This document shows positions 1 to 52,058 of a stretch of 52,058 nucleotides of DNA, in pieces. The translations under genes were made by a program, and so were the position numbers. The notes beneath the pieces were generated by a model, which searched no databases, was not told the DNA's origin, and saw nothing but the letters and a program-made list of their open reading frames with translations. Origin of the DNA: an uncultured Angelakisella sp. (lineage in GTDB: Bacteria > Bacillota > Clostridia > Oscillospirales > Ruminococcaceae); assembly GCA_934524965.1 (NCBI GenBank), contig CAKSYU010000010.1, positions 1 through 52,058 of the forward strand. The letters are read 5' to 3'. Each line of letters starts with the position of its first letter. Within the stretch, counting starts at the first letter, position 1.

Positions 1-115
1 CACAGACAGCAAGCCCTTTCGGCTGCTTGAACAATTTTTACTTCAGAATATTGTCTAACTTTTTGGGGTCACTTCATACGTGAGGCTGCACCGTCTTTTT
101 TCTGTTTCATTCTTT

Positions 116-754
116 TTATTTTGCTGCGCCGGCTGTTGCGGCTGCACTGCTCTTTTCCGTTTGGGGATAGCGGATAAGATCGTACAGCGTGCCATAACCG
201 CCAAAGCTGCGGGTCCCCGCAAGCTCCATGCCAAGGTGCTGGTACTTCTCGCACTTGGAGCGGGCATCGGTATCCAGTATGACCGGCAGCCCCAATCGGT
301 CGCCCTCCGCAAATGCCATATCCATGACCCGGCGCATATAGCCCTGCCCTTGATACGGCTGCCGCACGCAGACCATACCGACATAGAGATACGGCTTCTT
401 CTCTTTATCCATACGCGCCCGCAGCCCGCTGCCGCCCTTGGACATGATACCGGAATAACGGATCAGCTCCCCTAATGTCATGGAACCGAGCAGCGCCCGC
501 GCCAGCTCCATACCAGCTTTCAGCCCGATTTTCTGCTGCGGCAGCTTGTAGGCGATATAGCCCTCTCCCCGCTCGCCGGTGGTGTACAGCATTCCGCTGC
601 GCAGCACCATGCGCACATAGCCGCAGATGAAGGCTGCAGCTGCTTCCCTGCTGGAATAGGCGGAGACCAATCCCTTTTCCTCTCCATAGTCATAATAGCC
701 AAAGGCATGACCGATATCTTGAATGATTCCCTCGTCCAATGTTTTGACCTTCAT
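116..754 (-). CDS. GNAT-family N-acetyltransferase
   Basis: A 212-residue protein whose middle holds the acetyl-CoA binding signature of GNAT acetyltransferases: a beta strand ending in VCVRQPYQGQGYMRRVM (Q-x-G-x-G type loop), near residues 130-145. The family moves an acetyl group from acetyl-CoA to an amine on a small molecule or protein; the substrate here cannot be told. The ATG follows a GGAGG nine bases upstream that lies inside the end of the preceding methyltransferase gene, and only one base separates the two genes, so they are co-transcribed and probably translationally coupled. The C-terminus is a low-complexity Ala/Thr/Ser tail that looks disordered. Fold assignment is good; specific function is unknown. 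Confidence 0.85.
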   Translation of the reverse strand: MKVKTLDEGIIQDIGHAFGYYDYGEEKGLVSAYSSREAAAAFICGYVRMVLRSGMLYTTGERGEGYIAYKLPQQKIGLKAGMELARALLGSMTLGELIRYSGIMSKGGSGLRARMDKEKKPYLYVGMVCVRQPYQGQGYMRRVMDMAFAEGDRLGLPVILDTDARSKCEKYQHLGMELAGTRSFGGYGTLYDLIRYPQTEKSSAAATAGAAK

Positions 755-755
755 T

Positions 756-1373
756 TTACCGTTCCTCCCCGCCCTGCTTTTTCAGGACCGCCACCGCGCA
801 GGGGATCTTCCCCTCGCACAGCGTATAGGCTGCTTCGGTATAGCCCGCCGCCGCAAAGAACTCCTTGTAGGTATCAAGCGTGAATTCCCGCTTAAAATCC
901 GCGCCCGCCTTGCCAATGGCGCCGGAGACACTGTTTGTCCTGCCCTTTTCCGTGCGGTTCATATAGGTGGGAATGATGATCCTGCCGCCCCTGCGGCAGA
1001 CGCGATCCAGCTCGCTCAGTGCTTTATACGGTTCATCTAAGAGATGGATCACATTTGCGGCAACGACCGCGTCAAAGCGCTCATCGGGATAATCAAGCTG
1101 CAGAATATTGCCCTGCGCAAAGCTGATATTGCCATATTTGCCGTACTTTCTTTCCGCGCACCGCAGCATATTGAGAGAAAAATCCGTAGCGGTCAGGCTT
1201 TTGCACCTTTTCGCCATCACACCGGTAAGCAGCCCCGTGCCGCAGGCACATTCCAGCACCTCATCGGTGGGCTGTATCAGTGCCGCCACCGTATTGCACA
1301 GCTTTTTATTTGCCCCACGGTTGATGACATTGGCAAACACATCGTACACCCACGCTACATTATCCCAAAACAT
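756..1373 (-). CDS. Class I SAM-dependent methyltransferase (UbiE-like)
   Basis: A 205-residue Rossmann-type methyltransferase. Motif I, VLECACGTGLLTG, binds S-adenosylmethionine near residue 40; an acidic residue follows in LTATDFSLNML, and DAVVAANVIHLLDEP is motif IV. I start it at the ATG at 1373 (MFWDNVAWVYD) and not the GTG at 1382, because a GGAG lies about ten bases before the ATG and one base before the GTG. The substrate is unknown. It is followed directly by a GNAT acetyltransferase, so the pair may modify the same small molecule or give resistance to one; that is inference. A perfect dyad lies about 30 bp upstream. Confidence 0.85.
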   Translation of the reverse strand: MFWDNVAWVYDVFANVINRGANKKLCNTVAALIQPTDEVLECACGTGLLTGVMAKRCKSLTATDFSLNMLRCAERKYGKYGNISFAQGNILQLDYPDERFDAVVAANVIHLLDEPYKALSELDRVCRRGGRIIIPTYMNRTEKGRTNSVSGAIGKAGADFKREFTLDTYKEFFAAAGYTEAAYTLCEGKIPCAVAVLKKQGGEER

Positions 1374-1404
1374 TGTCCGCACACTCCTTCTCTGCTATCT
1401 CAAG

Positions 1405-1420
1405 GTTAGTCATCACTAAC
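1405..1420. promoter_or_regulatory. Dyad, candidate operator for the methyltransferase-acetyltransferase pair
   Basis: GTTAGT-CATC-ACTAAC is a perfect 6-bp inverted repeat with a 4-bp centre, 32 bp before the methyltransferase start. Size and symmetry fit a TetR- or MarR-type operator, but no regulator gene is adjacent in the window. Confidence 0.4.
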
Positions 1421-1491
1421 CCTGTGGTCTTTGAAAAGCCGCCTTTCGGCAGCTCATCGGCTTTCTGTTTTCTATTATAGCGGATAAACGG

Positions 1492-1528
1492 AAAACCGGC
1501 AATACTCCTTTGGGAGTACTGCCGGTTT

Positions 1529-1529
<1 letters not shown>
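1492..1529 (-). terminator. Intrinsic terminator of the tRNA operon
   Basis: A near-perfect hairpin, AAAACCGGCA...TGCCGGTTTT with an inner CTCC/GGAG stem, lies directly after tRNA-Cys. Read leftward it ends in a T run. The final A of the encoded tRNA-Cys CCA (1529) is also the first base of the hairpin, so the 3' trailer is in effect the terminator itself. Confidence 0.85.
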
Positions 1530-1603
<74 letters not shown>

Positions 1604-1610
1604 AAAAAAA

Positions 1611-1686
1611 TGGAGCGGGTTACGAGGCTCGAACTCGCTACCTCCACCTTGGCAAGGTGGCGCTCTACCAGATGAGCTAAACCCGC
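1611..1686 (-). tRNA. tRNA-Gly (GCC)
   Basis: On the minus strand: acceptor GCGGGTT, D arm with AGCTCATCTGGTAGAGC, anticodon GCC in CTTGCCAAG, T arm GAGTTCGAGCC, and an encoded CCA. Second gene of the tRNA operon, seven bases after tRNA-Cys in window order. Confidence 0.97.
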
Positions 1687-1693
1687 ATATTTA

Positions 1694-1770
1694 TGGCGAC
1701 CCGGATGGGGCTCGAACCCACGACCTCTAGCGTGACAGGCTAGCGTTCTAACCAGCTGAACTACCGGGCC
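1694..1770 (-). tRNA. tRNA-Asp (GTC)
   Basis: On the minus strand: acceptor GGCCCGG pairing with CCGGGTC (one G-U pair), anticodon stem CTAGC/GCTAG around loop CTGTCAC giving anticodon GTC, T loop GGTTCGAGCC, discriminator G and encoded CCA. First gene of the Asp-Gly-Cys operon. Confidence 0.97.
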
Positions 1771-1821
1771 ATGATGTTGTGCCGCCGGTTAATCTGCCGT
1801 ATCATATCGGCAACATTAGTA

Positions 1822-1850
1822 ATTATACGGGAAAGGGGCGCTCTTGTCAA
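1822..1850 (-). promoter_or_regulatory. Consensus sigma-A promoter of the tRNA operon
   Basis: Perfect -35 TTGACA (1845-1850) and perfect -10 TATAAT (1822-1827) with a 17-bp spacer, reading leftward. This full consensus fits a strong, growth-related stable-RNA promoter about 50 bp before tRNA-Asp. Confidence 0.93.
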
Positions 1851-1878
1851 TCCCTTTTTACCCTTTTCCGTAACTTTT

Positions 1879-2628
1879 TTACCGGCGGCGTGTGATATAC
1901 ACCATGCGCTGCGTTTGGGGTGTGACCGGCTCGCGGTCATAGCCGCCCCAACGTTCCAGAACCTCAAAATGCTCCGCTTCCAGCATGGCTGTCAGCTCGG
2001 CGTCCTCCCACGCATATTCGCAGAACTGCTCCCCATCGCGGGTGTACTGCTCCCCTGCCCCGCGCCGGAAGAAATCGATCTGTATCTCCACCTTATGCTC
2101 GGCGGGGGTGTATTCATTCTGCCATACGCAGAATAAAGCCTCGCTTTCCCGCACGAAGCAGTTATTGCCCAGCACCTCGCGGTGTTTGTAGGGGGTGTTC
2201 ACATCAAAAAGGAACAGCCCGCCCGGCTCCACAAAGAATTGCAGCCGGTGCAGCGCCTTTTGCAGCGCATTTCTGCCAGAAAGGTGATTGAGACTATCCA
2301 GCGTACAGACTGCCAGATCCACCGTGCCGTACAGATCCAGCCGCTCCAGCGGCTGACACAGATACAGAACCGGCTGAGAAAGCCCCATATTCTTCTCTGA
2401 CGCCTGCATCAGCATTTCCGGTGATGCATCTACCCCGATGACCTCAAAGCCTCTCTGCGCCAATTCTGTGGCGAGGGTGCCGGTGCCGCAGCAGAGATCC
2501 AGCGCCAGCTCCCGCTTGGGGTGATACTGCGCCAGCAGCTCCTCACAGCGGTCGGCGATCTTTACGCGGTCCACATCATCGGTCAGGGCATCGTAAAAGG
2601 CGGAAAAGGTCTCCTTATAGCTTGCCAT
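1879..2628 (-). CDS. Class I SAM-dependent methyltransferase
   Basis: A 249-residue methyltransferase with motif I ALDLCCGTGTLATELA, the acidic end of strand 2 in VIGVDASPEML, and motif IV DLAVCTLDSLNHL, followed by a C-terminal beta-rich cap region. An upstream in-frame extension of about 40 residues exists, but it lies inside the TrpR-like gene and is low-complexity, so I start at the ATG giving MASYKETFSAFYDAL. This start overlaps the preceding gene by 14 bp, which suggests translational coupling. Such genes sit beside yerC-like regulators in some Clostridia. The substrate is unknown. Confidence 0.85.
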   Translation of the reverse strand: MASYKETFSAFYDALTDDVDRVKIADRCEELLAQYHPKRELALDLCCGTGTLATELAQRGFEVIGVDASPEMLMQASEKNMGLSQPVLYLCQPLERLDLYGTVDLAVCTLDSLNHLSGRNALQKALHRLQFFVEPGGLFLFDVNTPYKHREVLGNNCFVRESEALFCVWQNEYTPAEHKVEIQIDFFRRGAGEQYTRDGEQFCEYAWEDAELTAMLEAEHFEVLERWGGYDREPVTPQTQRMVYITRRR

Positions 2629-2917
2629 CCGCCTGCTCCAGTCGTTCAAAGATGATATCGTAACCGTTGGCACCGTATTGCAGCGAGCGGTTGACGCGGC
2701 TGATGGTAGCGGTGCTGGCGCCGGTCTTTTCCACGATCTTGCTGTAAACATTCTGCTCCTTGAGGAGCTTGGCGACCTCCAGCCGCTGCGCGATGGCTTT
2801 CAGCTCCGGTCCGGTACACAGATCGTCAAAAAAGCGCTCGCACTCCTCCTCAGTCCGGAGCATAAGGATCGCGCGGTAAAGGAATAACAGATTGCTGTCA
2901 GGTTTTTTCATTTCCAC
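2615..2917 (-). CDS. YerC/YecD-family TrpR-related regulator
   Basis: A 100-residue helical protein of the TrpR/YerC superfamily. The helix-turn-helix is near residues 60-85 (TGASTATISRVNRSLQYG), and the N-terminal part carries the family pattern LYRAILMLRTEEECERFFDDL. YerC proteins are small DNA-binding proteins whose ligand and regulon are largely uncharacterised. Translation most likely starts at GTG 2917: GGAGG (complement of 2925-2929) sits seven bases away, against thirteen for the in-frame ATG at 2911. It has its own sigma-A promoter and overlaps the methyltransferase gene. Confidence 0.88.
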   Translation of the reverse strand: MEMKKPDSNLLFLYRAILMLRTEEECERFFDDLCTGPELKAIAQRLEVAKLLKEQNVYSKIVEKTGASTATISRVNRSLQYGANGYDIIFERLEQADGKL

Positions 2918-2946
2918 CCAAAAGCCTCCCTTATTGTGATACCTTT

Positions 2947-2975
2947 ACTATAACACTTTAGGGCATGAAAGTAAA
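2947..2975 (-). promoter_or_regulatory. Sigma-A promoter of the yerC-like operon
   Basis: -35 TTTACT (2970-2975), 17-bp spacer, -10 TATAGT (2947-2952), reading leftward. It is divergent from the thioesterase promoter at 2991-3019, with 15 bp between the two -35 elements. Confidence 0.75.
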
Positions 2976-2990
2976 CCATAAAAGCAACTT

Positions 2991-3019
2991 TTGCATTTTT
3001 CTTTGCGATGTGCTATAAT
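2991..3019 (+). promoter_or_regulatory. Sigma-A promoter of the thioesterase gene
   Basis: -35 TTGCAT (2991-2996), 17-bp spacer, perfect -10 TATAAT (3014-3019), about 35 bp before the ATG, with AAAGGA as the ribosome-binding site. Confidence 0.78.
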
Positions 3020-3054
3020 TTTATAAGATTTTCCACGAAAGGAACCAAAGCACC

Positions 3055-3519
3055 ATGGAACTGGAATATTTCTCTCCTGCGGGAATGGAAGAAACGATCC
3101 GGCAGATCGTCGATAAAATTGACAAAAACGAGCGCGGCAGCTTTAATGCCATGCTGGCGCCGCGGCTGCAAGCGGTAAGCTGGGAGGATAAAAGCTGCAC
3201 CCTTCTCTACCGCACCGTGGACTGGATGAGCAACCCTATCGGAATAGCCCACGGCGGCGTGCTGTGCGCCATCGCCGATCTTTCGATGGGCACCCTGAGC
3301 AAATACTACGCGAAAGATGTTGCCATTACCCCCACCGTTTCCATCAACCTCAATTATCTGCGTCCCGTACCGCTTGAGGGCGAAGTCCTCGTCGTTTCCG
3401 CCATCGACCACGCCGGTCGGCGGCTGAACCAGCTCCACTGCACCATATACAATGCCGCCGAGCCGGATAAGCCCTGTATCACCGCCACCGGTACTTATTT
3501 TGTAGAGGCAGCTAAATAA
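3055..3519 (+). CDS. PaaI-type hotdog-fold thioesterase
   Basis: A 154-residue single hotdog domain. The active-site loop reads GIAHGGVLCAIADLSMG (residues 63-79) with the conserved HGG at 66-68 and an acidic Asp at 75 on the central helix, as in PaaI-family acyl-CoA thioesterases. These enzymes hydrolyse small or aromatic acyl-CoA thioesters; the physiological substrate is unknown. It is a single-gene unit with its own promoter, convergent with the rnf operon, with which it shares a bidirectional terminator. Confidence 0.88.
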   Translation: MELEYFSPAGMEETIRQIVDKIDKNERGSFNAMLAPRLQAVSWEDKSCTLLYRTVDWMSNPIGIAHGGVLCAIADLSMGTLSKYYAKDVAITPTVSINLNYLRPVPLEGEVLVVSAIDHAGRRLNQLHCTIYNAAEPDKPCITATGTYFVEAAK

Positions 3520-3536
3520 ACCGCAGAAACCAAAAA

Positions 3537-3573
3537 CCGCCTGTCTCCCTTTTGGGGAAGCAGGCGGCTTTTA
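3537..3573. terminator. Bidirectional terminator between the thioesterase gene and rnfB
   Basis: CCGCCTG...CAGGCGG hairpin with an inner CCC/GGG stem, flanked by an A run on the left and CTTTTAGT on the right, so it can end both convergent transcripts. Confidence 0.8.
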
Positions 3574-3588
3574 GTATTATGCGTTTTA

Positions 3589-4365
3589 TCAGCCGACGGA
3601 GATGACCTTGACAGGGCACTTTTCGGCACAGGCACCGCAGTTGGTGCACTTTTCGGGATCAATGGAAGCGAGGAAATCGCCGACGGTGATGGCACCGGTC
3701 GGGCAGACCTTGGTACACATCATGCAGCCGATGCAGCCGGCGGAGCAGACTTTGCGGACGACCGCGCCTTTATCGTGGCTGGAGCAGCGCACGACAACAT
3801 GGTTCTTCACAGGGATCATGCCAATGAGCAGGTGCGGGCAAGCCTTGGCGCAGGCGCCGCAGCCGGTGCACAGCTCCTCATCTACATGGGCAACGCCATC
3901 TACGATGGAAAGCGCGCCGAACTTGCAGACCTTGACGCAATCGCCATAGCCCAAACAGCCATAGCCGCAGGCTTTTTTGCCGCGGTGCAGCGCCGCGCAA
4001 GCCGCACAGGTGGCGGGACCGTGGTAATCCTCCGCCTCGCCGCACTTTTCGCAGGTGCCACTGCAGCGGACAGCCGCCTTGACCGGCTCGGTATTTTCCG
4101 CCGCTACGCCCAGATAATCACTGATCTGACCCGCGACCGCAGCGCCGCCGGGGATACACAGGTTGGGCTTGGCGCTGCCGTTGGCGACCGCCTTGGCATA
4201 ATCGTCACAGCCGGCATAGCCGCAGGCGCCGCAGTTGGCGCCGGGCAGGAAGCCGCGGATATCCTCCACACGAGTATCGGTGGGGACCGAGAGGAAACGG
4301 GAAGCCACTACCAGCAGAATAGAACAGAACAAACCGATAGCGCCGACAATAATAATACCAGTCAT
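3589..4365 (-). CDS. rnfB: RnfB, polyferredoxin subunit of the Rnf complex
   Basis: A 258-residue iron-sulfur subunit. An N-terminal membrane helix (about residues 3-24) anchors it. A CGACGYAGC cluster motif (family C-x2-C-x4-C) follows near residue 45, then a Cys-rich middle and several 4Fe-4S ferredoxin motifs, including CTGCGACAKACP, CIGCMMCTKVCP and CTNCGACAEKCP. RnfB is the entry point for electrons from reduced ferredoxin, which pass through the membrane subunits to NAD+ with export of Na+ or H+. It is the last gene of the operon, as in the standard order C-D-G-E-A-B, 15 bases after rnfA. Confidence 0.96.
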   Translation of the reverse strand: MTGIIIVGAIGLFCSILLVVASRFLSVPTDTRVEDIRGFLPGANCGACGYAGCDDYAKAVANGSAKPNLCIPGGAAVAGQISDYLGVAAENTEPVKAAVRCSGTCEKCGEAEDYHGPATCAACAALHRGKKACGYGCLGYGDCVKVCKFGALSIVDGVAHVDEELCTGCGACAKACPHLLIGMIPVKNHVVVRCSSHDKGAVVRKVCSAGCIGCMMCTKVCPTGAITVGDFLASIDPEKCTNCGACAEKCPVKVISVG

Positions 4366-4380
4366 TTTATTTCCGCCTCC

Positions 4381-4971
4381 TTACTTCAACAGACCGTCTA
4401 CCACACCGCTGAAGCCCATAAAGGACATGGAAACGATAGAGGCAGCGATGAGCGTGATGGGCAGGCCCTTGAACGATTCGGGGATATCCATGTTTTCCAT
4501 ACGACCGCGCACACCGGCAAACAGCACCATGGCAAGCAGGAAGCCGAGACCGGCGCCCAGCGCGTTGACCATGGACTGACCGAAATTGTACTTTTCGTCA
4601 ATGTTGAGAACAGCGACGCCCAGTACAGCGCAGTTGGTGGTGATGAGGGGCAGGTAAATGCCCAGCGCCTCATACAGCGGGGGCAGGAACTTCTTAAGCG
4701 CCATTTCCACCAGCTGTACCAGCGCGGCAATGACCAGAATGAAAACGATGGTCTGCATATAGCCCAGCTCATACTTATCCAGCAGATAGGTCTGAATGGG
4801 CCAGGTAGCGGCAGTTGCCAGTACCATAACAAAGGTAACGGCAACGCTCATGCCCACGGCGGAATCCAGCTTTTTGGAAACGCCGAGGAACGGGCAGATG
4901 CCCAGCGTCTTGGAGAGGACGAAGTTCTGCGTCAGAATAGCAGAAAGCAGAATGACGATCATTTCTTTCAT
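4381..4971 (-). CDS. rnfA: RnfA, membrane subunit of the Rnf complex
   Basis: A 196-residue protein with about six membrane helices, starting MKEMIVILLSAILTQNFVLS. This is the RnfA/NqrE family, homologous to and arranged antiparallel with RnfE; together they form the ion-translocating core, with a shared iron-sulfur centre in studied complexes. Cysteines suited to that role occur in LGICPFLG and TTNCAVLG. The start overlaps the end of rnfE by 4 bp, which implies coupled translation. Confidence 0.96.
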   Translation of the reverse strand: MKEMIVILLSAILTQNFVLSKTLGICPFLGVSKKLDSAVGMSVAVTFVMVLATAATWPIQTYLLDKYELGYMQTIVFILVIAALVQLVEMALKKFLPPLYEALGIYLPLITTNCAVLGVAVLNIDEKYNFGQSMVNALGAGLGFLLAMVLFAGVRGRMENMDIPESFKGLPITLIAASIVSMSFMGFSGVVDGLLK

Positions 4972-5669
4972 GCTTCACAGCCTCCTTCCTTGTTTTCCGC
5001 CGAGGGGCAGCCCGCGCAGCCGCCGGCACAGGCGCCGCAGGCGGCGCAATCGAGTTTCTTCTTGGGCTTATGCTTGGCGAACTTGTTCATGATGGCGATA
5101 AGCACGCCGTAAACGAGGAAGCCGCCGGGGGTCAGCTTCATGATCGCGATGGGATCGAACAGGTTGGCGGTCAGGGTGATACCGCACCAGGTGCCGCTGC
5201 CCAGGATCTCACGAATGGTCGCCATGCAGAACAGGGCGAGGGTAAAGCCCAAACCCATGCCGAGACCGTCCAGCGCGGAATCCAGCACATTGTTCTTGCT
5301 GGCGAACATCTCCGCACGGCCCAGAATGATGCAGTTTACAACGATAAGCGGCAGGAAGATGCCGAGGCTCTGATAGAGACTCTGTACATACGCCTGTAGC
5401 AGAAGCTGTACCACCGAAACAAAGCCGGCGATGACAACGATAAAGCAGGGGATACGCACCTTATTGGGAATGATATTGCGCAAAAGCGAAATAACGATAT
5501 TGGAACCCAGCAGTACAAAGGTAGCCGCCAGACCCATGCCCAGTGCGTTAAGGACGGAGGTGGAGGTAGCAATGGTGGGGCAAGTGCCCAGCACCAGGAC
5601 CAGAACAGGGTTCTCCTTGATGATACCGTTGGTAAAGGTTTTCAGCTTGTTACTCATTGGTTCCCTCAC
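4968..5669 (-). CDS. rnfE: RnfE, membrane subunit with Cys-rich C-terminal tail
   Basis: A 233-residue RnfE/NqrD-family membrane protein. About six helices cover residues 20-200, with the core cysteines in LGTCPTIATS and IVVNCIILGRAEMFAS. After the last helix a basic stretch (KHKPKKK) leads into a tail of about 25 residues with six cysteines (CAACGACAGGCAGC, then a final Cys). This tail is not part of the core fold and might bind metal or iron-sulfur on the cytoplasmic side; that is inference. It overlaps rnfG and rnfA by 4 bp each. Confidence 0.94.
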   Translation of the reverse strand: MREPMSNKLKTFTNGIIKENPVLVLVLGTCPTIATSTSVLNALGMGLAATFVLLGSNIVISLLRNIIPNKVRIPCFIVVIAGFVSVVQLLLQAYVQSLYQSLGIFLPLIVVNCIILGRAEMFASKNNVLDSALDGLGMGLGFTLALFCMATIREILGSGTWCGITLTANLFDPIAIMKLTPGGFLVYGVLIAIMNKFAKHKPKKKLDCAACGACAGGCAGCPSAENKEGGCEA

Positions 5670-6613
5670 ACTCCTTTCACAGTCTCATAGGCGGCAAATG
5701 CCAGCTTCACGGCTTCCTTGTAGCCGTTGGAGGTATAAGTCGCCTTGGATACCATAGGCAGCTCGCTGTCAGGGGCATCCGCCGTTACGCCGATCCACTT
5801 CTTGCTGTAAGAGTTCTTGGTGAGCTTATCACCGTCAACGCCCTCATACTCGTTGGGGGTCTCGGTGTGCTGATACAGCTTGGAAGCGATGATCGCACCG
5901 TCGTTATCAATGGCAACGAGGATATGCAGCTCGCCGCTGAAGCCACTGGCATGGACATTGAAGGCATAGCCCGCTTCGGACTGATAGACGCTATCCACGC
6001 CCTCGGGAATATTCTCCAGCTCGGTGTAGCCCTCGCCCAGCATCTCAGCGATCAGCTCGGCATCGGGATAAACTTTTTCCTCGGTCGGGGCTTCGATCGC
6101 GATACCGGCAAGCTCACCGTAAGCGACAAACGCATTGGAGACCGCAGCAGAGAATCCCTTGGAGGAGAAGGTAGCGCCGGAAAGGAACTCGATGCCCTCA
6201 AGGTTGTAGTCCTTGCCGAGATACTGCTCCTGGAAGTGTGCTTCCTTTTCGATACGGTCGCCGATACCGGGGGTCTCGCCGTGCTCCATGACCTGCGTAC
6301 CAGTAACGGTGCCGTCGGAGGAGATACCCACCATAACGGTAATCATGCCCGCAAAACCCTTGCCCTGCGACTGGAATACATAGCCCGCACCGTTGCCCGC
6401 CTTATAAGCGTTCAGCACATTTTCAGCGGTGACAGAAACTTCCTCAAAGTCCGCGCCATCGGGCAGAACAGCGGAAAGCGCCGCATTGGCTTCCGCAGCC
6501 TTTGCCGCGTCAATGACGGGCTTGGTCAAGCCATAGGTGCCCACCAGCGCCGCGGAAACGACCAGACAGATGGCGGTGAGGACAACGATGGGTTTCAGCT
6601 TTTCCCATTTCAT
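5666..6613 (-). CDS. rnfG: RnfG with two tandem FMN-binding domains
   Basis: A 315-residue subunit, longer than the usual RnfG of about 180-210 residues. One N-terminal membrane helix (about 8-28) is followed by an outer-face region with two similar FMN_bind units. The first (about 72-165) carries the flavinylation motif SGAT at 145-148, where Thr148 would hold covalent FMN. The second (about 207-310) repeats the pattern, with the matching motif reading SKAT (289-292): the Thr is kept but the Gly is Lys. Both units also share a histidine-containing EHGETPG / QHTETPN stretch. The second unit may be degenerate or carry a different cofactor load. It overlaps rnfD and rnfE by 4 bp each. Confidence 0.93.
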   Translation of the reverse strand: MKWEKLKPIVVLTAICLVVSAALVGTYGLTKPVIDAAKAAEANAALSAVLPDGADFEEVSVTAENVLNAYKAGNGAGYVFQSQGKGFAGMITVMVGISSDGTVTGTQVMEHGETPGIGDRIEKEAHFQEQYLGKDYNLEGIEFLSGATFSSKGFSAAVSNAFVAYGELAGIAIEAPTEEKVYPDAELIAEMLGEGYTELENIPEGVDSVYQSEAGYAFNVHASGFSGELHILVAIDNDGAIIASKLYQHTETPNEYEGVDGDKLTKNSYSKKWIGVTADAPDSELPMVSKATYTSNGYKEAVKLAFAAYETVKGV

Positions 6614-7563
6614 TTCTCGGCACCTCCCACTCCAAACGGTTTTTTGTGACCCAGCTTATCAATGTGGGGGCAGATAATGTTCATCAGCAGAATGGCGAAG
6701 GAAACGCCCTCCGGATAGCCGCCGGAAGAATTGCGGATAAGCATGGTGATGATGCCTGCACCGAGGGCGAAAATGACCTTGCCCAGCTCGGTGGAGGGAG
6801 AGGTGGAATAATCGGTGAGCATGAAGATGCCGCCCAGCAGCACGCCGCCGGTCAGGATCATGTAGATGGGATCATAGCCCAGTACAACGCTCATCAGCGC
6901 GATGGTCGCCACATACACCACCGGAATGGTGGGCGTAATAACACGGCGCACCACCAGATAGATAAAGCCGATGATCAGCGCGATGGCACAGGTCTCGCCC
7001 AGGCAACCGCCGCGGATACCGAACAGCAGGTTCTTGACGGCAGGCAGGCTGTCCACAGTGCCCTCTTTGATGAGCGCCAGCGGGGTCGCACCGGAGACTG
7101 CATCAATACCGTTGATGTAGGAATTGGCGGTCGGCCAGGTGGTCATCTGCCCCGCAAACGCGATAAGCAGGAAGATACGACCGGTAATGGCGGGATTGGC
7201 AAAGTTGCAGCCGATGCCGCCGAACAGCTGCTTGACGATAACGATAGCGACAAAGCAGCCGACGACCGCCATCCAGATGGGGAAACCGGCAGGCAGGTTC
7301 ATGGCCAGCAGCAGGCCGGTCACGGCGGCGCTCAAATCCGAAATGGTATTGCTGCGCTTGGTGACCAGACGGAACAGATATTCAAACAGGATAGACGCCG
7401 CCACACAGACAACCTCCAGCAGCAGGGCACGGGTGCCGAAAACCAGCACCGAAGCCACTACGGCAGGCAGCAGGGCGATCAATACATCGCCCATAACGGA
7501 GGTGGTGGAGGCATTGCTGCGGATATGCGGTCCCGCAGAGACCAACAGTTTACGATCAGTCAT
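6610..7563 (-). CDS. rnfD: RnfD, membrane flavoprotein subunit
   Basis: A 317-residue NqrB/RnfD-family protein with about nine membrane helices. The flavinylation motif lies in NGIDAVSGATPLALI (about residues 155-170); the Thr of SGAT is the covalent FMN site in this family. RnfD passes electrons within the membrane and is thought to take part in ion translocation. It follows rnfC by 18 bases and overlaps rnfG by 4 bp. No apbE flavin transferase gene lies in the window. Confidence 0.96.
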   Translation of the reverse strand: MTDRKLLVSAGPHIRSNASTTSVMGDVLIALLPAVVASVLVFGTRALLLEVVCVAASILFEYLFRLVTKRSNTISDLSAAVTGLLLAMNLPAGFPIWMAVVGCFVAIVIVKQLFGGIGCNFANPAITGRIFLLIAFAGQMTTWPTANSYINGIDAVSGATPLALIKEGTVDSLPAVKNLLFGIRGGCLGETCAIALIIGFIYLVVRRVITPTIPVVYVATIALMSVVLGYDPIYMILTGGVLLGGIFMLTDYSTSPSTELGKVIFALGAGIITMLIRNSSGGYPEGVSFAILLMNIICPHIDKLGHKKPFGVGGAEK

Positions 7564-7581
7564 GTTGTACTCCCCTCCCCC

Positions 7582-8883
7582 TTACTTTCTTATCATCTGC
7601 TTGCCCATCTGGTTATAGGCAACCAGATGGCGCTTGGCAGGACATACATAGGCACAGCAGCCGCATTCCATGCACAGATTAACCTTCAGTGCCTTCAGTG
7701 CCTCAACGTTCTCGGCATGGTAGGCACGGTCCAATGCTGCCGGGCTCAGGCTCAGCGGGCAGGCGCGCAGGCAACGTCCGCAGCGAATACAGGCAGTCTC
7801 TGCCGCCATCTTCGCTTCTTTTTCGTTAAAGACCAAAAGTCCGTTATTGTTCTTGTGAATGACCGCCTGATCGTCCCGGCAGGAGGTACCCATCATGGGA
7901 CCGCCCAGAATGATCTCGGCAGGCTCACCCTTGTAGCCGCCGCAGAAGTTGATGATATCCTCCAGCTTGGCGCCGATGGGGACCCACACATTCTTCGGCT
8001 CCGCCACCGCGCCGCCGTCTACCGTTACCAACCGGCTTACCAACGGCATGCCGGTCTTGGCATACTCCGCCAGCTTGATGACCGTACCGACATTCATGAC
8101 CAGCACGCCCACATCGCTGGGCAGCTTGCCCTCGGGAATCACGCGACCGGTCGCTTCGTAAACGATGACCTTTTCGGCACCCTGCGGATAACGGGATTTC
8201 AGCTCCAGCACTTCCAGCTTGCTGCCCTTTGCCGCAGCGTCCGCCTTGATCTTCTCGATTGCCTTGGGTTTATTGTTTTCGATACCGATCACCGCGCGGC
8301 CATTCGGCATATGGCGCAGCACCAGCTCCGCGCCCTCCAGCAGCAGGTCGGTCTTTTCCAGCATGATGCGGTAATCGCAGGTGAGATACGGCTCGCACTC
8401 GGCGCCGTTGATCACAAGGGTGTCGATTTGAGCGTTTTTCAGCCCCGCCAGCTTGATGCTGGTGGGGAAGCCCGCGCCACCCAGACCCATCAGTCCGCAG
8501 GCGCGCGCCGCTTTCAGAACGTCCTCCAGCTCATCGCCGATAACGGGCGGGGTCAGCGTCTCGTCAACGGTCTGCTCGCCATCGGTGGTGATGACGACGG
8601 CTTCCGACTTTGCGCCGCGGGCGTTAAAGATCTGCTCGATGGCTTTCACCTTGCCCGATACGCTGGAATGGATCGGCGCCGAGACCGCCGCTTCGCTGTC
8701 GCCGATAAGCTGACCGACCTTGACGGTATCGCCAACCTTTACAACAGGCTTGCAGGGGGCGCCGATGTGCTGAGACATGGAAATGGTGACCTCCGCCGGT
8801 ACCGGCATGGTCACGCTTTCCAACTCGGCTGTGTTCTTGTGGTGCTTCACATGAATACTGGGAAGCGAATGGAACATAGCCAC
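7582..8883 (-). CDS. rnfC: RnfC, NADH-binding subunit
   Basis: A 433-residue soluble subunit. The N-terminal part has the RnfC barrel-sandwich region (HIGAPCKPVVKVGDTVKVGQ). The middle has the flavin- and NADH-binding Rossmann-like domain with GLGGAGFPTSIKL and INGAECEPYLTCD. The C-terminus carries two 4Fe-4S motifs, CIRCGRCLRACP and CMECGCCAYVCP. It delivers electrons to NAD+ on the cytoplasmic face. It is the second gene of the operon, 20 bases after the Gx-transporter-like gene. Confidence 0.96.
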   Translation of the reverse strand: MAMFHSLPSIHVKHHKNTAELESVTMPVPAEVTISMSQHIGAPCKPVVKVGDTVKVGQLIGDSEAAVSAPIHSSVSGKVKAIEQIFNARGAKSEAVVITTDGEQTVDETLTPPVIGDELEDVLKAARACGLMGLGGAGFPTSIKLAGLKNAQIDTLVINGAECEPYLTCDYRIMLEKTDLLLEGAELVLRHMPNGRAVIGIENNKPKAIEKIKADAAAKGSKLEVLELKSRYPQGAEKVIVYEATGRVIPEGKLPSDVGVLVMNVGTVIKLAEYAKTGMPLVSRLVTVDGGAVAEPKNVWVPIGAKLEDIINFCGGYKGEPAEIILGGPMMGTSCRDDQAVIHKNNNGLLVFNEKEAKMAAETACIRCGRCLRACPLSLSPAALDRAYHAENVEALKALKVNLCMECGCCAYVCPAKRHLVAYNQMGKQMIRK

Positions 8884-8903
8884 AGGTATCCCTCCTAATC
8901 TTT

Positions 8904-9428
8904 TTATTTCAAGTTTAAGCGGTTCAGGTAGGGCAGCACTACCCGCAGCGCCATACCGGTGATAGCGCCCATCAGCAGTCCCGCCGCCAGAAGAACCGGA
9001 AAGTAATACCAGACATACTGGTTATTGATGATAAAACGAGCCATAACAAGCTGACCGATATTATGCGCTGCCCCGCCGAAAATACTAAGCAGCAGGTATT
9101 GCTTTTTAATCCCCGGCAAAAGGGAAAGCAGCAGCATGACCGTCACCGAGAAAATACCGCCCGCCGCGCTCATGGCGGCAGCCACCGCCCCGCGGGTCAG
9201 CAGTACAAACAGGGCTTTTAGCACCGCGATGGTGTAGCCGCTTACCGGTCCCAGTACAAACAGGGCATACATGGTAACGATATTGGAAAGCCCCAGCCGG
9301 ATCCCCGGCGGCAGCATGGGCAGGGCAGGCAGCAGCGATTCCAGAAAGCTGAGCGCCATTGCCAGCGCAAACAACAGCCCCATCAGTGCCAGTCGTTTCA
9401 CTTTTCGGCTGCGGTTCTGTGCTGCCAT
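8904..9428 (-). CDS. Gx transporter / Hpre_diP_synt_I family membrane protein
   Basis: A 174-residue protein with about five membrane helices, beginning after a short basic N-terminus. The pattern GIRLGLSNIVTMYALFVLGP and the helix-breaking GGAAHNIGQLV match the family named heptaprenyl diphosphate synthase component I or Gx transporter, whose true role is unclear. It is the first gene of the Rnf operon, 20 bases before rnfC and behind the operon promoter, so a link to the flavin-dependent pump or to quinone/flavin supply is likely by context only. A TAGGAGG-type site lies five bases before the ATG. Confidence 0.82.
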   Translation of the reverse strand: MAAQNRSRKVKRLALMGLLFALAMALSFLESLLPALPMLPPGIRLGLSNIVTMYALFVLGPVSGYTIAVLKALFVLLTRGAVAAAMSAAGGIFSVTVMLLLSLLPGIKKQYLLLSIFGGAAHNIGQLVMARFIINNQYVWYYFPVLLAAGLLMGAITGMALRVVLPYLNRLNLK

Positions 9429-9456
9429 GCGTTCCTCCCTATTTGGTCACCCTATT

Positions 9457-9485
9457 ATTGTAATTGCCTTTTCGCCCTTTTTCAA
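9457..9485 (-). promoter_or_regulatory. Sigma-A promoter of the rnf operon
   Basis: -35 TTGAAA (9480-9485), 17-bp spacer, -10 TACAAT (9457-9462), reading leftward about 30 bp before the first gene. A further AT-rich stretch with TATAAT on the same strand lies near 9515-9525 but lacks a good -35. Confidence 0.75.
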
Positions 9486-9582
9486 GCGCTCCAAGGCTTT
9501 TTCAGCAATTTTAATTATAAAAGAATAGCATGTTTGTTATACATCATTCAAAAATACTATTTACGCTATTAAATCACTACTG

Positions 9583-9623
9583 AAAAAAACTGGTGAAGCA
9601 GAAAAACCTCTTACTTCACCAGT
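9583..9623 (-). terminator. Intrinsic terminator downstream of the CD1247-type gene
   Basis: Perfect 10-bp arms ACTGGTGAAG/CTTCACCAGT (9589-9598 and 9614-9623) followed, reading leftward, by a run of seven Ts (complement of 9583-9589). It separates the efp unit from the rnf operon. Confidence 0.9.
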
Positions 9624-9645
9624 CTCCGGTCAGCTTTTTGCCGGA

Positions 9646-10125
9646 TCAATCCATGTCGCAGCCGGTGCAGCCTTCGCAGTCACCCTCGCAGTCCAGATCG
9701 TCCAGGTCAAATTCCAGCTTTTCGCCGCAGTTGGGGCAGTCGATCTCGCCCTCGCACAGCATGCTTTCATCTACGCAGATGGTATCGCCGCAGGTAGGGC
9801 ACTTTACTTCGTACAGGGGCTCATCCTCATCATCGAACTCATCATAGTCGTCCAGACCATAATCATCGTCCTCATCAAAGTCGTAGTCCTCGTCCTCATC
9901 GTCTTCCTCATACAGGGCGTCTTCGACATCCTGCAGATCATCGTCGATGGCATCAACGACCTCGCCCAGCTCCTCTACCGCGTCTTCCAAATCGGTAACG
10001 GAGAGCGCCAGATCATCCAGCACCTCGATCACATTCAGCAGGACCTTGCCCTCAGCGGTGGTGTCGGTCAGCTTAAGACCGTCCGCCAGTCCGCGCAGGT
10101 ATGCAACTTTTTCAACAACAGTCAT
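9646..10125 (-). CDS. Acidic zinc-ribbon protein of the CD1247 N-terminal domain type
   Basis: A 159-residue protein. Residues 1-50 form a helical domain (MTVVEKVAYLRGLADGLKL) seen in many Clostridia and named after CD1247. A long, almost purely acidic linker of Asp/Glu with a few Tyr runs from about 70 to 103. It is followed by a zinc ribbon CPTCGDTIC...CPNCGEKL and a second Cys-rich acidic tail ending CEGDCEGCTGCDMD. The function is unknown. The cysteine spacing supports zinc binding, and the acidic linker suggests a DNA mimic or a protein-protein contact surface (inference). It lies 57 bases after efp, probably in the same transcript. Confidence 0.8.
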   Translation of the reverse strand: MTVVEKVAYLRGLADGLKLTDTTAEGKVLLNVIEVLDDLALSVTDLEDAVEELGEVVDAIDDDLQDVEDALYEEDDEDEDYDFDEDDDYGLDDYDEFDDEDEPLYEVKCPTCGDTICVDESMLCEGEIDCPNCGEKLEFDLDDLDCEGDCEGCTGCDMD

Positions 10126-10182
10126 TTTCGTACCTCCCTATTCGGTTCGGATCATTGCAATGACAAAACGGAAAGGCATGTG

Positions 10183-10740
10183 TTACGCTCTCTCCATGTA
10201 CTCACCGGTTCTGGTATCCACGCGGATCATATCGCCCTCGTTGATGAACAGAGGAACCTTGATCTCGGCGCCGGTCTCCAGAGTAGCGGGCTTCAGGGTA
10301 TTGGTGGCGGTGTTGCCAGCAAAGCCGGGATCGGTCTTGGTGACCTCCAGCTCCATAAAGAAGGGAGGCTCTACACCGAACACGCTGCCCTTGTAGGAAA
10401 GGATCTTGCAAACGGTGTTCTCCTTGACAAACTTGAAGTTGTCGCCCAGAACATTCTTGCTGATCGGGACATTCTCATAGGTCTCCTGATCCATGAAATA
10501 GTACAGATCGCCATCGGAATACAGGTATTCCATATCTTTTCTCTCGATATAGGCGGTCGGATACTTATCAGAGGGGTTAAAGGTACGTTCGGTCACGGCA
10601 CCGGTGATCACATTGCGGATCTTGGTGCGGACAAAAGCGGCGCCCTTGCCGGGTTTAACATGCTGGAACTCGATGATCTGATAGACATTGCCGTCCATAT
10701 CAAAGGTCACACCGTTCCGGAAATCGCCTGCACTTACCAT
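10183..10740 (-). CDS. efp: Elongation factor P
   Basis: A 185-residue, full-length EF-P with KOW-like domain I and two OB domains. The tip loop [12 protein letters not shown] carries Lys32, the site modified in many bacteria. EF-P binds the ribosome and eases peptide-bond formation in runs of proline. The C-terminal signature (GEMIRVDT-like, here [17 protein letters not shown]) is intact. It lies downstream of a pepQ-like gene, as in many Firmicutes, but has its own promoter in the 82-bp gap. Confidence 0.97.
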
Positions 10741-10785
10741 AGTTCAAAAACCTCCAAGGATATAATATACGGATTTAACTATCTG

Positions 10786-10815
10786 ATTTTAACATATAAT
10801 AGTGGCTGATTGCAA
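10786..10815 (-). promoter_or_regulatory. Probable sigma-A promoter of efp
   Basis: -35 TTGCAA (10810-10815), 18-bp spacer, -10 TAAAAT (10786-10791), reading leftward; a second AT-rich -10-like TATAAT is closer to the gene. GGAGG lies shortly before the efp ATG. Confidence 0.55.
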
Positions 10816-10822
10816 GGGTTTT

Positions 10823-11896
10823 TCACAGGATAATCAGCTCTTTGGGGCTGTTTGTCAGATCTTTTGTGCCATCGGGCGCAAACCAGACCATATCCTCGAT
10901 GCGGACGCCGAAGCGACCCTCCAGATAAATACCCGGTTCCACGGTGATGACCATGCCCTGACGGCAGGTGGTCTCCGGCGCGATGGAGGGCGAGAAGCCC
11001 GGCATCTCGTGGATCTCGATGCCGACGGAGTGACCCAGACTGTGCCCGAAGCAGCCCTCATAACCCGCGTTGTAAATAAGGTCGCGGGCAGCGGCATCTA
11101 CCGCGCGGCAGGAGGCGCCCTCCACTGCCTTCTCGATCCCGAGGAGCTGCGCGGCAAGCACGGTATCATACACCTTACGCATTTCATCGGTCGGCTCACC
11201 GATGGCGACGGTACGGGTCATATCAGAGCAGTAGCCGCCCCAGTAGGCGCCGTAATCCATCGTGAAGAAATCACCCTGCTGCAGGGGACGGTCGCCCGGC
11301 TCGGCGTGCGGCTTGGCGGAATTGGGGCCGCTGGCGGCAATGGTCTCGAATGCCAAGCCATCGGCACCCAGACGGCGCATACAGTATTCCAGATAAGCGG
11401 CGATCTCCTTTTCGGTCTTGCCTGCCTTGATGAAGTCAAGGATCTCGAGGAAAGAGGCATCGGTGATGCTCTGCGCCTTGCGGATCGCTGCGATCTCGCT
11501 CTCGTCCTTGATGGAGCGCATCTCCAGAATTTCATCGTTCAGCGTGGCATCGGTCAGGAACTCATACTCCGGCAGCCGCTCGCGGTAGGTCTCCAGCGCG
11601 CCGACGGTCACATAGCCGGTCTCGATGGCAACGGTCTTTGCGCCGTGCTTTTTCAGCAGCGCGCCGATCTGCTCGTACAGCTTATCCTGCAGAATGACCT
11701 CGGCACCGGTCACGGTCGCCTTGGCGATCTCGATATAACGGAAATCGATGATGAAATAGGCGGTATTGCGGAACGCGACCAGCGTACCGGCGGAAGAACC
11801 CAATCCGGTAAAATAGCGGCGGTTCACATCGGAGGTGATCAGGGCGGCATCGGCGCCCTCCGGCAGCGCTTTCATCAGCTTTTCAATACGGTTCAT
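10823..11896 (-). CDS. M24B-family Xaa-Pro aminopeptidase/dipeptidase
   Basis: A 357-residue pita-bread metallopeptidase. An N-terminal creatinase-like domain covers about 1-125 and the catalytic domain follows. Metal ligands are visible in MDYGAYWGGYCSDMTRT (two Asp), GHSLGHSVGIEIHE (His), VITVEPGIYL (Glu) and GVRIEDMV (Glu). It cleaves peptides at X-Pro bonds in the cytoplasm. Size and gene order just before efp are typical for the Firmicute PepQ/YqhT group. It overlaps the upstream TIM-barrel gene by 4 bp. Confidence 0.93.
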   Translation of the reverse strand: MNRIEKLMKALPEGADAALITSDVNRRYFTGLGSSAGTLVAFRNTAYFIIDFRYIEIAKATVTGAEVILQDKLYEQIGALLKKHGAKTVAIETGYVTVGALETYRERLPEYEFLTDATLNDEILEMRSIKDESEIAAIRKAQSITDASFLEILDFIKAGKTEKEIAAYLEYCMRRLGADGLAFETIAASGPNSAKPHAEPGDRPLQQGDFFTMDYGAYWGGYCSDMTRTVAIGEPTDEMRKVYDTVLAAQLLGIEKAVEGASCRAVDAAARDLIYNAGYEGCFGHSLGHSVGIEIHEMPGFSPSIAPETTCRQGMVITVEPGIYLEGRFGVRIEDMVWFAPDGTKDLTNSPKELIIL

Positions 11897-12762
11897 ACTT
11901 GCATCTTCCTTTCTTCTGCTTCTTTATACAGGTCTCGCATCGTTGCGGCGTCCTCCGCCTGCGTCCCTGCCGATTCGCAAATGATGGTGGGCTGGCTGTC
12001 GTACTTCACCAGCACCTCCGCCAGCGGCGCGAAGTACGGACCGTAGGTGGTATCGGCAAAGGTCAGGTGGCGTTTTTCTCCGCCGTTTTCGGTGTACTCT
12101 ATCTGAGAAAAATGGGAATGGAAGCACTTCATACGCTGCTCCCCTATCTCATTCTTCATCGTCAGCAAAATGCGTTCGTAGTCCTCCGCCCCGCGGATAC
12201 TCCCCAGCGTGCGGGCATTCAGGTGCCCGAAATCCACGCAGGGCAGCAGACGGTCGTCCAGCTTGCACAGCTCCATTACTTCCTCCAGCGTGCCTAGTTG
12301 GTTGAACTTGCCCATGACCTCCGGACATACGATAATATGCCCCAGATGTGCCTCGTCCAGCGCTGTCAGCGCCAGCTTCATGGTTTCCTTGGCAAGGGCA
12401 AGCGCTTCCTCACGGCTGATCTTAGCGCAGGAGCCGGAATGAACGACAATGCGCTTCGCTCCCATTAGGTCGGCGGCTTCGGCGGATTCCATAATGTACT
12501 TTACGCTGTTCAGCCGCTTTTCCTCCTCCACGCTGGAAAGGGAAATATAATACGGCGCGTGCAGCGAAAGCTGGATATCCCGCGCCTCGCAGCCCGCTTT
12601 CAGCTTCAGTACACTTTCGCGGTTGATGCGCACCCCGCGTCCGCACTGGTACTCGTAGGCATTCAGCCCCATCTTTTCCAGATACTCGGGGATTTGCGGG
12701 GTGGACTTGTATCCCATCGCGGTAAAGCTCTCGGCATTGCCGGCGGGTCCTATTCTTATCAT
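11893..12762 (-). CDS. TIM-barrel protein of the endonuclease IV / xylose isomerase-like family
   Basis: A 289-residue AP-endonuclease-2-type TIM barrel. Candidate metal ligands are seen in RIVVHSGS, IIVCPEVMGK, CVDFGHLNAR and KCFHSHFSQ, which match the His/Glu/Asp positions of Nfo-like enzymes. I start it at the ATG at 12762 (MIRIGPAGNAES), with GGAGG eight bases upstream; the longer frame runs into yqeG. It could be a DNA-repair endonuclease IV paralogue or a sugar-metabolising isomerase-like enzyme; sequence alone does not decide. It overlaps yqeG and the peptidase gene by 4 bp each. Confidence 0.8.
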   Translation of the reverse strand: MIRIGPAGNAESFTAMGYKSTPQIPEYLEKMGLNAYEYQCGRGVRINRESVLKLKAGCEARDIQLSLHAPYYISLSSVEEEKRLNSVKYIMESAEAADLMGAKRIVVHSGSCAKISREEALALAKETMKLALTALDEAHLGHIIVCPEVMGKFNQLGTLEEVMELCKLDDRLLPCVDFGHLNARTLGSIRGAEDYERILLTMKNEIGEQRMKCFHSHFSQIEYTENGGEKRHLTFADTTYGPYFAPLAEVLVKYDSQPTIICESAGTQAEDAATMRDLYKEAEERKMQV

Positions 12763-13268
12763 TTGCTTTCCCTCCTTTTCCGGCGGTGGTAGCGCCGCAG
12801 CAGCGGTTTTTCCAGCGGGCGCTTGATGCGGTACAGCCCGTAGCCCTCCTCGGCATACGGCTCCACCAGTATGGTCATGCAGCCGCACAGGTTGCCACAC
12901 AGAATATCGGTAAAAAGCTGATCGCCAATCAATGCAGTCTGCTGCGGACTAACGCCGAATTCCTTCATTTTGGCAAGCGCCACCTTCTTTTTCGGCTTAG
13001 CGGCATCGGCAATATAGCCCAGCCCCAATCGGTTGGCAAAGGGCGCCACCCGCAGCTCGTGGTTATTGGAGATAACAAACAGGCGAAGTCCCGCCTGCCG
13101 CTGCCGATCCAGCCATTCCATCACCTCCGGCTTTATTTCCTGACTATTGTCGCCGGTCAGTGTGTTATCTACATCCAGCAGCAGCGCGCGGATACCGTGC
13201 TGTGTAAAAAAATCCGTCGGGATCTCCTCGATCCGGTGAAAATCGTACTGCGGGGTCAAAAGCGGCAA
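12759..13268 (-). CDS. YqeG-family HAD IIIA phosphatase
   Basis: A 169-residue HAD-superfamily enzyme. The nucleophile motif is LLLDVDNTLTGDNS (DxD at about residues 32-34), motif II is in FVISNN, and the basic motif III and acidic motif IV are in KPKKKV and IGDQLFTD. The YqeG group includes phosphatidylglycerophosphatases and general sugar-phosphate phosphatases. First gene of a tightly overlapping leftward set with the TIM-barrel and peptidase genes. Confidence 0.9.
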   Translation of the reverse strand: MPLLTPQYDFHRIEEIPTDFFTQHGIRALLLDVDNTLTGDNSQEIKPEVMEWLDRQRQAGLRLFVISNNHELRVAPFANRLGLGYIADAAKPKKKVALAKMKEFGVSPQQTALIGDQLFTDILCGNLCGCMTILVEPYAEEGYGLYRIKRPLEKPLLRRYHRRKRRESK

Positions 13269-13364
13269 GGGGTCACGCTCCTTTTTTGAGGTATTCCGGC
13301 ACTATTATAACAACATGGCGGCATAAAATAAAGCCCCAGATAAAAAAGTATCTGCGCTAAATGG

Positions 13365-13396
13365 AAAAGGCAGACGGGGGAAACCCATCTGCCTTT
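13365..13396 (-). terminator. Terminator of rpsU
   Basis: AAAGGCAGA/TCTGCCTTT arms around a 13-base loop; reading leftward the second arm ends in TTTT. A smaller CAGATA/TATCTG hairpin follows at 13337-13354. Confidence 0.75.
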
Positions 13397-13421
13397 GTTC
13401 CGGTTGCAATAAAGATCAAGA

Positions 13422-13598
13422 TTACTTGTACTTGCGCTTACGAGCAGCCTCGGACTTTTTCTTGCGCTTAACGGAAGGTTTCTCATAATGCTCGCGCTTG
13501 CGGACTTCCGCCAAAACACCAGATCTGGCGCAGGAACGCTTAAACCGTCTGAGAGCACTATCCAGCGACTCGTTATCTTTTACTCTGATCTCTGCCAT
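13422..13598 (-). CDS. rpsU: 30S ribosomal protein S21
   Basis: A 58-residue basic protein, [19 protein letters not shown]... ending KRKYK, clearly S21: the [11 protein letters not shown] pattern and a C-terminal Lys/Arg-rich helix. S21 joins the small subunit late, near the anti-Shine-Dalgarno region of 16S rRNA. A GGGAGG lies before the ATG. It has its own promoter (13660-13689) and terminator. Because it is short it can be hidden by an overlapping, non-coding frame that ends at 13558. Confidence 0.97.
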
Positions 13599-13659
13599 TT
13601 ACTATTCCCTCCCTACGCCTACGGCTGGAGTTATATCCTAATAACAGGATAACACATAG

Positions 13660-13689
13660 ATTATACAATATCGCAATTTACTATGTCAA
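13660..13689 (-). promoter_or_regulatory. Sigma-A promoter of rpsU
   Basis: Perfect -35 TTGACA (13684-13689) and perfect -10 TATAAT (13660-13665) with an 18-bp spacer, reading leftward. A small TTATCC/GGATAA hairpin lies in the leader before the ribosome-binding site. Confidence 0.87.
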
Positions 13690-13718
13690 GAGATTTTTAT
13701 TGAACAAAACCTCGCAAT

Positions 13719-16124
13719 TTATTTTGCCACGATATTGTAGAGCTTACCCTTGACATAAATTTCTTTCAGCACGGTCTTGCCCTCCAGCGCCGTCTTGACG
13801 CTGTCATTCGCGATCACCAGTGCCTTCACCGCTTCCTCGGTGCTGTCGGTGGAGATCATCAGGCGCGCCTTGATCTTGCCGCTTACCTGCACCGCGATCT
13901 CCACAGCGGCGTCCACGCACTTAGCAGGGTCGTATTCGGGCCACTTCGCCTTCGCCAGCATCTCCTTGCCGCCGATGGCTTCGTTGATCTCCTCGGTAAT
14001 GTGCGGCGCAAAGGGATTAAGCAGGGTGATGAAGGTCATCAGTTCGCCGCGGGTCACGCTGCCTTTATCGTAGATCTCGTTCAGCACGCTCATCATGGCG
14101 GCGATGGCGGTATTGCACTTCAGTCCCTCGATATCCTCGCTCACCTTCTTGATGAGCTTGTGGAAGCTGCCCTCCAGCTCGGGGGAATAGCCCGTCTCAT
14201 CGGTCATGATATCGGTCAGTGCCGCCACACGCTCCAGGAAGCGCTTGCTGCCCTTAATGGAGGAGGTGTTCCACGGCGCGGTCTTTTCAAAGTCGCCAAT
14301 GAACATTTCGTACATTCTAAGGGTATCGGCACCGTACTGTGCCACCACATCATCGGGGTTGACGACGTTGCCGCGGGATTTACTCATCTTCTCGCCGTTT
14401 TCGCCCAGGATCATACCATGGCTGGTACGCTTGGCATACGGCTCCTTGCAGGAGACCACACCGATATCGTACAGGAACTTATGCCAGAAACGAGAATACA
14501 GAAGATGCAGTGTGGTGTGCTCCATACCGCCGTTATACCAGTCTACCGGCATCCAGTAGTCCAGTGCCTCCTTGGCAGCCAGTGCATTGGCATTGTGCGG
14601 GTCGCAGTAGCGCAGGAAATACCACGAGGAGCCCGCCCACTGGGGCATGGTATCGGTCTCACGCTCGGCAGGACCGCCGCAGCAGGGGCAGGTGGTTTTT
14701 ACCCAGTCAGTCAGCTTTGCCAGCGGGGATTCCCCATTATCGGTCGGCTCATAGCTTTCCACCTCCGGCAGGCGCAGCGGCAGTTCCTCTTCGGGGATCG
14801 CCACCCAGCCGCACTTGGGGCAGTTCACCAGCGGGATCGGCTCGCCCCAGTAGCGCTGACGGGAAAATACCCAGTCACGCAGCTTGTAGTTCACCTTGGT
14901 CTCGCCCTTGTTCTGCTCCTCCAGCCACTTGATGATGGCTTTTTTCGCTTCCTCCACGGTCATGCCGTCCAGGAAACCGGAATTGACCAAAATGCCGGTG
15001 GCACAGTCGGTAAAGGCCTCCTTTTCCACATCGCCGCCCTTTACCACCTCAATGATGGGCAGACCGAACTTTTTGGCGAACTCCCAGTCACGGGTATCGT
15101 GTCCGGGCACCGCCATGATAGCGCCGGTGCCGTAGCTCATCAGGACATAGTCAGAAATGAAGATGGGGATCTCCTTGCCGTTGACGGGGTTGATAGCGGC
15201 AACGCCTGCCAGCCGCACGCCGGTCTTATCCTTTGCCATCTCGGTACGCTCAAAGTCGGACTTGCGGGCGGAGACCTCCTGATAGGTACGGACCTCCTCC
15301 ATATTGCCGATGCGGTCAGCCCATTTTTCAATATAGGGGTGCTCCGGCGACATGACCATGTAGGTCGCACCGAACAGCGTATCGGGGCGGGTGGTGTAGA
15401 TCTTCAGCTTATCGCCGCCGGTGGTGTCAAACTCCACCTCGGCGCCGGTGGAACGCCCGATCCAGTTGATCTGGGATGTCTTGACGCGCTCCAGATAATT
15501 CACATCGGAAAGGTCATCAATGAGCCGCTGGGCGTAGGCGGTGATCTTCAGCATCCACTGGCTCTTTACCTTGTGAATGACCTCGCTGCCGCAGCGCTCG
15601 CACACGCCGTTGACCACTTCCTCGTTTGCCAGCACGCACTTGCAGCTGGTGCACCAGTTGACGGACATTTCCTTCTTATACGCCAACCCTTTTTTGAAAA
15701 GCTGCAGGAAGATCCACTGGGTCCACTTGTAATAGGCGGGGTCGGTGGTGTTGATCTCCCGATCCCAGTCGAAGGAAAGACCCAGACTTTGCAGCTGCGC
15801 CTTGAAGTGCGCCACATTCTGCGCCGTTACGATCTCGGGGTGAATGTGATTCTTGATGGCGAAATTCTCGGTGGGCAAACCAAAGGCGTCCCAGCCCATG
15901 GGATACAGTACATTATAGCCCTGCATGCGGCGCTTTCTCGCCACGATATCCAGGGCGGTGTAGGAGCGCGGGTGTCCTACATGCAGTCCCTGACCGGAGG
16001 GGTACGGGAACTCCACCAGCGCATAATACTTCGGCTTGGTATAGTCATTTTCGGCATGGAATACATGGGCTTCTTCCCACTTCTTTTGCCACTTCGGTTC
16101 AATTTCTTTAAATTCGTGTTTCAA
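13719..16124 (-). CDS. leuS: Leucyl-tRNA synthetase
   Basis: An 801-residue class I aminoacyl-tRNA synthetase. The HIGH-type motif is in [19 protein letters not shown] (about residues 40-58), an editing (CP1) domain follows, a zinc-binding [22 protein letters not shown] sits near residue 165 (two CxxC pairs), and the KMSKS loop [14 protein letters not shown] is near residue 577. It charges tRNA-Leu. It is 43 bases after rsfS; there is no room for a T-box leader, so it is read with the upstream genes. Confidence 0.97.
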
Positions 16125-16167
16125 CGGTCTGTCCTCCCAACCTCATTCGGCTTTTTTATCTCGGTTA

Positions 16168-16524
16168 TTATGCTTCGTTGTCCAGTTCCAGCGGCACGCG
16201 GGGCGCATCTGCCCACACACGGTCGATGCTGTAGAAATTGCGGGTCTCGGCATAGAAAATATGGACGATGACATCACGGTAGTCCATCAGGATCCACTGG
16301 GCGGAGCTGCGCCCCTCGATGCGCTTCGGCTCGATGCCCTGCCGTCCCAGATAGTCGTCCAGATCCTCGCACAGCGATTTGACCAGCGTAGTATTGCTGG
16401 CGGTCGCCACCACAAAGTAGTCGCCGATGGTGGTCAGCTCCCCGATCTGGATCACCTCCAGATCCGTCGCCTTTTTGCTGTCCAGAAATTTTGCGATAGA
16501 AAGAGCAAGTTCCTTGGAATTCAT
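16168..16524 (-). CDS. rsfS: Ribosomal silencing factor RsfS
   Basis: A 118-residue RsfS/YbeB/Iojap protein. Hallmarks are GDYFVVATASN and the C-terminal IEGRSSAQWILMDYRDVIVHIF. It binds L14 on the 50S subunit and blocks subunit joining when nutrients are scarce. It overlaps yqeK by 4 bp in the conserved nadD-yqeK-rsfS set. Confidence 0.96.
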   Translation of the reverse strand: MNSKELALSIAKFLDSKKATDLEVIQIGELTTIGDYFVVATASNTTLVKSLCEDLDDYLGRQGIEPKRIEGRSSAQWILMDYRDVIVHIFYAETRNFYSIDRVWADAPRVPLELDNEA

Positions 16525-17096
16525 GGTTTTTCCTCCTTGCAGATCATAACATATTCATTGTAAGCCTGCCAGCTTTCGCGGCAGATGGGGCTGCGGCGCC
16601 GGGTCAGCTTGCCGATGGTATAGCACAGCGCGTACAGCATCGCCCCGTCCAGGGAGCGTTCCGTCCAGCGCCGCATTTCCTCCACATCGGGGTAGTGCCG
16701 TCCCTCCTCGGTCAGGTCGGCAAGATATACGATCTTTTCCAGCCGGCTCATACCGGCGCGCGCCACGGTGTGGTAACGCACCGCGTTTTCGATGTCCTTA
16801 TCGTGCACGCCGTAGCGACCCAGTATCTCCGCTGCCGCAAAGCCGTGAATGAGCTGCGGCTGCTCCCGAAAATCGATTTCGGTCATTATAGCACTTCGCC
16901 CCATGATTTGCAATGCTTCCGGAAGGGGCATTTCCTTGCAGCAGTCGTGCAGGATACCGGCGACCGCCGCCTTTTCGGGGGCCTCTCCCCAGCGACGGGC
17001 AAGGCGTTCCGCCTCCCGCTCCACGCCAAGGGAGTGCCGGTAGCGCTCCTCGCTCATCAGCGGGCGGATCGCTTTTCGCATTTCCTCACGGGTCAT
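16521..17096 (-). CDS. yqeK: YqeK-type HD-domain symmetrical Ap4A hydrolase
   Basis: A 191-residue HD-domain protein. The metal-binding set starts with YRHSLGVE, then ILHDCCKEMP with the HD pair, then HGFAAAEILG and the late Asp in IVYLADLTEEGRHYP. YqeK enzymes cut diadenosine tetraphosphate into two ADP, using iron at the site. It lies between nadD and rsfS with 4-bp overlaps on both sides, the usual Firmicute order. Confidence 0.92.
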   Translation of the reverse strand: MTREEMRKAIRPLMSEERYRHSLGVEREAERLARRWGEAPEKAAVAGILHDCCKEMPLPEALQIMGRSAIMTEIDFREQPQLIHGFAAAEILGRYGVHDKDIENAVRYHTVARAGMSRLEKIVYLADLTEEGRHYPDVEEMRRWTERSLDGAMLYALCYTIGKLTRRRSPICRESWQAYNEYVMICKEEKP

Positions 17097-17701
17097 AGCG
17101 TCTCCTCCCTGTACAACCCGTGGGCAGTAATGTAATCCTCCACCGCGGGGGGAAGCTCGTCACAGGGTTCACCGGTACGCAGCTTTTCGCGTATCTCGGT
17201 GGAGGAGACCACCCGCACCGCATTATCCAAGAAAATGGTCAGCACGCCCTCCCGTGCCAGCAGCCTTGCCATCTGGTACAGGGCTTCCTTATCGTCCACC
17301 TCACGGCTGGCGACCGCCAGCGTGCACATTCTGCCCAGCGCCTGCCATTCCCGCCACGCGGTAAAGGTCAGGTAGTTATCCGTGCCCATGATGAGGTAAA
17401 AATCGTCCTCGGGGTAGATCTCCCGCATGTGCCGCATAGTATCGATGGAATAACTGACGCCGCCGCGGGTCAGCTCGTAGTCATCTGCCGCGGCGCCCTG
17501 TATTCCCTGCACCGCCAGACGGCACATTGCCAGCCTGTCCTCCCCTGCCGCCAGCTCGGGCGAAGCCTTATGCGGCGGGATAAAGGTCGGGATCACATGC
17601 AGGCAGTCCAGCCGCAGCTGCTTTATCGCCTGGCGGCACACCCCCACATGACCCATATGAATGGGATTGAAGGTGCCGCCGTAAAAACCGATCCTTGCCA
17701 C
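17093..17701 (-). CDS. nadD: Nicotinate-nucleotide adenylyltransferase
   Basis: A 202-residue nucleotidyltransferase. The N-terminal GGTFNPIHMGHV is the nucleotide-binding motif and SSTEIREKL near the C-terminus is the ISSTxIR motif. It makes deamido-NAD from nicotinate mononucleotide and ATP. It is 14 bases after the yhbY-like gene and overlaps yqeK by 4 bp. Confidence 0.95.
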   Translation of the reverse strand: MARIGFYGGTFNPIHMGHVGVCRQAIKQLRLDCLHVIPTFIPPHKASPELAAGEDRLAMCRLAVQGIQGAAADDYELTRGGVSYSIDTMRHMREIYPEDDFYLIMGTDNYLTFTAWREWQALGRMCTLAVASREVDDKEALYQMARLLAREGVLTIFLDNAVRVVSSTEIREKLRTGEPCDELPPAVEDYITAHGLYREETL

Positions 17702-17715
17702 TTCTCTCCCCTCCG

Positions 17716-18006
17716 TTACCGCAGTTCGATGATGGTCTTTTCGGGGTTTTTGCGGTACAGCGTCACCTTACGTCCCACTACCTGCACCACCTCGGCGCCG
17801 GTTGCTTCCGCCATGATCGCCGCCATCTCCCTGGGAGATTCCGGTGCGGTCTCCAGCACCGTCAGCTTGATCAGCTCACGGGCGGTCAGGGCATCGTCCA
17901 CCTGCTTTTGCAGGGTATCTCCCATGCCGTTTTTTCCCACCTGCAGAATTGCCTCCACGGTGTTGGCATAGGAGCGCAGCTTAGCTCTTGTTTTGGAATC
18001 CATCAT
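17716..18006 (-). CDS. yhbY: YhbY/YqeI-family CRM-domain RNA-binding protein
   Basis: A 96-residue CRM-domain protein with the family pattern ILQVGKNGMGDTLQKQ and a basic GRKVTLYRKN near the end. YhbY proteins bind pre-50S ribosomal particles and help assembly. It is five bases after rdgB. Confidence 0.92.
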   Translation of the reverse strand: MMDSKTRAKLRSYANTVEAILQVGKNGMGDTLQKQVDDALTARELIKLTVLETAPESPREMAAIMAEATGAEVVQVVGRKVTLYRKNPEKTIIELR

Positions 18007-18011
18007 ATTGT

Positions 18012-18605
18012 TTATTCTCCTTCTTTTCTGTCCTTCATCTTCTTATACAGCGCCGTCAGCGCACGTCCGCGGTGACTGATAGCGTCCTTGGCGGGACCGT
18101 CCAGCTCTGCAAAGCTGTGTTCTCCCACCATAAACAAGGGGTCGTAGCCAAATCCGTTCTCTCCGTGCAGCCGATGGGCAATGGTTCCCTCGCAGGTACC
18201 CTCACACTGAACAATATCATCTTCTCCGAACACGACGCAGATGGCACAGACAAACCGTGCCGTGCGCTTTTCATCGGGGACATTTTCCATCTCCCGCAGA
18301 AGCTTTTCGTTGTTATCAGCGGAATTGTGCCCTTCGCCGGCATAGCGGGCGGAATATACCCCCGGGGCACCGTCCAGCGCATCGACACACAAGCCGGAGT
18401 CATCTGCCACAGTGGGCAGTCCGGTCACACGGTAGATTCCCATTGCCTTGAGATAGGCATTTTCGGCAAAGGTCGTGCCGGTTTCCTCAATTTCAAGGTC
18501 CGGACAAATTGTGTCCTGTGGCAGGATCTCCCACCCCAACGGCAAAAGGATCCGGCGGAACTCCTCCACCTTGTGCTCATTTTTACTTGCCAGTATCAGC
18601 TTCAT
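18012..18605 (-). CDS. rdgB: XTP/dITP diphosphatase (RdgB/HAM1)
   Basis: A 197-residue HAM1-family enzyme starting MKLILASKNEHKVEEF. Conserved blocks are TVADDSGLCVDALDGAPGVYSARYAGEG and the late FGYDPLFMV plus SHRGRALTAL. It removes inosine and xanthosine triphosphates from the nucleotide pool by cutting them to monophosphate and pyrophosphate. It overlaps ftsY by 4 bp. Confidence 0.96.
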   Translation of the reverse strand: MKLILASKNEHKVEEFRRILLPLGWEILPQDTICPDLEIEETGTTFAENAYLKAMGIYRVTGLPTVADDSGLCVDALDGAPGVYSARYAGEGHNSADNNEKLLREMENVPDEKRTARFVCAICVVFGEDDIVQCEGTCEGTIAHRLHGENGFGYDPLFMVGEHSFAELDGPAKDAISHRGRALTALYKKMKDRKEGE

Positions 18606-19510
18606 GCTTCTTCCTCGTCCAACAGCAGAGCGCGGGCAAAGTCGGCGGCACTAAACGGTGTCAGATCGCCGATGCTTTCGCCGGTTCCTACAAACTTGAT
18701 GGGCAGCCCCAGTTGATCGCGAATGGCAATTGCCACACCGCCCTTGGCAGTGCCGTCCAGCTTGGTCAAAATAATGCCGGTCACACCACAGGCCGCAGCA
18801 AATTCCCGCGCCTGATTGAGCCCGTTCTGTCCGGTGGTAGCGTCCAGCACCAACAGCGTTTCCCGGCTGCAGCCGGGCGCTTCGCGCTCCAGCACGCGGT
18901 CGATCTTTGCCAGCTCCTCCATCAGATTCTTTTTGGTATGCAGGCGTCCCGCCGTATCGCAGATCAGCACATCGACATTTCTCGCCTTGGCAGCGGTGAT
19001 ACTGTCATACACCACAGCGGCAGGGTCGGCGCCCTCGGCATGCTTTATCATTTGGCAGCCCACACGGTCTGCCCATACGCCCAGCTGCTCACCCGCAGCC
19101 GCGCGGAAGGTATCCGCCGCGCCCAGCAGCACCTTTTTGCCCTGCCCCTGCAGCCAGTACGCCAGCTTGCCGATGGAAGTGGTCTTACCCACACCGTTGA
19201 CGCCGACCACCAGCACCACGCTGGGCTTGGTCTCGGTACGCAGCGGCTCGTCCGGCTCCATCAGCTCGGTCACGATCTCGCACAGGTTCTCCCGCAGTTC
19301 GCTGGAATTGATGCTCTTGCGCTTGATGCGCTCGCCCAGCCTGGAACAAATCTTGCCCGCGGTGGTCACGCCCACATCGGCAAGGATCAGGATCTCCTCC
19401 AGCTCCTCCAGCGTGTCAACGGTGATCTTGCCGGAGAAGTTATCCAGCTCAAGGCTCAGGTTCTGCTTGGTTTTCTTTACGCTTTTGCGGAAAATATCAA
19501 AAAATCCCAT
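18602..19510 (-). CDS. ftsY: Signal recognition particle receptor FtsY
   Basis: A 302-residue SRP GTPase. The N-terminal helical domain (about 1-95) is short, with no long acidic A domain, as is common in Firmicutes. The P-loop is VVGVNGVGKTTSIGKLA near residues 103-119, G-3 is CDTAGRLHTKKNLM, G-4 is ITKLD-like ILTKLDGTAKGG, and the last motif is KFVGTGESIGDL. FtsY docks ribosome-SRP complexes at the membrane. It is nine bases after smc. Confidence 0.97.
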   Translation of the reverse strand: MGFFDIFRKSVKKTKQNLSLELDNFSGKITVDTLEELEEILILADVGVTTAGKICSRLGERIKRKSINSSELRENLCEIVTELMEPDEPLRTETKPSVVLVVGVNGVGKTTSIGKLAYWLQGQGKKVLLGAADTFRAAAGEQLGVWADRVGCQMIKHAEGADPAAVVYDSITAAKARNVDVLICDTAGRLHTKKNLMEELAKIDRVLEREAPGCSRETLLVLDATTGQNGLNQAREFAAACGVTGIILTKLDGTAKGGVAIAIRDQLGLPIKFVGTGESIGDLTPFSAADFARALLLDEEEA

Positions 19511-19519
19511 CGTTTCTCC

Positions 19520-22500
19520 TTAGTTCAGGCTCTTGCCGAATTTCTTTTCCATCTCCGCCACATCAAGCCGCAGCAGCTTGGAGATGCCTTCCTCCTCCAT
19601 GGTGACGCCGTACAGCACATCGCCCTGTTCCATGGTGCCGCGGCGATGGGTGATGGAAATAAACTGGGTATGATCGGTCATGCGGTGCAGATAGGCGGCG
19701 AATTTGCCGACATTCACATCGTCCAGCGCCGCCTCTATCTCATCGATAAGTACGAATGGCGCAGGATTGACGCGCAGAATGGCAAAGTAGATGCAGATCG
19801 CCACAAACGCCTGCTCGCCGCCGGAGAGGGCGGAAAGGTTCTTGATGATCTTTCCGGGCGGCTGCACGATGATCTCGATGCCCGTTTCCAAAGGGTCGGT
19901 TGCATCGGTCAGGCGCAGCTCGGCATGTCCGCCGCCGAACAGCTCGCGGAAGATCTCCCCGAAGTGCCGGTTGATGCCGGCGAACCGCTCGGTAAAGATG
20001 GCGCTCATCTGGGCGGAAAGCTCGGTGATCAGGCGGGTCAGCTCTTTCTTGGCGTTTTCGGCGTCATCTATCTGCTCTTTCATAAAGCGGTAGCGTCCGC
20101 TTACTTCCTCGTATTCCTCGATGGCAGCGACATTCACCGCGCCCAGCGCGCGGATCCGCCCGCGCAGCTCGGTCAGCCGCTTCTGCGCCGCCGGAACATC
20201 TTCCAGCACGATCGCCTTTTCCGCCGCCTCGCTGCGGGTCAGTTCATATTCCTCCCACATCTTGGCGCTGATGCTGTTCTGCTGTTCCTGCATACCGGCG
20301 CTCTTTTCCTGCAGGCGGATCAGCTCATTTGCCGCCGCCTCCCGCTTGGAAATGGCATCGCTGTTTTCGCGGTTCAGCACATTGCGGCGCGCTTCCAGCC
20401 GGTCGCGCTGCCCGTCCGCTTCCCTGATATCCCGCCGCAGCGTTTCAATTTCGCTGCTGCCGCTTTGGGTGTCGGCGTTTATCGCCTCTATCTCCGCCAG
20501 AATGGCGGCATTTTCGGCGGTCAGCCGCTGCTGCCGTTCCCGCAGCTCCGTCAGCGCGGCTTCGCTGCCGCTCTGCTGGCTTTCCAGCTGCTCTATGGCA
20601 AGGCGGGCGGCTTCGCAGTCCTTCTGCCGTGTGATATCCTCCATCTGCAGGGCAGTCACGGTCTCCGCCGCTTCGTTCAGCTCCGCCGTCAGTCTTTCGT
20701 GCGCTTCGGCGTCCGCCGCGGCAAGTCCGGTCAGCCGCTCTACCTCCTCGGTCAGCCGCTTTACCAGCTCCCCGCCGGAGACCTTCTGCTGCCGCAGCTG
20801 TTCCACGCGGGCGGTCAGTTCGTCATATTCGCGCAGTGCCTGCTCGCTCAGGCGCTCCGCTTCCTCCACATTGGCGGCAAGGCGCTTTACCAGCGTCTCG
20901 GCGGAGATAAGATCCTCCCTTGCGGTTTTCTCCTCGGCTTCTATGCCGTCCACCGTCGCCTGAATGGTATCGGTCTCCCGACGCAGCTCGGTCAGCTGGT
21001 TTTCCAGCTCCTCCGCCTGCTTGCTGTATTTCTTCGCCTCGGCGGTCAGCGCGTCGATCTCTCCCCTGCGGGAAAGAATGGAAGCGCTTTTATTCACGGA
21101 GCCGCCCGTCAGGCTACCGCCCGCGTTTACCACCTGTCCGTCCAGCGTTACCACACGGTAGCGGTAGCCGTATGCCTTGGCAATGGCGGCTGCGGCGTCG
21201 ATATCCTCCGCCACGACGGTGCGCCCCAGCAGTGAGGCGATCACCTCACGGTAGCGGTCATCGCACTGTACCAGCTCGCTGGCAAGCCCTACATAGCCGC
21301 CCCGCTCCGCCATGCCGCTTTCCTTTATCGGGTGCGCACGGATATTGGTCAGCGGCAGGAAGGTCGCCCGTCCCGCGCCCCGCTCCTTCAGCAGCGCGAT
21401 GGCGCGCTTTGCCGCGCCCTCGTCCTGCACCACGATATTCTGGATCGCCGCGCCCAGCGCGATCTCCACGGCGGTGGAATAGCGGTTCTCGGTCTTGATA
21501 AGGCTGGAGACCGGACCGACAACGCCCCGCAGGGCGCCCGCGCCCGCCTGCTTCATCACAAACTTGACGCTGTTATTAAAGCTCTCGTAGTTCTTTTCCA
21601 GATCGGAAAGCACCTGCGCGCGCTGCAATTTTTCGCCCGCCAGCTTTTCGCTGTTCCTCTGGCGACTTTCCACCTCGGCTTGCTTTTCGCTGCGGCTTTT
21701 CAGCTTGTACAGGTAGCCATTCTTGCTGTTCTGCAGGCTTTGCAGCCGCTCCTGCAGCTCTTCGGCAAACGCCTTATGTCCGGCAAGCTCCTCACGCAGG
21801 CGGCTCAGGTTCTCGTCCTTATCCTTTGCCTGTCCCCGCAGCGCCTCCAGTCGGGTCACGGTCTCCGCCGCCAGCGTTCCGGCGGTCTCGGCGGAAAGCT
21901 CCGCCTTATGGATCTGCCCCTGCAGCTCCTCCCGCTGCATTGCTATGGCGCTCTGCTCCGCCGTCAGCCGGTGTTCCACCTGACGCTTTTGCTCCAGCGC
22001 TTTCTGGCTTTGCTCCAGCGTCCGGCTGGTTTCCTCGGCTTCCGCCTTGCGGGTCTCATACTCATCGCGCAGCGCCGCCAGTTTTTCCTCCATCTCACCG
22101 GCGGAAAGTACACTGCGTTCCAGCTCCTTTTCCAGCTCGGCAATGGTGCTGTTGTTATGCTCGATGTTATTCTGCATGACTGCCGCGTCTACCTTGGCTT
22201 GAGAGATGGCGTCCTCGTATTCCTTGATGCGACCGCGCTTATGCTCGATGTAAAGGTTCGCTTCCTGCGTCTTTTGCTGGATCTCCTCGATCTCCCGCTC
22301 GATCTCGTCCATGCGCTTCTGCGCCGTGGTCTTATCGTTGGCGGCAAGCAGGGTCTTATCCTCCAGCTCCGCCAGCTGCCGTCCCAGCTTTGCCAGCTGT
22401 TCCAGCCACAGGCTGATCTCCAGCGATTTCTTCTCCTCGGCAAGCACCACATACTGCTTTGCCTTTTCGCTCTGCGCCTTCAGTGGCCCCACACGGTCCT

Positions 22501-23095
22501 CCAGTTCCCGCATGATATCCCGCAGGCGCACCAGGTTATCCTCCGCCTGCTGCAGCTTTCTTTCCGCCTCGGTCTTGCGGTAGCGGAACTTGGAGATCCC
22601 CGCGGCTTCCTCAAAGATTTCCCGCCGCTGGGTGCTTTTCGCGCTTACGATCTCCGCTATCTTGCCCTGCTCGATGACGGAATAGCCGTCCCGACCGAGA
22701 CCGGTATCCATAAAGGTCTCGTTGATATCCCGCAGGCGCACCGGATTATTATTGATGCGGTACTCGCTTTCGCCGCTGCGGTACAGCCGGCGGGTGATGA
22801 CTACCTCATCGCTGTCGATATCAATGCTGCGGTCGGTGTTATCAATAAACAGGCTCACCCAGGCAAAGCCGGTCGGCTTGCGGGAAACGGAACCGCCGAA
22901 AATGACGTCCTCCATCTTCGCCCCGCGCAGGCTCTTTACCGATTGCTCGCCGAATACCCACTTGATGGCGTCGCTGATATTACTTTTGCCGCTGCCGTTG
23001 GGACCCACAATGACCGTGATCCCGTCGTCAAAGGTCAGCTTGGTGCGGTCAGGGAAGGACTTAAATCCCTGCATTTCCACCGCTTTCAGCTTCAT
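19520..23095 (-). CDS. smc: Chromosome segregation protein SMC
   Basis: An 1191-residue SMC ATPase, normal full length. Walker A is GPNGSGKSNISDAIKW near residue 35. Long coiled coils flank a hinge near 505-665 (GVVGPVSSLIKTEN, then GGSLTGGSVNKSAS). The C-terminal head has the ABC signature LSGGEQAFVAI and Walker B FVLIDEIEAALDD. SMC with ScpAB loads at the origin and compacts and aligns the chromosome arms. GGAGG is just before the ATG and a good promoter lies 64-92 bp upstream. Confidence 0.97.
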   Translation of the reverse strand: MKLKAVEMQGFKSFPDRTKLTFDDGITVIVGPNGSGKSNISDAIKWVFGEQSVKSLRGAKMEDVIFGGSVSRKPTGFAWVSLFIDNTDRSIDIDSDEVVITRRLYRSGESEYRINNNPVRLRDINETFMDTGLGRDGYSVIEQGKIAEIVSAKSTQRREIFEEAAGISKFRYRKTEAERKLQQAEDNLVRLRDIMRELEDRVGPLKAQSEKAKQYVVLAEEKKSLEISLWLEQLAKLGRQLAELEDKTLLAANDKTTAQKRMDEIEREIEEIQQKTQEANLYIEHKRGRIKEYEDAISQAKVDAAVMQNNIEHNNSTIAELEKELERSVLSAGEMEEKLAALRDEYETRKAEAEETSRTLEQSQKALEQKRQVEHRLTAEQSAIAMQREELQGQIHKAELSAETAGTLAAETVTRLEALRGQAKDKDENLSRLREELAGHKAFAEELQERLQSLQNSKNGYLYKLKSRSEKQAEVESRQRNSEKLAGEKLQRAQVLSDLEKNYESFNNSVKFVMKQAGAGALRGVVGPVSSLIKTENRYSTAVEIALGAAIQNIVVQDEGAAKRAIALLKERGAGRATFLPLTNIRAHPIKESGMAERGGYVGLASELVQCDDRYREVIASLLGRTVVAEDIDAAAAIAKAYGYRYRVVTLDGQVVNAGGSLTGGSVNKSASILSRRGEIDALTAEAKKYSKQAEELENQLTELRRETDTIQATVDGIEAEEKTAREDLISAETLVKRLAANVEEAERLSEQALREYDELTARVEQLRQQKVSGGELVKRLTEEVERLTGLAAADAEAHERLTAELNEAAETVTALQMEDITRQKDCEAARLAIEQLESQQSGSEAALTELRERQQRLTAENAAILAEIEAINADTQSGSSEIETLRRDIREADGQRDRLEARRNVLNRENSDAISKREAAANELIRLQEKSAGMQEQQNSISAKMWEEYELTRSEAAEKAIVLEDVPAAQKRLTELRGRIRALGAVNVAAIEEYEEVSGRYRFMKEQIDDAENAKKELTRLITELSAQMSAIFTERFAGINRHFGEIFRELFGGGHAELRLTDATDPLETGIEIIVQPPGKIIKNLSALSGGEQAFVAICIYFAILRVNPAPFVLIDEIEAALDDVNVGKFAAYLHRMTDHTQFISITHRRGTMEQGDVLYGVTMEEEGISKLLRLDVAEMEKKFGKSLN

Positions 23096-23158
23096 GGCAT
23101 CTCCTCCTGATTTTCTCTTTTATAGAAAAGATCGCATACTAACTCACTTTAGGGTAAT

Positions 23159-23187
23159 ATTATACTCCTTTTTTGCCCACTTCACAA
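23159..23187 (-). promoter_or_regulatory. Sigma-A promoter of the smc-ftsY operon
   Basis: -35 TTGTGA (23182-23187), 17-bp spacer, -10 TATAAT (23159-23164), reading leftward. It gives smc its own promoter and is divergent from the ferredoxin-like gene. Confidence 0.7.
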
Positions 23188-23217
23188 GAAAATCTTTTCT
23201 CTCCCCCGCATTTGCGT

Positions 23218-23223
23218 TATAAT
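23218..23223 (+). promoter_or_regulatory. -10 element of the ferredoxin-like gene
   Basis: Perfect TATAAT 28 bp before the likely ATG at 23252; the -35 region (23195-23200, TTTTCT) is weak, so activation by a regulator is possible. Confidence 0.55.
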
Positions 23224-23251
23224 GGTCGTACTACCGCAAGGAGGACTTTTT

Positions 23252-23938
23252 ATGATCCGTAGAATTATTGAAATAGATGGAGCAAAATGCACCGGCTGCG
23301 GCATCTGCGCCGCCGCCTGTCACGAGGGCGCTATCGGCATAGTAAACGGCAAGGCGCGCCTTCTGCGTGATGACTACTGCGACGGTCTGGGCGACTGTCT
23401 GCCCGCCTGCCCCACCGGCGCCATCACCTTTGTGCAGCGGGAAGCCGCCGCCTATGATGAAGCCGCCGTGCAGCAGAACAAGGCGGCAAAAGCCCCTGCC
23501 GCCCACGGTTGCCCCGGCTCGGCGCTGCGGCAGTTCGGGCGGGGAGCCGCACCCCATGCCGCTGCCGGCGCTTCCCCCTCGCAGCTTGCCCAGTGGCCCT
23601 GCCAGATCCGTCTAATCCCGCCCACGGCACCCTGCTTTGCCGGCGCGCACCTGCTTATTGCCGCCGACTGCACCGCCTACGCCTACGCTGATTTCCACCG
23701 TGATTTCATGCGGGGGCGTGTCACCCTCATCGGCTGCCCCAAGCTGGACGCCTTTGACTACGCCGAAAAGCTCACCGCCATTTTTGCCGCCAACGATATC
23801 CAAAGCGTCACACTGCTGCGCATGGAGGTTCCCTGCTGCGGCGGGCTGGAGCATGCCGCCCGCACGGCGCTTTCCGCCAGCGGCAAGGCACTGCCCCTGC
23901 GGGTCGTCACCGTGCGCACCAACGGCACCCTGAAGTAA
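23252..23938 (+). CDS. 4Fe-4S dicluster ferredoxin-like protein
   Basis: A 228-residue protein. Two 4Fe-4S motifs sit at the N-terminus: CTGCGICAAACHEGAIG and CDGLGDCLPACPTGAI. After an Ala-rich linker comes a domain with IGCPKLDAFDYAEKL and VPCCGGLEHA, whose conserved cysteines suggest another metal or cluster site. I start at the ATG at 23252, seven bases after AGGAGG; an in-frame ATG further up has no such site. This type is widespread in anaerobes, often near redox regulators; its partner is unknown. It runs opposite to the genes on both sides and splits the common rnc-smc pair. Confidence 0.85.
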   Translation: MIRRIIEIDGAKCTGCGICAAACHEGAIGIVNGKARLLRDDYCDGLGDCLPACPTGAITFVQREAAAYDEAAVQQNKAAKAPAAHGCPGSALRQFGRGAAPHAAAGASPSQLAQWPCQIRLIPPTAPCFAGAHLLIAADCTAYAYADFHRDFMRGRVTLIGCPKLDAFDYAEKLTAIFAANDIQSVTLLRMEVPCCGGLEHAARTALSASGKALPLRVVTVRTNGTLK

Positions 23939-23952
23939 CTTTATTACAGCAC

Positions 23953-23990
23953 AAAAGCCGGTACTCCTTTTACGGAATGCCGGCTTTTTT
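23953..23990. terminator. Bidirectional terminator between the ferredoxin-like gene and rnc
   Basis: AAAAGCCGGTACTCC...GGAATGCCGGCTTTTTT hairpin, with a T run on the right and CTTTTGTG on the left strand. Confidence 0.87.
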
Positions 23991-23996
23991 CTCATT

Positions 23997-24674
23997 TCAG
24001 CCCTCGCCCATCAGGGAAAGCGCCTCGTGCGCGGCTGCCTGCTCCGCGCCCTTTTTGCTGCGGCTCACCCCTCTGCCGATGACATTGCTGTTGAGGTGTA
24101 CCTCCACCACAAACTTTTTATCGTGGTCAGGACCCTCGGCGGAGACCAGCACATACTCCACCCGCTCCTCGGGGTTTTTCTGTATGATCTCCTGCAGGCG
24201 GGTCTTGTAGTCCACAAAGGGCGCCGCCTCGTGAGTCAGGTCCTCCTCCACAAAGGGCAGCACGAACCGCCGCGCCGCCTCCATGCCGCCGTCAAGGTAA
24301 ATTCCGGCGATCAGCGCCTCAAAGGCATCGCTGACGACCGAGGGACGCTCCCGCCCGCCGGTCTGCTCCTCACCGTGCCCCAGCAGCAGCTCCTCGCCCA
24401 GCCTTATTTTCTGCGCGAATTCAAACAGGCTCTTTTCGCACACCAGGCTCGCCCTTATCTTGGTCAGATCGCCCTCCGCCAGGTGGAACTTGTGGAAGAT
24501 ATGATCCGCCACGATGATGGAAAGCACCGCGTCGCCGAGGAACTCCATGCGTTCGTTGCACTCTATTTTCTGCCGGCTTTCATTGGCGTAGGAGGAATGG
24601 GTCAGCGCGCGCTCCAAAAGCGCCTTATCGTGAAAACGGTAGCCGATCCTCTCCTGCAAAGCCTCCATGGACAT
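23997..24674 (-). CDS. rnc: Ribonuclease III
   Basis: A 225-residue RNase III. The catalytic signature NERMEFLGDAVLS is near residue 40, a second acidic site lies in VSDAFEALIAGIYLDGG, and the C-terminus is a double-stranded RNA-binding domain (DYKTRLQEIIQ...GRGVSRSKKGAEQAAAHEAL). It matures rRNA and cuts double-stranded RNA. It lies 31 bases after plsX; fabD, fabG and acpP, often between them in other genomes, are absent here. Confidence 0.97.
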   Translation of the reverse strand: MSMEALQERIGYRFHDKALLERALTHSSYANESRQKIECNERMEFLGDAVLSIIVADHIFHKFHLAEGDLTKIRASLVCEKSLFEFAQKIRLGEELLLGHGEEQTGGRERPSVVSDAFEALIAGIYLDGGMEAARRFVLPFVEEDLTHEAAPFVDYKTRLQEIIQKNPEERVEYVLVSAEGPDHDKKFVVEVHLNSNVIGRGVSRSKKGAEQAAAHEALSLMGEG

Positions 24675-24705
24675 AACTGCACCTTCTTTTTTCAGTCAAA
24701 AGTTT

Positions 24706-25710
24706 TTATTCCGCCTCGGCGGTCTCGGCGGCAAGCTGGCTTTCCATCTCGCCGATGATATTGTTCTCGCAGCAGCTGATCGCCTGCCGGATCGCATTGT
24801 AAAATGCCTTGGCATCACTGCTGCCGTGTGCCTTGATGACCGGTTTTCTGGTACCCAGCAGCAAAGCGCCGCCGTATTCGGCGGAATCAAACTTCCGCTT
24901 GAATTCGCCCAGATCCTTCTTTACCACGGCAGCCGCCAGCTTATTGGGCAGCGATTTCATAAAGATGCCCTTGATCTCGCTCATAAAGAGCTTTGCCAGA
25001 CCCTCGGTGGTTTTCAGTATGATATTGCCGGTAAAGCCGTCGCAGACCGCTACATCGCAGCCGCCCAGCGGCACCTCGCGCGCTTCCACATTGCCAATGA
25101 AGTTGTAGCCCGCCTCTTTCATCAAGCCGTAGGCTTCCACCTGCAATTCGGTGCCCTTGGTCTCCTCCACGCCGATGTTCACCAGACCCACGCGGGGGTT
25201 CGGCACACCCAGAATACGCTTCATATATACCGAGCCCATCAGCCCGAACTGCCGCAGCATCTCGGGGCGGCAGTCGTGGTTCGCGCCGGAATCCAGCATC
25301 ATAAAACAGCCGTCCCTGCAGGGCACCACGGTACCGATGGCAGGGCGCTTCACTCCCTTGATTCGCTTTACGATCAGCGTACCGCCCACCACCAGCGCGC
25401 CGGTGCTGCCCGCGGAGACAAACGCCTCGCCCTCGCCGTCCGCCAGCATCTGCAGACCGCGCGCCATGCTGCTGTCCTTATACTGCTTCATAATGGCGGT
25501 CGGCTCCGACTCCATGGGGAAAACATCGGGTGCCTCGGCTATCGTCATGCCCTCCAGCGAAATGCCCAGCTCCGCCGCCTTCGCGCGCAGCTTTTCGCCG
25601 TCGCCGGTCAGCACGATCTCGCACTTCCAGCGGTCAGCCGCCATGCGGCAGCCCTGCAATACCGCGTCCGGCGCGTTATCGCCGCCGTATGCGTCTACGA
25701 TCACTCTCAT
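24706..25710 (-). CDS. plsX: Phosphate acyltransferase PlsX
   Basis: A 334-residue PlsX, starting MRVIVDAYGGDNAPDAVLQG. It converts acyl-ACP to acyl-phosphate for phospholipid synthesis. Conserved blocks are STGALVVGGTLIVKRIKGV, DSGANHDCRPEML and VCDGFTGNIILKTTEGLA. The start overlaps the end of trmFO by 4 bp. Confidence 0.96.
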   Translation of the reverse strand: MRVIVDAYGGDNAPDAVLQGCRMAADRWKCEIVLTGDGEKLRAKAAELGISLEGMTIAEAPDVFPMESEPTAIMKQYKDSSMARGLQMLADGEGEAFVSAGSTGALVVGGTLIVKRIKGVKRPAIGTVVPCRDGCFMMLDSGANHDCRPEMLRQFGLMGSVYMKRILGVPNPRVGLVNIGVEETKGTELQVEAYGLMKEAGYNFIGNVEAREVPLGGCDVAVCDGFTGNIILKTTEGLAKLFMSEIKGIFMKSLPNKLAAAVVKKDLGEFKRKFDSAEYGGALLLGTRKPVIKAHGSSDAKAFYNAIRQAISCCENNIIGEMESQLAAETAEAE

Positions 25711-27023
25711 CTTTCGTCCCTCGCTTTCAGGTAACTGTTCATCGCTTCCACTGCGCGGTCAGCCATCGCCTGGTAACGCTCCTGCTTGCCTTTTACCGGC
25801 TCCGCCAGCGGCGGCAGAATGCCCATATTGCTGCCCATCGGCTGGAAGTCCTCTACGCTCTCGTCGCTGATATACCGGCACAGTGCGCCCATCATCGTTG
25901 CGGGTGGGGGCAGCAGCAGTTTTCTGCCCTGCAGCCGGTCGGCAACGGCGTGCGCCGCCAGAATGCCGCTTGCGGCGGATTCAATATACCCTTCTACACC
26001 GGTCATTTGTCCGGCGAAGCTCACTCTCGGTTCCTTTTTCAACCTGAACCAGCCGTCCAGCAACCGGGGGGAATCCAAAAATGTATTGCGGTGCATTACG
26101 CCGTAGCGCACAAACTCTGCGTTTTCCAGCCCCGGGATCATCGAAAAGACCCGCTTCTGCTCCGGAAAGAGCAGGTTGGTCTGGAAACCAACGATATTAT
26201 ACATGGTGCCGGCGGCGTTTTCCCGCCGCAGCTGAATATTTGCCCACGGGCGGTGTCCGGTGTGGGGGTCACGCAGTCCCACCGGACGCAGCGGACCGTA
26301 CCGCATGGTATCCAGTCCCCGCTTTGCCAGCACCTCTATGGGCATACAGCCCTCGTACACCTTAAAGTACTCTTTTTCAAACTCATGCAGCTCCACGCTT
26401 TTGGCATTCACCAACTCCTCGTGGAACCGCTCGTACTCCTCCTTATTGAAGGAGCAGTTGATATAGTCCGCCTCGCCGCGGTCGTAGCGGGTGGCAAAGT
26501 ACACCCTGTCCATATCAATGGAAGCCTTCGTCACAATGGGCGCCGAAGCGTCATAGAAGCTCAGGTACTTTTCCCCGCACAGCCGCCCGATAGTCTCGGA
26601 AAGCCCCTCAGAGGTCAATGGGCCCGTCGCCACAATGACATCGCCCTGCGGCAGCTCGGTCACTTCGCCGTTTACCACCGTTACATTCGGCAGCTCCCGT
26701 ATCGCCTTTGTCATCGCGTCGCTGAATGCCGTGCGGTCTACCGCCAGCGCGCCGCCGGCGCTCACCGCCGTCTGTTCGGCACAGCGCACCACCAGCGAAT
26801 CCATTGCCTTCATCTCGGCTTTCAGCAGTCCCGCTGCGGAATTGAGCCGCATCGCCTTCAGCGAATTGGAGCACACCAGCTCGGCAAAGCCCTCGTAGTG
26901 GTGTGCCGGCGAATATATTTCCGGCTTCATCTCGTACAGCGTCACCGCAATGCCGCGGTTCGCCAGCGCCCACGCGGCTTCGCAGCCCGCCAGTCCGGCG
27001 CCTATTACAGATACCTTGTTCAT
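25707..27023 (-). CDS. trmFO: tRNA uracil-54 methyltransferase TrmFO (folate- and FAD-dependent)
   Basis: A 438-residue flavoprotein. The FAD-binding motif VSVIGAGLAGCEAAWALA is at the N-terminus. ELVCSNSLKAMRLNSAAGLLK carries a conserved TrmFO/GidA-like cysteine, and GFQTNLLFPEQKRVF and GQMTGVEGYIESAASG are family blocks. It methylates U54 in the T loop of tRNA using methylene-tetrahydrofolate. I start at MNKVSVIGAG (27023), which overlaps topA by 4 bp; the longer frame lies inside topA. Confidence 0.96.
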   Translation of the reverse strand: MNKVSVIGAGLAGCEAAWALANRGIAVTLYEMKPEIYSPAHHYEGFAELVCSNSLKAMRLNSAAGLLKAEMKAMDSLVVRCAEQTAVSAGGALAVDRTAFSDAMTKAIRELPNVTVVNGEVTELPQGDVIVATGPLTSEGLSETIGRLCGEKYLSFYDASAPIVTKASIDMDRVYFATRYDRGEADYINCSFNKEEYERFHEELVNAKSVELHEFEKEYFKVYEGCMPIEVLAKRGLDTMRYGPLRPVGLRDPHTGHRPWANIQLRRENAAGTMYNIVGFQTNLLFPEQKRVFSMIPGLENAEFVRYGVMHRNTFLDSPRLLDGWFRLKKEPRVSFAGQMTGVEGYIESAASGILAAHAVADRLQGRKLLLPPPATMMGALCRYISDESVEDFQPMGSNMGILPPLAEPVKGKQERYQAMADRAVEAMNSYLKARDER

Positions 27024-29104
27024 TTCTTCGCACTCGCCTCGTAGCCACAGCCCTCTTTCAGGCAGTGGATCATCTTTACCCGTCCGGTCGTTTTGAACAG
27101 GCTGCTGCCGCATTTGGGGCATTTCTCCGCCAGCGGCACGTCCCATGTCATAAAGCCGCACTTGGGGTTATCCTCGCAGCCGTAGTAGGTGCGCCCCGTC
27201 TTGGATTTCTTCGCCAGCACCTTTTTGCCGCAGCGTGGGCAGCTGGCGGGGGTCTCCTGCTGCAGGGTCTTGGTGTTCTTGCACTCGGGGAAGCCCGGGC
27301 AGGCAAGGAACTTGCCGTACTTGCCGTGGCGCACCACCATCTTGCGCCCGCACAGCTCGCACACAATGTCGGTCTCCTCATCGGGGATCTTCATCTTGGT
27401 GCCTTCCATGTTCTTTTCGGCGCTTTGCAGCATATCGGTAAAGTCATCATAGAAGTGGTGCATCATGCCCACCCACTCGGTCTTTCCTTCCTCTACCTCG
27501 TCCAGCTCGCGTTCCATCTCGGCGGTGAATTTCACATCTACTATCTTGCCGAACTGCTCCTTCATCAGGCGGGTCACGGTCTCCCCCACAATGGTGGGTT
27601 TGATCGCCTTGCCCTCACGCTCCACATAGCCGCGCTGCAATATGGTGGAAAGGGTAGGCGCGTAGGTGCTGGGGCGCCCTATGCCGTTTTCCTCCAGCTC
27701 GCGGATCAGCGTCGCTTCGGTATAGCGGGGGGGCGGCTGGGTAAAGTGCTGGTTGGGCTTCAGCTCCTTCAGCGTCAGCGGCTCGCCCTCCTCCAGCAGG
27801 GGCAGGTTGGTGCCCTGCTCCTCCTCGTTATCCGCCGTCTCGGTGTACAGGCGAGTATAGCCGTCAAACCGCACCGAGAAGCCGGAAGCCTTGAAAAGGT
27901 GCTCGCCGGCGGCGATATCGGCGGAGACGGTATCCTGCACGCACGCCGCCATCTGGCTGGCGATAAAGCGCTCCCACACCAGCTTGTACAGCTTATACTG
28001 GTCGGCGGAAAGGCTGTCCTTTATTTTGATGGGCGCAAGGTCGATCATGGTCGGGCGGATCGCCTCGTGACCGTCCTGCGCGTTGGATTTGGAGCGGAAG
28101 GTGCGGGGCTTGGGCAGCGCGTAGCTGTCGCCGTAGGTACCCTTGATGTAATCGTGCGCGGCGGAAAGCGCCTCATCGGAAATGCGCAGCGAGTCGGTTC
28201 TCATATAGGTGATAAGACCCACTGCACCCAGCTCCGGCAGGTTGATGCCCTCGTACAGCTCCTGCGCCACCTTCATGGTGCGCTTTGCCTGGAAGCCGAA
28301 CCGGCGTGAGGCGTCCTGCTGCAGGGTAGAGGTAATAAAGGGCGGCGCGGGGTTCTTCTGCCGTGTACCCTTCTTGATGCTCTTGATGACGAACGGTTCC
28401 TTTTCGGCGGCGGCTTTCAGGGCATTTGCCTGCTCCTCGGTAGTGATCTCACACTTTTTGCCGCCGGTGCCGTAGTATTTTGCCGTAAAGGGCTTGGCTT
28501 TGGCGCCCTGCTTTGCCAGCAGCGCTTCCAGCGACCAGTATTCCTCCGGCTTGAATGCCCTTATCTCGTCCTCACGGTCGACCACCAGCCGCACCGCTAC
28601 CGACTGCACCCGTCCGGCGGAAAGCCCCTTGCGGATCTTCTTCCACAAAAACGGGCTGATCTCATAGCCCACGATGCGGTCCAGCACACGGCGCGCCTGC
28701 TGCGCGTCCACCAGCTGCTGGTCGATGCAGCGGGGGTGCTCCATGCCATATTTGATGCCGGATTTTGTGATCTCGTTAAAGGTCACACGGTTCGGCTCCT
28801 TTTCGTCCAGCTTAAGAAGCTGCGCCAGATGCCAGCTGATCGCCTCGCCCTCGCGGTCGGGGTCGGTCGCCAGATACACATAGTCGCTCTTTTTCGCCTC
28901 GGAGCAGAGCTTTTTGATGAGCTCGCCCTTGCCCTTGATGTTCTCATAGTTCGGGGCAAAATCATTCTTTACATCTACACTCATGCGGGAAGCCGGCAGG
29001 TCACGCACATGTCCCATCGAAGCCATTACTTCATAGTCAGGACCCAGATACTTCTGGATAGTATGCGCCTTGGCGGGGGATTCCACAATCACTAATTTGG
29101 ACAA
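27020..29104 (-). CDS. topA: DNA topoisomerase I
   Basis: A 694-residue type IA topoisomerase. The Toprim domain starts KLVIVESPAKAHTIQKYLG with the acidic DPDREGEAISWHL near residue 110. The active-site Tyr is in LITYMRTDSLRIS near residue 300. The C-terminus has three zinc ribbons: CELCGRKM...CPGFPEC, CPRCGKKV...CEDNPKC and CPKCGSSL...CLKEGC. It relaxes negative supercoils. It is 46 bases after dprA, the usual neighbour. Confidence 0.97.
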   Translation of the reverse strand: MSKLVIVESPAKAHTIQKYLGPDYEVMASMGHVRDLPASRMSVDVKNDFAPNYENIKGKGELIKKLCSEAKKSDYVYLATDPDREGEAISWHLAQLLKLDEKEPNRVTFNEITKSGIKYGMEHPRCIDQQLVDAQQARRVLDRIVGYEISPFLWKKIRKGLSAGRVQSVAVRLVVDREDEIRAFKPEEYWSLEALLAKQGAKAKPFTAKYYGTGGKKCEITTEEQANALKAAAEKEPFVIKSIKKGTRQKNPAPPFITSTLQQDASRRFGFQAKRTMKVAQELYEGINLPELGAVGLITYMRTDSLRISDEALSAAHDYIKGTYGDSYALPKPRTFRSKSNAQDGHEAIRPTMIDLAPIKIKDSLSADQYKLYKLVWERFIASQMAACVQDTVSADIAAGEHLFKASGFSVRFDGYTRLYTETADNEEEQGTNLPLLEEGEPLTLKELKPNQHFTQPPPRYTEATLIRELEENGIGRPSTYAPTLSTILQRGYVEREGKAIKPTIVGETVTRLMKEQFGKIVDVKFTAEMERELDEVEEGKTEWVGMMHHFYDDFTDMLQSAEKNMEGTKMKIPDEETDIVCELCGRKMVVRHGKYGKFLACPGFPECKNTKTLQQETPASCPRCGKKVLAKKSKTGRTYYGCEDNPKCGFMTWDVPLAEKCPKCGSSLFKTTGRVKMIHCLKEGCGYEASAKK

Positions 29105-29150
29105 ATCTAATCACCTGTATATTCTTAAAATTTTGTTCTCTCTCGGCGGT

Positions 29151-30323
29151 TCACCGGCTGAAGCGATGTCCCGCATGGATTTTGATGATACCAAAGATCT
29201 CAAGCTGCGTCAAGACCGAAAGTGTCTCCGGCACCGAAAGTCCCGTCGCCGTCACCACCTCGTCGGCGGTCATCGGCACGCTGCTCAGGGCGGTCAGCAC
29301 CGTGCGCTGGTTCGTGTTCAGCGTCTCCAGCATGTCGTCCTGCGGCGGTCGGGCAGGCACTGCGGAGGGTTGCTTTTTCTTCGCCGCGGGCGTCTTGCCC
29401 CACAGCGAAAGCTGCTCCGCCTCCTGCCCCGCGGCAGGCACTGCGGCGCGGTAGGTCTGCAGATCGTACTCCTCCAGAATATCCTCCGCTTCCCGCACCA
29501 TCACCGCCCCCTCGCGGATCAGCCAGTTGGGGGCGGCGCTCATGCGGCTGTCCACATTGCCGGGCACGGCAAAGACATCTCTGCCCTCGGTCAATGCGTA
29601 GCCTGCCGTGATCAGCGAGCCGCTGCGCCGCTCTCCCTCCACCACCAGCGTGCCGTGGCTCAGCCCCGCTATAATGCGGTTGCGAATGGGGAAATGGTAA
29701 GCATTCGGCTCCGCGTGGGGCGGGAATTCCGTCACCACCGCGCCGCCGCTCTGCAAAATTTTTCGTTTCAACCCACGGTTCGCCGCGGGATAGGTCACAT
29801 CGATGCCGCAGCCCTGCACCGCTATGGTGCGTCCGCCGGCTTCCACCGTAGCGTCATGGCAGCAGGAATCGATCCCAGCCGCCAGACCGCTTACCGTCAC
29901 TACACCCTGCCGTGCCAGCTCCGCGGAGATCCCGCGTGCCACACGGTCGCCGTACTCGGTGCAGCGTCGGGTGCCCACCACCGCGATGCTCAGAATATCG
30001 TTCAGGTCGTCCCACTGACCGGCAACATACAGCACCGCCGGCGGGCTGTAAATGCTCCGCAGCCGCTCGGGGTACAGGTCGTCCTCCGGCGTCAGGATCC
30101 GCACCCCGTTCTTTTCACAGAACTCCAGTATCTCATCCGGGTCGGCGCGCTTTGCCTCGCTTACCCGCCGCAGATTCTCCTCGCTCATGCCCTGCTGCCG
30201 CAGCAGACGCTCCTCGGTACCGAACAGATGGGCGGGCGAGTGCCACTTTTCCAGTGCCTTGGCGGCTCTCACCGTTCCAAATCCATACGCCATCTGGAAC
30301 CTGATCCAGTCTGTGACTGCCAT
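29151..30323 (-). CDS. dprA: DNA-processing protein DprA
   Basis: A 390-residue DprA/Smf protein. The Rossmann-like core has IAVVGTRRCTEYG and VSGLAAGIDSCCHDA, then AVQGCGIDVTYPAANRGL. An N-terminal SAM-like domain covers about 1-70 and the last 60 residues form a winged-helix domain (TADEVVTATGLSVPETLSVLTQLE). DprA loads RecA on incoming single-stranded DNA during transformation; in many Clostridia it is present even when competence is unproven. Confidence 0.95.
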   Translation of the reverse strand: MAVTDWIRFQMAYGFGTVRAAKALEKWHSPAHLFGTEERLLRQQGMSEENLRRVSEAKRADPDEILEFCEKNGVRILTPEDDLYPERLRSIYSPPAVLYVAGQWDDLNDILSIAVVGTRRCTEYGDRVARGISAELARQGVVTVSGLAAGIDSCCHDATVEAGGRTIAVQGCGIDVTYPAANRGLKRKILQSGGAVVTEFPPHAEPNAYHFPIRNRIIAGLSHGTLVVEGERRSGSLITAGYALTEGRDVFAVPGNVDSRMSAAPNWLIREGAVMVREAEDILEEYDLQTYRAAVPAAGQEAEQLSLWGKTPAAKKKQPSAVPARPPQDDMLETLNTNQRTVLTALSSVPMTADEVVTATGLSVPETLSVLTQLEIFGIIKIHAGHRFSR

Positions 30324-30377
30324 CTCGCTCCCCGCCTTTCCTTGGTTTTCCTGTTATCTTGCAAGCGGTGCGGCTCC

Positions 30378-31004
30378 CTACGCACTACCTTTTGTAATCT
30401 CTTCTCTATTTTCAATAATCCGTTTCAAAAAGTAGGGGAAGTAATCAATATCGGATATTCTATATCCTGCCTCGGTTTCTTCCACCGTGAAATTGCAGCT
30501 ACTTTCTGTATTTCTATCAAATGACACTTCGTAGAATGTTCCCCTGTAGCTGTTCTCTCCGTTTTTTTCTATCGAAACATCGCAGATATTCACACCGGTC
30601 GCTCCGCCAGCCATGCCGCAATACAGCTTGCCCTCCACATTGATAAACTGGGTGGAAAGTATCCACTCCAGCGCATCACCGGAAAATACTTGTCCGTAAA
30701 AATCAACAAGCTCCGAATAGTCCGCCGTTGTTCCATAGTAAGGGTATCCATCTATTGTCACACTGTGGTCGATTTCCACCTCTTCAATATATCCGCGCAA
30801 CAGAGTATCGGGCGCTTCGGTCGCAAGATCAGTGATCAGCTGGAGTGCCTTTTGCAGCTGCTCCGTAATTTCTTTGGTCTTTGCTTCCTCATCTGCCGCC
30901 ACCGGCTGGTCTTTCCCATCATTATCCGTCGGCATTTGCTCGCCGCAGGCGCACAGTCCCAGCGCCAGCACCGCACACATGATCAACAGCATCAGCCTTT
31001 TCAT
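30378..31004 (-). CDS. Putative lipoprotein, unknown function
   Basis: A 208-residue protein with a lipoprotein signal: basic MKRL, hydrophobic core, and lipobox ALGLCACG, with the lipidated Cys near residue 18. After it comes a short acidic linker and a region of likely alpha/beta fold with no motif I recognise. GGGAG lies five bases before the ATG. It follows the rRNA methyltransferase gene after a GC-rich 115-bp gap. Base composition is lower in GC than in its neighbours, which may mean a faster-evolving or acquired gene. Confidence 0.8.
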   Translation of the reverse strand: MKRLMLLIMCAVLALGLCACGEQMPTDNDGKDQPVAADEEAKTKEITEQLQKALQLITDLATEAPDTLLRGYIEEVEIDHSVTIDGYPYYGTTADYSELVDFYGQVFSGDALEWILSTQFINVEGKLYCGMAGGATGVNICDVSIEKNGENSYRGTFYEVSFDRNTESSCNFTVEETEAGYRISDIDYFPYFLKRIIENREEITKGSA

Positions 31005-31119
31005 CTGTTCTCCCTTTCCGGCGGCACGGCTCCATTTTGTCTCGGGGCGATCCTCCGCTTCGCTTCGGACGCTCCTCGCTTATTCCGCCGCGCCGCCTGC
31101 CGTTCCCTTCTTGGGTTTC

Positions 31120-31911
31120 TTACTCCGGAAGATACCCTCTGCCGCTCAGTTCCCACATACACAGCGCCGCCGCAGCCGCCGCGTTCAGCGATTCCGCCGC
31201 CCCGCGCATCGGGATATATACCTCTCCGCCGCAGGCGGCGATCACCTCACGACTCACACCGTTGCCCTCGTTGCCGATGACGATAGCCCGACAATCCCCC
31301 GCCGGCAGCTTCTGCAGCGGCAGCGCCTCTGGGGTCAGCGTCGCTGCATAGCAGCGCAGTCCCTGTTCTCTCCACACAGCGATGCTCTCGGCTAAGTTTT
31401 CCACCCGCACCGTTTTCTGCCGCCAGCCGCTGCCCATCGTGCTGCGGATCACCTTGGGCGAAAAAAGATCGGGACAGTGCGCAGAAAGCACCACCGCGGT
31501 CATGCCCATCGCCTCCGCCGTCCGCAGTATCGTCCCCAGGTTGCCGGGGTCCTGCAGCTCGTCCAGCAGCAGATAGCTGCCCGCCTGCATTGTCAACGGC
31601 TGGGCTTCCGGCATCTCCCCCACCGCAAAAATCCCCTGCGGGTGCTCGGTATCGGAGATATACGCCGCCAGCTCGTTGGGGATCGAATAGCACCGCCGCG
31701 CGATGCCCTGCAATGCCGCCGCCTCGGGGTAGCGGGCGCCGTCATCGCTTACCAGCAGTGTCCGCAGCGCAATGCCGCTTTCCGCGGCGTCCTGTACCAG
31801 CCGCGCACCCTCCAGCACAAAGCAGCCGGTCTCCTCCCGCCGCTTCCGGCTGCCGGAAAGCCTGCGGTATTCCTTGATGAGCGCGTTTTCGCGCGAGGTC
31901 AGCCGTTCCAT
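31120..31911 (-). CDS. TrmH/SpoU-family RNA 2'-O-methyltransferase
   Basis: A 263-residue SPOUT enzyme. An N-terminal L30e-like substrate-binding region covers about 1-100 (TSRENALIKEYRRLSGSRKR). The catalytic domain has the three motifs: DELQDPGNLGTILRTAEAMG, then IVIGNEGNGVS, then VYIPMRGAAESLNAAAAAA, which form the SAM-binding knot. It most likely methylates a ribose in 23S rRNA (RlmB-like). It has its own promoter. Confidence 0.92.
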   Translation of the reverse strand: MERLTSRENALIKEYRRLSGSRKRREETGCFVLEGARLVQDAAESGIALRTLLVSDDGARYPEAAALQGIARRCYSIPNELAAYISDTEHPQGIFAVGEMPEAQPLTMQAGSYLLLDELQDPGNLGTILRTAEAMGMTAVVLSAHCPDLFSPKVIRSTMGSGWRQKTVRVENLAESIAVWREQGLRCYAATLTPEALPLQKLPAGDCRAIVIGNEGNGVSREVIAACGGEVYIPMRGAAESLNAAAAAALCMWELSGRGYLPE

Positions 31912-31943
31912 CTTTTTCCTCCCTTTGGGGATACTCTTTTTCC

Positions 31944-31972
31944 TTTATACCCTAAGTCAGCTACAAATGCAA
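31944..31972 (-). promoter_or_regulatory. Sigma-A promoter of the TrmH-type gene
   Basis: -35 TTGCAT (31967-31972), 17-bp spacer, -10 TATAAA (31944-31949), reading leftward about 30 bp before the ATG, with GGGAGG between. Confidence 0.7.
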
Positions 31973-32001
31973 GAAAATTTTTGTTTGTTTCATTTTATGA
32001 C

Positions 32002-32042
32002 AAAAAAGACCCGCCCGACCTTGCCTTTGCAAAATCGGGCGG
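32002..32042 (-). terminator. Terminator of the infC-rpmI-rplT operon
   Basis: CCGCCCGA/TCGGGCGG arms (32011-32018 and 32035-32042) followed, reading leftward, by GTCTTTTTTG. Confidence 0.85.
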
Positions 32043-32055
32043 AACGCTATACTTT

Positions 32056-32409
32056 TTACAGGGCAGCCTTCGCCTTCTCGGTCAGGGCGGTAAAGGCAGC
32101 GGCGTCGTTGATCGCCAGCTCGGAGAGCATCTTGCGGTTCAGGTTGATGCCGGCTTTCTTCAGACCGTTCATGAACTGGGAATAGTTCATGCCGTTCAGC
32201 TTGCAGGCAGCGGAAATACGGGTGATCCACAGGCGGCGGAAATCACGCTTCTTCTGCTTACGACCGATGTAAGCATAGTTGCCGGACTTCATAACAGCCT
32301 GTTTCGCCATCTTAAAGCGCTTGCTCTTTGCGCCAAAATAGCCCTTTGCCATCTTCAGGGTCTTTTTTCTTCTCTTGCGGGTCATCATCGCTCTTTTAAT
32401 ACGAGCCAT
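32056..32409 (-). CDS. rplT: 50S ribosomal protein L20
   Basis: A 117-residue L20 beginning [16 protein letters not shown], with [18 protein letters not shown] and [21 protein letters not shown]20 starts 50S assembly and, in Firmicutes, represses its own operon by binding the infC leader. Last gene of infC-rpmI-rplT. Confidence 0.98.
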
Positions 32410-32457
32410 ATCTTTTTACCTCCGTATCATATCTACTGTAAATGTTGTTGGTGGGGA

Positions 32458-32655
32458 TCAGGTGTTGGGCATCAGCAGCTTCAGCGCACCGACGTTGGTC
32501 TTATCGGCATAGGTGCCCTTGCGCAGATTTCTCTTGCGCTTGGTAGACTTCTTGTTCAGGATATGAGACTTGTAGGCTTTGGCTCTCTTGACCTTACCGT
32601 TTTTGGTCAGCTTAAAGCGCTTTTTTGCACCGGTGTGGGTTTTCAGCTTGGGCAT
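32458..32655 (-). CDS. rpmI: 50S ribosomal protein L35
   Basis: A 65-residue L35 ([18 protein letters not shown]...), basic throughout. GGAGG lies before the ATG. Middle gene of the operon. Confidence 0.98.
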
Positions 32656-32678
32656 TTTATTTTCCTCCTAAATTGTTA

Positions 32679-33209
32679 TTACTGCTTATTGGCGGGGGCG
32701 GGCTTCGCACTCATAAACATGATCATACTGCGGCCCTCCAGCTTGGCGGGCTTTTCCACGTTGCCTACATCGGCGCAGGCTTCGGCAAAGCGCTGCATGA
32801 TGCCATGTCCCAGCTGGGCGTGCGCCATCTCGCGTCCGCGGAAGCGGATAGAGACCTTAACGCGGTTGCCTGCGGCAAGGAACTTCTTGGTCTGGTTGAC
32901 CTTGGTATCAAAGTCGTGGGTATCAATGTTCAGGGAAAGACGGGTCTCCTTCACCTCGATGGTTTTCTGGTTCTTCCGTGATTCCTTTTCGCGCTTGGCT
33001 TGCTCAAAGCGGTATTTGCCGTAATCCATAATGCGGCATACCGGCGGCTGCGCCTGCGGCGCGATCTTTACGAGATCCAGGCTTTTTTCCTGCGCCATGT
33101 TGTAGGCATCGCGGGAGGACATGATCCCCAGCTGCTCGCCGTCGGCGCCGATCACTCGTACTTCCTTGTCGCGGATCTCCTCATTGATCTGCAGTTCTTT
33201 GTTTGCGAT
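32679..33209 (-). CDS. infC: Translation initiation factor IF-3, with a rare ATC start
   Basis: A 176-residue IF-3. The N-domain begins KELQINEEIRDKEVRVIG, the linker has IMDYGKYRFEQAKREKESRK, and the C-domain ends with MSAKPAPANKQ. It dissociates the ribosome and checks the start codon. No in-frame ATG, GTG or TTG lies at a proper distance. The codon nine bases after a strong AGGAGGTG is ATC (33207-33209), which gives the expected length. Non-standard starts in infC are known elsewhere (AUU in E. coli and B. subtilis) and allow IF-3 to limit its own synthesis. The exact codon is my inference from spacing and frame. Confidence 0.93.
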   Translation of the reverse strand: MANKELQINEEIRDKEVRVIGADGEQLGIMSSRDAYNMAQEKSLDLVKIAPQAQPPVCRIMDYGKYRFEQAKREKESRKNQKTIEVKETRLSLNIDTHDFDTKVNQTKKFLAAGNRVKVSIRFRGREMAHAQLGHGIMQRFAEACADVGNVEKPAKLEGRSMIMFMSAKPAPANKQ

Positions 33210-33398
33210 TGCAAAGCACCTCCTGACTAAAATGGGTTGTAGCTTACGGGTTTTCCTGTAAACAAAAAGCACGGACACACTTTGATCGTCCGCGCCAAAA
33301 GAACGCAAGTCTCCCGCACTCTGCGGATCTTGCCTCTATTGACCGTGCCTGCAACCGATGTGCGGCAGGTGAGAACGATCGCGTTCTGCTTTCTTTAC
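33210..33398 (-). promoter_or_regulatory. L20-type attenuator leader of infC-rpmI-rplT
   Basis: About 190 nt between the promoter and infC. A terminator-like hairpin (arms 33269-33276 and 33288-33295, GCGCGGAC with GTCCGTGC) is followed leftward by TTTTTGTTT. Just upstream in the transcript, GCACGG (complement near 33342-33347) can pair with the CCGTGC arm, so the two folds exclude each other. A further CAAG/CTTG, TCCGCA/TGCGGGA hairpin lies near 33310-33336. Layout and position fit the L20 autoregulatory leader; I have not scored it against a covariance model. Confidence 0.75.
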
Positions 33399-33404
33399 CC
33401 AGTT

Positions 33405-33433
33405 ATCATACCAAATCTCCCCCTCCCTGTCAA
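33405..33433 (-). promoter_or_regulatory. Sigma-A promoter of the infC operon
   Basis: Perfect -35 TTGACA (33428-33433), 17-bp spacer, -10 TATGAT (33405-33410), reading leftward. Confidence 0.85.
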
Positions 33434-33505
33434 GGGGGATTTTTCACTATTTTCCTCGTTTTTTTGCGCGGCGCCAACCAAGAGGTCCCCCCGCGTAACG
33501 GCGGA

Positions 33506-34246
33506 CTAAAGCGCAGCAATAAGAATTCCTTCCTTTCCGGCTGGCAATTCCTCTTTTATCTTTCCCTTCTCGAATAAGACTGCGCCGCCTCGGGCGATCT
33601 CGCAATCGTCAGTTCTATCCTCCTTGCACACCGAATTGACATAAAGAACAGGGGCATTTATTTTGTCGCTCTGTTTTGCATATTCCAGCTTCGCTGTGTT
33701 ATTCCATTCCAAGTAGCTGTAATCTGTATAGACCGGCCACCACACAATATCTGGCTTCAATTCGTTCAAGCGGATAATGTTTTCTTCATACCAAAGGTCT
33801 CCACATAGCCCAACGGCAACTTTTTTGCCAAGAAAACTAAATGTGTGAAATCCGCTGCCCTCGCGGTACTCCTTCCCCGCAAACGGCTTTTTCCAGCCCG
33901 GGGATACTCTGCGATACAGGTCTATGATCCGACCGTTTTTATCTATGGTCATCTGTGAGCTGAAAAATGCACCGCAATCCTTCTCAATAAAGCCAAAGGA
34001 TACCGCAATGGCGTTTTCTTTTGCCAGCCTGCATATTTCGTGAACCACACTATCCTCATGGAAAACAGACACTGCCATGTCATGTTCAACTGTGAAATTT
34101 ATGCCGTCAAAGCCTTGGAGAAACGCCTCACCAAAGATAACAACATCTGCCTTGCCTGCGCATTTTCCCAGTGCATCGGCAAGCACCGCCTTGTTATACG
34201 CAATGTCTCCATTGATAAACCCAACGGCAGCAAGTGCACATTTCAT
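33506..34246 (-). CDS. Nitrilase-superfamily carbon-nitrogen hydrolase
   Basis: A 246-residue CN hydrolase. The catalytic Glu is in VVIFGEAFLQGFDG and the Cys in VAVGLCGDLWYEE. The segment that usually holds the Lys (YRK) reads DLYRRVSPGWKK, so the Lys may sit a few residues later or be replaced. I start at MKCALAAVGFING (34246), nine bases after GGAG; ATGs two and three codons earlier are possible. The enzyme would cut a C-N bond in an amide or nitrile; substrate unknown. Its codon use is richer in A/T than the flanking genes, which hints at acquisition. A hairpin-rich gap lies upstream. Confidence 0.83.
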   Translation of the reverse strand: MKCALAAVGFINGDIAYNKAVLADALGKCAGKADVVIFGEAFLQGFDGINFTVEHDMAVSVFHEDSVVHEICRLAKENAIAVSFGFIEKDCGAFFSSQMTIDKNGRIIDLYRRVSPGWKKPFAGKEYREGSGFHTFSFLGKKVAVGLCGDLWYEENIIRLNELKPDIVWWPVYTDYSYLEWNNTAKLEYAKQSDKINAPVLYVNSVCKEDRTDDCEIARGGAVLFEKGKIKEELPAGKEGILIAAL

Positions 34247-34701
34247 TCTCATCATCTCCACATATTCCGGCTTATTGAGCTGCCCACCTTGCTTAGCAGA
34301 GGCACACGCTTTTCGGCGGATAATAGTCAAGCAAATTAAGATGCAATCCAGATGCTTTGTCACCAATCGACGACAGCATATTAAACCACCAGCATGCTAT
34401 TTTCACCTGCTCGGTGAAAGGATAGCCAGCGAAAGCCGCAGGCAAAGGGGCGCCCTCTCTTGCAGGGCGTCCCCTCTGACGAAAACGACCACACAGGGTC
34501 ATTTTCGTCATTCACCCCCTGCGGAGCGCCCTCTGGAAAATTAAGGCGCAAGATAAGTGCAGGCGGCTCCCATCAAAACCATCTCCCGATGGTTTTGATG
34601 TTTGTGAAAACGAGGGTTTCGCCCATTGCGATGGGCGACCAAGGCTCCGCCTTCGGAAACCGCAACCCTTTTGAAAAAGGCTTGACCGAAAACTTTTACG
34701 G
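34247..34701. other. 455-bp gene-free, hairpin-rich gap between addA and the nitrilase gene
   Basis: No credible gene. The left part is AT-rich leader DNA of the nitrilase gene. The rest holds a row of inverted repeats: 34401-34419 (7-bp arms), 34446-34475 (about 10-bp arms, one bulge), 34477-34510 (14-bp arms, one mismatch), 34571-34600 (12-bp perfect arms, 6-base loop) and 34620-34637 (7-bp perfect arms) inside an outer GGTTTC/GAAACC pair. One may terminate addA; the number is more than termination needs. Confidence 0.75.
34571..34600. repeat. Perfect 12-bp inverted repeat
   Basis: CATCAAAACCAT / ATGGTTTTGATG around CTCCCG. The strongest hairpin of the gap downstream of addA; it has no clean T run on either side. 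Confidence 0.8.
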
Positions 34702-37700
34702 TTACAGCTCCACTCTCACCGCTTCGCCCAGATGGAACGAATACAGCACCGCTTCCGTCACCGGCAGTCCCAGCTGCCGCCGCACCATCGCCGCATACAG
34801 CTTCAGCTGTAAGGCGTAGCGCTCCAGCAGCTCCTCCGGCACCTTTACCCGGTCGGTCTTGTAGTCCAGCAGCACGGCATGGTCGCCCTCCGCCAGCACC
34901 GCGTCCACCGCGCCCATTACCAGCGTCGCGGCAGGCACCGTCAGCGCGCCGTCCACCGCCGCCAGCTCCTCGGGGGTAAATTCCTGCAGGAACCGCATCT
35001 CGCGGTAAATACGGTCGGCACGCAGCATTCTCTCCCCCAGCGGGGAGGTGATCAGCTTGCGGAGCGTCGCCACCTCCACCAGCTCGCCGTCCTCACGGTA
35101 AAGGTATCCCTCCGCCACCAGTCGGGCAAGCTCCCTTTCGGGGTCGTCCCGCAGCGCCGCAAGGTCGGCAAACTGCATAGCGCGGTGGGCGGCATTGCCC
35201 CGCTCCGCCGCCGTTGCCTCCTGTCGGGTCAGACACTTGGGGCGGCGCCGCAGCAGGTAATGCTCCCTTGTTGCCCGCTCTGCCAGCTCACTTACCGCCA
35301 CCCGTCGGGGCGTCACGGTATCGGCAGGGTAGGGATATTCATACCCCACCGCCTCGGTCAGCCGGTTCAGCGTTTCCTCGCTCGGCGCGGATATTTCCGC
35401 TCCTGCTTCGGCAGTCTCCGCGGCAATCTCGCCGTCCGGCAGTTCCCACGGCGTCAAAAGCCGCAGCTCCAGTCCCTCCTCGCAGCGCACCGCGCCGCGC
35501 AGCCAGTCCCAAATGCTCGCCGCGGCGCCGGCGTTCCAGCCATAATGCTCCGCTTCGGGGTCTCCGGCTTTTTCCAGTCCCTCCGCCGCCTTGCTGCCGG
35601 AAGCCACCAGATACAGCTTCTCTCTGGCACGGGTCAGCGCCACATACAGCACCCGCATTTCCTCCTGCAGGCTCAGTTTTTTGTTTTTCAGCTGGATTGC
35701 CGCCAGCGGCAGCGTTTTGTGCTGACGCATGGTGTAGTTATCCCGCAGCTTGCAGGCAAAGCCCATCTCGCGGTCCATGGCAATGTCATTGCTCTCTTTC
35801 CCGCGGTTAAAGCGCTCCCCGCACCCTACCAAGAACACCACAGGGAATTCCAGTCCCTTGCTGCGGTGAATGGTGATAACACTGACCGCGTCTCCGCCGG
35901 CGGCGGCAGCGCTGGGCAGACTCAGTCCCCGCTCCGTCATGCGGCGCAGGTACTCGGCAAAGTCGCTTTCGCCCCGCCCCTCCGCCTCGTGGTCGGCGGC
36001 ATGGGACTGCAGCAGCCGCAGGTTGGCGACCGCCGTTTCGCCCTCCGGCAGCACACGGCATTTATCGGCAAAGCCCGTCACCTCGCACATCTCCCGGATC
36101 AGGTCGGCGGTGGGCAGTTCCTGCATTCTGCCGCGCAGCAGGGCGTAGTCCCGCAGGAAGTCCCCGCATTTCGCGCTCTCCGGCGCTTTGGTCAGCAGGT
36201 TGCGGTACAGCCGCTCGTGCCGTCCGGCTTGCCTCAGCGCCGCCAGATCGTCGCTGGTAAAGCCGTACATCGGGCTGGTCAGCACCTCGGCAAGCTCCAT
36301 ATCCAGCATGGGGTTTGCCAGCACCGCCAGGTAGGAGAGAACCGTCTTTACCTCCCGCACCTCCAGCAGGTTTTCGTTTTTGGCGCTGCGCGCCCCGATG
36401 CCCCGCTCCAGCAGGGCGTCTATGTAGATCTGCTCGCGCTTTTTAGCATTGCGCATCAGGATACAGATATCCCCCGGACGTACCGGTCGGCGCGCGCCGT
36501 TTTCCTCCACCGTAAAGCCTTCCCGCAGCAGCCGCACGATCTCCTTTGCCACCTCGGCGGCTTCGGCGCGGCGGTAGTCATCGGCACGGGTGGTGCTGTC
36601 GCCGGTAATGACCATCGCCGTCACGGGTCTCGGCACGCTGTAATCATACGGCAGGGCAGCGACCAGCTCATCTTCCGGCAGGTAATCCATACCGGCGGCG
36701 GCAGCCGTCATGATCTGCCGGAACAGCCGGTTGATAAAGCCGGTGATCTCCCGACGGGTGCGGAAGTTGGCGTTCAGCGCTATTTTGGCGGGGAAAATTT
36801 TATCCTCCACGGGGAAATAGCTGCCGCGCTTTTCCAAAAAGTTTTCGGGGCACGCCTCGCGGAAACTGTAAATGCTCTGCTTGACATCGCCCACCATAAA
36901 GCGCCGCGCCCCGCCCGCCGTCAGAGAACGGAACACCTGCTCCTGCAAAAAGCTGGTGTCCTGGTATTCGTCCAGCATGATCTCGGCATAGCGGCTGCCC
37001 AGCTCCGCCGCCAATGGGGTCGGTTCCCCATCGGGCTGCACCAGCAGCGCCAAGGTATAGTGCTCCAGGTCGCTGTAATCCAGCCGGCGGCGCTCCAGCT
37101 TGGCGGCAGTGTAGCGGGTATCAAATTCCATCAGTAGCCCCCGCAGCCGGTCCATCAGCGGCGCAAGCGCCGTCTGGTCAGCACGGTACTGCGCCGCGTC
37201 CATCAGGTAGATATCGGTTTTCAGCGCCCGCACCATGACCACCGCCTCACGGCGCATCAGCCGGATCTGCTCCTTGGTCTCGATATCCGTCCACTTTTTG
37301 CGGGGAAAATCGGGAAAGCTCGCCTGCAGAATACGCTCGGTCTGGGTATCCCAGTCGTCCTCCGAAACGCTCTGCGCCAGCCGCAGCAGCATGGCGTGGT
37401 CGTCCCGCAGCAGGGTGCCTATAATATCCTGCAGCAGCTCGTCCCCGCTGCCCGCCAGCAGCGTTTCACATTCCTCCACCAGCCGCATGGCGTGCTGCAG
37501 GGTCTCGATGGCGGAAAGCCGCAGCATATCGCACCACACCGTCATTTCCAGCGGCGTTTCGGCGTCGGCTCTGATGTATTGCTCCGCCCAGCCCCGGTAA
37601 AAGGGGTGGTTGCGCAAAAAGTCGTAAAGCTGCAGCACCGCCGGCACCACCCTGCTGTCGTTGCGGCTGCCGGAAAACAGCTCGATGAGCCGCATGAAAT

Positions 37701-38163
37701 CTGGCTCGCCCTTTTCGTATTCCTCGTCCAGCAGCGCTTCCAGCACCGCCGCCTGCAAAAGCTCGTTTTCGCCCTCTCTGCCCAGCTTCATATCGCCGGG
37801 TAGCCCCAACGACTGGAAGTTCTCGCGGATCAGCCGGTAGCAAAAGGCGTGTATCGTGCAGATCTCGGCATTGCCCAGCAAAAGGCTCTGGCGGTGCAGC
37901 GCCGTATTTTCCGGCTCCGCCTCCATCTTCTCGTACAGCCTTTGGGCAATGCGCTGCCGCATCTCCTCCGCCGCGGCGTTGGAAAAGGTGACGATGAGCA
38001 GCCGGTCGATATCCACGGGGTCGATCCGGTCGGTGATAAGGGTCAGCACCCGCTCGGTCAGTACGGCGGTCTTGCCGCTGCCTGCCGCCGCCGAGACCAG
38101 CAGATCGCCGCCCCGTGTGTGGATCGCCTGATTCTGGGGTCTTGTCCACTGACGCTCGCTCAT
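34702..38163 (-). CDS. addA: Helicase-nuclease AddA (AddAB subunit A)
   Basis: A 1153-residue UvrD-like helicase fused to a RecB-type nuclease. Walker A is in VSAAAGSGKTAVLTERV near residue 20-35; Walker B-type DEYQDTSFLQEQ is near residue 420; the C-terminal nuclease has MGAVDAVLAEGDHAVLLDYKTDR with the catalytic Asp and Lys. With AddB it resects double-strand breaks for recombination and degrades linear foreign DNA. It overlaps addB by 4 bp. Confidence 0.96.
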   Translation of the reverse strand: MSERQWTRPQNQAIHTRGGDLLVSAAAGSGKTAVLTERVLTLITDRIDPVDIDRLLIVTFSNAAAEEMRQRIAQRLYEKMEAEPENTALHRQSLLLGNAEICTIHAFCYRLIRENFQSLGLPGDMKLGREGENELLQAAVLEALLDEEYEKGEPDFMRLIELFSGSRNDSRVVPAVLQLYDFLRNHPFYRGWAEQYIRADAETPLEMTVWCDMLRLSAIETLQHAMRLVEECETLLAGSGDELLQDIIGTLLRDDHAMLLRLAQSVSEDDWDTQTERILQASFPDFPRKKWTDIETKEQIRLMRREAVVMVRALKTDIYLMDAAQYRADQTALAPLMDRLRGLLMEFDTRYTAAKLERRRLDYSDLEHYTLALLVQPDGEPTPLAAELGSRYAEIMLDEYQDTSFLQEQVFRSLTAGGARRFMVGDVKQSIYSFREACPENFLEKRGSYFPVEDKIFPAKIALNANFRTRREITGFINRLFRQIMTAAAAGMDYLPEDELVAALPYDYSVPRPVTAMVITGDSTTRADDYRRAEAAEVAKEIVRLLREGFTVEENGARRPVRPGDICILMRNAKKREQIYIDALLERGIGARSAKNENLLEVREVKTVLSYLAVLANPMLDMELAEVLTSPMYGFTSDDLAALRQAGRHERLYRNLLTKAPESAKCGDFLRDYALLRGRMQELPTADLIREMCEVTGFADKCRVLPEGETAVANLRLLQSHAADHEAEGRGESDFAEYLRRMTERGLSLPSAAAAGGDAVSVITIHRSKGLEFPVVFLVGCGERFNRGKESNDIAMDREMGFACKLRDNYTMRQHKTLPLAAIQLKNKKLSLQEEMRVLYVALTRAREKLYLVASGSKAAEGLEKAGDPEAEHYGWNAGAAASIWDWLRGAVRCEEGLELRLLTPWELPDGEIAAETAEAGAEISAPSEETLNRLTEAVGYEYPYPADTVTPRRVAVSELAERATREHYLLRRRPKCLTRQEATAAERGNAAHRAMQFADLAALRDDPERELARLVAEGYLYREDGELVEVATLRKLITSPLGERMLRADRIYREMRFLQEFTPEELAAVDGALTVPAATLVMGAVDAVLAEGDHAVLLDYKTDRVKVPEELLERYALQLKLYAAMVRRQLGLPVTEAVLYSFHLGEAVRVEL

Positions 38164-41100
38164 TCGGTCTCCTCCTCTCCGCCCAGCTCCCTATGGCAGC
38201 CATCGGGCTTATTGTTGTTGCAAAGCCCCGCGTAGGGGCAGTAGCCGCAGGGATCGTAGCCGCCGCCCTGTACCGGCAGCGGGGCGACCTTACCGGCAAG
38301 CAGGTCGGTGCCCATGCCGGTGATATTGCCGTAAACGGTCTCCCGCAGTTTTTCAAAAACCTCGCGGCTGTAAACATTGGAGCGCTTGGAAAGCTCGCCC
38401 TTCTGGGTCAGCTCGGCGGGGATATACACGCCGCCCAGCTCCTGCTCCATAGCGCGCAGCACCGTCTCGTCCTCCAGCAGCATACCCTTCATGCGCAGTG
38501 CCTTATTGACGGCGGCTTCGGCGTCCTCCTCGGTAAAATCCACCGTGCTGTTGATCGCCTCGATGCGGCTGGGGAAATACAGCACACCGGCGGGCTGCGG
38601 CGAACCGAATCGGTGTCCCTCATCGCCGCAGGCGGCGTAGAGGTAAATGAGCATCTGCATATTCAGTCCGCAGGGCACATCTGCGAACCGGAACTCCTTG
38701 GTGCCGGATTTGTAGTCGATGACCCGCAGATAGTCGCCGTCCGCCCCGTGGTACAGGTCAACACGGTCGATGGAGCCGCGCAGCGAAATGGGGGTGCCGT
38801 CCTCCGCCGTCAGTCGGGGGGACATCACCTCGCCGCCCTCCCCCACCGAGACCTCGGTAGCGGCGGTGACAAATTCGCTTTGGGCAAACTCGGTGGCAAG
38901 GTGCCGCACAATGACCCCCAGCATCAGCCGCAGGCGGTCAAACTGGTAGCGGAACCGTGCCGTGACGGCGGCAGGGTCCGGCACCATGCGGTCAATGTAT
39001 TCCCGAAGGTAATGGCGGATCCCGCCGTCCAGCTCCTCATCGGGCAGCGCCGCCAGCCCGCCGCTGCCGTAGCGGTCCACCATCTGCTCGAAGACATAGT
39101 GAATGGCGGAGCCGGATTCAAACGGGGAAAACTCCACCCGCTGACGGGGTCGAAGCCGCAGCATTTTATCGCAGAAAAAGAGATAGGGGCACTGGTAAAA
39201 TTTATCAATAGCGGTGGGCGCCAGCCGCAGCTCCCGTCCCAGCAGGGCACGGGCATTTTCGGCGGAAATGCCGGCGGCGGGCAGGTCGGCGGCGGCACGG
39301 CGCATCGCCTCGGGGTAGGTCCCCTCGCCCAGCCGTTCCAGCAGCGCCGCCAGCAGCGCTTCCTCCTCCGGTCGGCGTCCCAGCACCGCGGCATAGCGGC
39401 TTTTGGCAGTCCGGCGGTTCACCACCCAGAACTCGACCGGCATTTTTTTGGTCGGCTCCGCCGTGATGCGCAAAGGGCGCAGCGTCCGCAGAAGATAGCT
39501 TGCCGCCGCCATGGCGGTCTCGCCGCCGATGCTTTGGCGGGCATAGGTGATATAAAGCCGCTCGGCAGGGGCGGTCAGCGCCGAATACAGCACAAACTGC
39601 TCCCGCAGGGCGCTTTCCGTCCCGATGACCGGCAGCTCGGCGCCGCAGGCGTTCAGCTCCTCCCTTTCGCGGGCGGAAAACAGCCCTGCCGTTTTGCCCG
39701 TCGCGGGGAAAACACCCTCATTGACGCCGAGGACGAAAACGGCGCGGGGCGACTGAAGCCGCACCCGGTCGCTTTCCGCCAGAATGACATGATCGACGGT
39801 ATTGGGCACGCTGCCCAGATCGATGCGGGAAAGCGCCAGCCGGAACAGGTCGCTCCACTCCCGCGCCGAGAGAATTTTTCCGGTGTAAAAGTCGCTCATC
39901 AGATCCAGCACATCAACGATGCAGTTCCACTGACGGTCGACCGCATCCCGCTCCGGCAGCGGCTTGCCCTCCGTCAGGTGGGTAAGGGCCTCGGCGGCGG
40001 TGACATAGCGGTACACAGCATCGGCAAAGCCGGCGCCGTCGGCACCACGCAGCGACTGCCGCAGCGCCGCCAGCGGCTCGATGACCGCACGGCGGGCGGC
40101 TTCGATCTGCGAAAGGGCGGCGGCATAATCCTCCGGCGCGGCATCGGACATACCCTCCGGATTGGCGGTAAAGGGGCGCAGCCAGTCCTCGCCGTTGATG
40201 TTCCAGACATAGCAGTAATTTTCCAGCTGTCCCGCCTGCTGGGGGTCCAGCCCCGAGGCGGCGGAGCGTGCCAACCGCAGCACCGCGGCGCTGCGGATCC
40301 CGCCGGTCGCCGCTTCCAGCGCGGTGAGGACAAAGAACGGCAACGGAGCAAGCAGGATATTCTGCTTTTCGCCGCAGAAATAGGGCAGGTCGTATTCCTC
40401 CAGTACCGTTCTGGCGTTGCGGTAACGCTCCATATCCCGACACAGAATGACGCAGTCCCGATAGCGGAAGCCCTCCTGCCGCACCAGCCGGCTGATCTGT
40501 GCCGCGGCGAACCGCATTTCCTCGTAGACGGTCGGCGCTTCGATGAGCCGCAGGGCGTCCCCCGTCACCGGAGCGGCGGCTTCTGGGTCGGTAAAGGACT
40601 GCCGCAGCGCGGCAAGGTCGGGGCTGCCCAGGTGACGTTCATCGCCGGTTAGGAAAAGCGGCTCCTCGCATGCGCACCCGTGCGCCCCCGCATACGCGCG
40701 CAGGCGCAGGAGGAATTTTTTTTGATAAAGGAAGATGTCCTCACCTGGGTCAAGAGAGGGGCAGGTCATCGAGAGGGTGAGCTGCGGGGCGGTGAGCAGC
40801 ATATGCTCCAGCAGGGCACGCTCGCTGACCGAGAAATAATCGAAGCTATCGACCCAGATATACTTGCCGGCGAACCAGTCCTTTTCGGCGGCACGGCGCA
40901 GGGCGATGGTCAGCTCGTCCAAGGGGTCGTGGAAGCGCTGCGCCACCAGCGCGGCAAACGCTTCGTAGATGAGCGCCATATCCCGCAGCTTTTCGCCCAG
41001 AGCGCCGCCGGTCTGCCCTGCCAGCTCCGCCACGCCCTGCGGGTCGATCCCCGCCCGTTTGAAGTCCGCCACGGTTTGCAGCATATCGCCCAAAAAGCCG

Positions 41101-41438
41101 GTATAGCCCGCCTGACGGCGGTAAAGGGTGAGCTGCTCGCGCACCTCATCGAGGGCTTCCCGCATCAGCAGGGCACGGCTGACCTCATCGAGGGGGCGCA
41201 GGGCAAGCCCGCCGCATTCCCGAAAGATATTTTCGGCAAGGCGCGGGAAGCTGAGCAGCGTGACATACTGCTGCTCGCCGCCGGTGAACAGGGCGCTGAC
41301 GCGGCGCTCCATCTCGAAGGAGGCGTGCTCCGGCACCAGCAGCAGGACGCTTTGCTGCCGCGCGGCGGCTTCCTTTATCTGGCGCAGCACCTCGGCGGTT
41401 TTGCCGGAACCGGCTTCGCCCAAAATCATACGCAGCAT
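38160..41438 (-). CDS. addB: Helicase-nuclease AddB (AddAB subunit B)
   Basis: A 1092-residue AddB. Walker A GEAGSGKTAEVL is at the N-terminus. The C-terminal nuclease has LRGSIDRVDLYHG and LRVIDYKSGTKEF. One Cys in FYQCPYLFF and three in DPCGYCPYAGLC make the iron-sulfur staple typical of AddB. I start at ATG 41438 (MLRMILGEAG), seven bases after GGAG; the longer frame to 41645 crosses a large palindrome and has no family sequence. Confidence 0.95.
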   Translation of the reverse strand: MLRMILGEAGSGKTAEVLRQIKEAAARQQSVLLLVPEHASFEMERRVSALFTGGEQQYVTLLSFPRLAENIFRECGGLALRPLDEVSRALLMREALDEVREQLTLYRRQAGYTGFLGDMLQTVADFKRAGIDPQGVAELAGQTGGALGEKLRDMALIYEAFAALVAQRFHDPLDELTIALRRAAEKDWFAGKYIWVDSFDYFSVSERALLEHMLLTAPQLTLSMTCPSLDPGEDIFLYQKKFLLRLRAYAGAHGCACEEPLFLTGDERHLGSPDLAALRQSFTDPEAAAPVTGDALRLIEAPTVYEEMRFAAAQISRLVRQEGFRYRDCVILCRDMERYRNARTVLEEYDLPYFCGEKQNILLAPLPFFVLTALEAATGGIRSAAVLRLARSAASGLDPQQAGQLENYCYVWNINGEDWLRPFTANPEGMSDAAPEDYAAALSQIEAARRAVIEPLAALRQSLRGADGAGFADAVYRYVTAAEALTHLTEGKPLPERDAVDRQWNCIVDVLDLMSDFYTGKILSAREWSDLFRLALSRIDLGSVPNTVDHVILAESDRVRLQSPRAVFVLGVNEGVFPATGKTAGLFSAREREELNACGAELPVIGTESALREQFVLYSALTAPAERLYITYARQSIGGETAMAAASYLLRTLRPLRITAEPTKKMPVEFWVVNRRTAKSRYAAVLGRRPEEEALLAALLERLGEGTYPEAMRRAAADLPAAGISAENARALLGRELRLAPTAIDKFYQCPYLFFCDKMLRLRPRQRVEFSPFESGSAIHYVFEQMVDRYGSGGLAALPDEELDGGIRHYLREYIDRMVPDPAAVTARFRYQFDRLRLMLGVIVRHLATEFAQSEFVTAATEVSVGEGGEVMSPRLTAEDGTPISLRGSIDRVDLYHGADGDYLRVIDYKSGTKEFRFADVPCGLNMQMLIYLYAACGDEGHRFGSPQPAGVLYFPSRIEAINSTVDFTEEDAEAAVNKALRMKGMLLEDETVLRAMEQELGGVYIPAELTQKGELSKRSNVYSREVFEKLRETVYGNITGMGTDLLAGKVAPLPVQGGGYDPCGYCPYAGLCNNNKPDGCHRELGGEEETE

Positions 41439-41506
41439 GGGGGAACTCCTTTCGGGGGGTGGTTTTGTGGGGAGCAAGGGGAAAGTTGGCGGGGACGGGA
41501 AAGGCA

Positions 41507-41589
41507 GCCCGCAGGGCACGCCGCCGCAGGCGGCGTAGGGGCGGCGCAGCCGACCAAAGCGCCCCGCAGGGGCGCTTTGCCCTGCGGGC
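41507..41589. repeat. Nested palindrome: 12-bp outer stem enclosing three GCA-triloop hairpins
   Basis: Outer perfect arms GCCCGCAGGGCA (41507-41518) and TGCCCTGCGGGC (41578-41589). Inside are ACGCCGCC-GCA-GGCGGCGT (41518-41536), CGGC-GCA-GCCG (41542-41552) and AAAGCGCCCC-GCA-GGGGCGCTTT (41556-41578), all perfect. The predicted fold is a four-way junction in the probable addB leader. Confidence 0.9.
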
Positions 41590-41752
41590 GGGGAGCAGAA
41601 AGCCGCGCGCCCTTTGCCGATCCCTGCGGAGTGGCATAATCCCACAGTTTAATTGTAGCACACATTTTGCCGCAGGTACAGACCTTGGGGAGAAAAAGCG
41701 AACAAATTTTCTTTTTTGTAATATTTCCGCCATTTCCCTGTCTTTTCCGCAT

Positions 41753-41801
41753 AAAAAAGCCGCCCGCTTCCCCTTTACGGGAAAGCAGGCAGCGGGCTTT
41801 T
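41753..41801 (-). terminator. Terminator of spo0A
   Basis: GC-rich hairpin with GCTTCCCC/GGGAAAGC and outer GCC/GGC pairs, followed leftward by CTTTTTTAT. Confidence 0.75.
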
Positions 41802-41811
41802 GGGAAGATTA

Positions 41812-42603
41812 TTATGCGAGGGAGAAGTTGACGCCCTTATAGCGCAGACGGATCTTATCGGCGATCATGGCGATGAATTCGCTGTTGGTGGGCTTGCCGC
41901 GGAGGTTATGAATGGTGTAGCCGAAATAGGAGTTGAGCACATCGACATCGCCGCGATCCCAAGCGACCTCGATGGCGTGGCGAATGGCACGCTCCACACG
42001 GGAGGCGGTGGTATCGTTCTTCTTGGCGATGGCGGGATAAAGCACCTTGGTAACGCCGTTGATGATATCCGGCTCCCGCACCGTCATAATGATGCCGTCG
42101 CGGATATACTGGTAGCCCTTGATATGTGCCGGAATACCGATTTGCAAAATGATCTCGGTGACGACGCTCTCGAGATCCACCTGCTGCGCGGCGGGCTGGG
42201 TCATCTGGCTGAGGTCGCCCGCCAAGGTATGACCGCACAGCATCTCGACGCGGTCGGCGAGGATCGCGGGATCAAACGGCTTGACGAAGTGGTAGGCGGA
42301 GCCTGCGCGGATCAACTGGCTGGAGATGCTGGGGGCATCCACGCTGCTCATGGTGAACATTTCGGGGCGGGTGCCGCATTCCCCGCGGGAGACCGCCATC
42401 AGCACGCCGAGGGCGTCCAGACCGCTTAAAAATGCTTCCATCAAAACCGCGCGGGGTTTATACTCCTTGATCTGCTCCAGCAGATATTTGCCGTCCTTAC
42501 GGCAGATGACCGTCTCGAAGCCCTTTGCCTCCAAAGCCGCCTTGCAGCTATCGCAGAATTCGCCTGCATCATCGGCGATCAACAAATAATTGCGATTATT
42601 CAT
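41812..42603 (-). CDS. spo0A: Sporulation master regulator Spo0A with Glu at the phospho-acceptor site
   Basis: A 263-residue Spo0A. The C-terminal DNA-binding domain is fully typical: IGIPAHIKGYQYIRDGI, TASRVERAIRHAIEVAW and GKPTNSEFIAMIADKIRL. The receiver keeps the acidic pair D11-D12 (LLIADDAGEF) and Lys109 (HFVKPFD), but the phospho-acceptor position, Asp56 in B. subtilis (VLVLDIIMP), reads AVLMEAFLS here, so residue 56 is Glu (codon at 42436-42438). The switch region reads TMSS in place of LTAF. Such a receiver may be locked or work without the phosphorelay. It has its own promoter with a TGTTGAA sequence that resembles an 0A box. Confidence 0.96.
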   Translation of the reverse strand: MNNRNYLLIADDAGEFCDSCKAALEAKGFETVICRKDGKYLLEQIKEYKPRAVLMEAFLSGLDALGVLMAVSRGECGTRPEMFTMSSVDAPSISSQLIRAGSAYHFVKPFDPAILADRVEMLCGHTLAGDLSQMTQPAAQQVDLESVVTEIILQIGIPAHIKGYQYIRDGIIMTVREPDIINGVTKVLYPAIAKKNDTTASRVERAIRHAIEVAWDRGDVDVLNSYFGYTIHNLRGKPTNSEFIAMIADKIRLRYKGVNFSLA

Positions 42604-42646
42604 GTTTACTCCTCCTAAAATGTTGGGTTATCCGGCCGTTGATTTG

Positions 42647-42675
42647 ATATTACCATAAATTGTAAAAGATTTCAA
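42647..42675 (-). promoter_or_regulatory. Sigma-A promoter of spo0A with an 0A-box-like sequence
   Basis: -35 TTGAAA (42670-42675), 17-bp spacer, -10 TAATAT (42647-42652), reading leftward. TGTTGAA (complement of 42671-42677) differs from the 0A-box consensus TGTCGAA at one base and overlaps the -35, so self-regulation is possible. TTAGGAGGAG precedes the ATG. Confidence 0.7.
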
Positions 42676-42755
42676 CACATATTTCAGATTTTTCTGAAAA
42701 AACTTTCTCCAACTTTTACCATTATTAGATGATATGCGGCAACTTTGGAGGAGAA

Positions 42756-42780
42756 TTCGAGCTTGTTCGAGGGAGTTCGT
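42756..42780. repeat. Three TTCGA-like repeats at 10-bp spacing upstream of spo0A
   Basis: TTCGA at 42756-42760, TTCGA at 42766-42770 and TTCGT at 42776-42780 recur at exactly one helical turn. The reverse complement TCGAA is the core of the 0A box. Candidate tandem protein-binding sites about 80-105 bp upstream of the spo0A -35. Confidence 0.4.
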
Positions 42781-42829
42781 GACGATTTGGCAAAAAAATA
42801 AATAATCGTGGAGAATATGGTGTGCCAAG

Positions 42830-42858
42830 GAATAAAGGGCGGTATGCCTGCCCCGCCC
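42830..42858 (-). terminator. Terminator of the DUF2087 gene
   Basis: GGGCGG (complement of 42853-42858) pairs with CCGCCC (complement of 42837-42842), followed leftward by TTTATT. Confidence 0.55.
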
Positions 42859-42870
42859 CGGGTTTCCCTT

Positions 42871-43182
42871 TCAGGTGTACTTTGCCATATACTCCGCCAG
42901 CGAAGGAATGGTATCCGCCCGCCAGTAGGCGGAGCAATCACGGGTGCGCTCCAGCAGGCAGGTATTGTACATCTCCCGCCGCAGCGTCGCCGGATCGTGG
43001 AAGGTCGTCCAGTCATCGAGCAGGTCGTTGATCTCGCCTTCGGTATATTGGCACGCCGGCTCCACCTTGCCCGACAGGTAGTAAAGGGCAAGGAGCTTCT
43101 TTTTGTGCTTGGCGGGCAGCGCCGTCAGCTGCTCCTTTTCATTCAGAAAGGGTTTAAGCTCCGGAATATCACAGTTTGCCAT
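42871..43182 (-). CDS. DUF2087 domain protein
   Basis: A 103-residue protein that consists of a DUF2087 domain: FLNEKEQLTALPAKHKKKL, then YTEGEINDLLDDW, HDPATLRREMYNT and the final SAYWRA. The domain is winged-helix-like and is found alone or fused to ArsR-type regulators; its role is unknown. I start at MANCDIPELKPF (43182) with GGAGG upstream; the longer frame continues into the promoter region. It lies upstream of spo0A in the same direction, separated by 267 bp. Confidence 0.85.
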   Translation of the reverse strand: MANCDIPELKPFLNEKEQLTALPAKHKKKLLALYYLSGKVEPACQYTEGEINDLLDDWTTFHDPATLRREMYNTCLLERTRDCSAYWRADTIPSLAEYMAKYT

Positions 43183-43206
43183 GGGGATCGCCTCCTTTAT
43201 TTTTGT

Positions 43207-43235
43207 ATTGTAGCATAAAACCCGAGATATTCCAA
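43207..43235 (-). promoter_or_regulatory. Sigma-A promoter of the DUF2087 gene
   Basis: -35 TTGGAA (43230-43235), 17-bp spacer, -10 TACAAT (43207-43212), reading leftward. Confidence 0.65.
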
Positions 43236-43256
43236 CCCGTGAAAACACACTGCTCG

Positions 43257-43286
43257 TAGACAATCCGCCGCTTTTTGCGGTATAAT
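43257..43286 (+). promoter_or_regulatory. Sigma-A promoter upstream of the ansA leader element
   Basis: -35 TAGACA (43257-43262), 18-bp spacer, perfect -10 TATAAT (43281-43286). Transcription would start near 43293, just before the inverted-repeat element, so the element would form most of the ansA 5' UTR. Confidence 0.65.
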
Positions 43287-43295
43287 AAGAATAAA

Positions 43296-43573
43296 TACCT
43301 TCGCTTGACAAGAGCACATACGGTTTTTGCGGGCAGAAATGCCGTATGGCATTGTGCGGCTCATCGACAGGCGCCAGCCTGCCATCTTCGCCGCACCTCC
43401 CCCTACAACATTTCTGCCGCGCAAAAACTCCGCAGGACTTTTCGACGAGGGAAAACCAGATGATGACAAGGAAGAGAACCGCAGGAATACTTGCGTATTT
43501 CGAGGTTCGATGACGCAGTCAGCGCTGGTTTTCACCGTCGAAAATGCGTGTGTGTCCTTGTCAAGCGAAGGTA
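43296..43573. mobile_element. 278-bp terminal-inverted-repeat element (candidate MITE)
   Basis: Perfect 17-bp terminal repeats TACCTTCGCTTGACAAG (43296-43312) and CTTGTCAAGCGAAGGTA (43557-43573); similarity runs inward for about 15 more bases (CACA-ACG-TTTT). The ends are TA, as expected for insertion at a TA target. No protein is coded. The interior has two nested hairpin trees: arms 43323-43341 with 43409-43428 enclosing GTGCGGC/GCCGCAC and CAGGC/GCCTG; and arms 43439-43459 with 43525-43544 enclosing GAACC/GGTTC and AATAC/GTATT. It sits between promoter and ribosome-binding site of ansA. It could instead be a structured leader RNA. Confidence 0.7.
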
Positions 43574-43596
43574 CACCACGGAAATGAGGTCTTGCC

Positions 43597-44604
43597 ATGA
43601 AAAAGATACTGATGCTGGGCACCGGCGGCACCATCGCCTCCGAGATCACCGAAAGCGGGCTTTCGCCGCAGCTGACCACCGAACAGATATTGCACTACTG
43701 CCCCGATATCTCCGGCTTTTGCCATGTGGACTGCCGACAGCTCTGCAACCTGGACAGTACCAACATAGCGCCGGCGCACTGGCAGCTGATGGCGGACGCC
43801 ATTCGGGAGGAATATGACCGCTACGACGGCTTTGTGCTGACCCATGGTACCGATACCATGGCATACACCGCCGCCGCGCTGAGCTACCTGATCCAGTACA
43901 GCAAAAAGCCCATTGTGCTGACCGGCAGCCAGAAGCCCATCAATCTGGAGATCACCGACAGCAAGACCAACCTGGTGGACGCCTTCCGCTATGCCGCGAG
44001 CGGCGAAGCGCACGGGGTCGCCATCGTCTTTAACGGACGGGTCATATTGGGCACCCGCGCCCGCAAGACCCATTCCAAGAGTTTTCAGGCGTTTTCCAGC
44101 ATCAATTATCCGGAGCTGGCGGTCATTCAGGACGGGCGGCTGCTTTGCTACATTACGCAGGAGTACCGTGAGCAGCCGGTATTCGGTACACAACTTGACC
44201 CCGCGGTGGGGCTGATCAAGTTGGTGCCGGGGCTGGAGGCGGATTTCCTTGCCTATATGCTGGAGCGCAAGGACGGCGTGGTGATCGAGAGCTTTGGCGT
44301 GGGTGGTATTCCATCCACCGGCGAGCACAGCTATTACGAGGTAATAGGAGACGCGGTGGCAAAGGGCAAAACGGTGGTGATGACGACGCAGGTGCCCAAT
44401 GAGGGCAGCGACCTGCTGCTGTACCATGTGGGCAACCGGCTGAAAACCAACCTCGATGTACTGGAAGCCTACGACATGACGACCGAATCCGCCGTGACCA
44501 AGCTGATGTGGATACTGGGACAGACCCGCGAACGGCGGGAGATCGAGCGGCTGTTTTACCGACCGGTCAGCCATGATATCCTGATAAAAGCAGGAGAAAA
44601 ATAA
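43597..44604 (+). CDS. ansA: Type I (cytoplasmic) L-asparaginase
   Basis: A 335-residue asparaginase. The first catalytic Thr is in LMLGTGGTIASE (Thr12) and the second group in LTHGTDTMAYTAAAL, with Lys in VLTGSQKPI. There is no signal peptide, so the enzyme acts in the cytoplasm, turning L-asparagine into aspartate and ammonia. GAGG lies eight bases before the ATG. The gene stands alone; its leader is almost wholly the 278-bp element. Confidence 0.95.
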   Translation: MKKILMLGTGGTIASEITESGLSPQLTTEQILHYCPDISGFCHVDCRQLCNLDSTNIAPAHWQLMADAIREEYDRYDGFVLTHGTDTMAYTAAALSYLIQYSKKPIVLTGSQKPINLEITDSKTNLVDAFRYAASGEAHGVAIVFNGRVILGTRARKTHSKSFQAFSSINYPELAVIQDGRLLCYITQEYREQPVFGTQLDPAVGLIKLVPGLEADFLAYMLERKDGVVIESFGVGGIPSTGEHSYYEVIGDAVAKGKTVVMTTQVPNEGSDLLLYHVGNRLKTNLDVLEAYDMTTESAVTKLMWILGQTRERREIERLFYRPVSHDILIKAGEK

Positions 44605-44619
44605 GCGGATAAAAAAGCA

Positions 44620-44652
44620 CTCCCCCGCCGTTTTGCGAAACGGTCGGGGGAG
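44620..44652. terminator. Bidirectional terminator between ansA and mgtE
   Basis: CTCCCCCGCCGTTT/AAACGGTCGGGGGAG, one of the strongest hairpins in the window, flanked by AAAAAAG on the left and a T-rich ATATTATTTT on the right. Confidence 0.88.
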
Positions 44653-44680
44653 ATATTATTTTGCGCGAAAGACGATGCTT

Positions 44681-46033
44681 TTATACCAGACGGTCGGAGA
44701 GATACCACAGGGCGAAATTGAAGTAGACCAGAATGGAGAAGGCATCGGTGATGGTGGTGATGAGCGGCGACGCCATGATGGCGGGGTCGAGCTTCAGGAT
44801 CTTTGCTAGAATGGGAAGAATGCAGCCCAGTGACTTTGCCATGCAGATGGTGAGCAGCAGTGTGCCGGAAACCACCAGCGCCACCTGCGGATCGCGATAC
44901 TGAATGATGATGCGGATAAAATTGACGGTGCACAGCGCCACGCTGCACAGCAGTGCAACTCTTATTTCCTTCCACCATGCTTTGGTGAAGTCCTTGGGAG
45001 AGATCTCGTCCAGCGCAAGGCCGCGAATGATCATGGTAGACGCCTGACTGCCGCAGTTACCGCCGGTATCCATGATCTGCGGAATAAAGGTAACCAAAAG
45101 CGGAATGCTGACAAACGCCGCCTCGTAGTATTCCAGCATGGCACCGGTGACCATTGCGGAGATCATCAGCACCATCAGCCAAATAATTCGGTGCTTTGCC
45201 AGTGTGATGACCGGTGTGCGAAGGTAGGTATCATCACTGGGGGTCATACCTGCCATCTTTTCAAAGTCTTCGGTGTTCTCGTCTTGAATGACATCGACGG
45301 CGTCATCGATGGTGATGATGCCGACGATGCGGTTTTCGCTGTCCACGACCGGCATGGCAAGCATATCGTACCGGCTGAACATCTTGGCGATCTCTTCCTG
45401 GTCATCGTGGGTGTGAACATGAATGGGGTTGGTATCCATTAGGGTGTCGATGATGGTCTCCGGCGCGGAGAGAAGCATCTCCCGCACCGTAACGACGCCC
45501 AGCAGCTCCTTGCGGGAGGAGGTGACATAGCAGGTGTAGATGGTCTCCTTATCCACGCCGTGCTCCCTGATGATCTCGAATGCCTTGGCGACGGTGATGC
45601 CGCTGCGGAAGTAGACATACTCGTTGGTCATCAGGCTTCCGGCGGAATCCTCGGGATACTTGAGGTACTGATTGATGAGCTTGCGGTTGGCGGGCGTCGA
45701 GTTCTGCATGACGCGCTTGACCACATTGGCGGGCATTTCCTCCACCAGATCCACATAGTCATCCATAAACAGGTCGTCCAGAATGTGCTGAAGCTCGGTA
45801 TCGGTGAGCGTGCGGACGATCTTTTCCTGAATTTCGGGTTCCATGTAGGAGAATACCTCGGCGGCAGTCTCCTTGGGCAGCAGGCGGAACAGACGGTTGA
45901 ACTGGTCGGCGTCCTCCTCGTTTTCCAGCTCCTCGAAGAGCTTGGCGAGGTCGGCCTCCTCCATCTGACCGATGAGCTGCTTGACGGCAGAGTATTTCTT
46001 CTCCGCCAACAGTTCCAGAATTTCCTCGTTCAT
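44681..46033 (-). CDS. mgtE: Magnesium transporter MgtE
   Basis: A 450-residue MgtE. The N domain (about 30-130) is helical, followed by two CBS domains (about 135-255, with PVVDSENRIVGIITIDDAVDVI), a plug helix and five membrane helices from about 285. The pore region has the conserved IMDTGGNCGSQASTMIIRGL. It is a Mg2+ channel that closes when cytosolic Mg2+ fills the N and CBS domains. Its ribosome-binding site, TAAGGAGG, overlaps the stop codon of a 26-codon upstream ORF. I found no M-box riboswitch in the leader. Confidence 0.95.
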   Translation of the reverse strand: MNEEILELLAEKKYSAVKQLIGQMEEADLAKLFEELENEEDADQFNRLFRLLPKETAAEVFSYMEPEIQEKIVRTLTDTELQHILDDLFMDDYVDLVEEMPANVVKRVMQNSTPANRKLINQYLKYPEDSAGSLMTNEYVYFRSGITVAKAFEIIREHGVDKETIYTCYVTSSRKELLGVVTVREMLLSAPETIIDTLMDTNPIHVHTHDDQEEIAKMFSRYDMLAMPVVDSENRIVGIITIDDAVDVIQDENTEDFEKMAGMTPSDDTYLRTPVITLAKHRIIWLMVLMISAMVTGAMLEYYEAAFVSIPLLVTFIPQIMDTGGNCGSQASTMIIRGLALDEISPKDFTKAWWKEIRVALLCSVALCTVNFIRIIIQYRDPQVALVVSGTLLLTICMAKSLGCILPILAKILKLDPAIMASPLITTITDAFSILVYFNFALWYLSDRLV

Positions 46034-46045
46034 TGGCGAACCTCC

Positions 46046-46126
46046 TTATGCGGGCAGGGCGCCAAGGAACGACACCGTGCCCGTTACTATGAATGTGTTA
46101 CAACTGGGATACGGACCGGCGTCCAT
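46046..46126 (-). CDS. 26-residue leader ORF of mgtE
   Basis: Starts at ATG 46126, seven bases after AAGGAGG, and codes for MDAGPYPSCNTFIVTG... ending GALPA and TAA. The TAA is the first part of the mgtE Shine-Dalgarno TAAGGAGG, and the gap to the mgtE ATG is 12 bases. Both genes have the same ribosome-site pattern (GGAGGTTC). The placement points to a leader peptide that couples or gates mgtE translation. It contains three prolines. Expression is not proven. Confidence 0.55.
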   Translation of the reverse strand: MDAGPYPSCNTFIVTGTVSFLGALPA

Positions 46127-46188
46127 TTCGGAACCTCCTTTTTATGATGATGTGCGGGGCGGGCGGCTGCCCTCTCTCCCTACCGATT

Positions 46189-46217
46189 ATTGTACTCGCT
46201 TTTGCCAAAAACCGCAA
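46189..46217 (-). promoter_or_regulatory. Probable sigma-A promoter of mgtE
   Basis: -35 TTGCGG (46212-46217), 17-bp spacer, -10 TACAAT (46189-46194), reading leftward. The transcript would begin with about 55 nt before the leader ORF. Confidence 0.6.
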
Positions 46218-46279
46218 CCGCAAAAAAGAAATTTTCCCCGCAAAATTTGCGCGGATCCGACCGCTTTCATCACGCTGCC

Positions 46280-46318
46280 CTTAAACAAATCTTAAGGCTG
46301 CGGCTGATTGTTTCTTAA
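46280..46318. promoter_or_regulatory. CTTAA repeats, candidate response-regulator operator
   Basis: CTTAA occurs at 46280-46284, 46291-46295 (11 bp apart) and 46314-46318, just upstream of and overlapping the promoter of the glycosyltransferase operon. Direct repeats about one helical turn apart are the usual target of OmpR-type regulators, and one is encoded in this operon. Confidence 0.4.
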
Positions 46319-46336
46319 TGGGCGGGACGGTAGACT
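46308..46336 (+). promoter_or_regulatory. Sigma-A promoter of the glycosyltransferase-regulator-kinase operon
   Basis: -35 TTGTTT (46308-46313), 17-bp spacer, -10 TAGACT (46331-46336). Both boxes are off consensus, which fits an activated promoter. Confidence 0.5.
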
Positions 46337-46378
46337 GATGGTGTACCATAAAAACCCGAACCTATGGAGGGAAAGACG

Positions 46379-47620
46379 ATGAAAATCACCTTGGAAGCCA
46401 TCAACCAGGCGATCGCAGTGCTGTTCTTTATCTGCTACGCCTATCAATTTGTGTATATCCCCATCGCGCTATTCAAAAAGAAAAAACGGCTGCCCGCCGC
46501 GGAGCCCCACCGCTACGCGGTGCTGATCGCCGCCCGCAACGAGGAAACGGTGCTGGGCGACCTGCTGGACAGCCTACACCGGCAGGACTATGACATGTCG
46601 ATGGTGACGGTCTTTGTGATTGCCGATAACTGCACCGACCGCACCGCCGCCATTGCCGCCGAGAAGGGCGCCGTGGTGTACACCCGCCAGAACCGCCAGC
46701 AGGTGGGCAAGGGCTACGCGCTGGAGGCGCTGCTGGCGCATATCCGTTCCGACTACCCCGACGGGTACGATGCCTACCTTGTATTTGACGCCGATAACCT
46801 GCTGGCGCCGGATTTCATCAGCCGCATGAACGAAAGCTACGCCGCCGGCAATGAGATCATCACCTGCTACCGCAACAGCAAGAATTACGGCAGCAACTGG
46901 ATCAGCGCGGGCTACGCCCTGTGGTTCCTGCGGGAAAGCCGCTTCCTGAACGGGGCAAGAGAAGCGCTGGGCAGCAGCTGCGCTGTTTCCGGCACCGGCT
47001 TTCTGTTCTCGCAGAAGATCCTGAACGAGTGCGGCGGGTGGAACTTCCACCTGCTGGTGGAGGATATCGAATTCTCGATCCATAATATCCTGAACGGGCA
47101 CCGCATCGCTATCTGCGAGGACGCCGTCATCTACGATGAACAGCCGACTGACTTTGCCCAGTCCTGCCGCCAGCGGCTGCGCTGGTCGCGCGGTTATTTG
47201 CAGGTCTTCGGCAAATACGGCACGGGGCTGCTTTCCGGCGCGGCGCGCGGGAACTGGAGCTGCTTTGATATGTCCATGGCGATCATGCCTGCCATTGTGC
47301 TGACCTCTATCAGTATTCTGGTCAGTGTGGCGCTGGCGGTGCTGGGCATCTTGAACGGTCTGGGGCTTCTGCCCGCGCTGCTTTCCCTGGGGAAAGCCCT
47401 GCTGAGCATGTACCTGATGCTTTTTACCATCGGGCTTATCACGACCATCAGCGAGTGGAAGAAGATCGACGCCGCGGTGCCGCGCAAGGTGCTTTCGGTA
47501 TTTACCTTCCCCCTCTTTATGTTTACTTATATCCCCGTCAGCTTTGCGGCGCTTTTTGTCAAGGTGGAATGGAAACCCATCCGCCACAGCATTACTGTAA
47601 AGGAACTGAGCAAGGGCTGA
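46379..47620 (+). CDS. Membrane-bound family 2 glycosyltransferase
   Basis: A 413-residue GT2 enzyme. One membrane helix lies at the N-terminus (about 8-32). The catalytic domain has VLIAARNEETVLGDLLDSL, the DxD motif VFDADN (near 138), the acidic ED in LVEDIEFSI and the acceptor-binding QRLRW near 265. Three or four helices follow at the C-terminus. This layout matches processive, BcsA-like synthases, which polymerise and export a polysaccharide. I start at ATG 46379, eight bases after GGAGG; an ATG at 46364 overlaps that site. The product sugar is unknown. Confidence 0.87.
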   Translation: MKITLEAINQAIAVLFFICYAYQFVYIPIALFKKKKRLPAAEPHRYAVLIAARNEETVLGDLLDSLHRQDYDMSMVTVFVIADNCTDRTAAIAAEKGAVVYTRQNRQQVGKGYALEALLAHIRSDYPDGYDAYLVFDADNLLAPDFISRMNESYAAGNEIITCYRNSKNYGSNWISAGYALWFLRESRFLNGAREALGSSCAVSGTGFLFSQKILNECGGWNFHLLVEDIEFSIHNILNGHRIAICEDAVIYDEQPTDFAQSCRQRLRWSRGYLQVFGKYGTGLLSGAARGNWSCFDMSMAIMPAIVLTSISILVSVALAVLGILNGLGLLPALLSLGKALLSMYLMLFTIGLITTISEWKKIDAAVPRKVLSVFTFPLFMFTYIPVSFAALFVKVEWKPIRHSITVKELSKG

Positions 47621-47656
47621 AGCCCGGAACATTTGCCCTTGTGCCGAGAGGAGAAA

Positions 47657-47707
47657 ATGCGTATGATAGAGGCAGAACAAAAACGAGAGGACGAGGAAGA
47701 TGTATAA
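47657..47707 (+). CDS. Possible 16-residue coupling ORF ahead of the response regulator
   Basis: ATG at 47657 follows AGGAG by three bases and codes for MRMIEAEQKREDEEDV. Its stop codon TAA (47705-47707) overlaps the first codons of the response-regulator gene in another frame. It may feed ribosomes to the regulator start. It could be chance. Confidence 0.3.
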   Translation: MRMIEAEQKREDEEDV

Positions 47708-48395
47708 CATTATCGTGTGTGATGATGAGCGGGATATCGTTTCGGCGCTGGAGATCTACCTGACGGCGGAGGGCTACCACGTGCTGCGGGCGGAAAACGG
47801 CAAGGAGGCACTGGCGCTTGCCGAACGGGAGGACGCCCACCTGATGCTGCTTGATGTGATGATGCCGCAGATGGACGGGCTGGAGACGCTCTCCAAGCTG
47901 CGGGAGTTTTCCAACATTCCGGTGATACTGCTGACCGCCAAAAGCGAGGATACCGACAAAATACTGGGGCTGAACATCGGCGCGGACGACTATATCACCA
48001 AGCCCTTTAACCCCGTGGAGGTGCTGGCGCGGGTGCGCAGCCAGCTGCGGCGGTATTTGCAACTGGGCGGCGGCGCGGTGCGCCCGACGAGCTTTGTCAT
48101 CGGCGGGATAGAGCTGGACGACAACGCCAAGACCGTGACGGTGGACGGCGATCCCGTGGCGCTGACCCCCAAGGAGTACGATATCCTGCGCTTTTTGATG
48201 CAGAACGCCGGAACGGTATTTACGCCGGCGGAAATTTACCGGCGGGTGTGGGACGATATTCCCCTAAACGCCGCAGGAAGCATTGCCGTGCATATCCGGC
48301 ACCTGAGAGAAAAACTGGAGATCAACCCCGCCGAACCGCGGTACATCAAGGTGGTGTGGGGCAAGGGCTATAAGATGGAGGTGAACCCCACATGA
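47700..48395 (+). CDS. OmpR/PhoB-type response regulator
   Basis: A 231-residue regulator. The receiver has Asp8-Asp9, the phospho-acceptor Asp52 in LLDVMMPQMDG, Thr79 and Lys101 in DDYITKPF. The C-terminal winged helix has LTPKEYDILRFLMQNAG and the recognition region SIAVHIRHLREKLE. It overlaps the sensor kinase by 4 bp and lies in the glycosyltransferase operon, so it may control that operon through the CTTAA repeats upstream (inference). Confidence 0.95.
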   Translation: MYNIIVCDDERDIVSALEIYLTAEGYHVLRAENGKEALALAEREDAHLMLLDVMMPQMDGLETLSKLREFSNIPVILLTAKSEDTDKILGLNIGADDYITKPFNPVEVLARVRSQLRRYLQLGGGAVRPTSFVIGGIELDDNAKTVTVDGDPVALTPKEYDILRFLMQNAGTVFTPAEIYRRVWDDIPLNAAGSIAVHIRHLREKLEINPAEPRYIKVVWGKGYKMEVNPT

Positions 48396-50209
48396 GGCGG
48401 TTTTTGGAAAAAGGCTGGACGAAGGTCGTCGCCTATTTTTTGTTCTTTGTATTCACGGCGCTTTCCATAGCGGGCGGTGTGGGGATATACTACCTGACCG
48501 CCAACGATGTGTACCTATCCCCCCACGCAAAGCAGGAGTTGCTGTATGAAAGCCAGGCAAGCGATATAATGGGAGATGTGATCGGCGGGCTGTACGAGTG
48601 CAATGACGAGGAATCGCTGCGGAACTGGCTGCTGGACCGCTGCCCGCCGGAAAGCGGCTACGGCATTACCGTGACCAACCTGACCACCGGCGAGGAGATC
48701 GTGACTGCCCTGCCGGAGGGCGCCAAGATCATCTACACTGCCTACCGGGCGACCTATTTTTCCGGCGTGGAGCTGAATGTGACCATTGAGCTGCAGGAGG
48801 GCTTTACCCCCCGCACCTACGAATATGGGCTGACGCTGTGGCTTATTGATATGGCTGACGCACTGATCCCGCTGACGGTGCTGTTTGCGGTGCTGGCGCT
48901 GTTCTGCTTCTTCTGGCAGATGGCTGCCGCCGGTCACTGGCAGGGATTTGAGGGCATTCACCTGACATGGTTCGATAAGATCCCGCTGGATCTGATGGCA
49001 GTTGTCTTTATGCTTCCCACTGGTTTTTTTGCCGATTACTACAACTACGCTTCCGCCATCGCAGTGGTTTTGTGGGGCGCTGCCGTACTGAACTGCGTTT
49101 TCCTGTTCCTTATCACCTTTGTTACACGGTGCAAGGCGGGAACGGTGCTTAAAAACAATGTCATCTGGTATGCCCTCAAGCTGCTGTGGCGGGTGCTGAA
49201 GGTCATCGGGCGGTGGCTGCGGCACTTGGTGCGGTCTGTTCCGGTCATTTGGAAGGCGGCGCTGGGGATCGTGGTGCTGCTGGTGTGCGACAGTCTGCTG
49301 GTCCCCTACATTACTCTGCAGAGGCTCATCTTCCTGCTGGTGGTGGCGCTGGCGGCAATGTACGCGGCGGCTGGCATCGCAACACTGCTGCGCGGCACCA
49401 AGGCGCTGGCGGCGGGCGACTACACCAAGCCGGTGGAAACCCGTTACCTGATAGGCGACCTGAAGCAGTGCGGCGAGAACCTGAATAAAGTGCAGCAGGG
49501 CGTGCAGCGTGCCGTAGATGAGCGGCTGCGCAGCGAACGCATGAAAACCGAGCTGATCACCAATGTATCGCATGATATCAAGACGCCGCTGACCAGCATA
49601 GTGAACTATGTTGACCTGCTGAAAAAGGAGCCGATCGATAATCCCAAGGCGCAGGAATACCTGGAGGTGCTGGACCGCCAGAGCAAGCGGCTGAAAAAGC
49701 TGACCGAGGATCTGGTGGAGGCAAGCAAGGCTTCCAGCGGGGTGATACCGGTGGACTGCCAGCCGACCAGTGTGAACGTACTGCTCTCGCAGCTGGAAGG
49801 CGAGTATGAGGAGCGACTGCAAAAGGCGGATCTGACGATGATCGTCCACCCTGCCGCGGGCGACCCCGTAGTGCGGGCGGACGGCAAGCTGCTGAGCCGC
49901 GTAATGGATAACCTGATGAACAACATTGTGAAATACGCCATGCCCGGCACCCGCGTTTATGCCGCTGCCGCCGCCGACGAGCAGGAAACGACCATCAGCA
50001 TCAAAAATGTTTCCCGCAATGAGCTGAATGTTTCCGCCGACGAGCTGATGGAGCGCTTTGTGCGCGGGGACAGCAGCCGCCACACCGAGGGCAGCGGACT
50101 GGGGCTTTCCATTGCCAAGAGCCTGGTGGAGCTGCAGGGCGGACGCTTTGAGCTTTCCATTGACGGCGACCTGTTCCGTGCCGATATTTCCCTGCCGCTG
50201 TGCCAATAA
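48392..50209 (+). CDS. Sensor histidine kinase
   Basis: A 605-residue membrane kinase. A first helix (about 12-36) precedes an extracellular part of about 110 residues, then come about five or six more helices up to residue 335. A HAMP-like stretch (RGTKALAAGDYTKPVETRYL) leads to the HisKA helix NVSHDIKTPLTSIVNYVDLL, with His near 394. The ATPase domain has DNLMNNIVKYA and GSGLGLSIAKSLVE. The many-helix sensor is unlike a simple two-helix kinase and may sense a membrane or envelope signal. Partner of the regulator just upstream. Confidence 0.94.
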   Translation: MRRFLEKGWTKVVAYFLFFVFTALSIAGGVGIYYLTANDVYLSPHAKQELLYESQASDIMGDVIGGLYECNDEESLRNWLLDRCPPESGYGITVTNLTTGEEIVTALPEGAKIIYTAYRATYFSGVELNVTIELQEGFTPRTYEYGLTLWLIDMADALIPLTVLFAVLALFCFFWQMAAAGHWQGFEGIHLTWFDKIPLDLMAVVFMLPTGFFADYYNYASAIAVVLWGAAVLNCVFLFLITFVTRCKAGTVLKNNVIWYALKLLWRVLKVIGRWLRHLVRSVPVIWKAALGIVVLLVCDSLLVPYITLQRLIFLLVVALAAMYAAAGIATLLRGTKALAAGDYTKPVETRYLIGDLKQCGENLNKVQQGVQRAVDERLRSERMKTELITNVSHDIKTPLTSIVNYVDLLKKEPIDNPKAQEYLEVLDRQSKRLKKLTEDLVEASKASSGVIPVDCQPTSVNVLLSQLEGEYEERLQKADLTMIVHPAAGDPVVRADGKLLSRVMDNLMNNIVKYAMPGTRVYAAAAADEQETTISIKNVSRNELNVSADELMERFVRGDSSRHTEGSGLGLSIAKSLVELQGGRFELSIDGDLFRADISLPLCQ

Positions 50210-50221
50210 GAATAAAACCGC

Positions 50222-50254
50222 GACCGCCGCTTTCCCCGCAGGAAGGCGGCGGTC
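50222..50254 (+). terminator. Terminator hairpin of the two-component operon
   Basis: GACCGCCGCTTTCC / GGAAGGCGGCGGTC, 14-bp arms with one G-U pair and loop CCGCA. The tail after it (TTGCAATG) is short in T, so termination may be partial. Confidence 0.7.
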
Positions 50255-50298
50255 TTGCAATGTACTTTCCAAGTCTACAGAAGTTTTTTGTTCCCGTG

Positions 50299-50328
50299 TT
50301 GCAGATCCCGGACTTTGTTCGTTATAAT
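50299..50328 (+). promoter_or_regulatory. Sigma-A promoter of the lipoprotein gene
   Basis: -35 TTGCAG (50299-50304), 18-bp spacer, perfect -10 TATAAT (50323-50328), 50 bp before the ATG. Confidence 0.6.
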
Positions 50329-50377
50329 GGGTGCGGGAGAAAAACAGCGACGAAGAACGGAGGACGAGGAGGACGAC

Positions 50378-51400
50378 ATGAAAAAGACGATAAAATTTGC
50401 CGCGGCACTGTGCGCGCTGGTACTGCTGGTGGGGCTGGCGGGGTGCGGCGATAAGACTGCCCCGACACCGGAGTATGAGACCATCCCTGTGGAGATGCCG
50501 GAGCAGCAAGCCGATGTGGCGGGAGAGAAGATCATCAAGGCGGAAGGCGGCGATAACTGCATATGGGTACTGAGCGACAGCCATAACCTGTATTGCTGTC
50601 AGCTGAAAAACAACCAGCCGGATATGGCCACGCTGAAGCTGAAATACCAAAATGTACAGGATTTCTCGCTTAGTTCTCATAATCAATATGTTAATATCCT
50701 GCATACGGACGGAAAGCTGGAAAGCCGCTGGACCGGTTATGACTACGGCACGCTGCCGGAGCCGCTGGAGGGCGCCGCGGCGATCTCCGGCTGCGCGGCG
50801 CTGATGCGGGACGGTACAGTGCGGTATTACGGCGATGGGTGGCACCGTATTGATGACATCAAAGCAAAAAAAATCGCCGCAGATCACTGGGCGCGTGTGC
50901 AGGTGCTGGACGAAAACAACACCCTGTGGAACTACAGCACGGAGGACGGCAGTCGTATGGAGGTGGCGCAGAAAGTTGTGGATTTCTGCTATACCCCCGC
51001 TAACTCGCTCTATTACACCAGCCACATCTGGTACACCACCGGGGAAACAGATACCCTTTACTGCTACAGCTATGAGTGGTATGACCCGACAGACCCCAAT
51101 ATGGAACAACCAAGGACGGAACAATACCGTATTTCCGGCGTGCCGGTCTATGCGATTTGCGGCGATGTACTGCTGCAGCAAAAGAACGGCAGCTACCTGC
51201 TTCTGGAACCTCGTTCTGACGAGAAACCGATGGTATATTCCCTGCCGATGAAGGGTGTTTTTGCCGAGGCGCGAGCGTGGCTCGGTTACTACCATATGGT
51301 TGCCGGCACGGACGGTCGGCTGTATTATCATCTTGATGAAAGCACCTATTCCCTCGCCCCCTACGACGGGGCGGAGTGGGTAATGGAGCTGCCGGATTGA
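50378..51400 (+). CDS. Putative beta-propeller-like lipoprotein
   Basis: A 340-residue protein with signal MKKTIKFAAALCALVLL and lipobox VGLAGCG. After a linker, short repeats of the form WVLSDSHNLYCC, NILHTDGKLES, ALMRDGTVRYY and QVLDENNTLWNY recur about every 45 residues, like the blades of an RCC1-type propeller. It would sit on the outer face of the membrane. The start at 50378 is chosen because the signal peptide begins there. It follows the sensor kinase and could deliver a signal to it, but it has its own promoter; function unknown. Confidence 0.78.
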   Translation: MKKTIKFAAALCALVLLVGLAGCGDKTAPTPEYETIPVEMPEQQADVAGEKIIKAEGGDNCIWVLSDSHNLYCCQLKNNQPDMATLKLKYQNVQDFSLSSHNQYVNILHTDGKLESRWTGYDYGTLPEPLEGAAAISGCAALMRDGTVRYYGDGWHRIDDIKAKKIAADHWARVQVLDENNTLWNYSTEDGSRMEVAQKVVDFCYTPANSLYYTSHIWYTTGETDTLYCYSYEWYDPTDPNMEQPRTEQYRISGVPVYAICGDVLLQQKNGSYLLLEPRSDEKPMVYSLPMKGVFAEARAWLGYYHMVAGTDGRLYYHLDESTYSLAPYDGAEWVMELPD

Positions 51401-51417
51401 CAAAGCCGGATATAGAG

Positions 51418-51453
51418 AAAGCTCCCCTGCCCTACTGCGGGCGGGGGAGCTTT
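51418..51453. terminator. Bidirectional terminator between the lipoprotein and ECF genes
   Basis: AAAGCTCCCC...GGGGGAGCTTT with an inner GCCC/GGGC stem, followed by GTTTAAT on the right and preceded by an A-rich run on the left. Confidence 0.85.
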
Positions 51454-51455
51454 GT

Positions 51456-51956
51456 TTAATAGCTTTTGGTTGTTTTCAAGCGGGCGAAGAGCTTATCCAG
51501 CGGAAGAAACAGCACCGCCACCATGATGGCATTGCCGACGCCGTGCATGATATCATACGGGATACCGGAGATAAACCACGAGACTGCCATGCTCCAGCCG
51601 CCGATAAAGAGATAGACCGGCGAGCAAAGCAGCCCGAACAGCATGCCGTACACCGCTGCGACGATGATCCATAAAGGGTAACTGCTCCACCTTGCCAAGA
51701 GGCGTACCACCGCATACAGAATGATCCAGATGTAGAGATACATATACACCCAGACATTGAAGCCATACAGCAGTACCTGCACCGCCACAAATACATAGAT
51801 GATAAGCGGCGTCATACGGGGAAAGTGCAGCGTATAAAGGATAAGCAGCAGCGTGACCGGCTCGAAATTCGGGATAAAGGACATTGCCTGCTTGGAAGCG
51901 ATGAGCAGCGCGGACAGCATTGCCGCCAGCACCAGTTCCCGTGTTTTCAGCTTCAT
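51456..51956 (-). CDS. ECF transporter substrate-binding (S) component
   Basis: A 166-residue membrane protein with about five or six helices. The N-terminus KLKTRELVLAAMLSALLIASK is the usual S-component start (basic turn, then Ala-rich helix), which carries the contact for the EcfT subunit. It binds a vitamin or other small compound with high affinity; which one cannot be told. The gene before it in the operon ends in a DUF4430-like segment, a pairing seen with cobalamin-type systems. Confidence 0.82.
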   Translation of the reverse strand: MKLKTRELVLAAMLSALLIASKQAMSFIPNFEPVTLLLILYTLHFPRMTPLIIYVFVAVQVLLYGFNVWVYMYLYIWIILYAVVRLLARWSSYPLWIIVAAVYGMLFGLLCSPVYLFIGGWSMAVSWFISGIPYDIMHGVGNAIMVAVLFLPLDKLFARLKTTKSY

Positions 51957-51965
51957 TCGGTCGGC

Positions 51966-52058
51966 TTAATAAGTGGAAAGTACGATCTGGAAGGCGTCAC
52001 CATCAGCGATGGGGGTGGAATCAACGCCGGTATCCAGCATATTGCCCTCGCCGTCATT
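51966..52058 (-). CDS. C-terminal end of a DUF4430-like protein (partial)
   Basis: Only the last 30 codons are in the window: NDGEGNMLDTGVDSTPIADG then DAFQIVLSTY and stop at 51966. The pattern of a short turn, IADGDAFQIVLSTY and an immediate end is like the final strands of DUF4430 (transcobalamin-like) domains. It lies nine bases before the ECF S-component gene. The start lies beyond the right edge. The family call rests on few residues. Confidence 0.6.
   Translation of the reverse strand, partial: NDGEGNMLDTGVDSTPIADGDAFQIVLSTY

Follow-up and report, generated by a model that had tools for sequence, protein, structure and literature searches.

A MITE-like element with a folded core between the promoter and coding sequence of ansA in an uncultured Angelakisella

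The window analysed here is a 52,058-nucleotide stretch of DNA from an uncultured Angelakisella sp. (contig CAKSYU010000010.1), and the feature of interest lies between a divergently oriented gene for a DUF2087 protein and ansA, which encodes a type I asparaginase (Table 1). The near-consensus ansA promoter is made up of TAGACA (43257-43262), an 18-nt spacer and TATAAT (43281-43286), with a further 9 nt before a MITE-like element that runs from TA to TA; its score, like all promoter scores given below, uses position weights that are our approximation of σ70 sites. Transcription is expected to start at about 43293, some 7 nt past the -10 box, while the GAGG sequence lies outside the element stem and 7 nt 5′ of the ATG (43597), and 23 nt lie between the element and this ATG. 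A preliminary description of this DNA had noted the promoter just outside the element, which is strong by our scoring, and had proposed that the element forms nearly the whole ansA leader, which is a fair reading of the predicted start and of the short distance to the ATG.

Table 1. Features of the ansA locus in the window
Feature	Position	Strand	Basis
Divergent upstream gene, DUF2087 protein	42871..43179	-	PF09860, E 1.1e-22
ansA promoter, TAGACA-18-TATAAT, just outside the element	43257..43286	+	Sequence; score 14.7; -10 ends 9 nt before the element
MITE-like element, TA to TA	43296..43573	+	278 bp; end-to-end geometry common to 275-279-bp elements
Left terminal inverted repeat, outer 17 bp perfect	43296..43328	+	Arm comparison
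Putative second core in the left hairpin tree, inverted and diverged; less certain	43328..43422	-	29 bits, E 3.5e-7, 371-base search, filters off
Core motif (right hairpin tree)	43444..43540	+	Model R2: 67.6 bits, E 4.6e-15; sole window match at E up to 1
Right terminal inverted repeat	43541..43573	-	Arm comparison
Likely ribosome-binding site of ansA, GAGG, outside the element	43586..43589	+	Sequence, inference
ansA, type I asparaginase, 335 aa	43597..44604	+	TIGR00519 above cut-off; PF00710, PF17763

The inverted-repeat element itself was found with the extent first described. Its arms of 33 nt each are 85% complementary, and their comparison verifies the perfect outer 17 bp and the TA at either end; at up to three mismatches the 17-mer end occurs at only two places in the 52 kb, both of them ends of this element (shuffled sequences gave a mean of 0.12 matches). 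Folding of the 278 nt predicts an outer stem that encloses two hairpin trees, as had been proposed, at -144.7 kcal/mol compared with a mean of -84.05 (sd 5.22) for 200 dinucleotide shuffles, none of which was as low (z -11.6). The enclosed DNA also appears to be non-coding, as gene calling placed no gene within 43183-43596, although mechanical open reading frames of 86, 108 and 160 aa overlap the element. It is thus short and non-coding with terminal inverted repeats, as expected of a MITE.

A search among relatives, which the preliminary description had called for, recovered further copies. The end pattern occurred at up to one mismatch in 4 of the 32 genomes from the genus of G033, a genome that holds further relatives of the element, and at up to three mismatches there were 20 end sites in G984, 18 in G033, 9 in G008 and 2 in G1003 (7, 1, 1 and 4, respectively, for a reversed-pattern control), so that several copies per genome are present in G984, G033 and G008. 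Seven of the two-ended copies in this family, called TACC after its ends, are 277 bp long and carry near-identical ends at unrelated loci, and the others measure 44-52 or 128 bp; G984 holds eight two-ended copies. The 44-52-bp elements (L243, L245, L247, L242, L238, L249) are two TACC ends without a core, and represent either internal deletions or a minimal mobile form; their existence indicates that an element can occupy a site without a core. Of 291 genomes sampled from the class to which G033 belongs, four encode a LeuRS that shares 75-77% identity with the LeuRS of the window. Searches with the 278-bp DNA, which returned mostly core matches, were positive for one phage record and for 5/36, 3/295 and 4/398 genomes in three sets, and for no plasmid; viral contigs gave one 17-mer match lacking a second end and no match to a strict core pattern. 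The phage record, MT837146.1, contains a 332-bp two-ended relative (L082, 2420-2751) upstream of a gene that we take to encode an Xaa-Pro peptidase; it is labelled Bacteriophage sp. and may be a bacterial contig.

The comparison of empty and filled sites was made in these relatives, by using the joined flanks of six sites to find orthologous loci, with junctions read partly by eye (the aligner gapped L241 and L253 poorly). The empty site has one TA where the filled site has two for L245 (compared with L258) and L253 (compared with L265). For L241 (compared with L260 and L261), the filled copy is bounded by TA and CA, and a single TA marks the empty site. In L259, another relative of L245, the position of the TA is occupied by CA, and the L243 site is empty in L262, where the surroundings are rearranged. 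The target-site duplication is therefore one seen in relatives of the window element. In the G962 family, 39 of 47 copies are bordered by TA at both ends. The -10 box is already present in the empty orthologous sites of L245, L253 and L241. Read from these alignments, the promoter in the relatives predates the insertion, and insertion took place at TA. Together with the copies at unrelated loci and a lack of conservation with ansA (see below), the single-TA empty sites support the earlier suggestion of a MITE that now serves as a 5′ UTR, the leader being predicted from the promoter.

The right hairpin tree belongs to a motif of ~97 nt, here called the core, that has no Rfam family match. A seed of 18 cores, taken by sequence from 26 listed ones after near-identical members were left out (A1), had compensatory change at 17 of 24 pairs, and a model (R1) was positive at E up to 0.01 in 13 of 16 genomes, most of which were picked because of matches in earlier DNA searches. 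A broader count at E up to 1e-6, in which 14 candidates per genome were scored, places the core in at least 64 of the 291 genomes of the class sample. With the cut-off at E 0.01, R1 matched 148 places in the 1.6-Mb genome G962 (of 150 candidates scored), 66 in G853, 47 in G017 and 39 in G163; repeats this dense shape the genomes of gut Clostridia. Among 55 distinct cores, 93.5% of the cells pair (shuffles 66.8%, slid structures 34-55%) and all 24 pairs show two-sided change, in an alignment that was fitted to the model and so favours pairing, as core sets from a structure model do. By our reading, the loops ACAAGG/ACGC and GCAG/AAG are constant while the stems vary. A second model (R2), built from 25 cores that include no TACC-family member, finds the window core independently (Table 1).

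The left hairpin tree resembles the same motif on the opposite strand, where R2 detects it in a short search with filters off and a whole-window search with default filters at E up to 1 does not. R2 located second cores on the opposite strand at 4 of 17 loci (L117, L133, L284 and L288) and in no copy from G033 or G984; R1 added L271, L272, L279 and L285. An arrangement of two inverted cores is therefore firm for some families; it is only suggestive for the TACC family of the window, given the weak score of the window's second core; the remaining 13 loci scanned with R2 gave none.

Two observations concern how the cores are placed in assemblies. In G163, five tandem cores lie about 105-110 bp apart between two genes, presumably rpsU and asd (L108, 1496-2025). 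In addition, several contigs (C8, C39 and C74 of G008; C195, C76 and C8 of G853; C59 and C26 of G962) stop no more than ~35 bases from an element end or a core, as would be seen if such repeats break assemblies.

Cores lie outside called genes, with 0/79 and 0/46 inside them in two sets. The first set derives from 81 matches, from which we left out one match of 33.6 bits in L160 and, in L181, a duplicate on the opposite strand, and 69 of its 79 cores are flanked by called genes on either side. Where the neighbouring genes are co-directional, the core was oriented with them in 17 cases and against them in 18, and in the second set (27 of 46 classed) in 7 and 9; these counts are not summed, because at least three copies occur in both sets. 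Only three pairs among 67 neighbouring proteins were alike between loci, one of them a near-identical orthologue pair, so a tie of the core to a particular gene was rejected. Seventeen of 20 neighbours scanned had a Pfam match, none to a transposase.

Ends and core differ in how they are conserved. Repeats anchored at TA that match at 13 or more of 16 positions flank 27 of 46 core loci, compared with 8 of 266 when flanks are swapped. Long forms of 275-279 bp occur at nine loci with at least six end types (L133, L117, L280, L283, L291, L277, L288, L293, L284), others depart from this length (L271, 267 bp; L298, 253 bp; L276, 299 bp; L082, 332 bp), and forms with one core measure 144-172 bp. By our reading, 51 of 57 copies listed for G962 share one end type and the other six show at least three further types. 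In ten elements, positions 3-28 of the repeats are on average 35% identical (77% for the highest pair) and the cores 66%. RNAalifold applied to 12 whole elements gave 53 pairs, 45 with compensatory change, including pairs of the terminal helix, in which the TA alone is invariant. As judged from these alignments, terminal repeats have diverged or been replaced across the Clostridia, while the core, the TA ends and the total length have been retained.

The kinds of mispairs found in the two parts also differ. The terminal helix has 32 G-T and 32 A-C mispairs (26 elements, some of one family), whereas the core has 101 G-T and 11 A-C (44 sequences below 80% identity), and seeds chosen by sequence have 42 and 9. 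The core strand folds better than its complement in 28 of 29 cases, by a mean of 9.8 kcal/mol, while whole elements show no strand preference in a test in which one row (G033_C18) was mis-oriented. Because a repeat kept as duplex should be symmetric for G-T and A-C and a folded strand should not, the ends resemble DNA sites and the core resembles RNA or single-stranded DNA; the ends thus look as though they are kept as duplex DNA and the core as a folded single strand. Some bias enters these counts where cores were picked with a structure model. The earlier idea of a structured regulatory RNA is not supported for ansA, yet survives in another form, as a core with the signature of a folded single strand.

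Copies of the TACC family also share a position relative to promoters. An inward promoter with a -10 box ending 0-12 nt outside an end accompanies 9 of the 16 two-ended elements (one-ended remnants were left out), compared with 133 of 759 intergenic TA sites at the same loci (17.5%; p 5e-4); at a promoter score of 11 the counts are 8/16 and 63/759 (p 1.6e-5), and with the window element removed 8 of 15 have a promoter at a score of 9. In successive 13-nt bins, the numbers of the 32 TACC ends with a promoter are 9, 1, 1, 0 and 0. Outside this family, a close promoter was found at 4/14 ends in G237, 2/20 in G022, 3/94 in G962 and 1/39 ends of 20 other elements, so that a preference for start sites as a general trait was rejected; it is clear in the TACC family and perhaps present in G237. 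The G237 elements (L186-L190, L105, L107) form a 162-bp family with TATTGC ends, and their promoters at 0-12 nt are few cases. The TACC family offers natural experiments, since a leader insert of 44 or 277 bp is present in some orthologous genes and missing from others at the same promoter.

The window element is best read as a MITE and not as a leader RNA of ansA, and the whole explanation, a non-autonomous mobile element in the ansA leader with duplex ends and a core that folds as a single strand, is one that we consider probable. To judge from its relatives, the element would have inserted at a TA near the ansA transcription start, leaving the upstream promoter and the downstream ribosome-binding site intact, and the ansA mRNA would thereby gain a folded leader of ~278 nt in which GAGG is predicted to be free. 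The ends would act as an inverted repeat of duplex DNA, to which a transposase, now lost or unseen, presumably binds. The core would be maintained in folded, single-stranded form with a defined polarity, probably as RNA, and would be adjoined by a diverged inverted copy. With such an inverted second core, transcription from either flank would yield an RNA that contains a core in sense orientation. The likeliest guess about the role of the core, speculative as it is, would be that it works for the element that carries it, at the level of transcripts or of movement. It is also conceivable, as a tentative extension, that these elements form a superfamily whose heritable identity is the folded, RNA-like core, selected because it acts or is recognised single-stranded, with ends that are swapped or re-evolve yet stay paired and TA-ended; one branch would target transcription starts, so that its core would be transcribed at once from a host promoter.

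An ordinary MITE would be a simpler account, in which nothing but the TA and the terminal repeats is of importance, the core is carried along by descent, its pairing reflects palindromic DNA, and the position at starts follows from an AT-rich target preference. The core-free short copies, the unbiased orientation of cores toward genes and the TA ends throughout all fit this account, but it leaves unexplained why the core is more conserved than the ends, why loops are conserved while stems covary, why the G-T excess is confined to one strand, and why the promoter test is passed so much less often by TA sites at the same loci than by TACC elements; we regard it as rather unlikely. For a core to outlast the transposon ends around it is the reverse of the usual MITE pattern, and makes the purpose of the core a testable question.

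This reversal can be seen by comparison with known systems. Integron attC sites, which border gene cassettes and have no TA-ended repeats, keep their pairing while stem sequence is free, with one strand folded. The core is like attC in these respects, a comparison of how the two work that claims no membership, and the present elements are unlike attC in having TA-ended repeats and in not bordering gene cassettes. In ERIC, Correia/NEMIS and Nezha the ends define the family, ERIC and Correia having TA targets, whereas the present elements have the core in common and differ in their ends; EFAR inserts into stem-loops, and the present elements target TA. ERIC, Correia/NEMIS and Nezha are described as small, non-coding bacterial MITEs with inverted terminal repeats that are often intergenic, transcribed and stably folded (PMC10969869, PMC3733652), EFAR of enterococci is named among miniature elements (PMC3733652), Efa-1 has a pair of adjacent stem-loops (PMC2267715), and RUP and BOX of Streptococcus pneumoniae are short interspersed repeats with paired terminal repeats and tight folds, BOX being modular internally and in one case part of a compound 5′ UTR, and RUP having ends that resemble those of IS630-Spn1 (PMC3049150). 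The window element is like the first group in being small and non-coding with inverted terminal repeats, like EFAR and other stem-loop families in being palindromic, of about the same size and complex in fold, and like RUP and BOX in being a short interspersed repeat with paired ends and a tight fold. Unlike RUP and BOX, it has a core common to elements with unrelated ends across many genomes, and no matching IS was found. The family has apparently not been described before, in that we recognised no paper on core-bearing elements in a literature that, for subscription journals, was mostly outside our reach.

The preliminary description had attributed mobility to an IS630/Tc1-type transposase, of which the TA target is supported and the enzyme is not. 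No pair of TACC-type ends at the distance expected of an autonomous IS was found in the four genomes scanned, and an IS630 DDE_3 match was present in one of 32 genomes of the genus and absent from G984 despite its eight two-ended copies; DDE_3 was found in 5 of 10 core-bearing genomes. G962 contains an IS630-type remnant (L225, 815-1835) with the ends TATAGCWACTTGAC, situated between two core elements 1.2 kb apart. These ends differ from the element ends, the part in common with TACC ends being TA, 7 nt and TTGAC, a likeness that is perhaps chance. IS630 as the present driver is thus not supported.

Movement as folded single-stranded DNA by a Y1 transposase (IS200/IS605 or REP-type) would suit the strand-specific fold and the conserved loops, and one TA in empty and two in filled sites would also fit if one TA were the target and the other the element end. 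Long terminal repeats are, however, not typical of this transposase class, the presence of PF01797 shows no association with that of the core (42 of 64 genomes with a core, 130 of 227 without; p 0.25), orientation is unbiased along co-directional genes, which stand in roughly for the direction of replication, and G476, G391, G359 and G542 each have at least 14 core matches but lack a Y1 match at E up to 0.001; a REP/Y1 element was rejected on the PF01797 result, and we hold this mode of movement to be very unlikely.

An ansA-specific leader RNA, a riboswitch or similar, that resembles a MITE by chance is highly improbable, since against the position between promoter and start codon and the strong fold stand the absence of the element upstream of ansA in 80 relatives (0 blastn matches at E up to 1; AnsA at most 68% identical to the window protein), an Rfam scan of the window that gave three tRNAs only at gathering score, and related elements beside unrelated genes in either orientation. 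On the same grounds of conservation and Rfam, an ansA riboswitch or T-box was rejected, as was the fixed core orientation expected of a leader RNA on the orientation counts given above, and in annotation such leaders are not to be mistaken for riboswitches. Below-threshold Rfam matches of the element were at chance level, and no ERIC, RUP or BOX model was among the matches. Model R1 matched six places in the 80 ansA loci at E up to 0.1, three of them weak matches about 100 nt upstream of ansA in Trichococcus (L005, L007, L010), at E values of 0.05-0.08 that correspond to chance level and probably reflect an unrelated hairpin. The three clear matches lie about 570 nt downstream of ansA in L076, about 5 kb upstream in L077 and about 3 kb downstream in L029.
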